64,000 bases of DNA from Dongia deserti (GTDB lineage Bacteria > Pseudomonadota > Alphaproteobacteria > Dongiales > Dongiaceae): positions 106,887 to 170,886 of the forward strand of contig NZ_QORW01000006.1 of assembly GCF_003574735.1 (NCBI RefSeq), given 5' to 3'. The notes under the pieces are model-generated. The model did not search any database, was not told the DNA's origin, and worked only from the letters and a program-made list of their open reading frames with translations. The position numbers and the translations under genes are program-made. Below, in pieces: positions 1 to 64,000 of the stretch. Every line of letters begins with the position of its first letter. The stretch's first letter is position 1.

Positions 1-1221
1 GAGCCGCGCGATCTGGTCCGCCACCCAATCGTTCGGCAGTCGCCCTTTGATCAGGAACCGATAGAGCTGCAACAGAAGGCGCACATGCGCATCGGTCATC
101 AGCTTGCGGAAGTCCGGCACCTGGCAGACCTCCCACAACAGCGCGACGCGATCGCGACCGCGCGCCAGCTCCATGATCTCCGGATCGCGCGCCATGTGCT
201 GCAGCGATTGGTGATCCTCCGCCTCCTGCTGGCGGATGAGGCCCGGATACGGTGGGCGCGTCTCCAGGCTGCGCAGCAGATGATCGATCGATCGGAAATC
301 GAGATCGGCGCGCCGCCACATCAGATGCGTCAGCGGATCGACGCGGTGGTTCTCCACCGCATCGACGATCTCAGGATCCATCGGACCCACTTCGGCGGTG
401 GTGCCGAAGGTGCCGTCGCTCATGTGGCGTCCGGCGCGTCCAGCGATCTGGCTGATCTCCGCCTTGGTGAGAGGTCGCGCGACGCGCCCGTCGAACTTGC
501 GCAACGCCGCGAAGCACACGTGATTGACGTCCATGTTGAGGCCCATGCCGATGGCATCGGTCGCCACCAGGTAATCGACCTCGCCCGCCTGGTACATCTC
601 CACCTGCGCGTTGCGCGTGCGTGGCGAAAGCGCGCCCATGACGATCGCGGTGCCGCCGCGCTGTCGCCGGATCAGATCGGCGATCGCGTAGACCTCGGCC
701 GCAGAGAAGGCGACCACCGCGCTGCGCGACGGCAGGCGCGTGATCTTCTTCGGCCCGGCATAGCTGAGCGTCGAAAAGCGCGGCCGCTGGATGAACTCGG
801 TCTTGGGCACCAGGGCGCGGACCCAGCGGCTGATGGAGTCCGAGCCCATCACCATGGTCTCTTCGAGACCGCGCGCATGCAGCAGCCGGTCGGTGAAGAT
901 GTGGCCGCGCTCCGGGTCGGCGGCGAGCTGGATCTCGTCGATCGCGACGAAGGCGACCGGCCGCTCGACCGGCATCGATTCGACCGTGCAGACGAAGTAG
1001 CGTGCGCCGGGCGGAACGATCTTTTCCTCGCCGGTCACCAGCGCCACCTTGGCGGGGCCCTTCACCTTGACCAGGCGGTCGTAGTTTTCGCGCGCCAGCA
1101 GCCGCAGTGGGAATCCGATCATGCCGGAGCGGTGACCGATCAACCGCTCCATGGCCAAATAGGTCTTGCCGGTATTGGTAGGGCCGAGAACCGCGGTCAG
1201 CCGCGCTTCCGAGTCGCTCAT
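1..1221 (-). CDS. SUV3/MgpS-like ATP-dependent RNA helicase (C-terminus cut by window edge)
   Basis: Superfamily 2 helicase of the mitochondrial SUV3-like type that alphaproteobacteria carry; expected to unwind RNA using ATP. Visible motifs: Walker A GPTNTGKT at residues about 13-20, followed by a stretch ending FPLRLLARENYD; motif II DEIQ near residue 87; ATDAIGMGLNMD in the second RecA-like lobe; motif VI QIAGRAGRH. The ATG at 1221 opens MSDSEARLTAVLG directly before the Walker A loop, as is usual for this family. The frame is open to base 1, giving 407 codons without a stop, so the C-terminal part lies outside the window. It precedes no gene on its own strand here and lies 51 bp after trmB. 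The long plus-strand frame over the same bases is a GC-rich shadow. Family assignment is firm; substrate is inferred. Confidence 0.9.
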   Translation of the reverse strand, partial: MSDSEARLTAVLGPTNTGKTYLAMERLIGHRSGMIGFPLRLLARENYDRLVKVKGPAKVALVTGEEKIVPPGARYFVCTVESMPVERPVAFVAIDEIQLAADPERGHIFTDRLLHARGLEETMVMGSDSISRWVRALVPKTEFIQRPRFSTLSYAGPKKITRLPSRSAVVAFSAAEVYAIADLIRRQRGGTAIVMGALSPRTRNAQVEMYQAGEVDYLVATDAIGMGLNMDVNHVCFAALRKFDGRVARPLTKAEISQIAGRAGRHMSDGTFGTTAEVGPMDPEIVDAVENHRVDPLTHLMWRRADLDFRSIDHLLRSLETRPPYPGLIRQQEAEDHQSLQHMARDPEIMELARGRDRVALLWEVCQVPDFRKLMTDAHVRLLLQLYRFLIKGRLPNDWVADQIARL

Positions 1222-1272
1222 GATTTTTAGATTCTCGGGTCCCATCCGAGACAATTCAAGACCGGTTGGGGA

Positions 1273-1989
1273 CTAACGCCGCGTAAATCGCAGGAAGACG
1301 GGCCGGCGGCCCTCGCGCAAAGCCTTGGATTCATAGCGGGTTCCAGGCCAATCGGCCGGCCTCGCGCGCCAATCGCCCGGCGTCCGGGCGGTCCAGCGGA
1401 AGGCGGGGTGGCGGATCAGATGGGCGAGCACCCAGCCGATATAGATCGGATCATCGCTGGCGACCCGGAATTCGGCGCCCGGTTTCATGAGGCGCGCCAG
1501 CTGGTCCAGATTGGCGGGCTGGATGAAGCGCCGGTCGGCATGGCGCCGCTTCGGCCAAGGATCGGGGAACAGCAGAAAGACCCGGTCCAGTGACGCGTCC
1601 GGCAAGGCGTCCAGCAGATCGCGCGCGTCCTCCGGATAGACCCGCACGTTCGAGAGACCGAGCGACGAAACCTGGCTCAGCAGAGTCGCGATGCCGTTCA
1701 GGAAGACTTCGCAGCCGATCAGCCCGGCCTCCGGATGAGCACGCGCCTGCTCGGCGAGATGCTCGCCGCCGCCGAAACCGATCTCCAGCCACACTTGATC
1801 CGGCTTGTGCGGAAACAGCGCGCGCGGATCGAGCTTGCCTGATCCAGGCAAGTCGACAGCAAGGCGCGGCAGCAGCGTCTCGATCAGATGCTGCTGGCCC
1901 TTGCGCAGAGGGCGCCCCTTGCGGCGTCCATAGAAACGCCTGTTCTCAGAATCCCTGGCCTCCGGCATCGTCGTGCGATCCGGCTTCAT
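1273..1989 (-). CDS. trmB: tRNA (guanine-N7-)-methyltransferase TrmB
   Basis: Methylates N7 of G46 in the variable loop of tRNA using S-adenosylmethionine. The 238-residue length fits the family. The SAM-binding motif LEIGFGGGEHL lies near residue 70, and the hallmark LLFPDPWPKRRH motif with RRF after it is near residues 140-155. The basic N-terminus (FYGRRKGRPLRKGQQ) is typical of alphaproteobacterial TrmB. It lies 21 bp downstream of metK on the same strand, so methyl donor synthesis and a tRNA methylase are probably co-transcribed. Confident assignment. Confidence 0.96.
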   Translation of the reverse strand: MKPDRTTMPEARDSENRRFYGRRKGRPLRKGQQHLIETLLPRLAVDLPGSGKLDPRALFPHKPDQVWLEIGFGGGEHLAEQARAHPEAGLIGCEVFLNGIATLLSQVSSLGLSNVRVYPEDARDLLDALPDASLDRVFLLFPDPWPKRRHADRRFIQPANLDQLARLMKPGAEFRVASDDPIYIGWVLAHLIRHPAFRWTARTPGDWRARPADWPGTRYESKALREGRRPVFLRFTRR

Positions 1990-2010
1990 CAGCGCAAAAA
2001 AGAAACGCGG

Positions 2011-3198
2011 CTAGTTGAACGCGGCCTGCAGCCCAGCGACGAGGTCGAGCTTCTCCCACGAGAAGCCGCCGTCGGCCTCCGGCTCGTGTCCGAAGTGGCC
2101 GTACGCCGCCGTGCGCCCATAGATCGGCCGGTTGAGCTTCAGGTGCTGGCGGATGCCGCGCGGGCTCAAGTCCATCATCTCGGTCAGGACCTTGATGAGC
2201 TTTTCCTCATCGACCTTGCCGGTGCCGTAGGTGTTCACATAGACCGACAGCGGCTTGGAGACCCCTATCGCGTAGGACAGCTGGATGGTGCATTTGTCGG
2301 CCAGCTTCGCGCCCACCACGTTCTTCGCCAGATAGCGGGCGGCGTAGGCGGCCGAACGGTCGACCTTAGTGGGATCCTTGCCGGAGAAGGCGCCGCCGCC
2401 ATGCGGGGCCGCGCCGCCATAGGTGTCGACGATGATCTTGCGGCCGGTGAGGCCTGCATCACCGTCCGGCCCGCCAATCACGAAGCGGCCGGTCGGGTTC
2501 ACGTAGAATTCGTGCTCGGGGCACATCCAACCCTCGGGCAGCACCTGCTTCACGTAGGGCCGCACAATCTCGCGCACCGCGGCCTGATCGAGGTTTTCGG
2601 CGTGCTGCGTGGAAACGACGACCGAGGTCGCCTTCACTGGCTTGCCGTTCTCGTACAGCAACGTCACCTGGCTCTTGGCATCGGGGCCGAGGCCCGGTTC
2701 CGCGCCGGAGCGGCGCGCCTCGGACAGGAGCTTCAGGATGCGATGAGCAAAGTAGATCGGCGCCGGCATCAGGTGCTCGGTCTCGTTCACCGCATGGCCG
2801 AACATGATGCCCTGATCGCCGGCGCCTTCATCCTTGTTGCCGGCGGCGTCGACGCCCTGAGCGATGTCCACGGACTGCGCGTGCACAAAGCAATCGATCT
2901 CGGCGGTCTTCCAGCTGAAGCCGGCCTGATCGTAGCCGATGTCCTTGATGGCGTTGCGTGCGCATTCCCTCATCACATCATGGGTGACGCTCCTGGGCCC
3001 GCGCACCTCGCCGGCCAGGACCACGCGATTGGTGGTGCAGAGAGTCTCGACCGCGACTCGCGATTCGGGATCGGCGGCCAGGAATGCATCGACGATGCTG
3101 TCTGAAATGCGATCGCAGACCTTGTCCGGATGGCCCTCGGAAACGCTCTCGCTGGTGAACAGATAAGATTTCTTGGACAAGGTTCGCCCCTCAGACAC
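2011..3198 (-). CDS. metK: S-adenosylmethionine synthetase MetK
   Basis: Makes S-adenosylmethionine from methionine and ATP in the cytoplasm. Near the N-terminus is the ATP-site sequence [23 protein letters not shown] is present as [13 protein letters not shown], and the glycine-rich [16 protein letters not shown] loop carries the phosphate-binding residues. Length (about 390 residues) is normal. The extent given uses a GTG at 3198, but TTG at 3180 is the better start: it opens [10 protein letters not shown], where most homologues begin, and GAGGGG stands 8 bases before it. No known SAM riboswitch consensus is visible upstream; a sigma-70-like promoter is. Confidence 0.97.
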
Positions 3199-3270
3199 TC
3201 AACAGGATATCGCAGCAAAACAACACGCCGGACTGGCCCGTTTGGCGAGCCCGGCGCGTCGGGTGGCGGG

Positions 3271-3299
3271 ATATTGGTTGAGCAAGACCGGCCGGTCAA
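3271..3299 (-). promoter_or_regulatory. predicted sigma-70-type promoter for metK
   Basis: Read on the minus strand, TTGACC (3299-3294) is followed after exactly 17 bases by CAATAT (3276-3271), close to the TTGACA-N17-TATAAT consensus and about 90 bases before the TTG start of metK. The -35 overlaps a perfect 12-bp palindrome GACCGGCCGGTC (3286-3297), a candidate operator. A 12-bp direct repeat GGTTGAGCAAGA occurs at 3276-3287 and 3305-3316. Position and spacing are seen; function is inferred. Confidence 0.45.
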
Positions 3300-3337
3300 G
3301 CGCCGGTTGAGCAAGAATTACTCGCCGGCGGTGTTAA

Positions 3338-3841
3338 TTAGTCCTCGTCGTCGCGATAAGACTTTGCGATCGATTTGGTCAGCTCGAAGATGCGCTTGCG
3401 AACCGCCGGATCGCCGATCTTGTAGTAGGCGCGCACCAGTTCCAGCGTCTCGCGCTTGGCCATCGGATCCGGCTCATAATCGGGTGCGGGCGGATGGGCC
3501 AAGCCCATCAGCTTCGACGGCGTCTTGTCCTGCACACCGGGCGCCATGTCCTCGAAGAAATAGGAGACCGGAACGTCCAGGACACGCGCCAAATCGTACA
3601 GGCGGCTGGAGCCCACGCGATTCGCGCCACGCTCGTATTTCTGCACCTGCTGAAAGGTGAGGCCGATCGCTTCGGCAAGCCGCTCCTGGCTCATCCCCAA
3701 CAGCGTCCGACGCAGCCGGATGCGGCTGCCGACATGAACGTCAATGGGATTGGGGAAGCCTTTGCTGGCCATGCGGCCGGACGATTTGCGTGGTCGCGCC
3801 ATTTTCCTGGATTCTCTTGGTTCATTTCTAAGGGATTGCAT
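3338..3841 (-). CDS. XRE/Cro-CI family transcriptional regulator
   Basis: DNA-binding regulator with an N-terminal helix-turn-helix of the lambda Cro/CI type: VGSRIRLRRTLLGMSQERLAEAIGLTFQQVQKYERGANRV, about residues 37-76, followed by RLYDLARVLDVPVSYFFED. The C-terminal 60 residues are a short acidic, charged tail without a recognised sensor domain. This gene between lnt and metK is part of a gene order conserved in alphaproteobacteria. The target is unknown; the neighbours suggest SAM or methionine genes, but that is only inference. The ATG at 3802 (MARPRKSSG, preceded by AGGA) may be the true start, which would remove 13 residues. Confidence 0.9.
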   Translation of the reverse strand: MQSLRNEPRESRKMARPRKSSGRMASKGFPNPIDVHVGSRIRLRRTLLGMSQERLAEAIGLTFQQVQKYERGANRVGSSRLYDLARVLDVPVSYFFEDMAPGVQDKTPSKLMGLAHPPAPDYEPDPMAKRETLELVRAYYKIGDPAVRKRIFELTKSIAKSYRDDED

Positions 3842-3960
3842 CGCTTATATTCTCGCTTTTTCCAGACTTAACAACCCACCACAAGTATAGGAGGTCGGTT
3901 GCATCGGATGGTCGCGCTCGGGTGGCGGTCACGCAACAGGTTCTCGAACGGGCGGGTCTG

Positions 3961-5577
3961 TCAGACCCTGTGCCGATTTGCGCGCATGGTCAAGCCGACC
4001 CCCGCCGCCAGCGCCACGAAGATGAGCACGACCGAGAGCAATAGTCCGATGCGCGCAAAGACTGTGGGGGCAAGCGGTGCTGGCAGCAACACATCAAGTG
4101 CCCCCTCGGTTCCCAAGGAAAGCGCAGCGGTGACACGACCGAACGGGTCGATCATGCCGGTGATGCCGGTGTTGGCGGCACGTGCCAGCGGCAGACCTTC
4201 CTCCACCGCGCGGAAGCGCGCGCTCGCGAAGTGCTGATATGGTCCCGGCGAACGGCCGAACCATCCGTCATTGGTCACGTTCAGCAGCCAAGCCGGCCGA
4301 TCGGCAGGATCGAGAACCGCGCCGGGAAATATGACCTCGTAGCAGATAAGGGGACTGAAGGGCGGCAAGCCAGGCGCGCGCACAGTCACCGGTCCGGGCC
4401 CAGCAGAGAAATCGCCGGCACCAGCCGTCAGTTTGGTGATGAAAGGGCCGAGGATGTCGCGCATCGGCACATACTCGCCGAGCGGAACCAGATGGAACTT
4501 GTCGGCCGTGGCGACGATCTCAGCCTGCGGATCGATGACCGCGAGCGAATTCCAATAGAGGTCCGGCTCGCCCTGCGGCGGATCGCCGCGCAGAGTGCCG
4601 GTGATAAGCACGCCGTCCGGCGGCGCGGCCGCGGCGACATAGCGGCGCCAATCCTCGCTGCGATCCAGGAAGAGGGTGGCCGCCGTCTCCGGCCAGATGA
4701 CGGCTTGCACCTTTTCGATCCCCGGCGTCATCACGCTGAGCCGAAGATGCTGCGCGATGTCCCGATCGCGATGCGCGCCGGTCAGCTTCTCCCACTGATC
4801 GATGTTGCCCTGGACTAGGCGCAGCGTGACCGGCTTGTAGTCCGCGGGGGTTGCCCAGGTCATGCCCAGCCGAAATGACCCGTAGCCATAAAGCGCAGCC
4901 AGTAGGACTGCACTGGCGACCGCGGCGCGGATAGTGACACTGCGGCTGCCGCGTCCCATCAGCGACAGAAGGCCGGCCAGCAGAACCGTGAAGAAGCTCA
5001 GGCCCCACGCCCCCCACAATGCGGCCGACTGCATCATCGGCGCGTCGAAGCTCCAGACGTAGGCGGCGAGATTCCAGGGAAAGCCCGTGAGGAGATGTCC
5101 GCGCAGCCACTCGGCGATAGTCCAGGCCGCCGCCAGCAGCAGCACGCGTGCGAGCGCCGGCGCGTTGCGATGCCACGAAGCCGCGACCGCAAGCGCCGGA
5201 TATACGGCCATATAGGCGGCCAGGCCGGCGATCACCGGCGGCACCATCCAGCCGAAGCGCACCGGGTCGATCAGGAAGGAATTGGCGATCCAGAAGAACC
5301 CGGCGAGGCAATGACCGAAGCCCCACCACCAGCCGGCCGCAAATGCCGACCGGCGACTATCGGTGATTTCCGCCGTCCAGATCAGCGCAACCAGACCGAC
5401 GGCGAAGAGCGGCAGAGCGTTAACCGGCGCAAAGGCAAGCGCGGCGATCGCGCCGAAGATCATCAGGATCAGCCGCTGCGCCCATTGCCCGCGACGCTGG
5501 TACCACGCCTGGTAGCGGCCGGCGAAGCCCGAAGCGGCGGCGCCCTGCGGGGTGTCTCTCAACGCGATGGCCGGCAT
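3961..5577 (-). CDS. lnt: apolipoprotein N-acyltransferase Lnt
   Basis: Inner-membrane enzyme that adds the third acyl chain to the N-terminal cysteine of lipoproteins, so they can reach the outer membrane. The N-terminal half has about six hydrophobic segments (residues 35-220). The C-terminal half is a nitrilase-like domain with the Glu-Lys-Cys triad visible: E in VIWPETAATLF, K in ADKFHLVPLGEYVP, C in LICYEVIFPG. Length of 538 is typical. Its ATG overlaps the TAA of the preceding corC-like gene (TAATG), so the two are translationally coupled. At least two lipoprotein precursors are visible in this window (23136, 63438). Confidence 0.95.
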   Translation of the reverse strand: MPAIALRDTPQGAAASGFAGRYQAWYQRRGQWAQRLILMIFGAIAALAFAPVNALPLFAVGLVALIWTAEITDSRRSAFAAGWWWGFGHCLAGFFWIANSFLIDPVRFGWMVPPVIAGLAAYMAVYPALAVAASWHRNAPALARVLLLAAAWTIAEWLRGHLLTGFPWNLAAYVWSFDAPMMQSAALWGAWGLSFFTVLLAGLLSLMGRGSRSVTIRAAVASAVLLAALYGYGSFRLGMTWATPADYKPVTLRLVQGNIDQWEKLTGAHRDRDIAQHLRLSVMTPGIEKVQAVIWPETAATLFLDRSEDWRRYVAAAAPPDGVLITGTLRGDPPQGEPDLYWNSLAVIDPQAEIVATADKFHLVPLGEYVPMRDILGPFITKLTAGAGDFSAGPGPVTVRAPGLPPFSPLICYEVIFPGAVLDPADRPAWLLNVTNDGWFGRSPGPYQHFASARFRAVEEGLPLARAANTGITGMIDPFGRVTAALSLGTEGALDVLLPAPLAPTVFARIGLLLSVVLIFVALAAGVGLTMRANRHRV

Positions 5578-6458
5578 TACGCGCGCTCGGCCGCTTCGAC
5601 CGGCTTGACGTTGCGGACGCGCAGGCGCTTGATCCGGCGCGGATCGGCGTCGATCACTTCAAAGGCGATGCCCGAAGAATGCGTCACCAATTCGCCGCGC
5701 GAGGGCACCCGGTCGGTGAGCGACATGACCAGTCCGCCCAGCGTATCGATATCGTGCTCTCGCTCCTCCTCCGTCAGCACCGGGCCCACGCGCTCCTCGA
5801 ACTCTTCGATGGTCGTGCGTGCATCGGCGAGCCAGGTACCGTCCGGGCGCTGCACCAGGCTGGGCCCGCGCACCACATCGTGCTCGTCTTCGATTTCGCC
5901 GATCACCTCTTCGACCAGGTCCTCGATGGTGACGAGGCCATCGATGCCGCCGAACTCGTCGACTACCAGCGCGATATGGGCGCGCGACAGGCGCATCTGC
6001 AGCAGGAGATCGAGCACGCGGATGGACGGCGCCACGAACATCGGCGCGCGCATGATCTTGGCAAGCTGGAAACTCTCCGGATCGAAGATGTAGGGCAATA
6101 CATCCTTGATGTGGACGATGCCGACGATCTCGTCGAGATTGTTGCGATAGATCGGCACGCGCGAATGTCCATGTTCGCGCACCACCTGTATGAGGCCGCG
6201 GAAATCGATGTCTTCCGGCGCAGCGCGGATATCGACCCGCGGCGTCATCACGTCATGGGCGGTCTTCTCGCCCAGCTTCAGGATGTTCAGCAGCAGCGAG
6301 GACTCGCCGATTGCCTGCTGGTCGGCGTCCGTCTCGCTCTCTTCGATGAATTCCTCGATCGCTTCGCGCAACGCGGCTTCGCTGTCGCGGCGCCTCAGGA
6401 ATCGGAAGAGGCTGCGCAATCCCTTCTTTTGTCTTTCTTCGGCAGAGAGTTCGCTCAT
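5577..6458 (-). CDS. CorC/HlyC-type CBS-pair protein (hemolysin C homologue)
   Basis: Cytoplasmic protein with two CBS repeats (about residues 65-190: VMTPRVDIRAAPED, then VLDLLLQMRLSRAHIALVVDEFGGIDGLVTIEDLVEEVIGEIEDEHD) and a C-terminal CorC_HlyC domain. It lacks the DUF21 membrane domain of the longer relatives. Related proteins are linked to Mg2+/Co2+ efflux; the exact role in alphaproteobacteria is not settled. Coupled at both ends: its ATG overlaps the ybeY stop by 4 bases, and its stop overlaps the lnt start by one. The position between ybeY and lnt is conserved widely in proteobacteria. Confidence 0.9.
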   Translation of the reverse strand: MSELSAEERQKKGLRSLFRFLRRRDSEAALREAIEEFIEESETDADQQAIGESSLLLNILKLGEKTAHDVMTPRVDIRAAPEDIDFRGLIQVVREHGHSRVPIYRNNLDEIVGIVHIKDVLPYIFDPESFQLAKIMRAPMFVAPSIRVLDLLLQMRLSRAHIALVVDEFGGIDGLVTIEDLVEEVIGEIEDEHDVVRGPSLVQRPDGTWLADARTTIEEFEERVGPVLTEEEREHDIDTLGGLVMSLTDRVPSRGELVTHSSGIAFEVIDADPRRIKRLRVRNVKPVEAAERA

Positions 6459-6982
6459 CGGCGCAGCTCATACGGATTGGCAATGCCCATGCCGGCCAGC
6501 GCGGCAACTTCCAGCGCTTCCATTGTCTCGGCCGCTTTATCTTCCTCGTGATCGTAGCCAAGCAGATGCAGCACGCCATGCACCGCCAGGTGCGACAGGT
6601 GATGCGCGATGGTCTTGCGCTGCGCCTTGGCTTCCTGGACGATCACGCCGGAGGCCAGAATCACGTCACCCAGCAGCCAAGGCATGCCGGCCTTCGGACC
6701 CATGGCGCCAAGCTTGGCGGCATCGAGCGCTGCGAAGGAGAGCACGTTGGTCGGCTTGTCCTTGCCGCGATAGGCGCGGTTCAAGGAGCGCATCCGCTTG
6801 TCGTCGGTCAGCACGAAGGAGATTTCGTGTCCGACGCGCGAGCCCTTCCACCCGTCGGCTTTCGCCTCGGCCAGCGCGTCGCGCGCGGCCCGGCGCAACA
6901 GACGCGCCACCTCCGGCACCAGTTTGGTCCAGCTGGCATCTTCGATGGAGATCGCGATGGAGAGACGAGGTCGGTCCGCCAT
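6455..6982 (-). CDS. ybeY: endoribonuclease YbeY
   Basis: Zinc-dependent single-strand endoribonuclease acting in 16S rRNA 3'-end maturation and ribosome quality control. The metal-binding motif HGxxHxxGxxH appears as HGVLHLLGYDH near residues 133-143. The upstream NRAYRGKDKPTNVLSF block is also diagnostic. Length 175 fits alphaproteobacterial members. It lies 23 bp after phoH and overlaps the corC-like gene by 4 bases, forming the usual phoH-ybeY-corC-lnt operon. Confidence 0.95.
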   Translation of the reverse strand: MADRPRLSIAISIEDASWTKLVPEVARLLRRAARDALAEAKADGWKGSRVGHEISFVLTDDKRMRSLNRAYRGKDKPTNVLSFAALDAAKLGAMGPKAGMPWLLGDVILASGVIVQEAKAQRKTIAHHLSHLAVHGVLHLLGYDHEEDKAAETMEALEVAALAGMGIANPYELRR

Positions 6983-7005
6983 GTGAGAGCGCGTTCGAAC
7001 GGCGG

Positions 7006-8085
7006 TCAGCCGTCCGCCTCCTTGCTGTCTTCCTCCTTGCCGGACGACGCAGTGCTGGCAGCGGGCCGCCGCGATTTCTTGCGGTCGCGCGTATCGTAGG
7101 CACTCACGATCCTCGCAACGAGGTGATGGCGTACCACGTCTCTGTCCGAGAACCGGACAGTCCCGATGCCATCAACATGCTCGACCGCCTCGAGCGCGTC
7201 CTTGAGGCCCGACTTCTGGCCCGGCGGCAGGTCGATCTGGGTCAGATCGCCGGTCACTGCCATGCGCGAATTCTCGCCCAGGCGCGTCAGAAACATCTTC
7301 ATCTGCATGGGCGAGGTGTTCTGCGCCTCATCCAGGATGACGTACGAGTTCGCCAGGGTGCGGCCGCGCATGAAGGCGAGCGGCGCCACCTCGATCTCGC
7401 CAGTCGTCAGGCGCTTCATCACCTGGTCACCCGGCATCATATCGTGCAACGCGTCATAGAGCGGGCGCAGATAGGGGTCGACCTTTTCCCTGAGGTCGCC
7501 AGGCAGGAAGCCGAGACGTTCGCCCGCCTCGACCGCTGGCCGCGACAGGACGATCCGATCTACCGTGCCCTTCGCCAGCATGGCGACGGCCACTGCGACC
7601 GCCAGATAGGTCTTGCCCGTGCCGGCTGGGCCGATGCCGAAGACCAGTTCCTGATCATGCAGCATGCGGATGTAGCGCGCCTGCGCGGGCGAGCGCGGCG
7701 TGATCAGCCGCTTCTGGGTCTTGATCGCGGTGCCATCCTTGAGCGCGCCTGTGCCGAACAGGTTCAGTTCCGCGCCGTCATCGGTGCGCCCCTCATCCTC
7801 CTGCCGCGACAGGCGGATGGCGGCGTCGACGTCGTGCTTGTCCACCTCCTGGCCGCGCTTCAGGCGTTGATAGAGGCTGGTCAGGATCTGCCGCGCGACC
7901 GTGACGCTGTCCTCGGCGCCGGAGATGATGAGCTGATTGCCGCGGGAGACCATGGAGACGCCTAGCTCCCGCTCCAGTCGCGCCAGATGCTGGTCGTGCT
8001 CCCCGAACAGCAATGGCAATAGCCGGTTATCGTCGAATTGCAGATGGACCGGCGGGGCGACGTGACCGAGGGGATGAAAGCTCAA
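7006..8085 (-). CDS. ybeZ: PhoH family ATPase (YbeZ)
   Basis: P-loop ATPase of the PhoH family, an RNA-associated partner of YbeY in ribosome maturation. Walker A is [16 protein letters not shown] near residues 155-170. The family block [17 protein letters not shown] follows, and the Walker B region is [22 protein letters not shown] with GDLTQIDLP. An N-terminal KH-like region (residues 20-80) precedes it. The lysine- and acid-rich C-terminal tail ([21 protein letters not shown]) is longer than in enteric homologues. Its start overlaps the stop of miaB by 4 bases. Confidence 0.93.
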
Positions 8086-9503
8086 GCAACGGCCTCTTGC
8101 AGGGTCTCGCGGTTGGAACGGTTTGGTTTGTGTTCGGATGGGACGCGGCTGCCGGACAGGCTGAAATGGCCGATATCCTCGATCCTCAAATCGACAACAG
8201 TGCCGATTTCGGATTGATCCGCGGGCGCGTGCACGGCCTGCAGATAGGGAGAGCGGCCGACCAGTTGGCCTTCGTGCCGCCCTGGCTTTTCGAGCAAGAC
8301 CGGCAGGACGCGGCCGACCATGGCGCGGTTGAAGGCAACCTGCTGCGCGTTCAACACGGCCTGCAGGCGCTGTAGCCGCTCGTCCTTCACGTCCTCCGGA
8401 ACCTGGTTCTCCATGGCCGCGCCCGGCGTGCCGGGGCGGATGCTGTATTTGAACGAGAAGGCCTGGGCAAAACCGATCTCTTCCACCAGCTTCAAGGTCG
8501 CTGCGAAATCAGCCTCGCTCTCGCCGGGGAAGCCGACGATGAAATCGGACGATAGGGCAAGGTCCGGCCGCGCCGCGCGCAGGCGCTCGATGATCTCGTA
8601 ATAGCGGCGCGCCTCGTGCTGACGGTTCATTGCTTCCAGCACGCGGTCGGATCCGGACTGCACCGGCAGATGGAGGAATGGCATCAGCTGCGGCACCCCG
8701 GCGTGGGCCGCGATCAAATCGTCATCCATGTCGCGCGGATGGGACGTCGTGTAACGGATGCGCAGCAAGCCGTCGACCGCATCGGCCAAGTGCCGCACAA
8801 GGCGACCCAAGTCCCATTCGCCGCCGTTCGGCGCTTCGCCGTGATAGGCGTTGACGTTCTGGCCCAGCAGTGTGATTTCGCGGGCACCCGCGGCGACCAG
8901 GGCGCGCGCTTCGTCGACGATTTGGGTGACCGGCCGGGAGAATTCCGCGCCGCGCGTATAGGGCACCACGCAGAAGGTGCAGAACTTATCGCACCCTTCC
9001 TGGATCGCGAGGAACGCGGAGACAGCCTGATCAGGTGCCGGTGCCGGCAAATGATCGAACTTCGATTCCGGCGGAAAGTCGGTGTCGAGCACGCCGGCGC
9101 CGCGCCGCTTCTTGCCGTCCTTCAGGCTGCGGGCGCGGGTCGCGCGCGCCACCATCTCCGGCAGGCGGTGATAGGTCTGCGGGCCGAGCACGATGTCGAC
9201 CTCTGGGGCTCGCCGCAAAATCTCCGCACCTTCCGCCTGCGCGACGCAGCCGGCGACCGCGATGATCATGTCGGCGCCCGCTTCGCGCCGTTCGGCGCGT
9301 GTCCGGCGCAAACGGCCAAGCTCGGAGAACACTTTCTCGGAAGCCTTTTCGCGGATGTGGCAGGTGTTGAGGATGACCATGTCGGCATCAGCCGGCGTTT
9401 CAGCCGTGCCATAGCCAAGGGGCGCCAGGACGTCCGCCATGCGGGCGGAATCATAGACATTCATCTGGCAGCCGTAGGTCTTGATATAAAGCTTCTTCGC
9501 CAA
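8082..9503 (-). CDS. miaB: tRNA-2-methylthio-N6-dimethylallyladenosine synthase MiaB
   Basis: Radical-SAM methylthiotransferase that converts i6A37 of tRNAs to ms2i6A37. The N-terminal UPF0004 domain holds the three cysteines of the auxiliary cluster ([30 protein letters not shown]). The radical-SAM motif CxxxCxxC appears as [18 protein letters not shown]-terminal TRAM-like region ends near residue 450. Length 473 is normal. It heads the miaB-phoH-ybeY-corC-lnt run. A gap of 134 bp separates it from the acyltransferase upstream. Confidence 0.96.
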
Positions 9504-9637
9504 TGCCGTTTACGACCGGCCGTCAGGTCCGGCCTTGCTCGCTCCATGTGGGTGATTGCCCGTTGCCACTCTAACATGGCGCGGGGCGTCTCCTGTACTC
9601 GATTTGCTGAGTTCCGCCAAGTTGGCTTAAGTAACTG

Positions 9638-10531
9638 TCATAGTTGAGATTCCTTGAGGTCAGGCGGCGCAGCAAGCAGTCGCCCGCCGAGTGCCCGGTC
9701 GACCCCGCCGGCCACCGCCTCCTGGCAATGGCGGGTGAGTTCCTTGCGTGACGGGAAGTCGCCGAGGCGCGCCTCGTCATGGAACTGCACCACCACCTCG
9801 ACCCGGCCCAGCCGGGTGAATCGCCAGAGATGCCCACCCAGCTCCATCCCGCCGTACCAGGCCACCAGCGGGCGCAGGCCCCAGCCCAGCGCCACGCCAT
9901 TGACGCTGGTATAGGCGATCGAGACCGGCTGGATCACCAATGGTCGCGCGGCCGGCGCCGCTTCCGCCACGCTCAGCAACGCGCTGCGGAACGGCAGGAT
10001 GCGATTGCCGTCGTTGGACGTGCCTTCGGGGAACAGCACCAGCGCATCGCCCGCCACCAGCCGCGCGTGAATCGAATCGCGCTGCTTTCTCGTCGTGTTG
10101 CGCCGGCGATCGACGAACACCGTGCGCTGCAATTTGGCGAGCAAGCCATAACCCGGCCATTGCGCGACTTCCGTCTTCGCCACGAAGGAGACGGGGACCA
10201 CCGAACCCAGCGCCGGGATGTCGAGATAGGAGACGTGGTTGCTAACGAACAGGACCGGGCGCTCCTTGGTCGGGCTGCCGACCACCCGCACCCTCAGTCC
10301 CATGATGCGGCAGCACAGCTTGTGATAGGCGTAGGGCACCACCCACCAGAATCGCCGCGCAACCAGTAAGATCAGGATCTGCACTGGCGTCAGCACCAAA
10401 GTGACGAGCCCATAAAGGCTGAGCCGGAAAAAACCGAGATAACTCGACCCAAACGGCGTCACGCCGGATGGCGCCAGCGGCGGATCATCGGTGATTTCCT
10501 GGGAAATGCTGCGCGGTTCGGCGAGGGACAT
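9638..10531 (-). CDS. PlsC-family 1-acylglycerol-3-phosphate acyltransferase (OlsA-like)
   Basis: Membrane-bound acyltransferase. The HX4D catalytic motif is NHVSYLD, and the FPEGT substrate motif is LFPEGTSNDGNRILPF. A hydrophobic segment near residues 30-65 anchors it. It lies 7 bp downstream of an OlsB-like GNAT. In alphaproteobacteria the GNAT acylates ornithine to lyso-ornithine lipid, and an OlsA acyltransferase of this family finishes ornithine lipid. This pairing supports the OlsA role, but general lysophosphatidic acid acyltransferase activity cannot be excluded from sequence. Confidence 0.82.
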   Translation of the reverse strand: MSLAEPRSISQEITDDPPLAPSGVTPFGSSYLGFFRLSLYGLVTLVLTPVQILILLVARRFWWVVPYAYHKLCCRIMGLRVRVVGSPTKERPVLFVSNHVSYLDIPALGSVVPVSFVAKTEVAQWPGYGLLAKLQRTVFVDRRRNTTRKQRDSIHARLVAGDALVLFPEGTSNDGNRILPFRSALLSVAEAAPAARPLVIQPVSIAYTSVNGVALGWGLRPLVAWYGGMELGGHLWRFTRLGRVEVVVQFHDEARLGDFPSRKELTRHCQEAVAGGVDRALGGRLLAAPPDLKESQL

Positions 10532-10538
10532 GGCGCGA

Positions 10539-11375
10539 TCAGGCGGTCGGACTGGACTCGTCCGTCTTGCCAGCGGCCTGGTCGTGGTAGTGCTTGGTGT
10601 ATTTGTCGGCGATCAAATCATGCACGACGATCACGCTCACATCGACCGTGCCGAATTGCGGATCGATGACGGCGCCGTCGCCGACAAACCCGCCCAAGCG
10701 CAGGTAGCCCTTGATCAGCGGCGGCAATGCCATGAAGGCGCGCTTCTCGTTGATCTCCTCGATCGACATCATGTTCATCGAGACATAGCGCTCGGGCAGC
10801 GCGCGCGGCCGATATTCGGCCGGCGCCAGATGCCGATGATAGAGATAGGAGAGCGCCACCTTGTGCTCCGCAGGATCTGTTCCGGGAAACGACGCGCAGC
10901 CGAACAGCACACCGATCTTGTAATGCAGGATGTAGTCGGCGATGCCCTTCCACATCAGCTGCATCGCCGCCTTGGTGCGATAAGCCGGATCGACGCAGGA
11001 GCGACCCAGCTCCAGGATCCCCCCGCGATAATTCACCAGCGGCGAGATATCGAATTCATCGATCGAATAGAACTGGCCGCGGCGGCTCGCTTGCTCGCGC
11101 CGCATCAGGCGATAGGTCGCAATGATGCCGGCTGCGCCTTCACCCTTGTCCCGGTCGATGATGATGAGGTGATCGCAATAGGGATCGAAACTGTCGAAAT
11201 CGCGGCGCAGCGCCGACATTTCGGATGTCGGCTTGGCGCTGAGCTCTTCATAGAAGACGCGATAGCGCAGGGCCTGGGCCGCCTCGATCTCAGCCGTGCT
11301 CTCTGCGACACGGAGTTCCAGGCTCGCCAAGTGGATATGGACGGGCCGCTCCTGCTCCGCTGCGGGAGCGTTCAT
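10539..11375 (-). CDS. olsB: OlsB-like GNAT acyltransferase (L-ornithine N-alpha-acyltransferase family)
   Basis: Protein of the hemolysin-like/OlsB acyltransferase group. These enzymes use acyl-ACP to form an amide bond on ornithine, the first step of phosphate-free ornithine lipids. Family traits seen: ALRYRVFYEEL near residue 40, the central YRGGILELGRSCVDPAYRT block, FGCASFPGTDP and the C-terminal PPLIKGYLRLGGFVGDGAVIDPQFGTVDV. Length 278 is usual. Its ATG overlaps the TGA of fur, and a PlsC-type gene follows 7 bp later. Since fur directly precedes it, metal-responsive co-expression is possible. The substrate is inferred from family and pairing. Confidence 0.8.
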   Translation of the reverse strand: MNAPAAEQERPVHIHLASLELRVAESTAEIEAAQALRYRVFYEELSAKPTSEMSALRRDFDSFDPYCDHLIIIDRDKGEGAAGIIATYRLMRREQASRRGQFYSIDEFDISPLVNYRGGILELGRSCVDPAYRTKAAMQLMWKGIADYILHYKIGVLFGCASFPGTDPAEHKVALSYLYHRHLAPAEYRPRALPERYVSMNMMSIEEINEKRAFMALPPLIKGYLRLGGFVGDGAVIDPQFGTVDVSVIVVHDLIADKYTKHYHDQAAGKTDESSPTA

Positions 11376-11809
11376 TTCTTCTTGGCCCCGCTGCGGCCCG
11401 ATGCCGGAACGGCATAGAGCTCCAGCCGGTGGCCGACCAGCTTATAGCCCAACTGCTCTGCCACCCGGTGCTGCAGCTTTTCGATTTCCTCATTGCTGAA
11501 CTCGATCACCTGCCCCGACTGGATGTCGATCAGGTGATCGTGATGGCTCTCCGGCGTTTCCTCATACCGCGCGCGACCATCGCCGAAATCGTGGCGCTCC
11601 AGGATGCTGGCTTCCTCGAACAGGCGTACGGTGCGGTAGACGGTGGCGAGCGAAATGCCGGGATCGATCTTGGATGCGCGACGATACAGCTGTTCGACAT
11701 CCGGATGGTCGTCGGCATCCGAGAGCACGCGCGCGATGACGCGACGCTGCTCTGTCATCTTCAGGCCCTTGTCCTGACACAGTTTCTCAAGTCGCGATAC
11801 AACACTCAC
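11372..11809 (-). CDS. fur: Fur family metal-responsive regulator (Fur/Mur)
   Basis: Dimeric metal-dependent repressor. The winged helix spans about residues 10-80 (GLKMTEQRRVIARVLSDADDHPDVEQLYRRA, then ISLATVYRTVRLFEEAS). The metal site is marked by HHDHLIDIQSG. The CxxC structural zinc site seen in enteric Fur (HHDHLxCxxCG) is absent: the positions are Asp and Gln-Ser. This is the normal state for alphaproteobacterial Fur/Mur, which often responds to manganese as well as iron. Its stop overlaps the olsB-like start. Whether it senses Fe or Mn cannot be read from the sequence. Confidence 0.93.
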   Translation of the reverse strand: MSVVSRLEKLCQDKGLKMTEQRRVIARVLSDADDHPDVEQLYRRASKIDPGISLATVYRTVRLFEEASILERHDFGDGRARYEETPESHHDHLIDIQSGQVIEFSNEEIEKLQHRVAEQLGYKLVGHRLELYAVPASGRSGAKKK

Positions 11810-11974
11810 GATGATGCCCCGCTGTCATGAGCCTGGCGGCCCCTATCCGCGCGCGGTTGCTCCCGCTCGCTCATTCCATTGTCAGTCATTTTGCCCACAG
11901 AATACAGCCGGCGCAAACCTTTTGGCCGGCGTCAGATCATCCCCGAGTCGCGTTCGCCGAGTCGCAAGTGCTTC

Positions 11975-12385
11975 TTAGCGCTTCCGGCCGCCGGTGCCGA
12001 GGCCGATCTGGCGCGCGAGGGTGCTGCGCTTCTTGGCGTAGTTTGGCGCGACCATCGGGTAGTCCGCAGGAAGACCCCACTTCTCGCGATATTGCTCCGG
12101 CGTCAGGCCATAGGCCGTGCGCAGGTGGCGCTTCAGCATTTTCAGCTTCTTGCCGTCCTCCAAACACACGATGTAGTCGGCCGTCACCGACTTCTTCACA
12201 GAGACGGCCGGCTCCTGCCGCTCGGCACTCTTAGCCGGCGTTTGGCCCAGGTTGGTCAGCGCGCCGTATACTTCGTGAATAAGCTTCGGAATGTCCCCAA
12301 CTGGCACAGTGTTATTGGACAAATGAGCCGCAACAATATCGGTAACCATGGACAGCACGCCATTTTTCTTGGCTTCATCGACCAT
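11975..12385 (-). CDS. mucR: MucR/Ros family zinc-finger transcriptional regulator
   Basis: Global regulator of exopolysaccharide, motility and cell-cycle genes in alphaproteobacteria. It has an N-terminal oligomerisation region (residues 1-45) and a Ros-type zinc finger near residues 74-100 (VCLEDGKKLKMLKRHLRTAYGLTPEQYREKWGLP), followed by the conserved YPMVAPNYAKKRS. The C-x2-D-x9-H ligands are present, but the second histidine found in Agrobacterium Ros is Ala-Tyr here. The gene has its own AT-richer upstream region with a dyad 12 bases before the start. It lies 165 bp upstream of fur on the same strand. Confidence 0.95.
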   Translation of the reverse strand: MVDEAKKNGVLSMVTDIVAAHLSNNTVPVGDIPKLIHEVYGALTNLGQTPAKSAERQEPAVSVKKSVTADYIVCLEDGKKLKMLKRHLRTAYGLTPEQYREKWGLPADYPMVAPNYAKKRSTLARQIGLGTGGRKR

Positions 12386-12396
12386 ATCGTCACTCC

Positions 12397-12411
12397 GTTC
12401 CGTACCGGAAC
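12397..12411. promoter_or_regulatory. candidate operator dyad upstream of mucR
   Basis: Perfect inverted repeat GTTCCG-TAC-CGGAAC, 11 bases before the mucR start codon, in a region whose flanks are AT-rich. MucR-family genes are known to be autoregulated, usually through AT-rich sites, so this GC-containing dyad might instead bind another regulator. The symmetry is seen; the role is inferred. Confidence 0.35.
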
Positions 12412-12531
12412 TTGTTAATACTTAGGGCCGCACGCGCGCGCCGACAACAATTGTATATTTCATGCGACCCCATGGGCTGGCAATACTTACCAACAGAATG
12501 ATGTATTGAAGTCGGAAAAGGTTCCGCAATT

Positions 12532-13050
12532 CTATTTATGCGGAACCCCCTGTCGGTCGATGTCGCGTACCGACAGGTCGCAGCGCAAGGTGATGGCATC
12601 CTCGCGCCCGCCGCCACGCCGTTCGTAATAGGCGCGCCGCCGCCCGATCGGAGAAAAGCCAAACCGACCATAGAGCGCACCGGCCGCCTCGTTGCCGGCG
12701 GCATGTTCCAGAAACATGCTTGCGATTCCCGCCGCGCGTGCGTGATCGAACAAGATGCGCATCAGGTGCGCGGCGTGACCACGGCGCCGTTCTTGCGGCA
12801 CAATTCCGGTCAGCAGGATCTCGCCTTCATCCAGCGTAAAGCGCGCCAGCATGAATCCGATCGGCGTCTCGCCGCTGATCATCAGCCAGCCTTGCACACC
12901 CGGCATCGCCAGGATCTCCGCGAAGCTCTGCACGGACCAGGGCTGGTCCCATGGCGCCTTGAAAATGGCGGCGTGCAATTCGGCAAGCACGCCCAGATCA
13001 AAGGCCGTGACCGGGAGGACGCGCACGGCATCTGACGACTCGTGCATCAT
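12532..13050 (-). CDS. rimI: ribosomal protein S18-alanine N-acetyltransferase RimI-like
   Basis: GNAT acetyltransferase of the RimI group. The acetyl-CoA loop is VPQERRRGHAAHLM near residues 85-98; the C-terminal part contains FLEHAAGNEAAGALYGRFGFSPIGRRRAYY, matching RimI. It overlaps tsaB by 4 bases (ATGA); tsaB-rimI pairing is very common in bacteria and supports the name. The N-terminal PWDQPWSVQSFAEIL is the family substrate-site region. Which protein is acetylated in this organism is inferred only. Confidence 0.9.
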   Translation of the reverse strand: MMHESSDAVRVLPVTAFDLGVLAELHAAIFKAPWDQPWSVQSFAEILAMPGVQGWLMISGETPIGFMLARFTLDEGEILLTGIVPQERRRGHAAHLMRILFDHARAAGIASMFLEHAAGNEAAGALYGRFGFSPIGRRRAYYERRGGGREDAITLRCDLSVRDIDRQGVPHK

Positions 13051-13730
13051 GGCTTGCGCGGCCTGGGTTGCGAAATGTCGGGCGGCCGCAAATAGATCGG
13101 CTCCGCCGACTGAAGCAGATCGGGCCGGGTGGCCGCTAGCTCCGCAACCGCGATCGCATCTGCACTGGCGCTGAGACCGCCCAGCGCAGCGAACTGCGTC
13201 AGTTCCGCATCCGCGATGAGTGCAATGTCACCAGCCTTGCACCGCGTCTCGATCTCGGCGGCTGTCAACAACGCGGCGGGCGACAAAGGCTGCAGGTCGG
13301 GGCCAAGCTCCACCGCGAACAATTCGCTGCGCCGGCTGTCCAGCACCACCAGATTGCATACCGCGAGCTTGCCGCCGGAGCGCGCGGCAGTGGCGGCCAG
13401 CGCCTGGAAGCTGCCGATCCCGACAATTGGACATCCGATGGCGAGCGCCATGGCCCGCGCAGTCGAGAGGCCGACGCGGATGCCGGTAAAGCCTCCCGGT
13501 CCGCAGGAGACGGCGATCGCCTTCAGGGACTTGAGGTCGATGCCGGTGGCCTGGGCGAGCCGCCGGATCATCGGCGCCAGCGCAGTGGCGTGGCCGTGCG
13601 AGGTCGCCATGATCTCGTGCGCCGGCGGCCGCTCTGCACTCAGGCGTATCGCGACCGAGCAGGCGGAGCCGGCAGTCTCGATCGCCAGCAACGGCGCCGA
13701 GAGAAGGGGTGGTGTCGAAGCGGCGCTCAT
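13047..13730 (-). CDS. tsaB: tRNA threonylcarbamoyladenosine biosynthesis protein TsaB
   Basis: Non-catalytic ASKHA-fold partner of TsaD in making t6A37 of ANN-decoding tRNAs. The N-terminal phosphate-like loop LLAIETAGSACSVAI and the central SCGPGGFTGIRVGLSTARAMAL block (residues about 70-95) are diagnostic. Length 227 fits. It begins the rimI-containing operon on the minus strand, and no tsaD gene is in the window. Confident. Confidence 0.94.
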   Translation of the reverse strand: MSAASTPPLLSAPLLAIETAGSACSVAIRLSAERPPAHEIMATSHGHATALAPMIRRLAQATGIDLKSLKAIAVSCGPGGFTGIRVGLSTARAMALAIGCPIVGIGSFQALAATAARSGGKLAVCNLVVLDSRRSELFAVELGPDLQPLSPAALLTAAEIETRCKAGDIALIADAELTQFAALGGLSASADAIAVAELAATRPDLLQSAEPIYLRPPDISQPRPRKP

Positions 13731-13865
13731 TGAATGGCAGCCATGTGACGGACGGGCTTTGCTCCTCGGCGCAGGTTTGCTAGGGATGCCTTCGCATCAA
13801 TCGCGTGTGTAGCCTTCGTCTGCCGACGTGACAAGCGTGCGTCATTCCATCGACCTCCGGATCGC

Positions 13866-14423
13866 ATGAGCCTCATCGATATCAGCCCGCCTGAATTCGA
13901 CCTTGTCGTCGAACTTGCCTATGCCACTCCCAACAATATTGCGGGCAGGCCGTTCTACCGCGCCGATGCCAAGCCCTACCTGCATCCCAAGGCTGTGGAA
14001 TGCCTGCAGGTCGCGATCGCGCTGGCTCACCCGCTCGGCTATCGGCTGAAGGTCTTTGATGCCTACCGCCCGCTCGAAGGGCAGTGGGCGCTGTGGAACG
14101 CGAGCCCCGACCCGGAATTCATCGCTGATCCCAGGAAAGGCGGACCGCACAATCGTGGCGTTGCGCTCGATCTGACGCTGATCGATGCAAGCGGGCGGGA
14201 GCTCGATATGGGTACAGGCTTCGACGTCATCACGCCGTTATCACACCACGGCCGCACCGACGTGTCGCTGGAGGCACAGCGGAACCGGTTGCTCCTCCTC
14301 GGGCTGATGACGGCCGCCGGCTTCGAATTCTATACGAACGAGTGGTGGCACTATCAGCTGTTCAATGCCCGCGACTACCCCGTCGTCGCACAGGCGGGGC
14401 TGCCGCATCCGATGATGGACTAG
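13866..14423 (+). CDS. ddpX: D-alanyl-D-alanine dipeptidase (VanX/DdpX family)
   Basis: Zinc dipeptidase that splits D-Ala-D-Ala, probably for peptidoglycan dipeptide recycling rather than vancomycin resistance, since no vanH/vanA partners are near. Seen: FDAYRPLEGQWALW, the zinc motif PHNRGVALDLTL (His and Asp ligands) and the catalytic NEWWHYQ (Glu and His ligand). There is no signal peptide, so it is probably cytoplasmic. Length 185 is a little short but complete. Its TAG and that of the convergent histidine kinase share one CTAG tetranucleotide at 14420-14423. Confidence 0.9.
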   Translation: MSLIDISPPEFDLVVELAYATPNNIAGRPFYRADAKPYLHPKAVECLQVAIALAHPLGYRLKVFDAYRPLEGQWALWNASPDPEFIADPRKGGPHNRGVALDLTLIDASGRELDMGTGFDVITPLSHHGRTDVSLEAQRNRLLLLGLMTAAGFEFYTNEWWHYQLFNARDYPVVAQAGLPHPMMD

Positions 14424-15892
14424 CTCGCCTTTGCGTGTGCCGGCACGTGCTGCAGCGCCGGCGCCAGCTGCATTGTCGGCGAAGGGACATGCTCGTCGGC
14501 GGGCAAGATCACCCTGACCACGGTGCCGACGCCCTTCTCGCTGCTGATTTCCATGCCCCCGCCGATCAGGCCGACCAGACGCTGAGTCAGCGGCAGGCCG
14601 AGTCCGGTGCCCTCGTGCATGCGAGAGAAGGGCGATTCGATCTGGCCAAAAGGACTCATCGCGATCCTGATCTCACCTTCGTCCATGCCGATGCCGGTGT
14701 CGCGAACGGAGAACACGATGCCGTCGCCCACGCGGCCGACCTGGAGCATGACTTGCCCGCCATCCGGCGTGAACTTGACGGCATTCGACAGCAGGTTCAG
14801 CAGAATCTGCCGCAGCTTCACGGGATCCGTGACCATGGAATCGAGGCCCTGATCGATGTCATGGATCAGGGTGATGCTGCGCTTGCTGGCCGTGTCCTGC
14901 ATCATCCCGCACACCAACAGGATGGTCTCGGGCAACGCCACGGTGGATTTTTCCACGGTCACCTTGCCGGCGTCGATCTTGCTGAGATCGAGAATGTTCC
15001 CGATGATGTCGGTCAAATGCGAGGCGGCCACCCAGATATGGCGGACATATTCCGCATAGGGCCGCGGCGTGACGGGCCCGAGCAGGCCGTGCTTCATAAC
15101 CTCGGAAAAGCCGACGATGGCGTTGAGCGGCGTGCGCAGCTCATGACTCATGTTGGCGAGGAACTCGCTCTTGGCCGTGCTCGCCGCGTCGGCCCTTGCG
15201 GCCGCGTCGGCGAGGCGCAACTTGGCTTCGTGGTGGCGCTTGGCGATCGCCTCGCTGCGCACGACCATCGTAAGCAGGCATGCATAGAGAAACAGCAGGA
15301 CGCTGGCCAGGAACACGCCAAGGCGGGCTTCGGCATCCCGGAATTGCGCAAGCAACCCTGTAATGTCGTCATAGATCTCGAAGACCGCGACGACCTTCCG
15401 CGGATTGTCCGCGTCGTAGATGGGGATGTAGCTCTCGACGATGTGGCGGTCGCTGGTCACGCGGCCGAAGGTGTTTATCTTGTCCTCGAATTCGACTTCG
15501 CTCTTGACCTCGCCCTTGATGGCGGCTGCGAAGCCTTCGCCATCCTCTTTCTCCGGCGTGTCGGTGGGGTCGGTCGAGTAGACCATGAGCCCGTTCGACC
15601 GATAGAGCTTTACCTTGGCAACAGATGTGTGACGCACGAGCGAGGCGATCTCCCGTGTCAGGCTTGTACGCCATTCGTCCGAGTCCTGCCGCGCCAGGAC
15701 GTCGGATTCGAACTCCGGCCAGACGACATTGGAGAGCACGCGCGCCAGCGCCACGTTGTTGCGCTCGGCCGCGCGCTCGATGCTGGCCATGAACCACACG
15801 TGATTCATGGTCGCGATCAGCAATCCGGCGCCGACCAGCAGCGGACCGCTGAGCACGGCAAATCTCTTCGACAGCGGCCAGGTGCGAAACAT
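14420..15892 (-). CDS. membrane sensor histidine kinase
   Basis: Sensor kinase with two membrane segments (about residues 10-34 and 190-212) enclosing a periplasmic domain of about 155 residues. This is followed by HisKA with phosphoacceptor H250 in FLANMSHELRTPLNAIVGFSEVM. The HATPase domain has N box QILLNLLSNAVKFT, G1 VRDTGIGM and G2 EGTGLGLPL. The HisKA sequence resembles alphaproteobacterial PdhS/DivJ/PleC-like kinases. No response regulator gene is adjacent, so it is an orphan. The periplasmic part has no motif I recognise; it may be a Cache-like sensor fold. Ligand unknown. Confidence 0.92.
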   Translation of the reverse strand: MFRTWPLSKRFAVLSGPLLVGAGLLIATMNHVWFMASIERAAERNNVALARVLSNVVWPEFESDVLARQDSDEWRTSLTREIASLVRHTSVAKVKLYRSNGLMVYSTDPTDTPEKEDGEGFAAAIKGEVKSEVEFEDKINTFGRVTSDRHIVESYIPIYDADNPRKVVAVFEIYDDITGLLAQFRDAEARLGVFLASVLLFLYACLLTMVVRSEAIAKRHHEAKLRLADAAARADAASTAKSEFLANMSHELRTPLNAIVGFSEVMKHGLLGPVTPRPYAEYVRHIWVAASHLTDIIGNILDLSKIDAGKVTVEKSTVALPETILLVCGMMQDTASKRSITLIHDIDQGLDSMVTDPVKLRQILLNLLSNAVKFTPDGGQVMLQVGRVGDGIVFSVRDTGIGMDEGEIRIAMSPFGQIESPFSRMHEGTGLGLPLTQRLVGLIGGGMEISSEKGVGTVVRVILPADEHVPSPTMQLAPALQHVPAHAKAS

Positions 15893-16050
15893 GTCGCTTT
15901 GCTTCCGAGCCGGGCAATGCCCGCATAGGGGACGCGAAGCTCGCAGCCTGGGGCAAATTGGTTAATCGCCGGTAAACCCTGCCGGAAGCTTCCTTAACCC
16001 ACGATTGTCGTCGTGGGCAGCGTTCCATGGGCGCGGGTGGCCGTGGGCCT

Positions 16051-16084
16051 GCAAAAACAAAGGGGCGGGATGGGCCCGCCCCTT
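16051..16084 (-). terminator. Rho-independent terminator of the nifU-like gene
   Basis: Perfect 10-bp stem AAGGGGCGGG / CCCGCCCCTT with a 5-base loop (16060-16084). On the minus strand it is followed by TGTTTTTGC, a T-rich tract. It lies 25 bp past the stop of the nifU-like gene. In the plus direction no T tract follows, so it acts mainly on the minus strand. Confidence 0.85.
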
Positions 16085-16109
16085 CAAATCAATTGATCGC
16101 GCCCTTATG

Positions 16110-16655
16110 TCAGACCGGTCGTACCTCGATCACTTCCGGAACGTAATGGCGCAGCATGTTCTCGATTCCCATCTTCAAGGTCGCGGTGGAAGAGGGACAT
16201 CCGGAGCATGAGCCCTGCATGTGCAGATACACGACGCCATCCTCGAAGGCATGGAAGATGATGTCGCCGCCATCCTGGGCAACCGCAGGGCGAACGCGGG
16301 TTTCCAATAGTTCTTTGATCTGTGCGACGATCTCATCGTCTTCGTCGTCGGCGGCCGCTGCGCTATCGTCGGATAGAATGACCGGCCGATTCGAGGAGAA
16401 GTGCTCCATGATGAGCCCGAGGATCTGCGGTTTCAGGACCGGCCAGTCCTTCTCGTCGGTCTTCGTGACCGTAATGAAATCGCTGCCGAGGAAAATGCGC
16501 GCGACGCCATCGATGCGAAACAGGCTTTCGGCCAGTGGTGAGCGCGCAGCCTTTTCGGCGCCGTCGAAATCCGCCGTGCCGCGCTCCATCACCACGCGTC
16601 CGGGAAGGAATTTCAGCGTGGCTGGATTGGGGGTTTCTTCGGTCTGGATGAACAT
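16110..16655 (-). CDS. NifU-like Fe-S scaffold/carrier protein
   Basis: Fe-S cluster assembly or carrier protein. The N-terminal Nfu_N domain (MFIQTEETPNPATLKFLPG, residues 1-90) is joined to a C-terminal NifU domain containing VRPAVAQDGGDIIFHAFEDGVVYLHMQGSCSGCPSS, with the cluster-binding CxxC as CSGC. The ATG at 16655 is chosen because MFIQTEETPNP is the universal start of this family; the longer reading frame upstream has no homology. Length 181 fits alphaproteobacterial NifU-like/NfuA proteins. It is monocistronic with its own terminator and diverges from the cyclase gene over 105 bp. Confidence 0.94.
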   Translation of the reverse strand: MFIQTEETPNPATLKFLPGRVVMERGTADFDGAEKAARSPLAESLFRIDGVARIFLGSDFITVTKTDEKDWPVLKPQILGLIMEHFSSNRPVILSDDSAAAADDEDDEIVAQIKELLETRVRPAVAQDGGDIIFHAFEDGVVYLHMQGSCSGCPSSTATLKMGIENMLRHYVPEVIEVRPV

Positions 16656-16760
16656 GACGGTCTCCGGGAAAATGGCAGCATCCGGACAGCGGATGTCAGG
16701 TCTTGACCGGAACATGGTGGAAGGCTTGACCTGCTTCAACCCCAAACTCATCATGGGCTT

Positions 16761-18008
16761 ATGAATCAGCCATTTGGCACCGGTCCCGCACTCGGCCTGC
16801 CGCCTGCAGTAGACGGGGAGTTGCGGCTGGAGAATGCGGCAATCGACCGCGCCTTCCGATGGCTGCTGCGCGACGGACGCGTTCAGCCGACGGGGCACGA
16901 GCTGCTGCGCGGCCTGGGCGTGGAGCTGACGGCGGCCGGCTTTCCCCTGATGCGCGCCTTGCTCGCCAAGCCGACCCTGCATCCGCAGATCGCCTCGATC
17001 GCCTATCGCTGGTCGCGCGCCGCGCCGCAGGTCGAGGCCTTTACACGCGAGCATGACATCTGGCAGAGCGATCAGTACCTGCGCAGCCCGATGGCGTTGA
17101 TCTATGCGGGCGAACCGATGATCCGCCGGCGCCTGTTCGGTCCTGGCCTTCGGCTCGACTTTCCGATCCTCGAGGACCTGCTGACGGAGGGCGGCACCGA
17201 CTATGCGATCTTCGGCCTCCGGCGTGCCGACGGACGGCCGCTCGCTGCGCTCTCGATTGCAACCGATGCGCCGGGCGGCTTCACCGACGAGCAATTCAAC
17301 GGTTTCCAGTCGCTGCTACCGTTGCTGTCGCTCATCGTCGAAGCGATCGAGACGCGGCTGATGGCACGCTCGCTGCTGGAAATCTATCTCGGCGCCGATG
17401 CCGGACGGCGCGTGATGGGCGGCCTTATCCGGCGCGGCGACAGCGTCACCATCGCCGCAGCGATCTGGCAGTGCGACCTGCGCGACTTCACCGCCATGAG
17501 CAACCAGCTGCCGCGTGACGAGGTGCTGGCCATTCTCAACGATTATTTCGATGCAGTGACACGCCCGGTGCTGGCGCACGGCGGAGAGATCCTGAAATTC
17601 ATCGGCGATGCCGTGCTCGCGATCTTCCCGATGAAGGACGATCTAGACCGCGACAGCAAATGCATCACCGCGCTGGAGGCGGCCGAGGAAGCGCTGGAGG
17701 CCATGCGCGACGTCAACGAATTGCGCGCCAGCGCGGGCAAGGCGCCGATCAGCATCGGCATAGGGCTTCATGCCGGCTCGGTCAGTTACGGCAATATCGG
17801 CTCGCAGACCCGCCTCGACTTCACGGTGATCGGCCCGGCGGTGAACTTAGCGGCGCGCATCACCGGCCTCTGCCGTCCGCTCAACCAGCCGCTGCTCGCC
17901 TCGAAGATGTTTGCGTCACCCTGTGGCAGCAAGCTGGTGCCTCTCGGCCACTATCCCATGCACGGCTTCGACAGCCCACAGGAAGTCTACGGGCTGCCGG
18001 AGGCGTAG
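16761..18008 (+). CDS. class III adenylate/guanylate cyclase
   Basis: Soluble nucleotide cyclase with a C-terminal class III catalytic domain (about residues 230-375). Metal-binding aspartates are D239 (WQCDLRDF) and D283 (KFIGDAVLAIF). Base-selecting residues are K279 and T355 (DFTVIGPAVN). Transition-state residues are N362 and R366. Lys plus Thr in place of Asp is the pattern of class IIIb adenylate cyclases, so cAMP is the likely product. The N-terminal 200 residues have no transmembrane segment and look like an adenylate-cyclase-associated sensor region (LIYAGEPMIRRRL, LDFPILEDLLTEGGTDY). No cAMP receptor gene is nearby. Confidence 0.92.
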   Translation: MNQPFGTGPALGLPPAVDGELRLENAAIDRAFRWLLRDGRVQPTGHELLRGLGVELTAAGFPLMRALLAKPTLHPQIASIAYRWSRAAPQVEAFTREHDIWQSDQYLRSPMALIYAGEPMIRRRLFGPGLRLDFPILEDLLTEGGTDYAIFGLRRADGRPLAALSIATDAPGGFTDEQFNGFQSLLPLLSLIVEAIETRLMARSLLEIYLGADAGRRVMGGLIRRGDSVTIAAAIWQCDLRDFTAMSNQLPRDEVLAILNDYFDAVTRPVLAHGGEILKFIGDAVLAIFPMKDDLDRDSKCITALEAAEEALEAMRDVNELRASAGKAPISIGIGLHAGSVSYGNIGSQTRLDFTVIGPAVNLAARITGLCRPLNQPLLASKMFASPCGSKLVPLGHYPMHGFDSPQEVYGLPEA

Positions 18009-18298
18009 ACGCACCCCATCAGTCCATCGCGCTTTCCGCCCTCGCACCACCGCGAGACTTCATTGTCGCTTTCGGAATTGCGCGCAGTAACTTATGATCG
18101 TGGCGGCTCCTTTTCTGCAATTTGGGGTTACCTCTTGATCAGCGTTCCTCGGTTAGAGGCCGCTTTTCGAAATGGCTTTGGCGCATTTAGGGCTGCCCGC
18201 CTGAGCAGCGAACGTGGCGCCGATCTCAGTCAGTGGGGACTGTTGAGCAACGCCATGGCCGCCATCGCAAGCGATGCGACAGACAGAAGACGCCGGCT

Positions 18299-18922
18299 GT
18301 GGCGGATGAAGTTACCTGCGGTGTCGGCCGCCTGGACTGCGGTAGGGCGACTTGGATACTGGTCGTCCGTCAGCATATTCCGGAAGCTGAACGGACCCTG
18401 TACGATGTCGTGTTTTTCTTCATCTGTGTTTGTAGCAATCAAATGTTGGAATTGGCAGCCAGGTGGCGGTTGGACTTTCGCATTGCACAAGCACGCCAAG
18501 CGATTGCTCGGCCGGTGAAGCAACCGTTCGACGCCAGCACAGAGCAATTCAGTCCAGAGCACGTGCTCACCGTCGATGGGGTCATGGTTGCGGCGATTGA
18601 TGCGGAGAAGCGGCTCATTCGCGTCATCGCACCGGTATTCCTTGGATTTGATGTCGTCTTTCGCGTCGATGCTCGCGTTCGCCGGGTCCGCCTTACCAAG
18701 CCAAAGATCATTGATTTGCCGGCCGTAGCCGGGATGCCGCGCGCGACTTCAGACGTGCAATGCGCGAGCGCGCTGACGATTCACGTCGATCAAGCAGCCG
18801 AGCCCGCCTTGTTCTTCATTGCGGATGAGGACCTGCCTGCCGCAATGGAATGGACCGCTGTGCTTCAGCGGTGGATGCAGGAGGACATTGGGTGGGAAAG
18901 CAATGTGAAACCCAAGGCTTGA
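18299..18922 (+). CDS. hypothetical protein
   Basis: I do not recognise this protein. The frame runs from an in-frame upstream ATG at 18233. The first residues from there are Arg/Cys-rich and unlike a protein, so the GTG at 18299 (MADEVTCGVGRLD) is offered as a start. From about residue 40 the sequence has a regular alternation (SPEHVLTVDGVMVAAIDAEKRLIRVIAPVF, then FDVVFRVDARVRRV). It ends in an acidic, Trp-containing tail. No signal peptide or membrane segment is clear. Base composition is lower in GC than its neighbours, and a decayed gene lies next to it, so transfer is possible. The 290 bases between it and the cyclase hold nothing I can identify. Confidence 0.5.
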   Translation: MADEVTCGVGRLDCGRATWILVVRQHIPEAERTLYDVVFFFICVCSNQMLELAARWRLDFRIAQARQAIARPVKQPFDASTEQFSPEHVLTVDGVMVAAIDAEKRLIRVIAPVFLGFDVVFRVDARVRRVRLTKPKIIDLPAVAGMPRATSDVQCASALTIHVDQAAEPALFFIADEDLPAAMEWTAVLQRWMQEDIGWESNVKPKA

Positions 18923-19000
18923 GCGCCTTGATGATTGATTCCGGCCAAGGATATCGCCGTTGGGTTTCGCCTGCCCGGAAACAAGATGATCGCCTACTCC

Positions 19001-19261
19001 TCACATCAATCCCAACAGCGTCTCCCTTTGCCGCCAGGTCATGACGGCGCCGCTCAAGGCCATGAAGCCGACGACAACGGCGCGGAAATTGTGCTCGCTC
19101 ATGCGGCTGATGAGGCGCTTGGCGAGCCAATTGGACATGAGTGCACCGACGCCGGCGGAGATACCGAACAGGAGCAGCCGCTGGTTCAGCGCGCCGAATG
19201 CCGTGTACGTGCCGATCTTCACCAGATGCATCGGGAAGGAGATGGCGTCGCTGGATCATTC
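19001..19261 (-). pseudogene. C-terminal fragment of a TauE/SafE family sulfite exporter
   Basis: The minus strand encodes MHLVKIGTYTAFGALNQRLL, then FGISAGVGALMSNWLAKRLI, ending in TWRQRETLLGLM and a stop. This is the C-terminal third of TauE/SafE membrane permeases (normally about 250 residues). The reading continues upstream in frame as SSDAISFP, which also fits the family, and then hits a TGA at 19256-19258. No N-terminal transmembrane half is found upstream. A short open frame from the ATG at 19231 (76 codons) remains, but it would lack most of the transporter. Broken gene is my call; the family assignment rests on the pattern of this one segment. Confidence 0.65.
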
Positions 19262-19372
19262 ATGCGTCATGGCCTTGTAGCGGGCTGTGCCAAAGCCGCC
19301 GATTCGGTTGCGGAAAGTTTCTATAGGATGGCTCTGTTGCAGAAAACCTGCCACGCACTCAACAGATTGCCG

Positions 19373-19401
19373 TTGACGCCGCAAAGGCTGCCCGCCATCT
19401 T
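19373..19401 (+). promoter_or_regulatory. predicted promoter of the fluoride-response operon
   Basis: TTGACG (19373-19378) and a weak -10 CATCTT (19396-19401) are 17 bases apart. Transcription would begin near 19408, just before the first riboswitch base pair. The -35 is close to consensus and the -10 is poor, so this is a tentative call supported mainly by its position. Confidence 0.4.
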
Positions 19402-19409
19402 TCACGGCG

Positions 19410-19459
19410 ATGGGGATGGGGTCCCCCGAGAACCGCCGCAGAGGCTGATGACTCCTGCC
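19410..19459 (+). ncRNA. fluoride riboswitch aptamer (crcB motif)
   Basis: Matches the crcB-motif consensus. GGGGAU (19412-19417) is followed by GGGGU (19418-19422), which pairs as P1 with ACUCC (19451-19455). CCCC (19423-19426) can pair with GGGG (19412-19415) as the pseudoknot. A small hairpin GCC-GCAGA-GGC (19435-19445) is followed by the conserved UGAUG and CUCCUGCC. The downstream genes are a fluoride channel and DUF190, the classic context. Fluoride binding stabilises the aptamer and turns on the genes below it. Confidence 0.92.
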
Positions 19460-19460
19460 A

Positions 19461-19518
19461 GCGTGGATTGCCCACGCGGCGGGGGCATGTCCGCAACCCG
19501 CCGCCCGGTGGGTTTTTT
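19461..19518 (+). terminator. riboswitch expression platform: terminator with competing hairpin
   Basis: Terminator stem ACCCGCC / GGTGGGT (19496-19502 with 19507-19513, loop GCCC) runs into TTTTTT (19513-19518). Its left arm is shared with an alternative 8-bp perfect stem GCGGCGGG (19476-19483) / CCCGCCGC (19497-19504), which would act as antiterminator. A third hairpin GCGTGG / CCACGC (19461-19477) overlaps the antiterminator arm. This layout suggests transcriptional control of crcB by fluoride; how the aptamer couples to these folds is inferred. Confidence 0.75.
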
Positions 19519-19556
19519 CACGCGCTGTGAGATGCAACGACGGGAAAGGAGCAGGC

Positions 19557-19949
19557 ATGTCTGCTGCGATCGCTGTGTGGGTGACGGTGGGGAGCGCGCT
19601 CGGTGGGTTGGCGCGCTATTGGTGCTCGGGCCTCATCGCGCGGCTGGTGGGCGAAACCTTCCCGTGGGGCACGCTCATCGTCAACGTCGTCGGCTCGTTC
19701 CTGATCGGTCTCATCGCGACCATCTCCGGGACCGACGGGCGTTTCCTCATCCCGGCCGAGGCGCGCCAGTTCATGATGGTCGGCATCCTGGGCGGCTTCA
19801 CCACCTTCTCCTCCTTCAGCCTGCAGACCTTGACTCTCGCACGCGATGGACAATGGCTGCTGGTCGGCGCGAACATCGTGGGCTCGGTGGTGTTGTGCCT
19901 GGTGATGGTGTGGGCGGGGCACATGCTCGCGACCCTCATCAACCGATAG
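19557..19949 (+). CDS. crcB: fluoride ion channel CrcB/FluC
   Basis: Small four-helix membrane protein that forms a dual-topology dimeric fluoride channel exporting F-. Family motifs: GSALGGLARYW at residues about 9-19, PWGTLIVNVVGSFLIG in helix 2, and GGFTTFSSFSLQT in helix 3 with the Phe and Thr/Ser residues of the ion pathway. The ATG at 19557 is chosen over an earlier in-frame ATG because AGGAG stands 7 bases upstream. It is controlled by the fluoride riboswitch 100 bp upstream and followed after 9 bp by a DUF190 gene. Length 130 is normal. Confidence 0.96.
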   Translation: MSAAIAVWVTVGSALGGLARYWCSGLIARLVGETFPWGTLIVNVVGSFLIGLIATISGTDGRFLIPAEARQFMMVGILGGFTTFSSFSLQTLTLARDGQWLLVGANIVGSVVLCLVMVWAGHMLATLINR

Positions 19950-19958
19950 GAGGCGGCG

Positions 19959-20303
19959 ATGCAAGTTCCCAAGGACGCCATGCTGCTGCGCATTTTCCTG
20001 GGGGAGAGCGACAAGGCGGGCAAACGGCCGCTCTATGAAGAGATCGTGCTGAAGGCGCGCGAGTTTCCGCTCGCTGGCGCCACCGTCCTGCGCGGGCCGA
20101 TGGGCTTCGGCCATTCCAGCCGGCTGCATACGGCGAAGATCCTGCGCCTGTCGGAAGACCTGCCGATGGTGATCGAGATCGTGGATGCGGAAGACAAGAT
20201 CCGCGCCTTCCTGGACTCGATCGAGCCGATCATGGGTGCGGGACTGGTGACGCTGGAGCGCGTGCAGGTCCTGCGCTACGGCACCGAAGCGCCGGCCGAA
20301 TAG
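19959..20303 (+). CDS. DUF190 family protein
   Basis: Small soluble protein of the DUF190 family, which has a GlnB/PII-like fold and is often found beside crcB. Seen: LLRIFLGESDKAGKRPLYEEIVLKAREFPLAGATVLRGPMGFG, then HTAKILRLSEDLPMVIEIVD. Length 114 is typical. It lies 9 bp after crcB with its own AGGAGG site, so the two are co-transcribed under the fluoride riboswitch. Its biochemical role is unknown; it may regulate or assist the channel. Confidence 0.92.
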   Translation: MQVPKDAMLLRIFLGESDKAGKRPLYEEIVLKAREFPLAGATVLRGPMGFGHSSRLHTAKILRLSEDLPMVIEIVDAEDKIRAFLDSIEPIMGAGLVTLERVQVLRYGTEAPAE

Positions 20304-20309
20304 AACGCT

Positions 20310-21293
20310 TCAGTCGATCGTCACCACCACGTTGCCCATCGCTTTCCCGCTTTCCACCGCTTTGTGCGCGTCGGCGATCTGCTCGAGCGGATAGGTCTCC
20401 GCGATCGCGTGCACCAAGGCACCTTGCACCAGAGCCTGGTTGATGTCCTGGATCGATTGCCGGCGCGCTGCCTCGGGCAGGATGTAGACCAGCACCATGC
20501 GCAGCGTGATGCCCTGAAACATCATCGGATAGAAGGGCAGCTTCGGCTCCATGATTGCGGACGAGGCATAAGCGGCGATGATGCCGTTGGTCTTGAGGCA
20601 GGCGAGGGTGGTCTGCAGGTTGCCGCCGAACTCCACCTCGACGACGCGATCGACGCCCTGGCCCTTGGTGATATCCTTCACCGCCTGCGCGACATCTTCG
20701 CTTTTGTAGTTCACGACATAGTCGACGCCGGCTGCCTTGGCATGCGCGGCCTTTTCCGCGCTGCTCACCGTCGCGATCACTTTGGCGCCGCCCCAGCGCG
20801 CTAGTTGGATCGCATAATGACCGACTGCGCCGGCGCCGCCCGTCACCAGGATGGTCTGGCCTGCGACGGGCCCATCGGCGAACACGCAGCGATGCGCCGT
20901 CATGGCGGGAATGCCGAGGCACGCGCCCGCCTCGTACGGCGCGCCATCCGGCAGATGCGGCGCCTGGACGCTCGGCAGCGCGATGTATTCCGCCGCCGTG
21001 CCGAAGGGCCGCTGCCATTGTCCGTTCCACAGCCACACGCGTTCGCCGACCCGCGCCGGATCGACCCCTGCGCCGATCGCTTCGATCACGCCCGCACCAT
21101 CGCTGTGCGGAATGACTCGCGGATAGCTCATCTTGGCACGCAAGCCAGCGCGCGACTTCACATCCGACGGATTGACGCCGGACGTCTTCACCCGCACCAG
21201 GACCTCGCCGGGGCCCGGTCTGGGCATCGGCAGCTCGGCTACCTTGAGCACTTCGTCAGCGGGTCCGTTACGGTCGTAGAAGGCGGCTTTCAT
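20310..21293 (-). CDS. MDR-family NADPH:quinone reductase-like oxidoreductase
   Basis: Medium-chain dehydrogenase/reductase without the structural-zinc cysteines, so it belongs to the quinone oxidoreductase (QOR/zeta-crystallin) group that reduces quinones or enals with NADPH. Seen: MKAAFYDRNGPADEVLKVAELPMPRPGPGEVLVRV at the start, SGVNPSDVKSR, and nucleotide-binding GGAGAVGHYAIQLARW near residue 150. The start at 21293 is chosen because this is where the GroES-like domain begins; upstream codons are not conserved. Length 327. It converges on DUF190 with 6 bases between stops. The substrate is unknown. Confidence 0.88.
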   Translation of the reverse strand: MKAAFYDRNGPADEVLKVAELPMPRPGPGEVLVRVKTSGVNPSDVKSRAGLRAKMSYPRVIPHSDGAGVIEAIGAGVDPARVGERVWLWNGQWQRPFGTAAEYIALPSVQAPHLPDGAPYEAGACLGIPAMTAHRCVFADGPVAGQTILVTGGAGAVGHYAIQLARWGGAKVIATVSSAEKAAHAKAAGVDYVVNYKSEDVAQAVKDITKGQGVDRVVEVEFGGNLQTTLACLKTNGIIAAYASSAIMEPKLPFYPMMFQGITLRMVLVYILPEAARRQSIQDINQALVQGALVHAIAETYPLEQIADAHKAVESGKAMGNVVVTID

Positions 21294-21463
21294 GAGCTGT
21301 TCCTTCGCTTCGTGCTCTCGGCCTCGAATCTGTACGAGTGATCGGGCAAAAGAAAGGGCGCGGTGGTTGCTCGCCGCGCCCATATTGTCCCGAGGCGTCT
21401 CTGGAGGGGGAAGGGCCTCGGGCGCTGAGCGGCAGTGGACCCGAGAGAGCCGAGGCGCCGCCG

Positions 21464-22942
21464 CTATTCCGCCGCCGCGGTGCCGCGCTCACCTAAACCC
21501 AGGCGGGCCGCCACGCCTGCGCCATAGGCCGGGTCGGCCTTGGCGAAATGGCTGATCTGACGGCGCTGGATGAACTCCGGCACGCCCTGCATGGCGCCGG
21601 CGATCGCATCCATCAGGCGGCTGCGTGCCTCCGGCGTCAGCAGGCGAAAGAGGTTGCCGGCCTGGGTGTAGTCGTCGTTGCCGGCGCGGTGGTCATAGCG
21701 GTCCGCAGGCCCCTCGATCGGCAGCGGCGGCTCCTTGAAGCGGTGATCCTCCACCGGCCCGCCGAAGCTGTTGGGCTCGTAATTGACGCGGCCGTACTCG
21801 TTGCCGTCGAACCGCATCGCGCCGTCGCGGTGATAGCTGTGGACGGGGCATCGCGGCTTGTTCACCGGCAACGCTTCGTAATTAACGCCGAGGCGATGGC
21901 GGTGCGCGTCGGCATACGAGAAGACGCGGAACTGCAGCATCTTGTCCGGGCTGTGGCTGATACCCGGCACCACGTTGGCAGGCGAGAAGCTGGCCTGCTC
22001 CACCTCGGCGAAGTAGTTCTCCGGGTTGCGGTTCAGCTCCAGGATGCCGACCTCGACCAGAGGGAATTGCTTGTGCGGCCACACCTTGGTCAGGTCGAAC
22101 GGATCGAAGGAGGCCTGCTTGGCCTGGTCCTCGCTCATCAGCTGGACCATCATGCGCCAGCGTGGATACTCGCCGCGCTCGATTGCCTCGTAGAGATCGC
22201 GCTGATGGCTCTCGCGGTCCGTGCCGATCACGCTCGCCGATTCCGCTTCCGAGATGGTGGCGATGCCCTGCAGGCTCTTGAAGTGGAATTTGACCCACAC
22301 GCGCTGGTTCTGCGCATTGATGAAGCTGTAGGTGTGCGAGCCATAGCCATTCATCTGCCGGTAATTCTTCGGCAAGCCGCGGTCAGAGAACAGGATCGTC
22401 ACCTGGTGCAGGCTCTCGGGCGACAGCGACCAGAAATCCCACATTGCCGTCGGATTGCGCAGGTTGGTGCGCGGGTCGCGCTTCTGGGTGTGGATGAAGT
22501 CCGGGAACTTGTAGGGATCCCGCACGAAGAAGACCGGCGTGTTGTTGCCGACCAGGTCCCAGTTCCCTTCCTCGGTATAGAACTTGAGCGCGAAGCCGCG
22601 CACGTCGCGCTCGGCATCGGCAGCACCTTTCTCGCCGGCGACGGTGGAGAAGCGCAGCAGCACCTCGGCCTTCTTGCCGATCTCGGCGAACAGCTTCGCC
22701 TTGGTGTGACGCGTGATGTCGTTGGTGATGGTCAGCGTGCCAAAGGCTGCCGAACCCTTGGCGTGCACCACGCGCTCCGGAATGCGCTCGCGGTTGAAGT
22801 GGGCGTGCTTCTCGAACAGCTGCCAGTCCTGGACCAGCAGCGGCCCGCGCGGGCCGGCGGTCAGGCTGTTCTGGTTGTCGCCGACGGGAATGCCGGCCGC
22901 CGTCGTCAAGGTCGGGCGCTTGGTTTTCAACTCACTGGCCAT
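21464..22942 (-). CDS. monofunctional heme catalase
   Basis: Breaks down hydrogen peroxide. Active-site His in [12 protein letters not shown] (about residue 60), Asn in [15 protein letters not shown], and the proximal heme-ligand Tyr in [14 protein letters not shown]. The length of 492 points to the small-subunit clade (KatA-like). The ATG at 22942 is used because GGAGGA lies just upstream and [17 protein letters not shown] is the usual N-terminus; an upstream ATG would add 22 unlikely residues. No OxyR gene is adjacent. A GC-rich dyad CCCGAGGC/GCCTCGGG (21389-21422) lies 42 bp downstream and may slow transcription, but has no T tract. Confidence 0.96.
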
Positions 22943-23135
22943 CGGGATGCTCCTCCACTGCAAATCGGCTCGTGGAGAATGTGGCGCCGAAACGCCCGAT
23001 CGATCCAACGCATTGTTTTCATCAGTTCAATCGCGTTCCTCGATCATTAACGGGCGAGGACGCGCCTGGCCGAGGAACCTGCTATCATGCCTGCTGTTAG
23101 CGTCTCGTCCTTCCTCGACAAATGAGGGTGAAAAC

Positions 23136-23327
23136 ATGACGCGACTCACTGTCCTGGCATTCATCTGTGGAGCAAGCCTGCTGGCCGGCTGCTCGGTCTC
23201 GAGGGAAGGCGCTTCGCTGTCGGAATACAGTTTCATCGACAATAATTGCAGCGGCAACGGATCCTTCCGCAATGAGGCCTGGTGCGAGGGCGACTTCGGT
23301 CCCTCAGCGGGTCCCTACGCGAAGTAG
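23136..23327 (+). CDS. small secreted lipoprotein
   Basis: 63-residue precursor with a clear lipoprotein signal: MTRLTVLAFICGASLLAGCS, with lipobox LAGC and cysteine 19. The mature part of about 45 residues is polar and holds two further cysteines (NNCSGNG and EAWCEGD), which may form a disulfide bond. The start is supported by GAGGGTG 8 bases upstream. No family recognised. It diverges from the catalase gene over 193 bp and may share its control region. It is embedded in a longer plus-strand reading frame whose upstream part has no coding character. Confidence 0.72.
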   Translation: MTRLTVLAFICGASLLAGCSVSREGASLSEYSFIDNNCSGNGSFRNEAWCEGDFGPSAGPYAK

Positions 23328-23390
23328 TGCGCTTCCGATTGATCGCCAGACACTCGGCAAGAACCGAGAGCGTCGGGGCGCGTACTCGCC

Positions 23391-24152
23391 CTATGCGATG
23401 CACTCGCCGCCATCGACCACCAGAGCGTGCCCGGTCATGTAGCTGGATCGGTCGGAGGCGAGATAGAGGATGGATTCTGCGATCTCCGCCACGCTGGCCC
23501 AGCGGCCCATCGGGATCTTGTCCTTGACGTAAGCCTCGAGCGCAGCGCGCCCGCCCATCTGGCGCATGTAGGGCTCATTGAACGGTGTGTCGACCCAGCC
23601 GGGGCACAGCGCGTTGACCCGGATGTTGTCGGGCCCGTAGTCGAGCGCCATCTGCTTGGTCATGGCGATCACCGCCGTCTTGCTGGTGATGTAAGCCAGC
23701 ATGCCCTTGTCGAAGAACACACCCGAGTTGGATGAGGTGTTGATGATGACGCCCTTGCCCTGGCGCTTCATGTGCGGCAGCACCGCCTTGGCCGCGACGA
23801 AATGGGCGCGCACGTTGATATCGTAGCTGCTGTCGAGGCCGCTGACCGGCACCTGCTCCAAGGTGCCTTCGATCTGGATGCCGGCGTGGTTGTGCAGGAT
23901 ATCGATGCGGCCGTGGGTCTTTGCCGTTTGCTCGACCAGGCGGTCGATATCGGCATCCTTGGTGACGTCAAGCTGCCACCCTTCGGCGCGGCCGCCGGCA
24001 TCGCGGATGCGTTGCGCGGTTTCTTCCGCACGCGCGGCGACCAGGTCCGTGGCGATCACGATGGCGCCTTCGCGGCCCATGATCTCCGCCCCGCCGCGCC
24101 CGATGCCGGAACCGGCGGCAGTGACGACGGCGACGCGATCCTTGAGGATCAT
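23391..24152 (-). CDS. short-chain dehydrogenase/reductase
   Basis: Classical SDR of 253 residues using NAD(P)(H). Cofactor loop TAAGSGIGRGGA at residues 11-22; D36-L-V after the second strand favours NAD. NHAG motif present as LHNHAGIQ; catalytic Ser in INTSSNSG, Tyr and Lys in YITSK; C-terminal SSYMTGHALVVDGG. Eleven bases separate it from the permease gene upstream on the same strand, so it may be the last gene of the polyamine-type transport operon and act on a related metabolite. The substrate cannot be named. Confidence 0.9.
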   Translation of the reverse strand: MILKDRVAVVTAAGSGIGRGGAEIMGREGAIVIATDLVAARAEETAQRIRDAGGRAEGWQLDVTKDADIDRLVEQTAKTHGRIDILHNHAGIQIEGTLEQVPVSGLDSSYDINVRAHFVAAKAVLPHMKRQGKGVIINTSSNSGVFFDKGMLAYITSKTAVIAMTKQMALDYGPDNIRVNALCPGWVDTPFNEPYMRQMGGRAALEAYVKDKIPMGRWASVAEIAESILYLASDRSSYMTGHALVVDGGECIA

Positions 24153-24162
24153 TCCTTCCTCC

Positions 24163-24984
24163 TTACGTTTTCCCCTGGACGCTCTTGCGCCGCAGCAGCA
24201 GTTGTGCGCCGAATAGCATGACCAGCGAGAACATCATGATGGCCGTGCCGATGGCATTGATCTCCGGCGTTACGCCGCGGCGGATCGACGAGAACACGTA
24301 GATCGGCAGCGTGTTGAGCGGCCCGGCGACGAAAAACGCGATCACGAAGTCGTCGAAGCTGAAGGTGAAGCAGAGCAGGAAGCCGGCCAGGATCGCAGGC
24401 GCCAGCTGCGGCAGCGTCACCTGCCGGAACGTCGCCCAAGGATCGGCATAGAGATCCATCGAGGCCTCGATCAGGCTGCGATCCATGCCGGCGATGCGCG
24501 CCCGGACGATCACGACGACCAACGCCATGGAGAACAAGGTGTGGGCAGCGATGATCGAGCCATAGCCCATGTGGAGCTGCGGCGGCGTGTCGGTCGGCCA
24601 GATCTCAGCCAGCACCGCGTTCGCCGCATCGAACGTCGTGACGAGGGCGATCAAGGTCGCGATGCCGATCACGATCCCCGGCACCATGATCGCGATGTAG
24701 GTGAGGCCGTCGAAGATCACGCGCACCGGGCCTTTGACCCGCTGCAAAGCCAATGCGGCCATCGTGCCCATGATGGTTGCCAGCGCGGCGGACGAGAAGG
24801 CGACGGTCAGACTGGTCCTCAGCGCATCCAGCATCAGCGAGTTGCCGGCGACCCTGGCGTACCAGCGCAGAGAGAAACCCTGGAAATCGGCGGCGCTCAG
24901 TCCCGAATTGAAGCTGAACAGAACGATCAGCGCGATCGGGCCATAGAGGAAGAGATAAACCAGGGCGGAGTAGGCGCGCAGCAT
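24163..24984 (-). CDS. ABC transporter permease, PotC type
   Basis: Inner-membrane permease of the spermidine/putrescine importer family with about six transmembrane segments. The EAA loop that contacts the ATPase is EASMDLYADPWATFRQVTLPQLAPAI near residues 165-190. N-terminus LVYLFLYGPIALIVLFSFNS and C-terminal RRGVTPEINAIGTAIM are typical of PotC/PotI. It lies 7 bp after the PotB-type gene. The transported compound is probably a polyamine or a related cation; sequence alone does not decide. Confidence 0.9.
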   Translation of the reverse strand: MLRAYSALVYLFLYGPIALIVLFSFNSGLSAADFQGFSLRWYARVAGNSLMLDALRTSLTVAFSSAALATIMGTMAALALQRVKGPVRVIFDGLTYIAIMVPGIVIGIATLIALVTTFDAANAVLAEIWPTDTPPQLHMGYGSIIAAHTLFSMALVVVIVRARIAGMDRSLIEASMDLYADPWATFRQVTLPQLAPAILAGFLLCFTFSFDDFVIAFFVAGPLNTLPIYVFSSIRRGVTPEINAIGTAIMMFSLVMLFGAQLLLRRKSVQGKT

Positions 24985-24991
24985 GGCTGCC

Positions 24992-25918
24992 TCAGATCAG
25001 CGAGGCATCGCGACGGCCGCCGGTCGCGGCGGTCGCGCGCAAATAGAGGCTGACGGTCACCAGCATGATGATGACCAGTGCCATCGCCACGGCGGAGCCG
25101 TAGGGCCAGTTCAGGCTCTGCAGGAACAGGTCGACCAGCGCATTGCCGATGAAGAACACCTTGCCGCCGCCCAGCATCTGCGGGATCAGGTATTCGCCCA
25201 TCAGCAAGATGAAGACCAGCATGCAGCCTGTGATGATGCCCGGCGCGGAAAGGGGCAGCGTGATCTGGCGGAAGGTCGCGAACGGCCCGGCGCCGAGATC
25301 CTCCGAGGCCTCCAGCAGCCTCTTGTCGAGTTTCTCCAGGCTGACATAGATCGGGAACACCATCAGCGGCAGATACGCATAGACGATGCCGCACATGACT
25401 GAGAACGGCGTGTTGATCAGGCGCACGTCGCCCATGCCCATCGCATCCAGCAAGGCAGGAATGCCGCGCCCCCCGAGAATGAAGATCCAGGCATAGGTGC
25501 GGATGAGGAAGCTGGTCCAGAACGGAACGATCACGAGGATCAGCAGCATCACGCGCCAGCGTGCGCTTGATTTGACCGCCAGGAAATAGGCCAGGGGATA
25601 ACCGGCGAGCAGGCAGATCAACGTGCCGAGCGGGGCCAACGTCAGTGTGTTCTTGAACGCGGCCCAGCGCGCCGGAAGGTTCAGATAATTGTCGAGAGTG
25701 AAAGCCGCCTGGTAGCCTCCGGCCGGTGCCCGCACGCCCACGCTGTAGACGAGCACGACCGCCAGCGGCAGGATCAGCAGCACAAAGAACCAGACGGCGC
25801 TGGGCGCCAGCAGCAGGGCGGTGAGCCACCGCCCCGACTGCCTGCGTTCGGTGACCGCGGGTGTTGCGATGGTCTGTGCAGTGGCGGTCATATGCGGATC
25901 TCGCGCTTGAAACAGCAC
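24992..25918 (-). CDS. ABC transporter permease, PotB type
   Basis: Partner permease of 308 residues. One N-terminal segment (LTALLLAPSAVWFFVLLILPLAVVLVYSV) is followed by the PotB/PotH core, with the EAA loop EASEDLGAGPFATFRQITLPLSAPGI and the family sequence FWTSFLIRTYAWIFILGGRGIPALLDAMG. It is separated from the binding-protein gene by a 163-bp gap that holds the REP-like double palindrome, so its expression may be lower than that of the binding protein. Confidence 0.9.
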   Translation of the reverse strand: MLFQARDPHMTATAQTIATPAVTERRQSGRWLTALLLAPSAVWFFVLLILPLAVVLVYSVGVRAPAGGYQAAFTLDNYLNLPARWAAFKNTLTLAPLGTLICLLAGYPLAYFLAVKSSARWRVMLLILVIVPFWTSFLIRTYAWIFILGGRGIPALLDAMGMGDVRLINTPFSVMCGIVYAYLPLMVFPIYVSLEKLDKRLLEASEDLGAGPFATFRQITLPLSAPGIITGCMLVFILLMGEYLIPQMLGGGKVFFIGNALVDLFLQSLNWPYGSAVAMALVIIMLVTVSLYLRATAATGGRRDASLI

Positions 25919-25929
25919 GCGATGAGTCT

Positions 25930-26036
25930 CCCTCCCCCAAGTTGGGGGAGGGTTGGGGTGGGGGTTGCTCTCTCAAGCGAAGATTGAGTCGAGTTGAACC
26001 AACGCCCCCACCTAACCTCCCCCGACTCGGGGGAGG
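25930..26036. repeat. REP-like double palindrome inside the ABC operon
   Basis: Two hairpins in a larger dyad. Hairpin 1: CCCTCCCCCAA-G-TTGGGGGAGGG (25930-25952). Hairpin 2: CCTCCCCCGA-C-TCGGGGGAGG (26016-26036). The spacer arms GGTTGGGGTGGGGGTTG and CCAACGCCCCCACCTAACC are also imperfect complements, so the whole 107 bp folds on itself. Elements of this look are common intergenic repeats in alphaproteobacterial genomes. Between the binding-protein and permease genes it could stabilise the upstream mRNA. Confidence 0.85.
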
Positions 26037-26081
26037 AACCCATATTGTGCGTTCCCAAGCTCATACGCGGGTCGTTCCGAC

Positions 26082-27224
26082 CTATGCCGACTTGAAGCGC
26101 GCCATGATCTCGGCGCGGGCGGGATTGGTCAGGGTCGCCGCCGCGCCGAATTCCAGCGGTGCCAGCAATTCGGCGGCCGGATAGAGGATCGGATCCTCGA
26201 TGATCTCCTTCGGCAACAGGTCGATGACGCGCTTGTCCGCGACGGGATAGCCGTGGAACAGCACCTCGTCGGCATTGACCTTCGGCTCCAGCAGGAAGTC
26301 GATCAGCGCATAGGCCGCCGCGCGGTGCGGCGCGCCCTTTGGAACCGCATAGAAGTCGGCCCAGATCTCGCCCCCTTCCTTGCCCAGGATGTATTGGAAG
26401 GCCGGATCGGTCTTCTGCAGCTGCTTGCCGTCGCCCGTCCAGCACACCGACATATAGGCGTCGCCGTTGATCAGCGAGGGCTTGTAGTCGCTGTTGATGG
26501 CGAACAGGTTCGGCTTGCTGTCGAGCAGCAGCTTCTCCGCGTCGGCCAGCTCCTTCTCATCATTGGAGTTGAAGGAATAGCCGAAATACTTGAGCGCATT
26601 GCCGATGGTGGTGAGCTGGTAGTCATGCACCATCGTGCGGCCCTGGTACTTGGAGTTGGTGAGGTCCCAGAACTCCTTCCAGCTGGTCGGCTTGTCGGTC
26701 ACCTTGGCGGAATTGATGACGTAGCCGGTGGTGCCCCAATCCTTGTGCACGGCATAAAGCTTGCCGCCGACTGTACCGGGCTCGGTGAAGCGCGGGTCCG
26801 TATAGGATTGCGGCGCGTAGTTCGGCAGCATCGCGGCATCGAGCGGCTCGAACATGTCCTCGGACACGTAGGTCTCGATCGTGTAGTTGGTCGGCACCAG
26901 CACGTCCCAGCCGGTCCCGCCCGCCTTCAGCTTCGCGAACATCTCCTCGTTCGAGCCGAACACGGTGATGTTGACCTTGACGCCGGTCTCCGCCGTGAAC
27001 TTCTCGAAATTCTTCGGCTCGTGATAGTCGGGCCAGGTGGTGAGATTCACCTGGTCGCCCAGCTCGCCGGCAGCGTAGGCGCGCCGGCCGGTCATCAGGT
27101 GCGGCACGCTGGCGGCCAACACGGCCGTTGCCGTGCCAAGGCCGGTGACACCGAGAAAATGCCGCCGGCTGATCGAGCCCTTGTGATAGCGGCGCAGTTG
27201 TTCGATGAACTCCTTGCGATCCAT
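26082..27224 (-). CDS. Tat-exported polyamine-type substrate-binding protein (PotD/PotF family)
   Basis: Periplasmic binding protein of the spermidine/putrescine ABC importer. The N-terminus carries a twin-arginine signal (SISRRHFLGVTGLG, then a hydrophobic stretch and AYAAGE as a likely cleavage region). The mature part has the family sequence NLTTWPDYHEPKNFEKFTAETGVKVNITVFGSNEEM, then WDVLVPTNYTIETYV and AVHKDWGTTGYVIN. The ATG at 27224 is used because GGAGGC is 6 bases upstream and the Tat motif follows. It is the second gene of the ATPase-binding protein-permease-permease run. Polyamine specificity is inferred from family. Confidence 0.9.
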   Translation of the reverse strand: MDRKEFIEQLRRYHKGSISRRHFLGVTGLGTATAVLAASVPHLMTGRRAYAAGELGDQVNLTTWPDYHEPKNFEKFTAETGVKVNITVFGSNEEMFAKLKAGGTGWDVLVPTNYTIETYVSEDMFEPLDAAMLPNYAPQSYTDPRFTEPGTVGGKLYAVHKDWGTTGYVINSAKVTDKPTSWKEFWDLTNSKYQGRTMVHDYQLTTIGNALKYFGYSFNSNDEKELADAEKLLLDSKPNLFAINSDYKPSLINGDAYMSVCWTGDGKQLQKTDPAFQYILGKEGGEIWADFYAVPKGAPHRAAAYALIDFLLEPKVNADEVLFHGYPVADKRVIDLLPKEIIEDPILYPAAELLAPLEFGAAATLTNPARAEIMARFKSA

Positions 27225-27304
27225 GTTTGCCTCCTCCGCGCATACGACGTCTTGGTTGTTGCGGGCAGCGGGGCGCGTCGCCGGCCTCGTGTCCGGGGAA
27301 TCGC

Positions 27305-28468
27305 TTAGGTAGCGCGCAGCGCCAGCGCCTGGTCGGCGCGCCAGCCGATCTCCGCCATATCGCCCGGCTGCAGGCTCATGGCGAGCGGGTCCGATTTCGG
27401 CAGCCGCACCATCAGCTCGCCCAGCTCCGGCACATGCACGCTGAATTCCGTGTGGTCGCCGAGATAGATGCGATTGCGCACCTGACCTTGGCGACGCAGA
27501 TCGAGATCGGCAGACGCGCGGCCGACCGGCCACAGGCCGATCACTTCCGGCCGCACTGCGATCACGCCATCTTCCCCGACGGACAGATGCTCGCCCGCCG
27601 CGCTCCAGCGCGCTTTGAGCGCAAGGCCATTGGACAGCGTGATGCTCGCGCCATTTGTGTGCGTCGCTGTGACCTTGCCGGCGAGGAAGTTGGACTCGCC
27701 GACGAAATCGGCGACGTAGCGGTTGACCGGCGCATCGTAGAGAAGCTGAGGTGTGCCGAACTGCACGATCCTGCCATCGCGCATGATCGCGATGGTGTCG
27801 GACATGGACAAAGCCTCTTCCTGATCATGCGTTACCAGGATGAAGGTGATGCCGACATCGCGCTGCAAGTTCTGCAACTCGATCTGCATGTCGCGGCGCA
27901 GCTTGCGGTCGAGTGCCGCCAGCGGCTCATCCAGCAGCAGAACGGTCGGGCGGTTGACCAGCGCACGGGCGAGGGCCACGCGCTGCTGCTGCCCACCGGA
28001 CAGCTCCCAAGTGCGCCGCGCGCCCATCTTGGGCAGGCGCACCAGCTCCAGGGTCTCCGCAACGCGCTTGTCGATCTCCGCGCGGTCCAGCTTCGGCCGG
28101 GCCTGGCGCAGGCCATAGCCGACGTTGTCCGCCACGTTCATGTGCGGAAAGAGCGCATAGTGCTGGAACACCATGTTGACCGGGCGGCGATAGGCCGGCA
28201 CGCCGACCATGGAGCGGCCGCCGATCGCGACCTCGCCGGCATCCGGCTGCTCAAATCCCGCGATCAGGCGCAAGCTGGTGGTCTTGCCGCAGCCCGAGGG
28301 TCCGAGGAAGGAATGGAACGAACCGCGCGGAATCTCGAATGAGATATCGTCGACCGCGACCACCGGGCCGAAGCGCTTGGTCACGCTGCGAAATTCCACG
28401 TCCGCCGGTGCGCTGGCCGACCGCGCGGCGGCCGCTGCTTTCGGCTCAGTCCATGAGGTCACGCCCAA
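27305..28468 (-). CDS. ABC transporter ATP-binding protein, PotA type
   Basis: ATPase of the polyamine-type importer. Walker A LGPSGCGKTTSLRLIAG (about residue 55), Q loop VFQHYALFPHMNVADNVGYGL, signature LSGGQQQRVALARAL, Walker B LLLDEPLAALDRKLR and H loop LVTHDQEEALS. The C-terminal 140 residues form the TOBE regulatory domain. Length 387 matches PotA/PotG. First gene of the importer operon; 80 bp separate it from the binding protein. A LuxR-type regulator is transcribed away from it across 141 bp, a likely shared control region. Confidence 0.92.
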   Translation of the reverse strand: MGVTSWTEPKAAAAARSASAPADVEFRSVTKRFGPVVAVDDISFEIPRGSFHSFLGPSGCGKTTSLRLIAGFEQPDAGEVAIGGRSMVGVPAYRRPVNMVFQHYALFPHMNVADNVGYGLRQARPKLDRAEIDKRVAETLELVRLPKMGARRTWELSGGQQQRVALARALVNRPTVLLLDEPLAALDRKLRRDMQIELQNLQRDVGITFILVTHDQEEALSMSDTIAIMRDGRIVQFGTPQLLYDAPVNRYVADFVGESNFLAGKVTATHTNGASITLSNGLALKARWSAAGEHLSVGEDGVIAVRPEVIGLWPVGRASADLDLRRQGQVRNRIYLGDHTEFSVHVPELGELMVRLPKSDPLAMSLQPGDMAEIGWRADQALALRAT

Positions 28469-28609
28469 ACCGACTCCCTGTCAGCCCCCAGGTCGATGAG
28501 GCCCATCGCCGGGTTATTCCTTATTGGGCATCAGGTTGCGGCAAGCGGGGGTCCTTGTATATACCTCCAGAGGGGTAGTCAGGCCGTTTACCCCTGATCG
28601 TGGGGATAG

Positions 28610-29410
28610 ATGCTTAAGCGTACGCTGGATTGGTATCCGGCCTTGGCCGAAGCGATCCGGGAGCTGGATGGACCGCGCTTTGCGCCGGCCTTGGCCCGCG
28701 CCCTGCGCCAGGTCGCCCCGTTCGACCACACGGTGATCTTCGGCTATCGGGGGGAGGAGCGGCCCCTCGACCTCTATGATGATTTCGGCCCGCAGAGGCG
28801 CGATATCTTCGTGACGGTCTATCAGGCCGGACCCTATCTGCTCGATCCTTTCTTTCATGCCAGCCGCAACAATGTGGCGCCCGGGCTCTATCGCATGCGG
28901 GGCTTGGCGCCCGACCGCTTCTATCAGAGCGAATATTACCGCTCCTACTACGTGCAGACCGGCCTCACTGAGGAGATCGGCTTTTTCCTCGCCACAGGCG
29001 ATGGCGCGCGGGTCGTCATTTCGCTGATGCGCGCCGGCCATTCGCCGGCCTTCAATACGCGGGAGATGACGGCGCTGCACGCGGTCGCGCCGGTGGTGAT
29101 CGCGGCGGCGGAGCGCAACTGGCGCGGCCTGGCCCAGCGCTTCGACAATGCGCCAGGAACCCTTCCCGCCGAGGCGGCCTTGCGCGAGGCTTTCGCTGCT
29201 TTCGGCCGGCACCGCCTGACCCATCGTGAAAGCGAGGTGGTGGCGCTGGTGCTGCGCGGCCATTCCTCGGAGGCGATCGCCGCCGCGCTTGGCATCGCGC
29301 CGGGCACGGTCAAGATCCACCGCAAGAATATCTATGCCAAGCTCGGCATCGGGAGCCAGACAGAGCTGTTTTCCATGTTCCTGGCATCCTTGTCCGGCGA
29401 CCGAGCGTAG
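28610..29410 (+). CDS. LuxR-family transcriptional regulator
   Basis: Regulator with a C-terminal LuxR helix-turn-helix (residues about 200-258: RLTHRESEVVALVLRGHSSEAIAAALGIAPGTVKIHRKNIYAKLGI). The first 180 residues contain no receiver-domain Asp pocket and no clear acyl-homoserine-lactone site, so the signal is unknown. The divergent layout next to the polyamine-type ABC operon suggests that it controls that operon. It stands 18 bp before msrB on the same strand, so the two could be co-transcribed. Confidence 0.88.
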   Translation: MLKRTLDWYPALAEAIRELDGPRFAPALARALRQVAPFDHTVIFGYRGEERPLDLYDDFGPQRRDIFVTVYQAGPYLLDPFFHASRNNVAPGLYRMRGLAPDRFYQSEYYRSYYVQTGLTEEIGFFLATGDGARVVISLMRAGHSPAFNTREMTALHAVAPVVIAAAERNWRGLAQRFDNAPGTLPAEAALREAFAAFGRHRLTHRESEVVALVLRGHSSEAIAAALGIAPGTVKIHRKNIYAKLGIGSQTELFSMFLASLSGDRA

Positions 29411-29428
29411 AGGATTGGAGGCATCGAC

Positions 29429-29860
29429 ATGGCACTCTTCAGCAAGAGCAATATCGCCCCCACCGAGGGCTACGAGGTCATCAAGTCGGACGAGGACTGG
29501 CGCCGGCAGCTCACCCCGGAGCAGTTTGCCGTCATGTTCGAGCATGCGACCGAGCGCCCTGGCTCATCGCCCCTGCTGCATGAAAAGCGGCCGGGAACCT
29601 TCGTCTGTGCTGCCTGCGGTGCGCCAGCCTATGACATGGACACGAAATTCGAGAGCGGCACCGGCTGGCCCAGCTTCGTTGCACCGATCGAAGGCGGCAC
29701 CGCGACACAGACCGACCGCTCTTTTTTCATGGTCCGCACCGAGGTGCATTGCGCCAAATGCGGCGCGCATCAGGGCCACGTGTTCGAGGACGGTCCAGCG
29801 CCGACGGGCCTGCGCTACTGCATCAACGGCGCGTCCCTAAAGTTCAAGCCGAAGGCGTGA
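29429..29860 (+). CDS. msrB: peptide-methionine (R)-S-oxide reductase MsrB
   Basis: Repairs R-methionine sulfoxide in proteins. Two CxxC pairs bind structural zinc (CAACGAP and CAKCGAHQGHVF). The catalytic cysteine is in GLRYCINGASLKF, and the resolving region FESGTGWPSF is present. No signal peptide, so it is cytoplasmic. Length 143 is usual. Its last 17 bases overlap the 3' end of the ECF sigma gene on the other strand. Confidence 0.96.
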   Translation: MALFSKSNIAPTEGYEVIKSDEDWRRQLTPEQFAVMFEHATERPGSSPLLHEKRPGTFVCAACGAPAYDMDTKFESGTGWPSFVAPIEGGTATQTDRSFFMVRTEVHCAKCGAHQGHVFEDGPAPTGLRYCINGASLKFKPKA

Positions 29861-30545
29861 AAACAGCCAGGCGCATCAATACACGCTGGATCAGCCGGTC
29901 GCACCGCTCGCCTGCGAATGGCAACATCTCGCCGAAGCTCAGCTTCAGTTCGCGCTGCAGCCTTTCCCGCAGCTTGCGGCGGGCGCGCAGGAAACGGGTG
30001 CGGACGGTCTGAGGATTGAGGTCGAGGAGCTGCGCGACTTCCTCGACGCTCAAGTCCTCCAGCGCGCGGAGGATGAACACCGCGCGTTGGTCTTCCGGCA
30101 GGTCGCCAACCGCGTTTTCCAGATAGGGCCGCAACTGCGCGCGCATGACGGCGGACTCGGGCGACAGCGCAGGGTCTTCGACCGCTTCCGCCTTCGGCGA
30201 GCCGTCGGGCCGTAGCGGAATGATATTGCCGACCGCTGCCGCCTGCGCTTGCTTCTTGCGCCGGCGCATCAGCGCTTCATTGATGGCGATGCGGGTCAGC
30301 CACGTGGACAGCGCCGCCTCGCCGCGGAAATTGGGCAAAGCGGCGAAGGCCTTGAGATAGCAATCCTGCACGGCATCTTCCGCTTCCTGCTCCTCCCGCA
30401 AAATACCCCAGGCGGCACGATAGAGCCGCCGGTTGTTGCGGCGCATGATCTCGGCCATCGCCACCGCATCGCGCGCCAGGGCGCGCGCGATCAGGGTCGC
30501 TTCGCCGGTGCTGGTGTCCGCTGGGTCTAGTTTTGGAGTCGCCAT
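29844..30545 (-). CDS. ECF-type RNA polymerase sigma factor
   Basis: Alternative sigma factor with region 2 (AAWGILREEQEAEDAVQDCYLKAFAALPNFRGEAALSTWLTRIAINEALMRRRKK) and region 4 (LPEDQRAVFILRALEDLSVEEVAQLLDLNPQTVRTRFLRARRKLRERL), with a 50-residue linker. The ATG at 30545 is chosen because the upstream frame is not conserved-looking. No anti-sigma gene stands next to it. The divergent DUF4142-cupredoxin pair begins 119 bp away and could be a target. The C-terminal GERCDRLIQRVLMRLA after region 4 is a short helical extension. Confidence 0.92.
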   Translation of the reverse strand: MATPKLDPADTSTGEATLIARALARDAVAMAEIMRRNNRRLYRAAWGILREEQEAEDAVQDCYLKAFAALPNFRGEAALSTWLTRIAINEALMRRRKKQAQAAAVGNIIPLRPDGSPKAEAVEDPALSPESAVMRAQLRPYLENAVGDLPEDQRAVFILRALEDLSVEEVAQLLDLNPQTVRTRFLRARRKLRERLQRELKLSFGEMLPFAGERCDRLIQRVLMRLAVFTPSA

Positions 30546-30663
30546 CACCGCATTAGATGCGCCGAATGCCGGAACGTTCCCGCCTCGATTCTGCGCGCGA
30601 AGGGGAACGCGGCGCAAGGCGCCAGCATCCAACCTGTATCGCAACCAAACGGGAGGAACGCTC

Positions 30664-31203
30664 ATGTCTCGGACCATATTGGCCGGTCTTATGCTGGCCG
30701 TAGGGCTGGCGGCGGGTTGCGCTGGCTCCGCCACGGCCCAGGACCCCGCCAAGCTCAATGACCTCGAAATTGCCCACGCAGCCTATGTTGCGGGCGATAT
30801 CGATATCCGCAACGCGCATCTGGCGCTCGCTCTCTCTGACGACCCCAAGGTGCGCGAGTTCGCCGAGCTGATGATCCGCGATCATGAAGCGGTGAACCAG
30901 GCCGCACTCGATCTGCTGGAGAAACTCAAGGCCGAGCCGCAGGACAATGCATTCAGCCAGGCTCTGATGAAGGGTGCGCGCGACAACTGGGCGAAGATGG
31001 CACAGCTTTCCAGCGCCGAATTCGACAAGAGCTACGCCGCCAACGAGCTTGCCTATCATCAGACCGTGAACAAGGTGGTCGGCGAGGCCTTCATTCCGAA
31101 CGTGGAGAATGGTGAGTTGAAGACCCTGCTCGGTTCCGCGCTCGATACATTCAAGGCGCACGAAACGCACGCCAAGCAGATCGTGGACGAGATCGGATCG
31201 TGA
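30664..31203 (+). CDS. DUF4142 domain periplasmic protein (putative lipoprotein)
   Basis: Secreted protein of 179 residues. The signal MSRTILAGLMLAVGLAAGCA carries a lipobox-like LAAGC; cleavage after AQA-like sequence further on is the alternative. The mature part is a DUF4142 ferritin-like four-helix bundle (DLEIAHAAYVAGDIDIRNAHLALALSDDPKVREFAELMIRDHEAVNQ, then ELAYHQTVNKVVGEAFIP and TFKAHETHAKQIVDEI). GGAGGAACGCTC precedes the ATG. Its stop overlaps the GTG of the cupredoxin gene by 4 bases, a coupled pair. The function of DUF4142 is unknown; an envelope-stress role is inferred from the divergent sigma factor. Confidence 0.85.
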   Translation: MSRTILAGLMLAVGLAAGCAGSATAQDPAKLNDLEIAHAAYVAGDIDIRNAHLALALSDDPKVREFAELMIRDHEAVNQAALDLLEKLKAEPQDNAFSQALMKGARDNWAKMAQLSSAEFDKSYAANELAYHQTVNKVVGEAFIPNVENGELKTLLGSALDTFKAHETHAKQIVDEIGS

Positions 31204-31544
31204 CACTAGTCGCAAGGCGCGGCGCCGGTTCGCTGTCATGGGGCCGGCGCCGCTTTCTTGCACTATTGTCCACAGCCCTCTTCGTCCGACCGGCGCAAGC
31301 GGAGAGTCCGGTCGTGGAGATCCAGCAATTCGAGTTTGTGCCGGCTGATATCGAGATCGCAGCGGGCAGCACTGTCGTATTTGTCAATCTCGACCTGGCG
31401 CCGCACACGGCCACAGGCGAAGGCTTCGACACTGGCGCGCTGCGCAAGGGTGAGCGCAAGGAAATCGCTTTCCCGACCGCAGGGGAGTTCGCATACCTCT
31501 GCAAGTTCCATCGCCACATGACGGGGCGCATCGTGGTCCGTTGA
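31200..31544 (+). CDS. cupredoxin (amicyanin/plastocyanin-like copper protein)
   Basis: Small type I blue-copper protein for electron transfer in the periplasm. A signal peptide starts RRRFLALLSTALFVRPAQA, with two arginines that suggest Tat export. Copper ligands are visible: His in APHTATGE, Cys and His in LCKFHRHM, and the Met of that segment. Length 114 before processing fits. Translationally coupled to the DUF4142 gene (GTG start, overlap of 4). The partner is unknown. Confidence 0.88.
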   Translation: MTLVARRGAGSLSWGRRRFLALLSTALFVRPAQAESPVVEIQQFEFVPADIEIAAGSTVVFVNLDLAPHTATGEGFDTGALRKGERKEIAFPTAGEFAYLCKFHRHMTGRIVVR

Positions 31545-31636
31545 GCAGGCCACCGGCAGGAATCGCCAAAGCCGTCCATATCCGTTATCTCTACTCCCCG
31601 GGAGTATCGTCAAAAAAATCAGGGACGGGGATTTCT

Positions 31637-33244
31637 ATGCGTACCGTTGGCATGTATCTAGCCGAACTGCTTGAAGCTTATGGCGTCGAAGTGATATTCG
31701 GCATTCCGGGCGTCCATACGGTGGAGCTCTATCGCGGCCTGCCGAATACGAAAATCCGCCACGTCACGCCGCGGCACGAGCAGGGCGCTGGCTTCATGGC
31801 CGACGGCTATGCGCGGGTCAGCGGCCGCCCCGGCGTGTGCTTCATCATCACCGGGCCGGGCATGACCAACATCGCCACCGCGATGGCGCAGGCCTACGCC
31901 GATTCCGTCCCCATGCTGGTGATCTCCGCAGTCAACGCCCTGGGCCAGATCGGCTCCGGCGAAGGCTGGCTGCATGAGCTGCAGGACCAGCGACAGCTGA
32001 TCAAGCAGGTCTCTGCGTTCAGTCACACCGTCATGACGCCGGCCGAGCTGCCCAGGGTGATGGCGCGTGCCTTTGCCTTGTTCGCCGGAAGCCGGCCTCG
32101 TCCGGTCCATATCGAGCTGCCGCTCGACATCATCACTGCGCCGGCGGACAAGCTGCCGCCGATCCGCGCCATCGTGCCGCCTTCGCCGCCGGCCGCTTCG
32201 CCCTCGGCCCTGCAGGAGGCGGCGAACTGGCTGAATATTGCCAAGGCGCCGGTGCTGTTGCTGGGTGGAGGCGCGCAGGATGCCGGCTCCTTCGTGCGCG
32301 CGATCGCCGAAAAGCTCGACGCGCCGACCGTGATGTCGGTCAATGGGCGCGGCTTGCTCCCGCCCCGCCATCCGCTGGCCGTGCCGTGCAGTCCATCCAT
32401 GCCGCCGACCATGAAGCTGATCGAAGGCGCCGACGTCATCCTCGCCATCGGCACGGAGTTCGGCTCGACCGACTATGACTGGTTCGAGCAGGGCGGCGCG
32501 AAATTCAACGGCAAGACCATCCGCATCGACATCGACGCGCAGCAGGTCGTACGCTCGCGCCAGCCTGACCTGCCGATCGTCGCCGATGCATCTGAGGCGA
32601 GCTCCGCTTTGGTGCCGCTGCTGAGTTCCGCAAAGCGTGACGGCGCTGCACGGGCCGCTGCGGCGCGCGATGCCGTCCTGGCCGATCTCAGCCGCACCTA
32701 TCGCGCTTGCCTGCATCTGATGGAGACGGTGCGCGATGCCCTGCCGGGCGCGGTGCTGGTCGGCGATTCGGCGCAACCGGTCTATGCCGGGTGCATCTGT
32801 TATCCATCGGCGGCGCCACGCTCCTGGTTCTGCTCGGCGACCGGCTATGGCACGCTCGGCTATGCGCTGCCGGCGGCGATCGGTGCGCAGCTTGCGGCGG
32901 CGGACCGGCCGGTTGTCTGCCTGATCGGCGACGGCGGCCTGCAATTCACGATCGCGGAGCTGGCGTCGGCGCGGGAGGCGGGAACACCGGTCATTGTGCT
33001 GCTCTGGAACAACAACGGCTATGGCGAGATCAAGACCTATATGGTCTCGCGCCAGATCCATCCGATCGGCGTCGACATCTTCACACCGGATTTCCAGGTC
33101 CTCGCGAAGGGCTTCGGCTGCGAAGCGGTGACGCTGAAGAAGCCGTCCGATCTCCCCGGCCTGCTGCGCGAGGCAGCCAAGCGCAAGACCGCGACCATCA
33201 TCGAGATCGAGGAAAACGACTACGTCGCGAACTACGAGGGGTGA
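31637..33244 (+). CDS. ThDP-dependent 2-oxo acid decarboxylase/acetolactate-synthase-like (AruI-like)
   Basis: Thiamine diphosphate enzyme with PYR domain (catalytic Glu in RHEQGAGFMADGYARVSG), central domain, and PP domain with the Mg-ThDP motif GDGGLQFTIAELASAREAGTPVIVLLWNNNGYGE. It is like acetolactate synthase catalytic subunits, but no small subunit is near, and the N-terminal GMYLAELLEAYGVEVIFGIPGVHTVELYRGL resembles 5-guanidino-2-oxopentanoate decarboxylase AruI. The ATG at 31637 is chosen because homology begins there. Four bases separate its stop from a PLP decarboxylase gene, so both act together. The substrate is not proved; benzoylformate-type or acetolactate-type activity are alternatives. 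Confidence 0.82.
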   Translation: MRTVGMYLAELLEAYGVEVIFGIPGVHTVELYRGLPNTKIRHVTPRHEQGAGFMADGYARVSGRPGVCFIITGPGMTNIATAMAQAYADSVPMLVISAVNALGQIGSGEGWLHELQDQRQLIKQVSAFSHTVMTPAELPRVMARAFALFAGSRPRPVHIELPLDIITAPADKLPPIRAIVPPSPPAASPSALQEAANWLNIAKAPVLLLGGGAQDAGSFVRAIAEKLDAPTVMSVNGRGLLPPRHPLAVPCSPSMPPTMKLIEGADVILAIGTEFGSTDYDWFEQGGAKFNGKTIRIDIDAQQVVRSRQPDLPIVADASEASSALVPLLSSAKRDGAARAAAARDAVLADLSRTYRACLHLMETVRDALPGAVLVGDSAQPVYAGCICYPSAAPRSWFCSATGYGTLGYALPAAIGAQLAAADRPVVCLIGDGGLQFTIAELASAREAGTPVIVLLWNNNGYGEIKTYMVSRQIHPIGVDIFTPDFQVLAKGFGCEAVTLKKPSDLPGLLREAAKRKTATIIEIEENDYVANYEG

Positions 33245-33248
33245 TCCA

Positions 33249-34661
33249 ATGCGGATCGAGGAGATCAGGGGCTGGGGCGCGAAGATCGCGGACTGGGCCG
33301 CGCGCTATCTCTCGACCGTGCACGAGCGGCCCGTGCGTTCGCCGCAGGCGCCGGGCGCGACGTTGAAGGCCCTGCCTGCCGCACCGCCGGAACGCGGCGA
33401 AGACATGGAGGCGATCTTCGCCGATTTCGAGAAGATCATCGTGCCCGGCCTCACGCATTGGCAGCACCCGCGCCACTTCGCCTACTTTCCCTGCAATTCC
33501 AGCCCGCCATCCGTGCTCGCGGAATATCTGACCGCCAGCCTTGGTGTGCAGTGCATGCTCTGGCAGACCTCACCGGCGGCAACCGAGCTGGAAATGCGCG
33601 TCATGGACTGGCTGCGCCAGATGCTTGGCCTGCCCGAGGAATTTCAGGGCGTCATCCACGATACGGCCTCAAGCGCGACGCTCTCCGCCTTGCTGACCGC
33701 GCGCGAAAAGGCGCTCAACTGGCGTGGCAACGGCCAGGGTCTCAGCGGCCAGCCTGCCGTTCGGGTCTATTGCTCGGAACAGGCGCATTCCTCCATCGAT
33801 AAGGCCTGCTGGATTGCCGGCATCGGTCAGGACAATCTAATCAAACTACCGTCGAGCGGATCGCTCTACGGCATGGATGTCGCGGCACTCGATCGCGCGA
33901 TTGTCGCGGACCGCGCCGCGGGCCATCTTCCCTCTGCCATCGTCGCGTCCGTCGGTGCCACCTCGGTGGGTGCGTGTGACGGTGTCCGCGCGATCTGCGA
34001 GATTGCGCGACGGCACAATATCCACATCCATGTCGATGCAGCCTGGGCCGGCAGTGCGATGATCTGCCCGGAGTTCCGCGAACTGTGGGACGGCGTTCAG
34101 CTGGCGGACAGCGTCGTGTTCAATCCCCACAAATGGCTGCTGACCAATTTCGACTGCACCGCCTTTTTCGTGCGCGATCCCGCGGCGCTGGTGAAGACGC
34201 TCGGCATCCGCCCGGAATATTTGAAGACACAAGGCCGCGACGGCATCATCAATTACAGCGAATGGTCGCTGCAACTCGGTCGCCGCTTCCGCGCGCTCAA
34301 GCTCTGGTTCGTGATCCGCGCCTACGGTCTCGAAAACCTGCGCAACCTGGTCCGCGATCATGTGCGCTGGGCGCAAGGGCTAGCGGAACGCATCAAGGCA
34401 ACTGCGGATTTCGAGCTGGTGACGCCGCCGATCCTCTCCCTGTTCAGCTTCCGCTATAAGCCGGAAGGCACCGCCGATCTCGACGCGCTCAACGCACGCC
34501 TGATCCAGGCGATCAACGATGACGGCCGCACCTATCTCACTCAGACGCGTTTTCAGGACCAGTTCGTCATCCGCTTCGTGGTCGGCCAGACCTACACGAC
34601 GGAACGTGACGTCACCTTCGCCTGGGAGGTGATCCAGGAAATCGCGCGCAACATCAAATAG
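33249..34661 (+). CDS. group II pyridoxal-phosphate-dependent decarboxylase
   Basis: Member of the aromatic-amino-acid/glutamate decarboxylase fold. The PLP lysine is in VVFNPHKWLLTNFDCTAFFVRD; the stacking and aspartate site is HVDAAWAGSAMICPEF; GLTHWQHPRHFAYFPCNSSPPSVLAEYL is typical for the tyrosine/tryptophan/dopa decarboxylase branch. Length 470 is normal. Immediately after the ThDP decarboxylase (4 bp), and followed by a large palindromic repeat that probably ends the transcript. Substrate could be an aromatic or basic amino acid. There is no aminotransferase between the pair. Confidence 0.9.
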   Translation: MRIEEIRGWGAKIADWAARYLSTVHERPVRSPQAPGATLKALPAAPPERGEDMEAIFADFEKIIVPGLTHWQHPRHFAYFPCNSSPPSVLAEYLTASLGVQCMLWQTSPAATELEMRVMDWLRQMLGLPEEFQGVIHDTASSATLSALLTAREKALNWRGNGQGLSGQPAVRVYCSEQAHSSIDKACWIAGIGQDNLIKLPSSGSLYGMDVAALDRAIVADRAAGHLPSAIVASVGATSVGACDGVRAICEIARRHNIHIHVDAAWAGSAMICPEFRELWDGVQLADSVVFNPHKWLLTNFDCTAFFVRDPAALVKTLGIRPEYLKTQGRDGIINYSEWSLQLGRRFRALKLWFVIRAYGLENLRNLVRDHVRWAQGLAERIKATADFELVTPPILSLFSFRYKPEGTADLDALNARLIQAINDDGRTYLTQTRFQDQFVIRFVVGQTYTTERDVTFAWEVIQEIARNIK

Positions 34662-34800
34662 CTGTCATCCCGGCCGAGCGCAGCGAGAGCCGGGACCCAT
34701 TCGGCGTCAACGCCTCGCTACATCTTTGACGGAACTTGTTCGCCGACAGACCGCATGGGTCCCGGCTCTGCGTCACTTCGTGACTTGGCCGGGATGACAG
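34662..34800. repeat. long interrupted palindromic repeat, possible bidirectional terminator
   Basis: Outer arms CTGTCATCCCGGCC (34662-34675) and GGCCGGGATGACAG (34787-34800) are perfect complements. Inner arms GAGCCGGGACCCAT (34687-34700) and ATGGGTCCCGGCTC (34755-34768) are also perfect. Between the arms of the right half, GTCAC-TTC-GTGAC (34772-34784) forms a small hairpin. The element fills the space between two convergent genes. Repeats of this general sequence are spread through many alphaproteobacterial genomes; a transcription-terminating role is inferred from its position. Confidence 0.85.
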
Positions 34801-34806
34801 TTGAAA

Positions 34807-36990
34807 TTAAGCGCCCTCCGGCGCCACCTTGTCTCTGGTGAGTTCCAGGGCCTGGCGGGCGACCGCGGCGGCATCTTCGCCTTGTGCCACCGTCACGGTC
34901 GGGAAAGCGAAATTGATACCGTTGGCGTCGAAGGCCTTCTTGATCATGGCATAAGCCTTGCGCCGGATGACGAACTGCTCGCCGGGCTTGGTCATCATCT
35001 TCATGCGGATCTGGATGGCGTATTCGCCGAACTGCTCAACGCCTTGCATCTTCAAAGGCTCGATGATATTCGGCGCATATTCGGGATCGGCAGCCAAGTC
35101 CTTGCCGACCTGCTTGATGATCTTCTTGGCCTTGTCGAGATCGCTGTCATAGGTGATGCCGATCTGCATCTTGTCGATCACCCAGTCGCGGCTCATGTTC
35201 TGCACCGCGCCCAATTCGCCGAACGGCACGGTGTAAAGCGGCCCACGATGGTGCCGCAGCTTCACCGACCGCAGCGAGAAGGATTCGACCGTGCCCTTGT
35301 AGCTGCCGCTCTGGATATACTCCCCGACGCGGAAGGCATCGTCGAACAGATAGAACACGCCACTGATGATGTCCTTCACCAGGGTCTGCGCGCCGAAGCC
35401 GACTGCGACGCCGATCACGCCGGCACCGGCGATCAGCGGCCCGATCTCCACGCCCAAAGCCGACAACACCATCATTGCCGCCACGGCGATCACCACCACC
35501 AGCAACATGTTGCGGAGGATCGGCAGCAGCGTGCGCAGCCGCGAGCGCCGGCGCGCCTCTTCGCTGTCGACCTCGCCGGCACCCATGGCGTCGGCGATCT
35601 TGCTATCGATCACGGCGCGCACCAGCCGCCATAGGAAATCCGCGACCAGCACGATGACGACCGCGCTCAAGGCGCCACGGATCAGCCGCGTCGCCACCGT
35701 ATCGCGCGCGGTCAGCTCGATCAGGTCGATGTCCCACACATGGGCGAGAAGCAGCGCGGCCACGACGACCAGGGCGGCCCGCAATCCGCGCTCCAGGGCG
35801 ACGGCGGCGAGGATTGGCGCGCCGCGATCTTCCATCGCGCCCTCGACCGGTCGCAACAGGTGTGCGACCGCGTCGCGGCTGATGGAGAGGAGGAACGGCA
35901 AAGCGCTGCCGATCAACAGCAGCCAGAAGGCAGGCATCAGATGCAGCGCCCATAGTACCCACATCGCCACGAACAGGATGGTCGCAATGACGGACTTGCC
36001 GCGCCGTCCAATGCGCCGCCGCGTGGCATCCGCCGCCGGCTCGACGACCGGGCGCCGCCAGATCACCTCCATAGCTAGGCCAAGTAGGAAGAGGCCTACG
36101 CTATAGCTCAGCAACTTGAGGCTGGCGGGCGATACACCCAGCGTGCGCAAAAGACCGAGCGTGACCCAGGTGAAGGCCACCACGCTGACCGCGATGATGA
36201 TGCGCCGCTGCCAGAACTTTGCCGCCGGGTCGGACATCGGGATAATGCGAAAGCGCGCAGCGCGCCCGCCACCCGGCGCCAGCAGGAAGCCCGCAACGAT
36301 GCGCGCTAGCCAGCCACACAGGAACGCCACGAGGTAGCCGAGCACGATCTCGCGCAGGAGCAGCGGCCAGGTGAAGCAAAGAAATGCCCCAACGCTGCCG
36401 ATCGTGAAGGACAAGGCCCAGCCGATCGCGAAAGCCAGGCGCGCCACCATCGCCCGCAGCCGATCGCCGACATTCAGGATCTCCCTGCCGATCAGCCAGT
36501 TGCGGAACGCAGTGGTCACCCACCAATAGCCCCACGCAAACAGGAAGCCGACGCCGATAAAGATCGCGATCAGCACCAGGATGGCAATGAGCCCGTGCTC
36601 CTCGAACTCGAGCGACAGGATGATCCAGGCGCGCTCGAGCTCGGCCGGCAGCTTGTGCCGGGCGGCTGCCAGCAGCGCCAAGTTGTCCCGGAGGAGCTGC
36701 AGCCGCTCGGCGAAATAGCTCGCCATGGACCGCTCGGGCTGTGGCGCAGGCGCCGGCACGTCGGCAGCGTTGTCGACCGGTGGCTGGCGCTCCAGCCATT
36801 GCTGAACGGCGGGGTCCCGCAACAATTGCAGGAGCAGCTCGACCTGATGCGGCGGCTGCTCTGCCGTGGCTTGCTCCTGCCCCTGCTGCGCCATGCTGGA
36901 CGGTGCGGCCGCCGCCAGCAAGAGCACGAAACTCAATAGGCCGGCCACCAATCGCAGCCAAGCCATCACGCCAAAGTGGAAGATGCTCAT
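34807..36990 (-). CDS. large MscS-family mechanosensitive ion channel
   Basis: Channel protein of 727 residues that opens under membrane tension. It has a signal peptide (LRLVAGLLSFVLLLAAAAPSSMAQQ), a periplasmic Gln/Pro-rich region (to about residue 130) and ten or more transmembrane segments. The MscS core follows: LIAGAGVIGVAVGFGAQTLVKDIISGVFYLFDDAFRVGEYI (pore helix and beta domain), then VPFGELGAVQNMSRDWV and a C-terminal FAFPTVTV region. This fits the YbiO/MscM-like large subfamily. The ATG at 36990 is chosen since a typical signal follows; upstream frame codons are atypical. It lies alone on its strand and ends at the palindromic repeat. Confidence 0.9.
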   Translation of the reverse strand: MSIFHFGVMAWLRLVAGLLSFVLLLAAAAPSSMAQQGQEQATAEQPPHQVELLLQLLRDPAVQQWLERQPPVDNAADVPAPAPQPERSMASYFAERLQLLRDNLALLAAARHKLPAELERAWIILSLEFEEHGLIAILVLIAIFIGVGFLFAWGYWWVTTAFRNWLIGREILNVGDRLRAMVARLAFAIGWALSFTIGSVGAFLCFTWPLLLREIVLGYLVAFLCGWLARIVAGFLLAPGGGRAARFRIIPMSDPAAKFWQRRIIIAVSVVAFTWVTLGLLRTLGVSPASLKLLSYSVGLFLLGLAMEVIWRRPVVEPAADATRRRIGRRGKSVIATILFVAMWVLWALHLMPAFWLLLIGSALPFLLSISRDAVAHLLRPVEGAMEDRGAPILAAVALERGLRAALVVVAALLLAHVWDIDLIELTARDTVATRLIRGALSAVVIVLVADFLWRLVRAVIDSKIADAMGAGEVDSEEARRRSRLRTLLPILRNMLLVVVIAVAAMMVLSALGVEIGPLIAGAGVIGVAVGFGAQTLVKDIISGVFYLFDDAFRVGEYIQSGSYKGTVESFSLRSVKLRHHRGPLYTVPFGELGAVQNMSRDWVIDKMQIGITYDSDLDKAKKIIKQVGKDLAADPEYAPNIIEPLKMQGVEQFGEYAIQIRMKMMTKPGEQFVIRRKAYAMIKKAFDANGINFAFPTVTVAQGEDAAAVARQALELTRDKVAPEGA

Positions 36991-37184
36991 TGCAGACCCC
37001 CAGGGCGGCCGCAGCGCACCGCTCCAGGCCAGCATAACGCGGGAGCGGACGCCTTGGAATCCCTGGTCTTTTGGCCAGAATCCGGCAGATTCAGAGAAAA
37101 TTAGCCATCCGGCGCAAGACTGCATCCGTAGGCCACATCGTGCGGCGCCTGTGCTGCGCCATGGCCGGAGGGGCAGGAGTGTCG

Positions 37185-38150
37185 ATGGACGGTGGTGAGG
37201 GCGGTGGGCCGCAGGTGGCGGTGCTGATTCCCTGTTACAACGAGGCGGTGGCGATCCCGCACGTCATCCGGGACTTCCGCGCGGCTCTCCCGCAGGCGCG
37301 CATCTATGTCTACGACAACAATTCCAGCGATGGCACCGCATCCGTTGCGCGCGAAGCAGGCGCGATCGTTTGCCACGAGCCCTTGCAGGGCAAAGGCAAT
37401 GTCATGCGCCGTATGTTCAGCGATGTGGAGGCGGACATCTACGTCATGGTGGACGGCGACGGCACCTATGATGCGACCAGCGCCCCGCGTCTGATCGAGG
37501 CGCTGCTGGAGCAGCAGCTCGACATGGTCGTGGGCGCCCGGGTGGAGCAGGCGAATGCCGCGTATCGCCCCGGCCATCGGTTTGGCAACCGCATGCTGAC
37601 CGGATTGGTAAGCATGATCTTCGGCCGCAACATTCGCGACATGCTGTCCGGCTATCGCGTCCTGTCGCGGCGGTTCGTGAAGTCGTTTCCGGCCATGTCC
37701 TCGGGATTCGAGATCGAGACCGAGCTGTCGGTCCACGCGCTCGAGCTGCGGATGAAGATCGCGGAGATCGACACGCCCTACGGCGCGCGCCCGCAAGGCT
37801 CGATGAGCAAGCTCTCCACCATTCGCGACGGCTGGCGCATCCTCAAGCTGGTCTCGCATTTGACGAAGGAGGAACGTCCGGCGGACTTCTTCGGCGCCAC
37901 CTTCCTGGCGCTTGCCGTTCTCTCCGTCGGGCTGGGCACGCCCGTCATCATCGAGTTCCTGCAGACCGGGCTCGTTCCGCGCGTGCCAACCGCGATCCTC
38001 GCCACCGGCATCATGATCCTTGCCTTCCTGATGCTGACTTGCGGCATCATCCTCGAGACCGTGACCACATCTCGGCGTGAGATGAAGCGCCTCGCTTATA
38101 TGAGCATTCCGCTGCGAACGTGGGACTACGCGCCAGTCCGCACCCGATAG
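37185..38150 (+). CDS. GT2 glycosyltransferase of polyprenyl-phosphate type with C-terminal membrane helices
   Basis: GT-A fold transferase (VAVLIPCYNEAVAIPHVIRDFRAALP, DNNSSDGTASVA, and DxD as YVMVDGDGTYDA). It is followed by two hydrophobic segments near residues 230-300. The layout resembles dolichol/undecaprenyl-phosphate sugar synthases that charge a lipid carrier for GT-C enzymes. ATG at 37185 has AGGAG 7 bases upstream; an in-frame ATG at 37161 is less likely. Its 3' end overlaps the convergent GT-C-like gene by 25 bp, suggesting that the two act in one pathway, though on opposite strands. Sugar unknown. Confidence 0.86.
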   Translation: MDGGEGGGPQVAVLIPCYNEAVAIPHVIRDFRAALPQARIYVYDNNSSDGTASVAREAGAIVCHEPLQGKGNVMRRMFSDVEADIYVMVDGDGTYDATSAPRLIEALLEQQLDMVVGARVEQANAAYRPGHRFGNRMLTGLVSMIFGRNIRDMLSGYRVLSRRFVKSFPAMSSGFEIETELSVHALELRMKIAEIDTPYGARPQGSMSKLSTIRDGWRILKLVSHLTKEERPADFFGATFLALAVLSVGLGTPVIIEFLQTGLVPRVPTAILATGIMILAFLMLTCGIILETVTTSRREMKRLAYMSIPLRTWDYAPVRTR

Positions 38151-39925
38151 AACCGCATACCTGATTCCGCCGGATCAGGTATCTGCTCGAGATAGTCCGG
38201 CACCTGCCCGGCCGACAGCCGCTCGGCGAGGCCGTCGTGAGTCTCCGTCTTGAACACCGTTTGGTCCTCCGGACCCGGGCAGGTGACGACCCACCCGATG
38301 CCCCGCTCCTTCATCCTTGCCTTGATCCAGGGATCGTCGTTCGAGGTGAATAGGTCGATCGTCGCGCGCAGGCCCTCATTGTTGCGATGATAGGGCGCCG
38401 CCAGAACGCTGTGCGGGGTACGGAACAGAATCATGGATCCGGTGTCGATGTAACTCAGGACGACGGCGGGCTCTATGCCCTGAAGGGGAGCGAGATCGCT
38501 GTCCCGCGAGCATGGCAAGGTCACCAGTCGCGTGGCCACTGAGCCACCCGAAAGTTTCGCGGCGATCGCGTCGTAAGCACCCTGGATGCTGGGCCAGAAC
38601 GAAATGGAGCAGATGTAGAGCACCACCACTGCCGCCGCGTATCTCACCCAACGGCTCGGTCTGCGCCAGAAGTATCTGACTGTCTCGGCAACCAGCCCGG
38701 ACAACGGCAGCAGGGCCATCGATTGCGCAAGGCTGACGGTCCGTATCTGCCAGAACACCATTGCGCTCGTAGCCAGCACAAGCACTGCGATCGTGCCCCA
38801 CAGGATTCGGCCTCGTTCGCCCGCTCGCACGACATGCCAGACGCAATAAGCCAGACCCAGCAGAGATGCCCACAGATACATAAGCGCGCGGAACGGGAAG
38901 GCCGCGAACTGGTCCGCCCAGGGCCTGGCTTCCATGACGTGGCTCAGCCAGCGAAGCTTGACGACGGGGTCGATCGCCTCGAAGCCGCCGTCCAGGCAGT
39001 CGGGGAATGCGAGGGCGAATGCAACACCTGCGGCGACACCGCACGCTCCGGCAACGAAGAGCCTCGCGACGGACGAGCTTGCATAACGGCCAAGGATTGC
39101 CATGCCTGCAAAGCCTATTGCGATCAGCCCCAGCATCCCGACAGGCATCAGGGAAAATGCATCGCACGCCGGCGAGAACCATAAGGCGCGCGGCTGGGAT
39201 GTCGCCAGGATGGCCGCGCCGATCACGGTACCGAGCAGGCCCGCCATCGCACCGTACCGGGCAAGCTGGCCGCCGGCATAGCACCAGGCCAGACCGAGCG
39301 CGACGAACCACGCAACGATCACCGGCAGGGTCTCCGCTCCGATCCAGATTGAAAGCGCGAACGGCACGCCGGCCCAGGCGATGACCTTGCCCCAGCGCGG
39401 GCGAGCCAGTCCGTAGAGCAGCAGCGTCAAGGCCGCCATCATGCTGACCAGCTGCAAGCCATGATGATCGACGCGCCCCGGAACGAATTGGACAATGCCG
39501 TACGACCCGCCGATTGCCACCAGCAGCGCGATCGGCGAGCGCGCCCGGCCGAGCATGAGGCGCGCGGCGAACGCGAAGAAGGTCAGGAACAGCAGGAAGT
39601 AGAGCGGCGGCACGAGAATCGCCGCAGTGAGGATGGCATCACGCTCGCCCAGAACCGGCGACAGAGCGAGCGTCACCAGCGCGATCGGCACATCCGGCAG
39701 CCGCGCCCAATGCATCAAGGTGCCGTCGGGCGGGTTCAGGCGATATTGCGTCAGGTCGGCCCACGCCTGGCCCGCCAGCAGGTCTCGCACCTGGACGAGG
39801 CGCATGAAGTCGTCGGTATCCCACGAGCTTCCGGACCAGGCCTTCGGGACCCAAAGTGCCGCCATTGCAGTCGCCACAATGACCCAGATGATGATGATCA
39901 GCTTGCGGTATTCTGCGGCTGGCAT
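38126..39925 (-). CDS. polytopic membrane protein, GT-C glycosyltransferase-like
   Basis: Membrane protein of 599 residues with about 12 hydrophobic segments and a C-terminal soluble domain of about 100 residues. Near the first loop is WDTDDFMRLVQVRDLLAGQAWADLTQYRLNPPDGTLMHWARLPD. The acid pair after the first transmembrane helix (TDD) is the typical catalytic position of GT-C enzymes, including STT3-like oligosaccharyltransferases. GT-C is my inference from topology and this motif; no sure family match. Neighbouring GT2 of the lipid-carrier type supports it. Confidence 0.72.
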   Translation of the reverse strand: MPAAEYRKLIIIIWVIVATAMAALWVPKAWSGSSWDTDDFMRLVQVRDLLAGQAWADLTQYRLNPPDGTLMHWARLPDVPIALVTLALSPVLGERDAILTAAILVPPLYFLLFLTFFAFAARLMLGRARSPIALLVAIGGSYGIVQFVPGRVDHHGLQLVSMMAALTLLLYGLARPRWGKVIAWAGVPFALSIWIGAETLPVIVAWFVALGLAWCYAGGQLARYGAMAGLLGTVIGAAILATSQPRALWFSPACDAFSLMPVGMLGLIAIGFAGMAILGRYASSSVARLFVAGACGVAAGVAFALAFPDCLDGGFEAIDPVVKLRWLSHVMEARPWADQFAAFPFRALMYLWASLLGLAYCVWHVVRAGERGRILWGTIAVLVLATSAMVFWQIRTVSLAQSMALLPLSGLVAETVRYFWRRPSRWVRYAAAVVVLYICSISFWPSIQGAYDAIAAKLSGGSVATRLVTLPCSRDSDLAPLQGIEPAVVLSYIDTGSMILFRTPHSVLAAPYHRNNEGLRATIDLFTSNDDPWIKARMKERGIGWVVTCPGPEDQTVFKTETHDGLAERLSAGQVPDYLEQIPDPAESGMRFYRVRTGA

Positions 39926-40123
39926 GCGCTTCCCGGCGTGTAATGGGTTCCCGACCAGATTGCGCTACCATAGGATCGGTCTGGTTATCTGGTGATTAAC
40001 GGCACCGTTACGTTATTTCATCCAGTGCGGCACTGTGCCGTCCGCCCAAGATGCGCTCGACGCGGTGCCGCTCCGGGATTACATCCGGTGAGGCGAACGC
40101 GGCAAGAAGCGGCTTTGAAAATC

Positions 40124-41110
40124 ATGCGCGGCGACGCGGACGAATCCTGGTTCGAAACGCACAATTTCCTCGGCAGCCAGCACGAGCGGCATGAGCGGCG
40201 CACCTGGATGGTCGTGGCGCTGACCGCCGCGACCATGGTGGTGGAAATCGTGGGCGGTGCCTGGTTCAACTCGATGGCGCTGCTGGCCGATGGCTGGCAC
40301 ATGGCGACCCATGCCGGCGCAATGGGGCTGGCCGCATTGGCCTATCGCTTCGCACGCCGCCATGCGCGCAATCCGCGCTTCACCTTCGGGACCGGCAAGG
40401 TCGGCGACCTCGCCGCTTATAGCAGCGGCATCATCCTGGCCGTTGCCGCGGTGATGATCGGTTGGGAATCGCTGCAGCGCTTGGCGCGGCCGCTGCCGAT
40501 CGCCTTCGATCAGGCGATCCTGGTGGCGGTGCTGGGTCTGGCCGTCAACATCATCAGCGCAGGCATGTTGTGGACGCGGCACGGCCACGGTCATGCTCAT
40601 GCGGATGTCCATAAGCATGATCATGGACACGTGCATCATCATACCCATCACGCTGATCACAACATCCGCGCCGCGTTCCTGCATGTGGTGGCGGATGCCA
40701 TGACCTCGGTGCTGGCGATTGTTGCGCTGGTGGCCGGCCGGTGGTTCGGTGTGGTTTGGCTTGATCCGGTGATGGGACTGGTGGGTGCTGTGGTCATCCT
40801 GCACTGGTCGATCGGATTGATGCGCGATACCGGCGGCATCCTGCTCGATATGGAGGCGGGCGGCGACCTTGCCGCGCGCATCCGCACCGATATCGAATCC
40901 AAGGAAGGCGACCGGGTTGCCGATCTCCATGTGTGGCGCGTCGGACCGGGGCATTTCGCCGCCATCGTCGCCATCGTGACCCGCCACGCGACCGACGCGG
41001 GCGAGCTGAAGATGGCTCTGAAAGAGCGCTATCCGTTGGCGCACCTGACGGTCGAGGTGCTGGCGACCGCCCCTAAGGGTGGCGGCGATAGCGCTCTGCG
41101 AGAAACATAG
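40124..41110 (+). CDS. dmeF: cation diffusion facilitator, DmeF-like Co2+/Ni2+ efflux protein
   Basis: Inner-membrane metal/proton antiporter. The first 15 residues lead to FLGSQHERHERRTWMVVALTAATMVVEIVGG, which is the DmeF start. Metal sites are HxxxD (LADGWHMATHAGAM) and HVVADAMTS. A long histidine-rich loop (GHGHAHADVHKHDHGHVHHHTHHADHN) lies between helices 4 and 5. The cytoplasmic C-terminal domain follows. Length 328 is normal. The ATG at 40124 is chosen because upstream codons are non-homologous. It overlaps the convergent Bcr-type gene by 38 bp. Co/Ni preference is inferred from subfamily. Confidence 0.86.
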   Translation: MRGDADESWFETHNFLGSQHERHERRTWMVVALTAATMVVEIVGGAWFNSMALLADGWHMATHAGAMGLAALAYRFARRHARNPRFTFGTGKVGDLAAYSSGIILAVAAVMIGWESLQRLARPLPIAFDQAILVAVLGLAVNIISAGMLWTRHGHGHAHADVHKHDHGHVHHHTHHADHNIRAAFLHVVADAMTSVLAIVALVAGRWFGVVWLDPVMGLVGAVVILHWSIGLMRDTGGILLDMEAGGDLAARIRTDIESKEGDRVADLHVWRVGPGHFAAIVAIVTRHATDAGELKMALKERYPLAHLTVEVLATAPKGGGDSALRET

Positions 41111-42293
41111 CAAGGCCGGCGAGGATGGTGAGGGCGGCGAATCCGGCGATCATCGGCCGTACCGTTCCGTCATAGGCTTGGCCCAGCCCCCAGCCGAGAA
41201 CCGATGAAATGACCGTTGCGAGCGATCCGACCACCGCCGCGGCCGTGCCGGCGATATGCCCCATCGGCTCCATCGCCAGGGCATTGAAGTTGCCGAACAG
41301 GACCCCGACGAAGAAGAAGGTCAAGAGCAGATAGCCCATCAGCGACCAGAGCGGCGGATGCCCGTCCAGCAGCAATGTCGCGATGAAGAACGCGAGGGAC
41401 AAGGCGCTGGTCGCGGCCAGGCCGCTGCCTGCTAGGCGCCGCATGCCGAGCTTCATGACCAGGCGCGCATTCAGCATCGAGGCCGCGCCGAACGCGAGGG
41501 CATTGGCGCCGAAGTAGATCGGGAACATGGCGCCAAGCCCATAGAGCTCGCCCAGGATCTGTTGGGTGGAGGCGAGATAACCCACGAAGGCGCCGAACAC
41601 CAACCCAGCCGCAACCGTGTAGCCCAGTGTCACCGGATTGCTGCACGCGTCTGCAAAGGCCGAGAAGATGCGCTTCAGGGAAAAGGCCGCGCGGCGCTCC
41701 TCCCGCAGGGTTTCCTCCTGGCGCCAGGCGAACCAGGCGAGGCCGAGGACTCCCTCGGCCAGCAGCGCGATGAAGATGAGGCGCCAATCCCCGAGAAAGA
41801 GCAGCCCTTGGCCCACGGAGGGGGCGATCACCGGCACGATGATGAAGACACCCATCACCATGGACATGACGCGGGCCATGGCGCGTCCTGAATAGAGATC
41901 GCGCACCAAGGCCAGCGAGACGATGCGCGGGCCAGCCGCGCCGACGCCCTGCAGGAAGCGCCCCGTCAGCATGATCTCGAACGACCAGGCGAACACGCAC
42001 AGCAGGCTGCCCGCGATGAAGATCGAAAAGCCGATATAGGCGGCAGGCTTGCGTCCCAGCGTGTCTGACAAAGGACCATAGGCGATCTGCGCCATCGCGA
42101 GGCCGATGAAGAGAACGATAACGACCAGCTGCCGGTCATTCTCGTCGGCAACGGCGAGATCGCTCCCGATCAGCGGCAAGGCAGGCAGCATCGCGTCGAT
42201 CGAGAAGGCGATGATCGACGTCATCACTGCCATCAGCGCGATGAACTCGAAACTGGCCTGATGGCCGCTGGAAGATTGGGTGGCGTAGTTCAC
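41073..42293 (-). CDS. MFS drug efflux transporter, Bcr/CflA family
   Basis: Twelve-helix drug:proton antiporter of 406 residues. Seen: STDAMLPALPLIGSDL-like sequence as SIDAMLPALPLIGSDL at helix 1, motif A GPLSDTLGRKPAAYIG after helix 2, and RFLQGVGAAGPRIVSLALVRD in helix 4, all typical of Bcr/CflA. The GTG at 42293 is proposed as start, with GAGGG 8 bases upstream; the longer frame would add 41 residues without a membrane segment. Substrate unknown. Confidence 0.88.
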   Translation of the reverse strand: MNYATQSSSGHQASFEFIALMAVMTSIIAFSIDAMLPALPLIGSDLAVADENDRQLVVIVLFIGLAMAQIAYGPLSDTLGRKPAAYIGFSIFIAGSLLCVFAWSFEIMLTGRFLQGVGAAGPRIVSLALVRDLYSGRAMARVMSMVMGVFIIVPVIAPSVGQGLLFLGDWRLIFIALLAEGVLGLAWFAWRQEETLREERRAAFSLKRIFSAFADACSNPVTLGYTVAAGLVFGAFVGYLASTQQILGELYGLGAMFPIYFGANALAFGAASMLNARLVMKLGMRRLAGSGLAATSALSLAFFIATLLLDGHPPLWSLMGYLLLTFFFVGVLFGNFNALAMEPMGHIAGTAAAVVGSLATVISSVLGWGLGQAYDGTVRPMIAGFAALTILAGLAMFLAERYRRHP

Positions 42294-42466
42294 GGTTTTC
42301 CCTCGCAGGGCGGTCCCCTTCGCATGATGAACACCACCTGTCAAACCGTGCTCGGCGCATGGACCGCCTGCAAAATGCGGGATCTGGCCGCGCGATCCGA
42401 TATCTTGCGGGGGCAAGGCGGCCGTGATCTATTGCTGCGAATTGTTCGCAATCAGGGGGTAGACCC

Positions 42467-43108
42467 ATGGCGGATCAGCACCAGATCGCAAGCGCGGCGG
42501 AGTTGCGGCGCCTCTATGGACATGCCGAAGGCCTGGCGGCGAAGAAGTCCCTGCCCAAGCTCGATCGGCACGCCCGCGACTACATCGCCCGTTCGCCGTT
42601 TCTCTGCATTGCCACGTCGGGTACAGGCGGCCGTGCGGACGTTTCTCCACGCGGCGACCAACCCGGCTTTGTGCAGGTGCTGGACGATTATTCCCTCGCA
42701 ATCCCTGACCGGCCGGGCAACAACCGGCTGGATACGATGGAAAACATCCTCATCAATCCGAACGTGGGACTGATCTTCATGATTCCCGGATTCGAGGACA
42801 CGCTCCGGATCAACGGCAAGGCCACGATCACGGCCGACCCCGCGATCCTCGAGCGCGCCACGGTTGATCGCAAGCAGCCGAAGGTTGCCATCCACATCGC
42901 GGTGGAGGAGGCGTTCTTCCACTGTGCCAAGGCCTTTCGCCGCTCGCGCCTGTGGCAGCAGGACGCGATCGTGGATCGGAAGGTTATGCCCACCCTCGCG
43001 CGTATCATCCTGGAGCAGACCGCTGCCGCCGAGGTGCCGCCGCGGGACGAGGAGGTCGCCGCCTGCGATGTGGCGATCGAAGAGGATTACAGGACGCAAC
43101 TTTATTGA
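42467..43108 (+). CDS. FMN-binding pyridoxamine-5'-phosphate-oxidase-like protein (MSMEG_1061 type)
   Basis: Flavin-binding split-barrel protein. The N-terminal extension of 40 residues is followed by the barrel: HARDYIARSPFLCIATSGTGGRADVSPRGDQPGFVQVLDD, then NRLDTMENILINPNVGLIFMIPGFEDTLRINGKA. Length 213 matches a PPOX-type subfamily with no fixed substrate. It is not PdxH, as PLP-binding residues at the C-terminus are missing. It is followed after 8 bp by a secreted Spy-like gene, probably in one transcript. Confidence 0.85.
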   Translation: MADQHQIASAAELRRLYGHAEGLAAKKSLPKLDRHARDYIARSPFLCIATSGTGGRADVSPRGDQPGFVQVLDDYSLAIPDRPGNNRLDTMENILINPNVGLIFMIPGFEDTLRINGKATITADPAILERATVDRKQPKVAIHIAVEEAFFHCAKAFRRSRLWQQDAIVDRKVMPTLARIILEQTAAAEVPPRDEEVAACDVAIEEDYRTQLY

Positions 43109-43116
43109 GGCTCACC

Positions 43117-43638
43117 ATGATCCGGTTTGCATTGCTTGCCTTGGCTTTGATCGCGATGCCCGCCATTGCGGACACGACGCATCACGGGCAGCATTCGCCC
43201 TATGCCGGGCTGCACGCGCGTGACATTAAGGCGCTGTCTCCCGAGCAGATCGCGGATCTCAAGGCCGGCCGCGGCATGGGCCTGGCACTGGCGGCTGAAT
43301 TGAACGGCTATCCCGGCCCGCGGCACGTGCTCGATCTGGCGCAAGAGCTCGCACTGACCTCCGATCAGCACCAGCGCACGAGCGCGCTGTTCGAAGCGAT
43401 GCGGCAGGAGACCAGCGCGCTCGGCGAGCGGCTGATCGAAGCGGAACGCGCGCTCGATCGCCTGTTCGCGGAGCAACGGGCGACTCCGCAATCGGTCGTG
43501 GCGGCGACGCTGTCCGCGGGCACGATTGAAGGCGAGCTGCGCGCCGCGCATCTGCGCTATCACCTCGCCATGATGGACATTCTGACGCCGGAGCAGATAC
43601 AGACCTATAACCGGGTACGCGGCTACGCTCATCATTGA
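43117..43638 (+). CDS. Spy/CpxP-like periplasmic helical protein
   Basis: Secreted protein of 173 residues with a signal peptide (MIRFALLALALIAMPAIADT) followed by a His-rich start (HHGQHSPYAG). The mature part is all-helical with two LTxxQ-type motifs (ELALTSDQHQRT and ILTPEQIQTYN), as in Spy/CpxP periplasmic chaperones and metal-resistance sensors. The conserved AGxGMGLALAAELNGYPGP-type stretch is typical of an alphaproteobacterial subgroup. The close dmeF gene makes a metal link conceivable but unproved. ATG at 43117 is preceded by TTGAGG. Confidence 0.8.
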   Translation: MIRFALLALALIAMPAIADTTHHGQHSPYAGLHARDIKALSPEQIADLKAGRGMGLALAAELNGYPGPRHVLDLAQELALTSDQHQRTSALFEAMRQETSALGERLIEAERALDRLFAEQRATPQSVVAATLSAGTIEGELRAAHLRYHLAMMDILTPEQIQTYNRVRGYAHH

Positions 43639-43696
43639 TGGTCCTCGCGCCGAGTTTCGACGTTGGCGTCCGGAAACAAGGACTGCTTAGGGCGGG

Positions 43697-44701
43697 TTAG
43701 AGGTCGCGTGCCCGACCACCCCACGTTGCTGCCAGCGAGGCGCAGAACGCACCGGCCAACATAGCAACGGCTGCCCACAGTGCCGTATACATGCCTGCCT
43801 GGCGCGCGACATCGGCCGCTTCCCTGGCGGTCTGAATTGCTTCTGCCCGTGCGGTCTTTGCGCGGTCGATGACCCGGTTCACCCGTTGCTCGGCCTCGGG
43901 CTGGGAGAGCCCGGTCTCCTGGGAGACCAGCTGCGCAAGATAGGTCCGGTCCTCGGACGAGAGCTCCCCATCCAGGGCCATGCGCACGATCCGACCGACC
44001 TCCTCGCGGTTGATCTCGGTGTTGGCGCCCGCCGCCTGTCCAGGCATCGCCATCATGGCGCCGGTATCGGGGCTCGCGGGCTGTGTGGTGGCTTGGCCCG
44101 CTGGCGGTTGTCCGCCCTCGGCTGTGGCACCCGGCCTGAATAGCGAATCGACGAAATACCCGATCCTGTCTCCTCCCGCACCCGCTTCATCGGTCACCGC
44201 CGCCGCCACAGCAGGAGCCGCCTGGCCCGCCGCATTGAGTCCGGCGGCGCCGAGAGCGATGCCGCCGCGGGCCGCCGACAAGGCAAGCGAGGCAATCATC
44301 AGGATGGTGACAAGTGCGCTGACCGCCCAGACCACCAATCCATGCGCGGTATCGCGGAAATAGGTTTCGTCCCCGCGCAGGCCGATGAGCTTGGAGCGCA
44401 AGCGTCCGGCCAGATACCCGCCGATCCCGGAGGCTACGGCGTGGACAACGACGAGGAAGATCGCCGTGCCGATGCCGATCGCGGCGGCGGTTTCGCCTGC
44501 ATCCTGCCCCAGGAACTGCCAGGGCGTGGTGACCGACAAGCCGAACGCTGCCCCGATTGCGAGCAGCACGAACGACAGAGCGGCGGCCGATAAGGCGCCG
44601 GCGAAGATCGCTCCCCACGAAACGGCGGGGCCGCCGTCGATCATCTCGGCTTCTTCGAATGCGAATTCGGCTCGAGTTGCGGTGGGATCTTGAACAGCCA
44701 T
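43697..44701 (-). CDS. uncharacterised membrane protein with four or five helices
   Basis: Protein of 334 residues. Helices: SWGAIFAGALSAAALSFVLLAIGAAFGLS (about 30-58), GETAAAIGIGTAIFLVVVHAVASGIGGYLAGRLRS, LVVWAVSALVTILMIASLALSAARGG, and a C-terminal MYTALWAAVAMLAGAFCASLAATWGG. Between them is a soluble Pro/Gln-rich and then helical region (REEVGRIVRMALDGELSSEDRTYLAQLVSQETGLSQPEAEQRVNRVIDRA). Homologues in alphaproteobacteria are often labelled 'PhnA-like', but no PhnA zinc motif is visible. Function unknown. The ATG at 44701 starts MAVQDPTATRAEFAF; codons upstream of it lack coding character. Confidence 0.78.
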   Translation of the reverse strand: MAVQDPTATRAEFAFEEAEMIDGGPAVSWGAIFAGALSAAALSFVLLAIGAAFGLSVTTPWQFLGQDAGETAAAIGIGTAIFLVVVHAVASGIGGYLAGRLRSKLIGLRGDETYFRDTAHGLVVWAVSALVTILMIASLALSAARGGIALGAAGLNAAGQAAPAVAAAVTDEAGAGGDRIGYFVDSLFRPGATAEGGQPPAGQATTQPASPDTGAMMAMPGQAAGANTEINREEVGRIVRMALDGELSSEDRTYLAQLVSQETGLSQPEAEQRVNRVIDRAKTARAEAIQTAREAADVARQAGMYTALWAAVAMLAGAFCASLAATWGGRARDL

Positions 44702-44816
44702 GATGCAATCCCGGTCAGTTTTCTGCGACGAGAACAGCCTCAAGGCACCGCCGTTGCCCCTGGGCTGCGACGACGGCATCTCATTTGACAAACTGACAGA
44801 CAGCCGCCTGTGCCCC

Positions 44817-46073
44817 CTAGGCGGTTCGTTCCTTCCGGTTCTGGCGCACAAACTGGTCAAGGGCAGCACCGACGGCCGCGATGGAGAAATGCTCCTCGAC
44901 GCGACGGCGCGCTGCGCTGCCGAGGCGCGCCCGCAGGGTTGGGTCCGCAACTAGGCGGTCCAGGGCCGCGACCGTGGCACTCACATCTTCCCGGGGCGTC
45001 ACGATGCCGCCGTCACCCTCTCCTGCTGCGAAGATATCAGGGAAACCGTGGGCATCGCTCGAGACGATCGGCAAGCCGCACGCCATGGCCTCCAACGGCG
45101 CCACCGGCATGCCCTCCGTGCGCGAGGTCGTCAGGTAAACATCCGCCGCCGACAGCCAGCGCCGCATCTGCGCGCGATCCGTGATGTAGTCAGCGATCCA
45201 GGTCATCCGCTCCGGCGCCTGCTCCTCAAGCAAGCGGGCAAAGGCAGCGTGATCCTGCCCCGAGCCGATGACGAAAGCGCGCGCTTCGGGATGCCTGGCA
45301 GAGAACAGCTTCCAGGCCGCGACCAGGATATCCAGGCCCTTTCGGCCGATATCGGTGCGGCCATGATTGATGACGATGAAATCCGCGGCCGACAGGCCGA
45401 GCTGTTCGCGCGCTTTAACGCGGTCCTCCGGGCGCCACTCCTCGCAGTCGAGCGGATTGGGAATACTCGCGATCGGCACCTGCACGCGTGGATAGGCCGC
45501 AGCCAGTCGCGCCCGCTCGCGCGCCGAGGCCACAATCAGGCCGCTGCAGTGCCGCAAGAACCACGGACGCAGAATCCGCTCGATGGGGGAGAGCGTGACG
45601 TCGCCGCCCTGGAAGGTCGCGTAGATCGGACAGCGCGTGCGTCGCGCCAGCACGCACAGCAGATCGAAGCGGAAGTATTCATATTCCTGCGCAATGATGG
45701 CGGCGCACCGCTCCTTGGTCAAGACAGTGCGGAAATCGCGCATCGGGCTCTTCAGCCACCGCTCGAGATATCCCAAGGAGGTGATTGGATCCCGGCGCGA
45801 CCGCTGCGCGGGTGCCGCCCACACAGTGGCGCCGGTACCCGCGTGCTCCAGGCGTGTCAGCGTGCCGACACGCTCCGACGCGCACACGATGATCGGCCGC
45901 CAGCCCTGTCCCTGGAGCGCCAGAACGTAGCCGAACAGCCAGCCGCCGGTCATTCTGGACACGAAGTCGTTGAGATCGAGATTAAGCGGATCGAGGAACT
46001 CCTCGATCGCCTCGCCCCAAGGGAAGATCGCAATGGTGCGGCCGGTGCGAGTGCCGCGATCTATCGTCGCCAT
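44817..46073 (-). CDS. GT4-family glycosyltransferase
   Basis: Retaining GT-B fold transferase with Rossmann-like halves. Nucleotide-sugar site: INHGRTDIGRKGLDILVAAWKLFSARH then TEGMPVAPLEAMACGLPIVSSDAHGFPDIF with the EX7E motif (E in TSRTEGMPVAPLEAM). It is the last gene of the minus-strand glycan cluster, overlapping the methyltransferase start region by 13 bp. Acceptor and donor unknown; involvement in a surface glycan is inferred from neighbours. Confidence 0.9.
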   Translation of the reverse strand: MATIDRGTRTGRTIAIFPWGEAIEEFLDPLNLDLNDFVSRMTGGWLFGYVLALQGQGWRPIIVCASERVGTLTRLEHAGTGATVWAAPAQRSRRDPITSLGYLERWLKSPMRDFRTVLTKERCAAIIAQEYEYFRFDLLCVLARRTRCPIYATFQGGDVTLSPIERILRPWFLRHCSGLIVASARERARLAAAYPRVQVPIASIPNPLDCEEWRPEDRVKAREQLGLSAADFIVINHGRTDIGRKGLDILVAAWKLFSARHPEARAFVIGSGQDHAAFARLLEEQAPERMTWIADYITDRAQMRRWLSAADVYLTTSRTEGMPVAPLEAMACGLPIVSSDAHGFPDIFAAGEGDGGIVTPREDVSATVAALDRLVADPTLRARLGSAARRRVEEHFSIAAVGAALDQFVRQNRKERTA

Positions 46074-46801
46074 GCGAACGCGGTCTCGCTGCCAGGCGCG
46101 CCCGGCCGGTGCGCCAGATAGCCGATGGAGACGACGGGCGCGCTGAGGGCGTAGGCGATCTTGCGCCCCCGGCGCCCAAGCCGGGAGAACGCCACGTCGT
46201 GATAGAACGACGTCACAGGGTTGATGAAAGTCGCGGACCGCTCCGGCGATGCGCCGAACAGCCTGGTCAGTTCCTGCACGCTGTATCCTCGACGGACATG
46301 TCCCCAGCTTGCCATCAACTCCGCTTCCGGCGGGCAGAGCCGTTTCATGAAGCCGTAGAAAGGATACCGCCAGTCGGTATTCGGTGTCGAAACGAGGACC
46401 GCGCCTTCTGGGCGTGCGACACGCAGGGCTTCCGTGGCCGCCAGACCATCTTCGGGGATGTGCTCGAGCACATCGAACAAGGTGACGGCGTCGAATATAC
46501 CATCTGGAAACGGCAATCTTCGCGCGTCTCCACAGACGAAGGAAGAAGCGGCACCCGCCGGGCCCTGTCCATGCAGCGCGAAATCGACGTCGATCGTGAC
46601 CACGTCCGCATCAGGATAGAGCAGGCGGGCGAGGCCGGAACGGCCGCCGCCGATCTCCAGGATCCGCGCGCCGCGATCGCCGACACGCTCCGGGGCAACC
46701 CTGTGGATGGCCCGCATCTTTTCCCGATAGAACAGTCCGTCCGTCCACGCATGCGGGAACGGATTGCGCGCGAGGAACGCGCCAAGCGGGGCCTTCATCA
46801 T
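46061..46801 (-). CDS. class I SAM-dependent methyltransferase
   Basis: Methyltransferase with motif I ILEIGGGRSGLARLLYP (about residue 43), acidic strand end VVTIDVD, motif IV FDAVTLFDVLEHIPEDG and motif V VSTPNTDWRY. The length from ATG at 46801 is 246; that ATG overlaps the stop of the preceding GT2 gene as ATGA, which decides the start. It may O-methylate a sugar in the same glycan or a lipid headgroup; the sequence does not decide. Confidence 0.88.
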   Translation of the reverse strand: MMKAPLGAFLARNPFPHAWTDGLFYREKMRAIHRVAPERVGDRGARILEIGGGRSGLARLLYPDADVVTIDVDFALHGQGPAGAASSFVCGDARRLPFPDGIFDAVTLFDVLEHIPEDGLAATEALRVARPEGAVLVSTPNTDWRYPFYGFMKRLCPPEAELMASWGHVRRGYSVQELTRLFGASPERSATFINPVTSFYHDVAFSRLGRRGRKIAYALSAPVVSIGYLAHRPGAPGSETAFAWRR

Positions 46802-48126
46802 GGTCGCGATTCGCTGGTCGAGGCTCCGACCGGGCCGATCCTGGATGGGGAGCCCGACCGATCGTGCCAGCGCGGCCGGATGGCGTAGTGCAAGCCGCAC
46901 AGCCAGCCCACAAATTCATCCCAGAGAATCTGGAGCCGCGGGATGCCGCCACCATCCCGCACCGCCCGAAAGGCCGTTCGCACGAAATAGCCGGGTAGCT
47001 GCCGGAAAGCGCGGCGGATGTTGCCATAGTGGCGGAACCGCGCCGCTTGCACGAACAGGGCGGAGACATGGCCTTTCATGTAAGCCCTCACCTGCCGGCG
47101 CAGCGCGTCCCATTCCTCGCGGTGATGATGCGTGACGCAGGCCCTCGGTTCGTAAAGACAGGCGCCGCCACCAGCCAGCAAGCGATACCAGAGCTCGGAA
47201 TCCTCGGAGCAGCCGGATGCGCCTGCCCCCAGGCGCTCGTCGAACAAGCCGATCCGATCGAACAGCGAGCGCCGGAAGGCCATGTTCGCGCCGGCACCAA
47301 TCCGCCAGACCTGGGCGCCCATGGGGCAGGTCTCGGCAAAGAAGCGTCCGTCGAAGATTATCGGTACGCACTCCGACCCGAGCCCGCCCATCCGGAACTG
47401 GAAGAAGCACTGCGCCGGCGTGGCCAGCCTGGCCGGCAGAACCAGGCCGGTCACCGCTTCCACACCCGCGCTTGAAAGGGCGCGGGCGATTTCCGCTGTC
47501 CAGCTGGAGGCGACCTCGACATCATCGTCCGTAAAGGCGATCAGCGCGCCACGACTTGCCCGGATGCCGGCATTGCGCGCAACACTCAGTCCTGGCCGTG
47601 GTTCGTGGACATACTCTACGCCGGCAACCTGCGCCGTGACGGCTTCGGCCGTGCGGCCCTTCGAATTGTCCACGACAATAATCTGGCCGGGCGGGTTCTC
47701 CTGCGCAACCAGGCTGGCGAGACAACGCTCCAGCGCGTCGGGCCGATCACGCGTGCACACGATCACACTCAGTTCCGTGACTGAAATCGCTGAGTCGTCC
47801 GCGAGCCGATCCAGCTGGTTCAGCAGGCCGCGATCCTCTGCTATGGCGCCCAATGGCACTGCGATCAACGGCCGCCCATCGATGGTTGCGCGGGCCGGAC
47901 CACCGAATTGGGGTGCCCGCGCTGCCAGCTGAGTCGCTGCGAGTTCAGCTGTGAGGGCGGCAAGTTCACCGCTGTCGAGTGGAAGTTGCTCCGGCAGATA
48001 CGTCCTGATTCCGAGCGGAAGCGCGCGCCACCAGAACACCACGAACAGGGGCCGCGGGTTGGCCGCGACTTCCGGCCGCTCGCCGCTGAGCTCGACGTGA
48101 CGGATATCCCAAGAGCTTGCGATCAC
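46798..48126 (-). CDS. GT2 glycosyltransferase with N-terminal accessory domain (copy A)
   Basis: GT-A core from about residue 115: LSVIVCTRDRPDALERCLASLVAQENPPGQIIVVDN, DxD-type LIAFTDDDVEVASSW, MAFRRSLFDRIGLFDERLGAGASGCSEDSELWYRLL. The first 110 residues are an extra domain (LFVVFWWRALPLGIRTYLPE, SGELAALTAEL) shared with the next gene. It follows copy B with 4-base overlap and is coupled to the methyltransferase. The two enzymes probably arose by duplication and add different residues in one glycan. Confidence 0.88.
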   Translation of the reverse strand: MIASSWDIRHVELSGERPEVAANPRPLFVVFWWRALPLGIRTYLPEQLPLDSGELAALTAELAATQLAARAPQFGGPARATIDGRPLIAVPLGAIAEDRGLLNQLDRLADDSAISVTELSVIVCTRDRPDALERCLASLVAQENPPGQIIVVDNSKGRTAEAVTAQVAGVEYVHEPRPGLSVARNAGIRASRGALIAFTDDDVEVASSWTAEIARALSSAGVEAVTGLVLPARLATPAQCFFQFRMGGLGSECVPIIFDGRFFAETCPMGAQVWRIGAGANMAFRRSLFDRIGLFDERLGAGASGCSEDSELWYRLLAGGGACLYEPRACVTHHHREEWDALRRQVRAYMKGHVSALFVQAARFRHYGNIRRAFRQLPGYFVRTAFRAVRDGGGIPRLQILWDEFVGWLCGLHYAIRPRWHDRSGSPSRIGPVGASTSESRP

Positions 48127-49349
48127 GATGTCCGCCCTCGGATCTTCTGCACGCGCTTCAGCGAGCGGTCATACTCGCCCGCCATGCCGACGAGCCCACC
48201 CCAGAGTTCGGCCATCAGAAAGCCAAGCTCTTGAAGGCGGAAGCGACAGCCTGCGGCGGCCAAGTCTCCAAACTTGTCGAGCAGCCACCAGCGCAGGATG
48301 GCGTCCTGCTTGTTCTTCAGGGCGGGGTCGTCGCGCCGGGACTTGGTGAGGAAAGCCATGAAGCCAAGACCCCAGCTCCAATATTGCCGCCTCAGCTGGG
48401 GCATTGTCTCGCGGTGCTCGTGATAGACCGCATAGCGCGGTTCATAGGCGATTGTCCGGCCGCTCCGCAGCACGCGATAGAAGATGTCGAGATCGCCGCC
48501 GCCGGGCAGCGGTGCTCCGGTATCGAGCGCCTCGTCGAAGCCACCCAGGGAGACCAGCAGCGATCGGTCGAACGCCATGTTGCAGCCGGCGCCGACGATG
48601 CCGGCGCCGACCGGGTGCAGCGGATTGTCGGCGCTCGTGGCATGAAACCGTTTGGGCTCGAAGCCGCGGCCGAAGCCACCGCGCAGCTCGAACTGGATCT
48701 GCGCTGCGGTATCGAGCCTATACGGCAGAACCAGGCCGGTGAACCCGCCCGCATCGGGGCAACCTGCCCAGGCCGCGAACAAACCATCCAACCAGTGCTG
48801 GTCCACCACCACATCGTCGTCGAGGAAGGCAAGCAGGTCTCCGGTTGCGTGACGCAAAGCCGCATTACGCGCGAAATCGAGACCCGCGCGCGGCTCGAAG
48901 ACATATTGAGCACCTTCGAAACCTGCGACCGCATCGCGTGTGGCGGAATCCACCGAAGCATTGTCGACGACCAGGATCTCGGTCGACAGAAAGCGGCTTG
49001 TCTCTTTCACCAGCTTGAGCGAGTCGAGCAGGCGAGCCAGGCGCTGCGCGCGATCCTTGGTGCAGATGGCTATGGTCAGTGACGGTGGCGTCATCTCGCG
49101 GCCGCGGGACCATCGCTCGAGCAGCGCCGTTTCGACTTCCAGCGCAAGCGCCCGGCGCCCAAAGCGCTTGACGCAGAGCGCCGCCAACTCCTCGGTGGAG
49201 ATGGAAGACCCTGGCGTGGCGCCTGCCATATAAAATCCCGCCAGGCGGCCCTTCCATCGGGCGAGGAGGGCAAAGCCGTCCTGATGGGGACCCAGGGTGA
49301 AGGGGGCCAGGGTTTCGGACAGCTCGACCTCGACGATGCGATACGCCAT
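48123..49349 (-). CDS. GT2 glycosyltransferase with N-terminal accessory domain (copy B)
   Basis: Same layout as the following gene: N-terminal domain of 88 residues (FALLARWKGRLAGFYMAG, STEELAALCVKRFG), then the GT-A core with LTIAICTKDRAQRLARLLDSLKLV, LLAFLDDDVVVDQHWLDGL, GGFDEALDTGAPLPGGGDLDIFYRVL. Length 408. Three bases separate it from the ABC exporter upstream. The donor sugar is unknown. The N-terminal domain has no name that I recognise. Confidence 0.88.
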   Translation of the reverse strand: MAYRIVEVELSETLAPFTLGPHQDGFALLARWKGRLAGFYMAGATPGSSISTEELAALCVKRFGRRALALEVETALLERWSRGREMTPPSLTIAICTKDRAQRLARLLDSLKLVKETSRFLSTEILVVDNASVDSATRDAVAGFEGAQYVFEPRAGLDFARNAALRHATGDLLAFLDDDVVVDQHWLDGLFAAWAGCPDAGGFTGLVLPYRLDTAAQIQFELRGGFGRGFEPKRFHATSADNPLHPVGAGIVGAGCNMAFDRSLLVSLGGFDEALDTGAPLPGGGDLDIFYRVLRSGRTIAYEPRYAVYHEHRETMPQLRRQYWSWGLGFMAFLTKSRRDDPALKNKQDAILRWWLLDKFGDLAAAGCRFRLQELGFLMAELWGGLVGMAGEYDRSLKRVQKIRGRTS

Positions 49350-49352
49350 GGC

Positions 49353-51152
49353 CTAGCCCCGCGCGGCGATCTTGCCGAATTGCAGGTCATGGAGCTTGGC
49401 GAACTGGCCTTCGCTCCGGAGCAGAGTCGCCGGCGCGCCGCACTCCACCACGCCGCCGCCGTCGAGCACGATGACATGGTCTGCGCTCGCGACCGTTGTA
49501 AGGCGGTGCGCGATGACGACGACGGTGCGGCCGCGTGTGTACATATCCAGTGCTTGTTGGATGGCCTGCTCCGATTCGCTGTCCAGCGCATTGGTCGCTT
49601 CGTCCAACAGCAGGATGTCCGGGTCCTTCAGGATGGTGCGGGCGAGCGCGATCCGCTGCCGCTGTCCGCCTGATAATCTCATGCCGTGATCGCCCAGTTC
49701 CGTTGCGTACCCCTGCGGCAGACCCCGGATGAACTCGTCGGCACCCGCGATTGTCGCCGCCTTGCGGATGGCTTCCGCAGGCGCGTCGAGATCGCCGTAG
49801 GCAATGTTGGCTTCCACCGTCTCGTTGAACAAGCGCACGTCCTGGGACATCAGGGACAGGCGTTGGCGCCAATCGCGAAGATCGAACTGCTTCAACGGCG
49901 TTCCGTCGGCCAGGATCTCGCCGGATGTCGGGTCCTCGAACCGGTACAGCAACCTCATCAAGGTCGACTTTCCGGCGCCGGAACGCCCGACGATCGCGGT
50001 CGTGGCGCCTTTCGGTATCGTGAACGACACGTGACTGAGTGCCAGGGGCTCTTGCGGCGCGTAGCGGAACGACACGTCGCAGAACACAATCTCCTTCTCG
50101 AGCGAACCGATGCGCTTCGTTCCGCTCTTGATATATGGTTTTCTGGTTGTCTCCAGATACTCTGCCACGTCGGCGACCGAGGCGCTCAGGCTCGCGAGCG
50201 CGACTTTGGAGGACATGATTTCCCGCACCGGCGCCTGCATGCGATAGAGCACTGCGAGGAACGCAGCTAGGACCGCGAAGGACGTGCCGATCATGCCGCC
50301 AGCCAGTATGAGCAGGCCGATCAACGCCGTGGCAAAGATCTCGGCCAGTGGCGCGGGCACGGCCCACAGCATGTCCATCCTCAGCATGCGGCGATGCAGC
50401 ATCTCCGATAGCGCCTTGAAGCGCGACAGTTCGTAGTCCTCCCGCGCAAAGCTGCGGATGAGCTGCAGAGCGTTGATGTTCTCCCACATGCGCAGCCCGA
50501 AGCGCTTGTTCTCGGCGACCACGTCCTTGCCCAATGCGTCTGCCCGTCGGGTCGCGACGTGAACCATCGCGGCGCTGCAGGCCAGGAACAGCATGGCGAC
50601 AGCCGTGAGTTTCACGGAGATCAGGAGCAACAGGACCACGAAGACGGCACAGCTGCAGGTGCAGATGATCAGGCGATAGACCAGGATAAGCCCGTTGCTC
50701 ACCTTCCAGGTCTCCGTCGTCAAGGTATTGACGATATCGGTCCGCTTGTTGTGGACGCGATAATCGATGCAGGAGGAGATCGTCTGTTCAAAGATCTTCT
50801 GCCGCAGCTGGTGCGCGACATAGCCCCCGGTGAATCGCGTCACGAACGTATTGAGATAGCTCACCAGGTTCTTCAGGAGGACCGCGGCAAATACCGCCGC
50901 TACCAAGATGGCAACGCGCCTGTCGGGCGGGACCGGCTCCAGGAGGCTGTTGAACAGATGCCCGATCTGATCGCCTGCGTTGTCCGCCGCGCTCAGGCTC
51001 TGGATCAGCGGGATGAACAGATAGAGCGTCAGGGCTTCGAGAGAGGCCGCCGTCAGGCCCAGTGCGACGATCGCGGGCGACGCCCAAGCAGGCGGATCGG
51101 CCAGCTTCAGCATCCCCATCGCGCGACTGAGAAAGGTCGGCATCAAGCTCAT
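49353..51152 (-). CDS. MsbA-like ABC exporter (fused membrane and ATPase domains)
   Basis: Half-transporter of 599 residues. A six-helix type I exporter domain (residues 20-310) is followed by a nucleotide-binding domain: Walker A IVGRSGAGKSTLMRLLYRFEDP, signature LSGGQRQRIALARTIL, Walker B DILLLDEATNALDSES, H loop VIAHRLTTV. Homodimers of this group flip lipid-linked glycans or lipids across the inner membrane. Within the glycan cluster and with no Wzx or Wzy gene in sight, it is the likely exporter for the product of these transferases. Substrate unproved. Confidence 0.9.
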   Translation of the reverse strand: MSLMPTFLSRAMGMLKLADPPAWASPAIVALGLTAASLEALTLYLFIPLIQSLSAADNAGDQIGHLFNSLLEPVPPDRRVAILVAAVFAAVLLKNLVSYLNTFVTRFTGGYVAHQLRQKIFEQTISSCIDYRVHNKRTDIVNTLTTETWKVSNGLILVYRLIICTCSCAVFVVLLLLISVKLTAVAMLFLACSAAMVHVATRRADALGKDVVAENKRFGLRMWENINALQLIRSFAREDYELSRFKALSEMLHRRMLRMDMLWAVPAPLAEIFATALIGLLILAGGMIGTSFAVLAAFLAVLYRMQAPVREIMSSKVALASLSASVADVAEYLETTRKPYIKSGTKRIGSLEKEIVFCDVSFRYAPQEPLALSHVSFTIPKGATTAIVGRSGAGKSTLMRLLYRFEDPTSGEILADGTPLKQFDLRDWRQRLSLMSQDVRLFNETVEANIAYGDLDAPAEAIRKAATIAGADEFIRGLPQGYATELGDHGMRLSGGQRQRIALARTILKDPDILLLDEATNALDSESEQAIQQALDMYTRGRTVVVIAHRLTTVASADHVIVLDGGGVVECGAPATLLRSEGQFAKLHDLQFGKIAARG

Positions 51153-51210
51153 CTGGGCAACCGGGCCCGATTATCGAGTCAATATAAACGGCGGCATCAA
51201 GCCGCGAAAC

Positions 51211-51396
51211 CTATCCATTCGAAACGGCGCGCTGTTCAGCGCACATCTGCTCCGCGAACCAGTCGACCGTCATCTCGACGCCGACTTCATGGGGGATGTG
51301 GCACGTCCGATCCGGAAGCAGCTTGCGCGCCAGCAGCCTGTCCACGAGATGAGAACCGACAAATCCGGCGCCGCCGGTAACGAGCACGGACTTCAT
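51211..51396 (-). pseudogene. remnant of NAD-dependent nucleotide-sugar epimerase/decarboxylase with large internal deletion
   Basis: The 61-codon frame begins MKSVLVTGGAGFVGSHLVDRLLARKLL, the exact N-terminal NAD-binding loop of UDP-sugar epimerases and UDP-glucuronate decarboxylases (normally 300-340 residues). It then jumps to GVEMTVDWFAEQM, which looks like the C-terminal end of the same family (the segment that normally reads as a helix before the tail). About 250-280 residues are missing, and the catalytic YxxxK is gone. The reading frame stays open, so it is an in-frame internal deletion. It lies 3 bp after a GT2 gene in the glycan cluster. Confidence 0.75.
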
Positions 51397-51399
51397 GTT

Positions 51400-52581
51400 T
51401 CAGCCCTCTTGGTAGGTTGAAATGCAGTTCAGTTTCCCCGATGCAAACGCCGACGACGTGCTTGCCCCGACCGCGCCGTCGGAAAGCGATCGCGAAGAGG
51501 ATATCGCGCTACCCTTTGGCTTCGGCCGGTAAGCCCGATCGAGCTTTGCCAACCGGCGAAGGGCGCGCGACGTTGGTGTATCGTGATTCAGATCGATACC
51601 CTCCTTCGGATCGAAATCGTAGAAGTGGCGGAGTGGCTCCGCGTTCCATGCGAGCTTCGAAAGGGCCCGTTGCAGCTTCGCCCCGACGGCCGGAAGGTCC
51701 GTCCACAGCGCGCGGATGACGAAGAGGGGGCTTGAGGCGAACTGACGCGCAAAGGATCGCAGGCTCTCGCGGGCGCGCCATTTCCGAATGCTCATCTTCA
51801 GGTTCTGCCATTCATAGCGCTTCAGCATCGCACTGGCGGATAGTCCCGGAACGTCGCGGTATTCCGAGAACGCCTGGCTGACGGCCAGAATCCCGGAGCG
51901 GATCATCTGCTCCGCGTTCGACGACATGTTGTCCGGAATCCTGCGGTAGCCAACCAGGTATTCAGCGACTTCGCCGAAGCGATAGTGCCCGGCGATTCGG
52001 AGCTGCAGCAGCAGGTCTTCGCAGCCTTCCGCGTCCTGCTGCCGCAACGAAGTGTCGAACCCGCCGAACTCCTCTATCACTTCGCGGCGGATGAGAAGAG
52101 CGCTGCCGTTGCCCACGAGATTGGTATGGAAGTGTCGATGGAGCACCCATCCGCTGACCCCATATTTGTGCGGTGAGGCGAGCACCATTCCATCAGCATC
52201 GATCAGCCGGAACGGCGAATAGACCAGCGCCGTCTCCGGCCCGCTGGCCAGCAATGCTTGGAGCTGCTTTGCGATCTTCGTGGGATGCCACAGATCATCG
52301 GCATCGATGAACGCGATGAAAGCGCCTGTGCTGGCCTTGATCCCTGCGTTGCGCGCGGATGCGACGCCTTCGTTCGGCTTGGAAACCACACGGAAGCGCG
52401 GATCGGCGATGCTATGTCTTCGTGCGATCTCGGCCGTGTCGTCGGTCGACCCATCGTCCACCACGACGACCTCGAGTGTGCGGTGGGTCTGCTGCGATAT
52501 GGAGTGCAGCGTTCCTGAAATGGTTTTGGCCGCATTGAATGCAGGCACAACCACAGAGACCAGCGGGCCGCCGTCGATCAT
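51400..52581 (-). CDS. GT2 glycosyltransferase
   Basis: GT-A transferase: VSVVVPAFNAAKTISGTLHSISQQTHRTLEVVVVDDGSTDDT at the N-terminus, FIAFIDADDLWHPTKIAKQLQ as the DxD region, and ALLIRREVIEEFGGFDTSLRQQDAEGCEDLLLQLRI. The ATG at 52581 starts directly before the core; an upstream ATG would add 11 residues. C-terminal 120 residues are basic and unassigned. Starts the minus-strand glycan run and is followed by the epimerase remnant. Confidence 0.9.
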   Translation of the reverse strand: MIDGGPLVSVVVPAFNAAKTISGTLHSISQQTHRTLEVVVVDDGSTDDTAEIARRHSIADPRFRVVSKPNEGVASARNAGIKASTGAFIAFIDADDLWHPTKIAKQLQALLASGPETALVYSPFRLIDADGMVLASPHKYGVSGWVLHRHFHTNLVGNGSALLIRREVIEEFGGFDTSLRQQDAEGCEDLLLQLRIAGHYRFGEVAEYLVGYRRIPDNMSSNAEQMIRSGILAVSQAFSEYRDVPGLSASAMLKRYEWQNLKMSIRKWRARESLRSFARQFASSPLFVIRALWTDLPAVGAKLQRALSKLAWNAEPLRHFYDFDPKEGIDLNHDTPTSRALRRLAKLDRAYRPKPKGSAISSSRSLSDGAVGASTSSAFASGKLNCISTYQEG

Positions 52582-52887
52582 TGAACGCGCTTCGCACTTT
52601 CCACCAAAGCGCACACTCCATAGCAGGAGTGCATCATGCTCGCGGACTCAAATCAGCAAACCGCACGGCGAGTACATCGGTTGTCACTGACTGCTCATGT
52701 AGGAATCGGTGCAGCGAGGTGCGTGCGAATATCAAGATGAATGGCGGATGAACAATGATAGGCAAAAGTGCTCATGGCGCTGCGTTGAGCGCGCGCACTG
52801 CGTGGAACAAACATCAGGATTGCTCGTTGTGAAGCGTCGTTCGATGCTCAACTAACGGCGCATCGCGGGTCCATTCCGCCCGAGAAA
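52582..52887. other. intergenic region between divergent glycosyltransferase genes
   Basis: The 306 bases between the starts of two divergent GT2 genes are less GC-rich than the flanks and probably hold both promoters. I see no open frame with coding character, no strong hairpin and no clear -35/-10 pair. Confidence 0.5.
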
Positions 52888-53919
52888 ATGTTTTGTCAGG
52901 CGCTGGCGATGATAGAAGAGGTATCTCGGCAAACGCCTTCTGTGCTCGCGATCGATGTCGTGATCTGCACGTACAATCGTGCCGCCGGCCTCGATGCCGT
53001 GCTCGCGAATCTTGAACAGCAAGACTGCGGCGGCCAGATCGTGTGGCGCGTGCTGGTGATCGACAATGCGAGCACCGACGCAACCCCCGATGTCGTCGCG
53101 TCCCACATAAAAAAGGACCACTTGCCCGGCCTGCGTTGTGTGTTCGAGCGGGAGCAAGGTCTGACCGCCGCGCGCCTGCGCGGCGTGCAAGAGACGACCG
53201 CACCTTGGATTGCGTTCGTGGATGACGACAACTTCGTGGCGCCGAACTGGCTCGCGGCAGTCGGCCGCGCGATCGAGGCGCGTTCCGATGCGGGCGGCAT
53301 AGGCGGCAAGGTCGCGCTGGACTGGGAAGTGCCGCCGCCTCCCTATCTGAAAGAGTTCGGATTCTGTTTCGCGGAACAGGATCACGGCGATCGCGACTGC
53401 GTGGTCGACAGTCTGGCCGGTGCCGGCATGGTCTTGCGCCGTGCGGCGCTCACGGACTCCGGCTGGCTCGCCCGGCCATTGATTGCCGATCGGGTGGGCA
53501 GGCGCCTGGTGTCGGGCGGCGATGTCGAGATGGCCCAGCGCGTCCGCGCCGCCGGTTACAGCCTGTGGTTCACGCCGGATGCTGTGCTCAAACATCGCAT
53601 CCCGGCAAGCCGCATGAGCCGTCGCTATCTTTTCCGCGTGATCCGCGGACTGGGCACAAGTTCAGCGCTGATCGGCGCGCTCACCTGGTCGGCCGACTGG
53701 CAATCCTGGCGACGGATGGCACACGAGCGCCGCCGCCACTGGTACCGCTTCGCCTTTGACCGCCTGAGAGGCGCGGCCAGCCGTCGCAGGGGGTGGACTG
53801 CGGCGATCGCCTGGACCTTCTTTGCGCTGGGTTTCGCGCAGGGTGTGCGCCGGTGCGAAGCGCTTGGCGATTCCCAGAAGGCCGCTTTGCTTGGCGCCGC
53901 CTGTTTGCCCGTGACCTAG
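52888..53919 (+). CDS. GT2 glycosyltransferase
   Basis: GT-A transferase with IDVVICTYNRAAGLDAVLANLEQQDCGG, VIDNASTDATPDVVA, WIAFVDDDNFVAPNWLAAV and GGDVEMAQRVRAAGYSLWFTP (acceptor region). The C-terminal 90 residues include a hydrophobic stretch near residue 310 (TAAIAWTFFALGFAQGV), a possible membrane anchor. Transcribed away from the rest of the cluster. ATG at 52909 (MIEEVSRQ) is an alternative start. The sequence resembles hypothetical exopolysaccharide transferases. Confidence 0.88.
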   Translation: MFCQALAMIEEVSRQTPSVLAIDVVICTYNRAAGLDAVLANLEQQDCGGQIVWRVLVIDNASTDATPDVVASHIKKDHLPGLRCVFEREQGLTAARLRGVQETTAPWIAFVDDDNFVAPNWLAAVGRAIEARSDAGGIGGKVALDWEVPPPPYLKEFGFCFAEQDHGDRDCVVDSLAGAGMVLRRAALTDSGWLARPLIADRVGRRLVSGGDVEMAQRVRAAGYSLWFTPDAVLKHRIPASRMSRRYLFRVIRGLGTSSALIGALTWSADWQSWRRMAHERRRHWYRFAFDRLRGAASRRRGWTAAIAWTFFALGFAQGVRRCEALGDSQKAALLGAACLPVT

Positions 53920-54144
53920 CACTCGCGTTGGCTGGAGGAACCTCGGTTGGAGTCGCGTTGCGAAGCTTGGCCTCATACCAACGGATTGCCCGAGCAATAC
54001 GTTTCCATGTTGATCGATGCCAATGCTCGGAACGGATAGGCTCCTGGTCATACTACAATGATTGCTAGACACAGCCACGATATCTGGCTGGGGCGCGGTT
54101 GCTCCTCGGGGTAGGGAAGCGGCAGCATAAGAAAGGGCGGATGG

Positions 54145-54399
54145 ATGATGCTCCTTGAGTCTCAGCATAGGCCAGTCAGCCATCGCGTAAGCACCAAAGG
54201 TAGGCCCGGCTATTACCGTTTCTACCTCCTAGACGTTGAGGGGAAGGTATATTCGGCTGCCAGCACGTACTGCGATGACGATGTAGCGGCATTGGATAGA
54301 GCACCCTTCGAATTGCAGAGATCAGCACTCTATCCTCTGATCGAGATTTGGCATGGCCCCCGGTTCGTCGGCCGTATAGGCAGTCGTCTCATCAGCTAG
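54145..54399 (+). CDS. small hypothetical protein
   Basis: 84 residues. The core GYYRFYLLDVEGKVYSAASTYCDDDVAALDRAPFELQRSALYPLIEIWHGPRFVGRIG has the look of small alphaproteobacterial proteins that end in an IEVWxGxRxVGR-type motif; function unknown. Lower GC than the neighbours. It has a good frame with ATGATG start. It stands alone between a GT2 gene and a PAS_5 gene. Confidence 0.65.
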   Translation: MMLLESQHRPVSHRVSTKGRPGYYRFYLLDVEGKVYSAASTYCDDDVAALDRAPFELQRSALYPLIEIWHGPRFVGRIGSRLIS

Positions 54400-54454
54400 C
54401 GGACTTGCAGTCAGACACGGCGCCTTGCACCTTCAGCAATCATTGCGCACACAT

Positions 54455-55000
54455 ATGAGAACAAGCTTCACTGCACAGCCAGTTGTGCTTGAAATAGAGC
54501 CATCAGGTTCGAGATCGGCGATTGGAGCGTGCCACAAATCCCTGATTGCTTTCCATGCTTGCTGGGATGCCAAGCGCGGGAACCGAAGGATGCCATCTCG
54601 CGCCGACTTCCATTCGGAAGATCTGAAGCCGTTTCAGGCACTGCTTTGCCTTATCGACGTGGTGCCCGACGAGCGCCGCTACATTTATCGTCTAGTCGGT
54701 CCGCGGGATATCGAGATGCGTGGATATGACCCTACGGGCAAATCGGTGAAGGAAGGCTATTACGGTGAATCGGCAGAGGGTACTACGCGCTATCTCGGTC
54801 GCGTCGTGCTGGCACGGAATCCTATTCTATATCGCGGAGTATACCATCCATCTGCAAACCGTGTGGAACAGGATGAGGTTCTTTTCTTGCCGCTTTCGGA
54901 GAACGGCGTCGATGTCGACCAGATCATGTTTCTGAGCCACACTGACTGGCTTGAAGATTACGACCCGATCACGACGGCTCGCACCTTGTTGAGATGGTGA
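54455..55000 (+). CDS. PAS_5 domain protein (PF07310-type)
   Basis: Protein of 181 residues. The domain body is LIAFHACWDAKRGNRRMPSRADFHSEDLKPFQALLCLIDVVPDERRYIYRLVGPRDIEMRGYDPTGKSVKEGYYG, a clear match for the alphaproteobacterial PAS_5 family, which folds as a PAS sensor but has no output domain. The remaining part is the C-terminal half of the same domain (PLSENGVDVDQIMFLSHTDW). Ligand unknown. The ATG at 54455 is used; a TTG at 54425 would extend it. AT-richer than adjacent genes. Confidence 0.78.
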   Translation: MRTSFTAQPVVLEIEPSGSRSAIGACHKSLIAFHACWDAKRGNRRMPSRADFHSEDLKPFQALLCLIDVVPDERRYIYRLVGPRDIEMRGYDPTGKSVKEGYYGESAEGTTRYLGRVVLARNPILYRGVYHPSANRVEQDEVLFLPLSENGVDVDQIMFLSHTDWLEDYDPITTARTLLRW

Positions 55001-55058
55001 TCGAGCGTAGGCCGATCGTGCCGATTGCTGGTTTTATGGCATTCCAACCTGGTGCATT

Positions 55059-55151
55059 TGGCGGAGGGAGTGGGATTCGAACCCACGATACGGTTTTTGG
55101 CCGTATACGCACTTTCCAGGCGCGCGCCTTCAACCACTCGGCCATCCCTCC
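55059..55151 (-). tRNA. tRNA-Ser (anticodon GGA)
   Basis: Reads GGAGGGATGGCCGAGTGG at the 5' end; acceptor GGAGGGA (55151-55145) pairs with TCCCTCC (55069-55063), discriminator G, and an encoded CCA (55061-55059). Anticodon loop CTGGAAA gives GGA. The long variable arm (TACGGCCAAAAACCGTA) marks a serine tRNA. T arm GGGTTCGAATCCC is regular. The gene lies between the PAS_5 gene and a small membrane protein. Confidence 0.97.
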
Positions 55152-55348
55152 CGGTCCCGCGGCTCGGCCCCGGAACGGCGCGGAACCTAACCAAGGGAGG
55201 CCGGCAAGGCAACACCTGAAGTTGCGCCGGATGGGTGTGCCCTCCGCCGTCCGCGGGACGGCCCGAACCGATTGATTTTGCTTAAATCGTATGCACTAGC
55301 CGTGACGAGGTGGCTGTCGAATCGGGCGAGCTGGGTTATAGTAATTCT

Positions 55349-55624
55349 ATGTCACCGCTGCGCATCGCCGGATTTATCCTCATCGCCATGGCTGTCTTGT
55401 TTGCGGCTGCCAGCCTCTGGTATGCGGTGATAGATGGCAACAGCCACCTATCTCTCTACGACGTCTGGTACAAATTCCTTCCGGCGAGCCTCAATTGGGT
55501 GCAGCGCTCCGTCTGGAGCGGCCTGTGGAATGGGATCTATACCATTCTGATCATGCCGGCCTGGGCGGTCGTTGGCGTCGTCGGCTTGATCTGCATCGGT
55601 CTCGGCCGCAAGCGCGTCGAATAG
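55349..55624 (+). CDS. small two-helix membrane protein
   Basis: 91 residues with two hydrophobic segments: SPLRIAGFILIAMAVLFAAASLWYAV and MPAWAVVGVVGLICIGLGRKR. Between them is DVWYKFLPASLNWVQRSVWSGLWNGIYT. The likely function is unknown; similar proteins occur near lepA. ATG at 55349 is preceded closely by TATAGT (55337-55342), a -10-like element, so the mRNA may be almost leaderless. It converges on lepA with 7 bases between. Confidence 0.72.
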   Translation: MSPLRIAGFILIAMAVLFAAASLWYAVIDGNSHLSLYDVWYKFLPASLNWVQRSVWSGLWNGIYTILIMPAWAVVGVVGLICIGLGRKRVE

Positions 55625-55631
55625 TTCGAAC

Positions 55632-57434
55632 CTAGTTGTCGTGCATCTTGAGGGCGGCGATGAAGGCCGATTGCGGGATCTCGACGTTGCCGTACTGCCG
55701 CATCCGCTTCTTGCCTTCCTTCTGCTTCTCCAGCAGCTTCCGCTTGCGCGTGATGTCGCCGCCATAGCATTTGGCGGTCACGTCCTTGCGTAAGGCGCTG
55801 ATCGTCTCGCGCGCGATCACCTTGCTGCCGATCGCCGCCTGCACCGCGATCTTGAACAGCTGGCGCGGGATCAAGTCCTTCAGCTTCACGCACAAGGCGC
55901 GGCCGCGCGTCTCCGCCTGGCTGCGATGGACGATACAGGACAAGGCATCGACCGGATCGCCATTCACCAGGATATTCAGCTTCACCAGATCGCCTTCCTG
56001 GTAATCCTCCAGGTGATAATCGAAGCTGGCATAGCCTCTGGAGACCGACTTCAAACGGTCGTAGAAATCGAACACCACCTCGTTGAGCGGCAGCTTGTAG
56101 ACCACCATGGCGCGGTTGCCGGCATAGGTCAGGTCGGTCTGGATGCCGCGCCGCTCCTCGCACAGTTTCAGGATCGCGCCCAGAAATTCGTCGGGCACCA
56201 GGATGGTCGCCTTGATCCACGGTTCCTCGATGCGGTCGATCTTCACGACATCCGGCATGTCGGCCGGATTGTGCATCTCCAGCATCGTGCCGTCGTTCAG
56301 GTGGATCTTGTAGACGACGCTGGGCGCGGTTGTGATGAGGTCGAGGTTGAATTCGCGCTCCAGCCGCTCCTGCACGATCTCGAGATGCAGCAGGCCCAGG
56401 AATCCGCAGCGGAAGCCGAAGCCGAGCGCCGCGCTCGTCTCCATCTCGTAGTGGAAGCTCGCATCGTTGAGATGCAGCTTGCCAAGGGAGTCGCGCAGGC
56501 TCTCGAAGTCCGCCGCATCGACCGGGAACAGGCCGCAGAACACCACCGGCACGCTGGGCTTGAAGCCGGGCAGCGGCGTCGCCGTCGGGCGGCGCTCTTC
56601 GGTGATGGTGTCGCCGATCTTGCAATCCGCCACCGCCTTCATGCCGGCCGTGATGAACCCGACCTCGCCGGGGCCTAGGTCCGGCACGATCTCCTGCTTG
56701 GGCGTAAAGACGCCGACCCGCTCCACCTCATAGGTGGCACCGGTCGACATCATCTTGATCTCCTGCTTGGCCTTGAGCTTCCCGTCGACCACCCGCACCA
56801 GGATGATGACGCCGAGATAGGGATCATACCAGCTGTCGATCAGCATGGCCTTGAGCGGCGCAGTGTCATCGCCCCTGGGCGCAGGCAGCCGCTCCACGAC
56901 AGCTTCCAGCACCTCGCCGATATTGAGGCCGGTCTTGGCCGAGATTTCGACGGCATGTGATGCATCGATGCCGATCACATCCTCGATCTGCTGCTTCACG
57001 CGGTCAGGCTCGGCGGCGGGCAAATCGATCTTGTTGAGGACCGGCACGATCTCATGGTTGTTGTCGATCGCCTGATAGACGTTGGCGAGGGTCTGTGCCT
57101 CGACGCCCTGGCTGGCGTCCACCACCAGAAGGGAACCTTCGCATGCCGCGAGGCAGCGGCTGACCTCGTACGCGAAGTCCACGTGGCCCGGCGTGTCCAT
57201 CAGGTTCAGCTGATAGGTCTCGCCGTTCTTCGCCTTGTAGGCGAGGCGCACCGTCTGCGCCTTAATGGTGATGCCGCGCTCGCGCTCGATGTCCATCGAA
57301 TCGAGCACCTGCTCCTTCATCTCGCGGTCGGTCAGTCCCCCGCAGGCCTGGATGAGCCGGTCGGCCAAAGTCGATTTGCCGTGGTCGATGTGGGCGATGA
57401 TCGAGAAATTGCGGATGTGGGCTAGGTCGGTCAT
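55632..57434 (-). CDS. lepA: elongation factor 4 (LepA)
   Basis: Translational GTPase that back-translocates or assists ribosome initiation. G1 [19 protein letters not shown]2/G3 RGITIKAQT and [15 protein letters not shown]4 [11 protein letters not shown]. The LepA-specific C-terminal domain ([28 protein letters not shown]) is present. 600 residues, normal. It stands alone after lrgB and its own 100-bp leader. Confidence 0.97.
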
Positions 57435-57535
57435 TTGGCCGGCTGTGGAAAACGTAAACGCGCCGCACCATAGGGGCTGAGGCGGGCAAGATCAACTGAG
57501 GGTTTTCCTCGCCATTTCAGGAATTTAGCGCGCCC

Positions 57536-58249
57536 TCACCAGTGCCAGAGCACCGGCACCAGGATCGCGGTGGCGAGGGCGTTCAGCGCCATGCCGATGC
57601 CGGCGAAGGTGCCGGCGAGATCGTTGACCTGGAACGCCCGGGCCGTGCCCAAACCATGGGCAGCGACGCCGACGGCGAACCCGCGTGCGCGCCAATCCTT
57701 GAGCCCCAGCGCGTTGAGCAGGGGTGTTGCGATGATGGCGCCGATGATCCCGGTCAGGATCACAAGCACCGCCGTCAAAGAAGGAATGCCGCCCAGCTTC
57801 TCGGCGATGCCCATGGCAACCGGGGTTGTGACCGACTTGGGGGCGATCGAAACGAGGGACTCGGCTGACGCGCCCAATGCCCAGGCGATCCCCACGGCCG
57901 AGGCCACTGCAGTGACCGTGCCAGCCAGCAGCGCCGCGAGCATGGGAACCAAGCTGCGCTTCACGGCGGGCCAGTTCTCATAGAGCGGGATGGCAAGCGC
58001 GACCGTCGCCGGCCCGAGCAGGAAATGCACGAACTGGGCGCCTTCGAAATACGTTTGATACGGCGTGCCAGTCACGGCCAGCAGTGCGACCAGCAGCACG
58101 ACCGCGATCGCCACCGGATTGACGTAGGGCCGCCCGCCGGCCGCTCGTTGCGCCTTGACCCCGATCCAGTAGGCGACCAGCGTCGCGGTCAACCAGCCGA
58201 GCGGGTTGGCCTGCAGATAGACCCAGAGCTGGCCCAGCTGCGCGTTCAC
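57536..58249 (-). CDS. lrgB: LrgB/CidB-family membrane protein
   Basis: 237 residues, six to seven transmembrane helices. The family block LAIPLYENWPAVKRSLVPMLAALLAGTVTAVASAVGIAWALGASAESLVSIAPKSVTTPVAMGIAEKLGGIPSLTAVLVILTGIIGA with PKSVTTPVA is diagnostic. Works with LrgA; linked to murein hydrolase export or metabolite (pyruvate/glycolate) transport in other organisms. Start overlaps the lrgA stop by 4 bases. The actual substrate is not known here. Confidence 0.92.
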   Translation of the reverse strand: MNAQLGQLWVYLQANPLGWLTATLVAYWIGVKAQRAAGGRPYVNPVAIAVVLLVALLAVTGTPYQTYFEGAQFVHFLLGPATVALAIPLYENWPAVKRSLVPMLAALLAGTVTAVASAVGIAWALGASAESLVSIAPKSVTTPVAMGIAEKLGGIPSLTAVLVILTGIIGAIIATPLLNALGLKDWRARGFAVGVAAHGLGTARAFQVNDLAGTFAGIGMALNALATAILVPVLWHW

Positions 58250-58614
58250 GGCTGCTGCTCCTGCGGTGCCGTCCCGCCCATCAGCCGGTCCACGCCGACA
58301 AACACCAGCGAGGCCACTGCGATGGTGAGCGCGGTCGAGCCGATGAGCGCTGCGATGAGTGCCAGCGCCTCAGCCTCCAACCGTGTCGCGTGCAGGATGA
58401 TGCCGGTGCCCGCCGGCACGAACAGCAAGGAGAAGTTCGCCAACAAGTCATGGCTTGTACGCCCCAGGTTGTCGGGCACGCTGCGGCGGATCGCGAGCAA
58501 GGCGCACATGAGGACGGCGCCCAGCACCGGCCCGGGGACCGGAACGGCGAGCGCTCGCACGATGCTCTCGCCTGCCAGCTGGCAGAGCAGCAGGAGAATG
58601 CCGGCTTCGATCAT
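58246..58614 (-). CDS. lrgA: LrgA/CidA-family holin-like membrane protein
   Basis: 122 residues with four helices: AGILLLLCQLAGESIVRAL, PVPGPVLGAVLMCALLAI, DLLANFSLLFVPAGTGIILH and LIAALIGSTALTIAVASLVFV. The PGPVLG and LFVPAGTGI segments are typical. ATG at 58614 has GGAGCGAT upstream and is better than an upstream frame. Operon partner of lrgB. Divergent from the secreted pair over 105 bp, so they may share control. Confidence 0.9.
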   Translation of the reverse strand: MIEAGILLLLCQLAGESIVRALAVPVPGPVLGAVLMCALLAIRRSVPDNLGRTSHDLLANFSLLFVPAGTGIILHATRLEAEALALIAALIGSTALTIAVASLVFVGVDRLMGGTAPQEQQP

Positions 58615-58719
58615 GGCGGATCGCTCCTTTCGGGCAAATCTTGTGCCTTCGGCCAAATTGACGCAGTTGCCGCCCAGGCAGTCGAATTGGCCGAGGCCCA
58701 CAAATCACACGGCTGGCAC

Positions 58720-59253
58720 ATGATGCAATCCCGCTCGATCCCGCGTGCGCTCCGCTGCCTCGCGATCACCTGCGCGCTTACGGCATTTTCCGGCGCGGCG
58801 CAGGCGGTCGAACCCGTGCCGGTTGCCGTGCTCGAGTTCGACTACATCGGTCCCTCGGGCGGCGTGACGGAGCAGGGGCGCGCGAACGTCGAACGTTTGC
58901 GCAAGCTGGTGCAGCAGGTGCGCGAAGGACTGGCCGAAAGCGGCCGCTATCGCGTGGTGGCACTGAGCTGCGATCCCGCGTGCTCCGCCGGTCGGACCGA
59001 TGCGGCGGAGATCCTGGCAAAGGCGCGCGCCGTCGGCGCGCGGCTCGTGGTCTTCGGCGGCATCCAGCGCATGAATGCAGCCCTCCAGTACGGCAATGCC
59101 GAGGCCGTGGATCTCGAAGCGGACCGGCTGGTTTTCGACCGCAACATCGTCTTCAGCAACGACAGCGAGGAGGCCTGGGAGTACGCGGCGAAGGCCCTGG
59201 TTGCCGAGCTCACGGAAGCAAACCTGACCAGGTCGGACGTGAGCGTGCAATGA
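58720..59253 (+). CDS. secreted protein of DUF2380/DUF3280 type, copy 1
   Basis: 177 residues with a signal peptide (LRCLAITCALTAFSGAAQAVEP). The mature part begins VAVLEFDYIGPSGGVTEQGRANVERLRKL and contains LSCDPACS (possible disulfide), GARLVVFGGIQRMNAALQYGNAEAVDLEADRLVFDRNIVF and EAWEYAAKALVAEL. The alternating pattern and start resemble alphaproteobacterial DUF2380/DUF3280 periplasmic proteins. It is coupled to the following paralogue by a 4-base overlap. Function unknown. Confidence 0.78.
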   Translation: MMQSRSIPRALRCLAITCALTAFSGAAQAVEPVPVAVLEFDYIGPSGGVTEQGRANVERLRKLVQQVREGLAESGRYRVVALSCDPACSAGRTDAAEILAKARAVGARLVVFGGIQRMNAALQYGNAEAVDLEADRLVFDRNIVFSNDSEEAWEYAAKALVAELTEANLTRSDVSVQ

Positions 59254-59771
59254 AGCGTGTCCGCGGGGCGCTTCGCTGGCTGAGCACGCTTGCTATTTCG
59301 TGCGGCTGCATCGGATTGGCGCTGCGAGCCGCCGTCGCCGAGCCGGTCGCGCTCGCGGTCGCTGATTTCGATTACTCGGACACCTCCGGAGAGGTGCGGG
59401 ACCAGTCCGCCGAGCACACCGCGCGCCTCGAAGACTTCACCAGCCTCATCCGCGACATGCTGTCGGCCAGTGGGAATTACAAGGTTGTCGATCTGGTCTG
59501 TTCCAAGCCGTCCTGTTCCGCCAGCGCGATGGACGCGGAATCGCTCACCGAAGCAGCGCGCCAGTCAGGCGCTCGCCTGCTGGTCTATGGTGGCATCCAC
59601 AAGATGAGCACATTGGTCCAATTCGGCAAAGCCCAGGTCGTCGACCTCAAGACGGACACGGTGGTCTTCGACCGCACCATTTCCTTCCGCGGTGACAACG
59701 CGGAGGCGTGGACGCGCGCGGGTCAGTTCCTCGCGGAAGATCTTCTGTCGAAGGATCTAGCGCTCCAATAG
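59250..59771 (+). CDS. secreted protein of DUF2380/DUF3280 type, copy 2
   Basis: 173 residues with a signal peptide ending VAEP. It is clearly a duplicate of the preceding gene: VALAVADFDYSDTSGEVRDQSAEHTARLEDF, LVCSKPSCSAS, GARLLVYGGIHKMSTLVQFGKAQVVDLKTDTVVFDRTISFRG and NAEAWTRAGQFLAEDLLS. The cysteine pair is CX4C here and CX3C in copy 1. ATG at 59250 overlaps the TGA of copy 1. The pair may work as a heteromer in the periplasm; that is inference. Confidence 0.78.
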   Translation: MKRVRGALRWLSTLAISCGCIGLALRAAVAEPVALAVADFDYSDTSGEVRDQSAEHTARLEDFTSLIRDMLSASGNYKVVDLVCSKPSCSASAMDAESLTEAARQSGARLLVYGGIHKMSTLVQFGKAQVVDLKTDTVVFDRTISFRGDNAEAWTRAGQFLAEDLLSKDLALQ

Positions 59772-59859
59772 ACAGCGGATCCTAGATCCATCCATACCCG
59801 TACTTTGCTGCCCTGAACGGGAGTGAGGCCAGCATCTACCCCGTCGAGACCAGCGGCGG

Positions 59860-62262
59860 CTACTTCCTCAGCTCCCCGCCCGTCGCCTTGTTCACTGCCG
59901 CCACGATCTTTGCGCTGAGCGCTTCGATCTCCTGATCGGTGAGGGTGCGTTCGCGCGGCTGGATTGTCACCGAGAAGGCGATCGACTTCTTGCCCTCGGG
60001 CAGCGTGCCGCCCTGGAACAGGTCGAACACCTTGGCGTCGGCGATCAGCGCCTTGTCCGCGCTCTTCGCGGCGCGGGTCAGCTTGTCGGCCGACACCGCG
60101 GCATCGACCAGGAAGGCGAAGTCGCGTTCCAGCGGCTGGAACGGCGAGGCGTTGAGCAGCGTCCGCGCCGCGCCCTTCGAGCGCGGCATCGGCAGGCGAT
60201 CGAGGAACACTTCGAAGCCGACGACCGGACCTCTGAGGTCGCACGCCTTCAGCACGCCCGGATGCAGCTCGCCGAACTGTGCCAGGATCGTGGGACCAAG
60301 GCGCAGCACCGCCGAGCGGCCGGGATGATAGTAGCCCGGCGCTTCGGACAGGACCTGCAGATTGTCCACTGGCGCGCCGAAGGTTTGCAGCAGTGCCAGC
60401 GCATCCGCCTTGGCATCGAACGCGTCGACGCTGCGCGGCTTGCCTTCCCAGTGGCGCGGGCGATAGAGGCCGACGCGCACGCCGGTGGCGCACAGGATTT
60501 GCCCTTTCTCGGTCTCATCGAGATAGGAGGGGCCGACCTCGAACAAGGCGACGTCCGGGTAGCCGCGCGCCGCATTGCGTGCCGCCGCCATCAGCAGGTT
60601 GCCGAGGATCGACGGCCGCATGGCATCGAGATCGGCGCTGATCGGATTGGCGAGCATCACCAGCGGCGCATTCGCGCCTTTCGGCTGGAACAGCTTGGCG
60701 ATCGCGCTTGGCATGAAGCTGTAGGTGACGGCTTCGAGCAGCCCACGGCCCGCGAGCAGGCGCTTGGCTATCGGCACGCGGCGCTGCTGCGGCGTGATGG
60801 CGGGATGCGGCAAGGCGGAGAGCTTCGGCATCGAGACCGCGGGGATGTTGTCGTAGTCGTTGATGCGGATGACTTCCTCGACCAGATCCGCCTCGCCCTC
60901 GACGTCCGCGCGCCAGGAAGGCGGCGTCACTTTCCAGCGCGTCGCGCTCTCTTCTTCCACGCCGAAGCCGAGCTTGGAAAGGATGACCCTCTGCCGCTCC
61001 GCCGGAACCTCGACGCCGCCGAGGGTTGCGACCCGCTCCACACGGAACGTGATGGTGCGATGCCAGTTCGGCCGCTCGCCGGCGCGCGTGACGTGGCTGG
61101 CCTCGCCGCCGCAAAGCTCCAGGATCAGCCTGGTGCCGACCTCGATGCCCCAATCGGCGGATTCGGGGTCGACGCCGCGCTCGAAGCGATAGCGCGCATC
61201 GGAATTGATGCCGAGTTTGCGGCCCGTGCGCGCCGTGTTGACCGGATCGAACAAAGCGGCTTCCAGGAACACGTTGCGCGTCTCGGCGGTGACACCGCTA
61301 TGCTCCCCGCCCATGATGCCGCCGATCGCTTCCACGCATTCATCGTCGGCGATCACCACCATGCCCGGCTGCAGCTCATACTCGAATCCGTCGAGCGCCA
61401 GCACCTTTTCGCCCGCCTGCGCCATGCGCATGGTGGGATTGCCCTTGACCTTGTCCGCATCGAACACATGCAGCGGGCGGTTGAGGTCGTAGGTCACGTA
61501 GTTGGTGATGTCGACAAGCGCGGAGATGGGCCTGAGGCCGATCGCGATCAGGCGCTCCTGCAGCCATTGCGGGCTGGGACCGTTTTTGACGTTGCGGAAA
61601 TAGCGTCCGACCGCGAGCGGGCAGGCATCGCCCACATCCTTGCGCTGCCATTTCAGCGGCGGCTCGAACGTCCCTTTGATCGGCTTCTGCTCGAACGGCT
61701 TCAAGGTGCCGAGGTCCGCAGCGGCGAGATCGCGCGCGATGCCGTGCACGCCGAGGCAATCGGCGCGGTCCGGCGTCAGCTTGATCTCGAATACCGGATC
61801 GTCATAGCCCATGTAGGCTGCGAAGCTATGTCCCACCGGCGCGTCGGCGGCTAGGTCGATGATGCCCTCGTGATCCTGGCCCAACCCCATCTCGCGCATC
61901 GAGCACAGCATGCCGTTGGACTCGACGCCGCGGATCACACCCTTCTTGAGGTCGAGGTTGGTGCCAGGAATGAAGCTGCCGACCGGCGCGAACACGCCCT
62001 TCATGCCGGTGCGCGCGTTGGGCGCGCCGCACACCACCTGCACGATCTCCTTGCCGGTATGGACCTTGCAGACCCGTAGCTTGTCGGCGTTCGGATGCTG
62101 CACCGCCTCAACCACATAGCCGATGGTGAAGGGCGCCAGGTCCCTGGCGCGATCCTCGATCCCTTCGACCTCGAGCCCGATCATGGTGAGGGTGCGCGCG
62201 ATGGTTTCGACATCGGCATCGGTGTCGAGATGCTCCTTGAGCCACTTCAAGGTGAACTTCAT
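59860..62262 (-). CDS. pheT: phenylalanine-tRNA ligase beta subunit
   Basis: Charges tRNA-Phe as part of the alpha2beta2 enzyme. N-terminal [34 protein letters not shown], then the tRNA-binding EMAP-like domain ([37 protein letters not shown]). B3/B4 editing, B5, and a C-terminal anticodon-binding FDX-ACB domain ([44 protein letters not shown]). 800 residues, normal. ATG at 62262 overlaps the pheS stop by 4 bases. Confidence 0.97.
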
Positions 62263-63344
62263 CGCGTCAGCCCTCCGGTCATAGAGGGCACGTCCAGTGG
62301 CACGAAGCCGTAATGCTTCAGCCAGCGGAGGTCGGCGTCGAAGAACGTACGCAGATCGGGAATGCCGTATTTCAGCATGGCGATGCGCTCGATCCCCATG
62401 CCAAAGGCGAAGCCCTGATACTTGGCGGGATCGATGCCGCAATTGCTGAGCACCTTCGGATGCACCATGCCGCAGCCCAGGATCTCCAGCCAATCCTTGC
62501 CTTGCCCCAGCTTCAATTCGCCACCCGAGCGGTCGCAGCCGATATCGACCTCCGCCGATGGTTCGGTGAAGGGGAAGAACGAATTGCGGAACCGGACCGG
62601 CAGATCCTCGATGCCGAAGAACGCGCGCACGAAATCAATCAGGCAGCCTTTGAGGTGACCCATGTGCGTCGTCTCATCCACCACCAGACCCTCGACCTGG
62701 TGGAACATCGGCGTGTGGGTCATGTCGGAATCCGAGCGATAGGTACGGCCCGGGCAGATCACGCGGATCGGCGGCTTCTGGCTAAGCATGGTGCGGATCT
62801 GCACGGGCGAGGTATGGGTGCGCAGCACCAGCGCCTCTTCCGGCTTCTGGCCCGGCTTGGGCGGCAGGTAGAACGTGTCCTGCATCTGCCGCGCCGGGTG
62901 ATCCGGCGGGATGTTAAGCGCCGTGAAGTTCTTGAAATCGTCCTCGATATCGGGACCCTCCGCGACCACGAAGCCCATCTCGCCGAAAATCGCGACGATC
63001 TCGTCGATGGTCTGGCTGATCGGGTGCAGGCGGCCTTCCTGTTCCGGGCGCGCCGGCAGGGTCAGATCCAGCGTCTCGCTCTTCAGGCGCTGGTTCAGCG
63101 CCTGCTCTTCCAGGGCGGCCTTGCGCGAATCGATCGCCTCGGTCAGCGCGTCCTTGAGCTGGTTCAGCGACTGGCCGGCCTGCTTGCGCTCCTCCGGCGA
63201 CAGGCTGCCCAGGGTCTTCATCAGGCCCGTAACTTCGCCCTTTTTGCCCAGCGCCTCGACCCGGAGACTCTCCAGCTGATCCAGGGCTCCCGCGCTGGCA
63301 ATCGCCGCCAGCCACTTGTCCTTGAGCCCACTCAGATGTTGCAT
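62259..63344 (-). CDS. pheS: phenylalanine-tRNA ligase alpha subunit
   Basis: Catalytic subunit of the class II synthetase. It has an N-terminal coiled coil (residues 1-90), motif 2 ([25 protein letters not shown]), motif 3 ([22 protein letters not shown]), and [17 protein letters not shown] in between. 361 residues, normal. The ATG at 63344 ([11 protein letters not shown]) has AAGG about 9 bases upstream; an ATG at 63353 is a close alternative. In operon with pheT. rplT at the window end is the usual upstream neighbour. Confidence 0.97.
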
Positions 63345-63383
63345 CGATCCCATCCTTAACTTTCGCGCCATCCAGATACGAGA

Positions 63384-63415
63384 AGGGGAGGCCCGGAGCA
63401 AGTCCGGCCTCCCCT
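63384..63415 (-). terminator. hairpin downstream of the lipoprotein gene
   Basis: Stem AGGGGAGG-C-CCGGA / TCCGG-CCTCCCCT with one bulged base and a 5-base loop, just after the stop of the lipoprotein gene on the minus strand. The following tract CTTCTCGT is only weakly T-rich, so termination may be partial, allowing read-through into pheS. Confidence 0.5.
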
Positions 63416-63437
63416 CCAAACGTTCCTGGCCGGCTTG

Positions 63438-63854
63438 CTATTGCAGTTGCAGCTTAAACTGGTTCAACAGCATGAGGTTCAGGGCGCCCGACAGCCAGTC
63501 CTGCCGCCGGCCGTTCAGGCGCAGCTCCTCGAATGCGACCTTCTTGGTCTGCCGGTTGTGGATATAGACCAGATCCACCCTGCTGCGCTGGCCCGCCTGT
63601 CCCAGTCGGTTGATGGTGGCGGTCACGGCAACGATGTCGTCGTTGTCGTAGACCTTCGAGCGCTCGGCCGCCCATTCGATCGAGGCACGCGCCCCGGCGA
63701 GATCCATCACGAGTTCCTCGTTGGTCTTGCCGGGAATGGTTTGGGCGCGCTTCACGGCAGCGATGTCGGCTTTGTAGCTGTCGCACCCCACCAGTGCCAG
63801 GATGCCGGCCAGCGGGAGGATCAGGACAAGTCGCCGAACACAACCGCCAGCCAT
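63438..63854 (-). CDS. lipoprotein of unknown function
   Basis: 138 residues. Signal LVLILPLAGILALVGCD with lipobox LVGC and Cys at residue 24. The mature part is helical and charged: DIAAVKRAQTIPGKTNEELVMDLAGARASIEWAAERSKVYDNDDIVAVTATINRLG, ending RVDLVYIHNRQTKKVAFEELRLNGRRQDW. It lies between rplT and pheS, interrupting the usual rplT-pheS order. No family recognised. Confidence 0.78.
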   Translation of the reverse strand: MAGGCVRRLVLILPLAGILALVGCDSYKADIAAVKRAQTIPGKTNEELVMDLAGARASIEWAAERSKVYDNDDIVAVTATINRLGQAGQRSRVDLVYIHNRQTKKVAFEELRLNGRRQDWLSGALNLMLLNQFKLQLQ

Positions 63855-63860
63855 CGGCTC

Positions 63861-64000
63861 CTAAGCCTTTTTGAGTGCCTCTTGCGCCTGCTTCGCAATG
63901 GCCGCAAAAGCCGCCGGCTCGCGGATCGCCAGATCCGACAGAACCTTGCGGTCCAGCTCGATCCCGGCGCGCTTCACGCCATTGATGAACTGAGAATAGG
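63861..64000 (-). CDS. rplT: 50S ribosomal protein L20, C-terminal part (cut by window edge)
   Basis: Only the last 46 codons are present: [20 protein letters not shown], then [21 protein letters not shown] and a lysine-rich end. This is the typical C-terminus of L20, a primary binding protein of 23S rRNA. The rest lies beyond 64000. Six bases separate its stop from the start of the lipoprotein gene. Confidence 0.95.

Follow-up and report, generated by a model that had tools for sequence, protein, structure and literature searches.

Two adjacent decarboxylase genes of Dongia deserti as a probably young pair whose members may serve different pathways

Here we describe two decarboxylase genes lying four bases apart in Dongia deserti. 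We favour, with moderate confidence, the view that they became a two-gene unit in the recent past and most likely belong to different pathways, the second of them feeding a ring-cleavage cluster on another contig (C2). The finding itself is modest. A lead of greater novelty is the remote cluster, which may encode a gamma-glutamylated aromatic-amine route. The pair illustrates how a tight and conserved 4-nt gene arrangement can mislead pathway inference: a sister species has this locus without the second gene, whose likely functional partners are encoded on another contig.

The analysed window is a 64,000-nucleotide stretch of contig NZ_QORW01000006.1 from the D. deserti genome (G000), which was compared with two genomes of the same genus (G002 and G003). 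Genes beyond the named ORFs were called with a home-made GC-frame caller. The features around the pair are as follows.

23391..24152, minus strand: short-chain dehydrogenase (adh_short_C2), end of the importer operon
24163..24984, minus strand: ABC importer permease (BPD_transp_1)
24992..25918, minus strand: ABC importer permease (BPD_transp_1)
26082..27140, minus strand: extracellular solute-binding protein belonging to the importer, with an approximate start (SBP_bac_8 in ORF 26082-27533)
27305..28468, minus strand: ABC importer ATPase of polyamine-transporter type (ABC_tran and TOBE_2)
28610..29410, plus strand: LuxR-type regulator (Pfam GerE)
29429..29860, plus strand: MsrB (SelR-domain) methionine sulfoxide reductase (Pfam SelR)
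29844..30758, minus strand: sigma-70 family (ECF-type) sigma factor (Sigma70_r2, r4_2)
30433..31203, plus strand: DUF4142 protein, start probably near 30650 (Pfam DUF4142), kept in G002 and G003
31200..31544, plus strand: cupredoxin-like protein directly upstream of the ThDP gene (Pfam Cupredoxin_1/Copper-bind), kept in G002 and G003
31637..33244, plus strand: ThDP-dependent 2-oxo-acid decarboxylase of the AruI/PRK07524 family, 535 aa (NF005712; TPP_enzyme_N/M/C; tree)
33242..33251, plus strand: junction TGA-TCCA-ATG, with the 4-nt gap between the ThDP and PLP ORFs
33249..34661, plus strand: PLP_A, PLP-dependent aromatic-L-amino-acid-type decarboxylase (group II), 470 aa (Pyridoxal_deC; solved relatives; catalytic residues)
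34807..37125, minus strand: MscS-type mechanosensitive channel, whose stop borders the presumed PLP insertion on the right (empty-site comparison)

Both ORFs of the pair are intact, the ThDP gene running from an ATG at 31637 to a TGA stop ending at 33244 and the PLP gene opening with an ATG at 33249, with TCCA between them, at the coordinates originally given. The polyamine-type importer noted in the vicinity is likewise there, with its SBP_bac_8 protein, two BPD_transp_1 permeases and TOBE_2 ATPase (24163-28468, minus strand), about 3.2 kb from the ThDP gene and separated from it by several unrelated genes.

The proposal that the first enzyme is AruI-like is borne out by a score of 781.8 bits against NCBIfam NF005712, ‘5-guanidino-2-oxopentanoate decarboxylase’ (cut-off 500). 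In a tree of 46 rows (49 extracted sequences minus three duplicates, L001-L003), the AruI-type proteins group together with 100/100 support, separately from the genome's other ThDP enzymes; the N-termini in this tree are approximate, since each match was lengthened upstream by a few residues. Identity as an acetolactate synthase, the outcome that would have told against the original prediction, was ruled out by this separate position and by a TIGR00118 score of 296.7 bits (cut-off 538.35). AruH is the aminotransferase partner of AruI in the Pseudomonas aeruginosa pathway and is not needed for family membership. The Pfam-scanned proteins of the window included no aminotransferase family, and the claim that AruH is absent therefore holds for the neighbourhood only. 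By analogy with AruI-family enzymes, the substrate is predicted to be a basic C5 2-oxo acid (5-guanidino- or 5-amino-2-oxopentanoate), which would be converted to an aldehyde. According to the excerpted text of PMC7268258, the AruI homologue IlvB1 of S. meliloti (SMc02263) decarboxylates both compounds, is promiscuous and performs sevenfold better on 5-amino-oxopentanoate, and transaminases other than AruH serve in that organism.

The second enzyme was correctly recognised as a group II amino-acid decarboxylase (Pfam Pyridoxal_deC, 346 bits). Its top solved relatives are DOPA, tyrosine and aromatic-amino-acid decarboxylases (E 3e-119), and it aligns over nearly its full length with a bacterial DOPA decarboxylase (PDB 7xin, 401.7 bits), with the Lys in NPHKW (292), the His in AHSS (179) and the Tyr in PEYL (322) all in register. 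The loop Tyr marks a decarboxylase, not an aldehyde synthase. Models for glutamate and aspartate decarboxylases fell far under their cut-offs, ruling out these identities, as did the L-2,4-diaminobutyrate decarboxylase model (NF052646, 173.5 bits against a cut-off of 900). Its sequence and its contexts in other genomes suggest that PLP_A turns tyrosine- or DOPA-type amino acids into the amine.

These assignments bear on the route first put forward, in which both enzymes would act on arginine- or ornithine-derived compounds with the importer supplying the substrate. The ThDP family and the importer type do suit arginine and polyamine metabolism, and several ThDP relatives from the same 22-row clade adjoin agmatinase-type genes, pot-type importers or a DDAH-type gene, relatives being found more often near guanidinobutyrase-type genes and polyamine-type importers. 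Of the 19 ThDP-centred loci outside the genus, 6 include a pot-type ATPase (at least 38% identity) in their stretch, as a raw count. Agmatinase-like genes are not discriminating, because all 11 of the 11 genomes searched carry several each. The PLP enzyme, however, is closest to aromatic-amino-acid decarboxylases, scores far below the diaminobutyrate model and has orthologues in aromatic ring-cleavage operons, which makes a common arginine or ornithine route very improbable.

The pair is restricted to two genomes of one genus. Of 80 PLP orthologue loci, one has a ThDP gene alongside, in the same-genus genome, and of 27 ThDP loci one has the pair, namely the window itself, which rules out a conserved ThDP-PLP operon. 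A lack of co-conservation, the other outcome named as telling against the original prediction, is essentially what these counts show. Between the two genomes the arrangement is stable: G002 has identical start codons and the identical 4-nt gap, so that the PLP gene still lies 4 nt behind the ThDP gene since the split of G000 and G002. Both genes are under purifying selection, with dN/dS of 0.10 (ThDP) and 0.15 (PLP) and similar dS of 0.58 and 0.65, respectively.

In G003, a third species of the genus, the same conserved locus contains the ThDP gene and no PLP gene, and leads straight to mscS. The order of short-chain dehydrogenase, importer, LuxR, MsrB, sigma factor, DUF4142, cupredoxin, ThDP and mscS is common to the three species, the G002 locus having been compared over its fetched part. 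Past TGATCC, the bases of G003 reach the mscS stop directly, and the borders of the presumed insertion are clean (left TGATCC, right GCGCCCTCCGGCGCCA). The ThDP gene has been in the locus longer, and the PLP gene was probably inserted recently; the empty site and the tree (43 of 103 extracted PLP sequences, picked for spread) point to a gain behind the ThDP gene in the ancestor of the two species. Loss from G003 could also have produced this pattern. Closeness of the two genes is no proof of a shared pathway, because the PLP gene is probably a recent insert and seems to serve a remote one.

What that remote pathway may be is suggested by the other PLP loci. At least three hpa genes lie within 8 kb at 29 of the 80 orthologue loci, in homoprotocatechuate operons, with an annotated order of hpaR-F-E-D-PLP-G-H-I type in Ruegeria TM1040 and R. 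leguminosarum. Five loci combine the PLP gene with a cytochrome P450 (P450a, 67-70%), a glutamine-synthetase-like gene (GS-like, 59-62%) and a ferredoxin, and a sixth (L103) has an hpa operon together with P450a and GS-like genes. Some protein names were read by eye, among them those of homogentisate dioxygenase-like genes at L042 and L071, and several of the 80 loci end at contig ends, so that missing neighbours there are no proof of absence. In titles and the starts of abstracts, we found no account of a system like the present one, with an aromatic-amino-acid decarboxylase set among homoprotocatechuate genes, and a word search of the main text of PMC12442348 found none of the terms decarboxylase, homogentisate, tyrosine, homoprotocatechuate and hpaD.

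The D. deserti genome carries a related cluster (P450a, GS, dioxygenase, HpaE-like, FAAH and ADC) at about 222.4-234 kb of contig C2, without a PLP gene. Four relatives (G003, G008, G011 and G012) lack PLP_A and have a different decarboxylase gene, PLP_B, flanked in the cluster by the ADC-like gene and P450a, exactly where the C2 cluster has none. Across the family the dioxygenase occurs in 12 of 17 genomes and in 8/8 of those with PLP_A or PLP_B (hypergeometric 0.020, kinship ignored), and PLP_A and PLP_B occur together in none of the 12 (chance probability about 0.16, a hand calculation on the counts). The cluster can do without both genes, since they are missing from four dioxygenase-bearing genomes (G006, G013, G015 and G016). 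The dioxygenase is related to HpaD_Fe without being a member (TIGR02298, 143.9 against a cut-off of 315.95), as is the adjacent HpaE-like protein to HpaE (TIGR02299, 515.4 against 638.35). In the D. deserti genome, class I HpaD (TIGR02295) reached at best 33.7 bits against a cut-off of 321.4 and HmgA of the homogentisate pathway (TIGR01015) 78.4 against 510.75. A Cu amine oxidase as the next step (PF01179) gave no match in this genome, and the E. coli control likewise gave none.

Could the arrangement be pure accident, the PLP gene merely borrowing the ThDP promoter with no functional link either to the C2 cluster or to the ThDP enzyme? The restriction of the pair to two genomes is compatible with this, as are the unrelated contexts of other PLP orthologues (most Mesorhizobium loci, G010), yet the dioxygenase accompanies all 8 PLP-bearing family genomes and Rhodobacterales orthologues adjoin P450a, GS-like and ferredoxin genes matching the own-genome cluster; we hold accident to be quite unlikely. 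Under the reading we prefer, the resident ThDP enzyme would decarboxylate 5-guanidino- or 5-amino-2-oxopentanoate to the aldehyde, and the PLP gene, once gained behind it, would be placed on its transcript by the 4-nt spacing. The amine formed by PLP_A from a tyrosine- or DOPA-type amino acid would then enter the P450, glutamine-synthetase-like, LigB-type dioxygenase, HpaE-like and FAA-hydrolase cluster, where PLP_A would stand in for PLP_B, the cluster's own decarboxylase, which relatives keep inside it.

Observations in genus g6 would fit a common pathway instead: in four of its genomes (G008, G012, G013 and G015) a 59% identical ThDP gene lies directly beside another P450 gene (P450b) of the ring-cleavage cluster. 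One may thus imagine a single aromatic pathway with two entries, in which the PLP enzyme yields the amine and an AruI with a new function decarboxylates the corresponding aryl-pyruvate, the two branches converging on an arylacetaldehyde that the C2 cluster consumes. The PLP gene would, moreover, have arrived exactly behind the ThDP gene and then stayed, and the window ThDP clade has several positions at which it differs from almost all of the other 19 clade members. One of these is P116Q, beside H113-E114; the latter two residues align with Q-E in an acetolactate-synthase segment that we take to be at the active site. The g6 case is weakened because these enzymes are not the closest relatives of the window ThDP in the tree; they fall in a separate sub-clade, sister to enzymes beside agmatinase-type genes. 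Furthermore, the ThDP gene of G003 remains in a locus without any PLP gene, and G007 and G009 have a 55-58% ThDP and no dioxygenase. We therefore consider two entries into one pathway unlikely. Both family assignments of the original prediction stand, whereas adjacency does not demonstrate a shared pathway, which is less likely though conceivable: our data associate the PLP gene with a remote aromatic ring-cleavage cluster and not with arginine or polyamine metabolism, and the pair is not co-conserved.

A broader and speculative possibility, to which we give little credence at present, is an undescribed aromatic-amine pathway in Alphaproteobacteria and, in a related form, Streptomyces. Tyramine- or dopamine-type amines entering through the PLP enzyme would be gamma-glutamylated by the GS-like protein in a Puu-like route, oxidised by P450 with ferredoxin and reductase, opened by the LigB-type dioxygenase and processed by the HpaE-like protein and FAA hydrolase, with the AruI-type enzyme of this genus recruited for the matching 2-oxo acid. 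Titles and abstract starts held no description of such gamma-glutamyl-tyramine or -dopamine catabolism. If true, this wider reading would offer a testable route in soil and marine Alphaproteobacteria and a natural example of decarboxylase takeover through relocation.

Compared with known systems, the window ThDP belongs to the same NCBIfam subfamily as AruI and IlvB1, far over the cut-off, and its relatives have agmatinase-type genes and polyamine-type importers as neighbours; it differs from AruI in having no adjacent aminotransferase, and from both in its clade-specific substitutions, and its activity is a predicted one. PLP_A keeps the catalytic Lys, His and loop Tyr of 7xin and other aromatic-L-amino-acid decarboxylases, but stands behind an AruI-type gene and has a predicted substrate. 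The hpa operons of Ruegeria TM1040 and R. leguminosarum hold a decarboxylase about 60% identical amid hpaR, E, D, H and other hpa-type genes, whereas the window genome is without a class I HpaD over the cut-off and has its related LigB-type cluster on another contig. Gamma-glutamylation is the step of PuuA-type routes and, reportedly, of the Streptomyces GlnA3/GlnA4 route; the linked cluster likewise has a GS-like gene, although this gene (G008 copy) scores far under the gamma-glutamylputrescine synthetase model (177.7 bits, cut-off 650), and the C2 cluster adds P450s and a ring-cleaving dioxygenase.

As originally predicted, an AruI-type ThDP decarboxylase gene and a PLP decarboxylase gene lie four bases apart in the window (G000:C48:106887-170886), separated by the spacer TCCA, in the following surroundings:

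23391-28468, minus strand: ABC importer of the polyamine type, plus an SDR gene
between this block and the DUF4142 and cupredoxin genes: sigma factor, MsrB and LuxR regulator
upstream of the ThDP gene, on its strand (plus): DUF4142 gene and cupredoxin gene
31637-33244, plus strand: ThDP decarboxylase, 535 aa
33249-34661, plus strand: PLP decarboxylase, 470 aa
from 34807, minus strand: mscS gene, 3' of the PLP gene

The further claim drawn from this spacing, that both enzymes serve one arginine- or polyamine-type pathway, is unsupported. The PLP enzyme is most likely of an aromatic type, and the ThDP gene has an older locus of its own. The unit of sigma factor, DUF4142 and cupredoxin genes just 5' of the ThDP gene (29844-31544) is kept in three species of the genus. 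The MsrB (SelR) gene (29429-29860) lies less than 2 kb from the ThDP gene, and MsrB genes of 50-54% identity occur near AruI-type ThDP genes in three further genomes (L154 7858-8265; L155 8402-8803; L158 10980-11375).

Both family names proposed from the sequence stand. The ThDP protein reaches 781.8 bits against the profile for 5-guanidino-2-oxopentanoate decarboxylase (NF005712, cut-off 500), and in a 46-row tree it falls into a 22-row clade of AruI-like proteins with support of 100/100; five further ThDP enzymes encoded by this genome lie far from the clade, as long-branched outgroup rows. An acetolactate synthase identity was rejected at 296.7 bits against a cut-off of 538. Relatives at 48-54% identity in four genomes (G066, G279, G183 and G057) sit near agmatinase- or guanidinobutyrase-like genes, and in three of these also near pot-type importer genes (all named by eye). 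A relative on a P. aeruginosa plasmid lies near an annotated agmatinase, that of Pararhizobium directly follows a pot-type importer with a dimethylarginine hydrolase-type gene near, and that of Caballeronia is followed by an aldehyde dehydrogenase and a pot-type importer. Outside the genus, 6 of the 19 stretches centred on a ThDP gene include an ATPase that shares 38% identity or more with that of the window importer, as a raw count. The AruI homologue IlvB1 of S. meliloti is described as accepting 5-guanidino-2-oxopentanoate and, sevenfold better, 5-amino-2-oxopentanoate (PMC7268258). Together, these neighbours and substrates suggest by analogy that a basic C5 2-oxo acid would be the likeliest substrate of the window enzyme. 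The source genome holds three AruI-family genes above cut-off, on contigs C48 (the window gene), C28 and C49; near the C28 copy (668.8 bits; G000:C28:194-9868, locus L114) lie genes that were named by eye as a binding protein and pot-type ABC importer of its own and as a class III aminotransferase.

The PLP enzyme matches the Pfam family Pyridoxal_deC (346 bits), and its best solved relatives are a DOPA decarboxylase (7xin, 401.7 bits) together with decarboxylases for tyrosine and, from animals, for aromatic amino acids; models for diaminobutyrate, aspartate, glutamate and histidine decarboxylases all scored far under cut-off. It retains the lysine that binds PLP (NPHKW), the histidine that stacks on it and the tyrosine of the loop; a tyrosine at this last position is typical of decarboxylases as opposed to aldehyde synthases.

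Co-conservation of the pair, run as a check, failed from both sides. The ThDP gene adjoins the PLP relative in 1 (L029, from a same-genus genome, probably G002) of the best 80 of 528 confirmed relatives in a species-representative collection; in two more of these 80 loci (L035 and L037) a ThDP homologue, 27-28% identical, lies at a distance of some kilobases. Among 27 ThDP loci from 21 of the 289 genomes of the class, the PLP gene within flanks of about 1.5 kb was found in the window alone; of 22 longer stretches, only that of the congener G002 has it alongside, and two (G008, G012) have a different PLP gene, 43-44% identical, about 8 kb away. None of six plasmid ThDP loci has the PLP gene. 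A third species of the genus, G003, matches the window gene by gene to the left and right (SDR, permeases, SBP, ATPase, LuxR, MsrB, sigma factor, DUF4142, cupredoxin, ThDP, mscS, CDF, MFS, PNPOx), with ThDP at 89% and the PLP gene missing: TGATCC follows ThDP and leads directly into the mscS stop region, two points that the PLP gene separates in the window and in G002. The ThDP tree places G003 outside the window species and G002 (96/77), and one gain in the ancestor of these two or one loss in G003 fits the PLP distribution equally well by count. Both genes are under purifying selection with similar dS between the two species, which indicates that the pair predates their split and is functional. 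As judged from these comparisons, the pair is young, yet older than that split. In the window, the gap between the PLP and mscS genes (34662-34806) is filled by a long inverted repeat (GTCATCCCGGCC...GGCCGGGATGAC), missing at the corresponding place in G002.

The PLP orthologues of other genomes point to aromatic catabolism. In annotated homoprotocatechuate operons of Ruegeria TM1040 and R. leguminosarum plasmids, a decarboxylase about 60% identical has hpaD on one side and the downstream hpa genes on the other; among the best 80 of the 528 relatives, three or more hpa genes lie within 8 kb in 29 loci, and hpaD and hpaH are both present in 24. In five loci from Rhodobacterales (L039, L041, L042, L071, L076) the decarboxylase precedes an HpaI-like gene, a P450, a GS-like gene and a ferredoxin, the P450 67-70% and the GS-like protein 59-62% identical to copies in a ring-cleavage cluster on contig C2 of the source genome; L103 combines an hpa operon with the cluster-type P450 and GS-like gene. 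Upstream in L042 and L071 are homogentisate-dioxygenase-like and fumarylacetoacetase-like genes, recognised by eye alone. Other loci of the best 80, most Mesorhizobium ones in particular, have few or none of the hpa, P450, GS-like and ferredoxin neighbours. Two loci from Shinella and R. leguminosarum (L169 3866-9634; L170 718-6316) carry two aspartate-aminotransferase-family genes, a phosphotransferase and a HAD hydrolase beside the orthologue, perhaps an amino-alcohol kinase and phospho-lyase module.

The cluster on C2 reads:

G000:C2:222400-234000 (locus L180, 3412-14127): ferredoxin reductase, ferredoxin, GS-like gene, P450a, ADC-like gene, FAA hydrolase, LigB-type dioxygenase, HpaE-like gene, MarR-type regulator, amino-acid permease

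Its dioxygenase and HpaE-like protein are related to HpaD_Fe and HpaE, both under cut-off. A second decarboxylase type (PLP_B, about 44% identical to the window enzyme) lies between the ADC-like gene and P450a in G003, G008, G011 and G012; in the source genome and G002 this place is empty and the window type (PLP_A) stands beside ThDP instead, and G010 has an empty place with PLP_A elsewhere. Either type occurs in 8 of 17 family genomes, the dioxygenase in all 8 of these and in 12 of 17 overall (hypergeometric 0.020, ignoring descent), and the GS-like gene in the same 12, of 15 searched. The two types occur together in none of these 12 genomes, as expected by chance about one time in six. Four genomes with the dioxygenase and neither type (G006, G013, G015, G016), and G014 with PLP_B on another contig than the cluster, count against a tight link. 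The PLP gene of the window most likely encodes an aromatic amino acid decarboxylase that has relocated and serves this cluster on another contig.

That ThDP and PLP instead act together in one shared aromatic pathway seems unlikely to us. In G008, G012, G013 and G015 a ThDP gene at 59% does adjoin P450b of the ring-cleavage cluster, in the first two beside a QhpR-like AraC regulator (L146 15972-17054; L147 16139-17221, this copy at 339.9 bits, cut-off 250), and the window ThDP clade carries distinctive residues, for example at positions 116, 231, 234 and 519, which could mark a changed substrate. In the tree, however, these four ThDP proteins group with those of G066, G183, G279 and G057, and the window protein with Rhizobium and Shinella plasmid proteins. 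The ThDP gene is better read as that of a decarboxylase of the AruI family in an older locus of its own, and the PLP gene as the likely partner of the C2 cluster. This cluster possibly encodes a route in which an aromatic amine is gamma-glutamylated. Related clusters are found on Novosphingobium and Streptomyces plasmids, those of Streptomyces also with a gamma-glutamyl-GABA-hydrolase-type gene.
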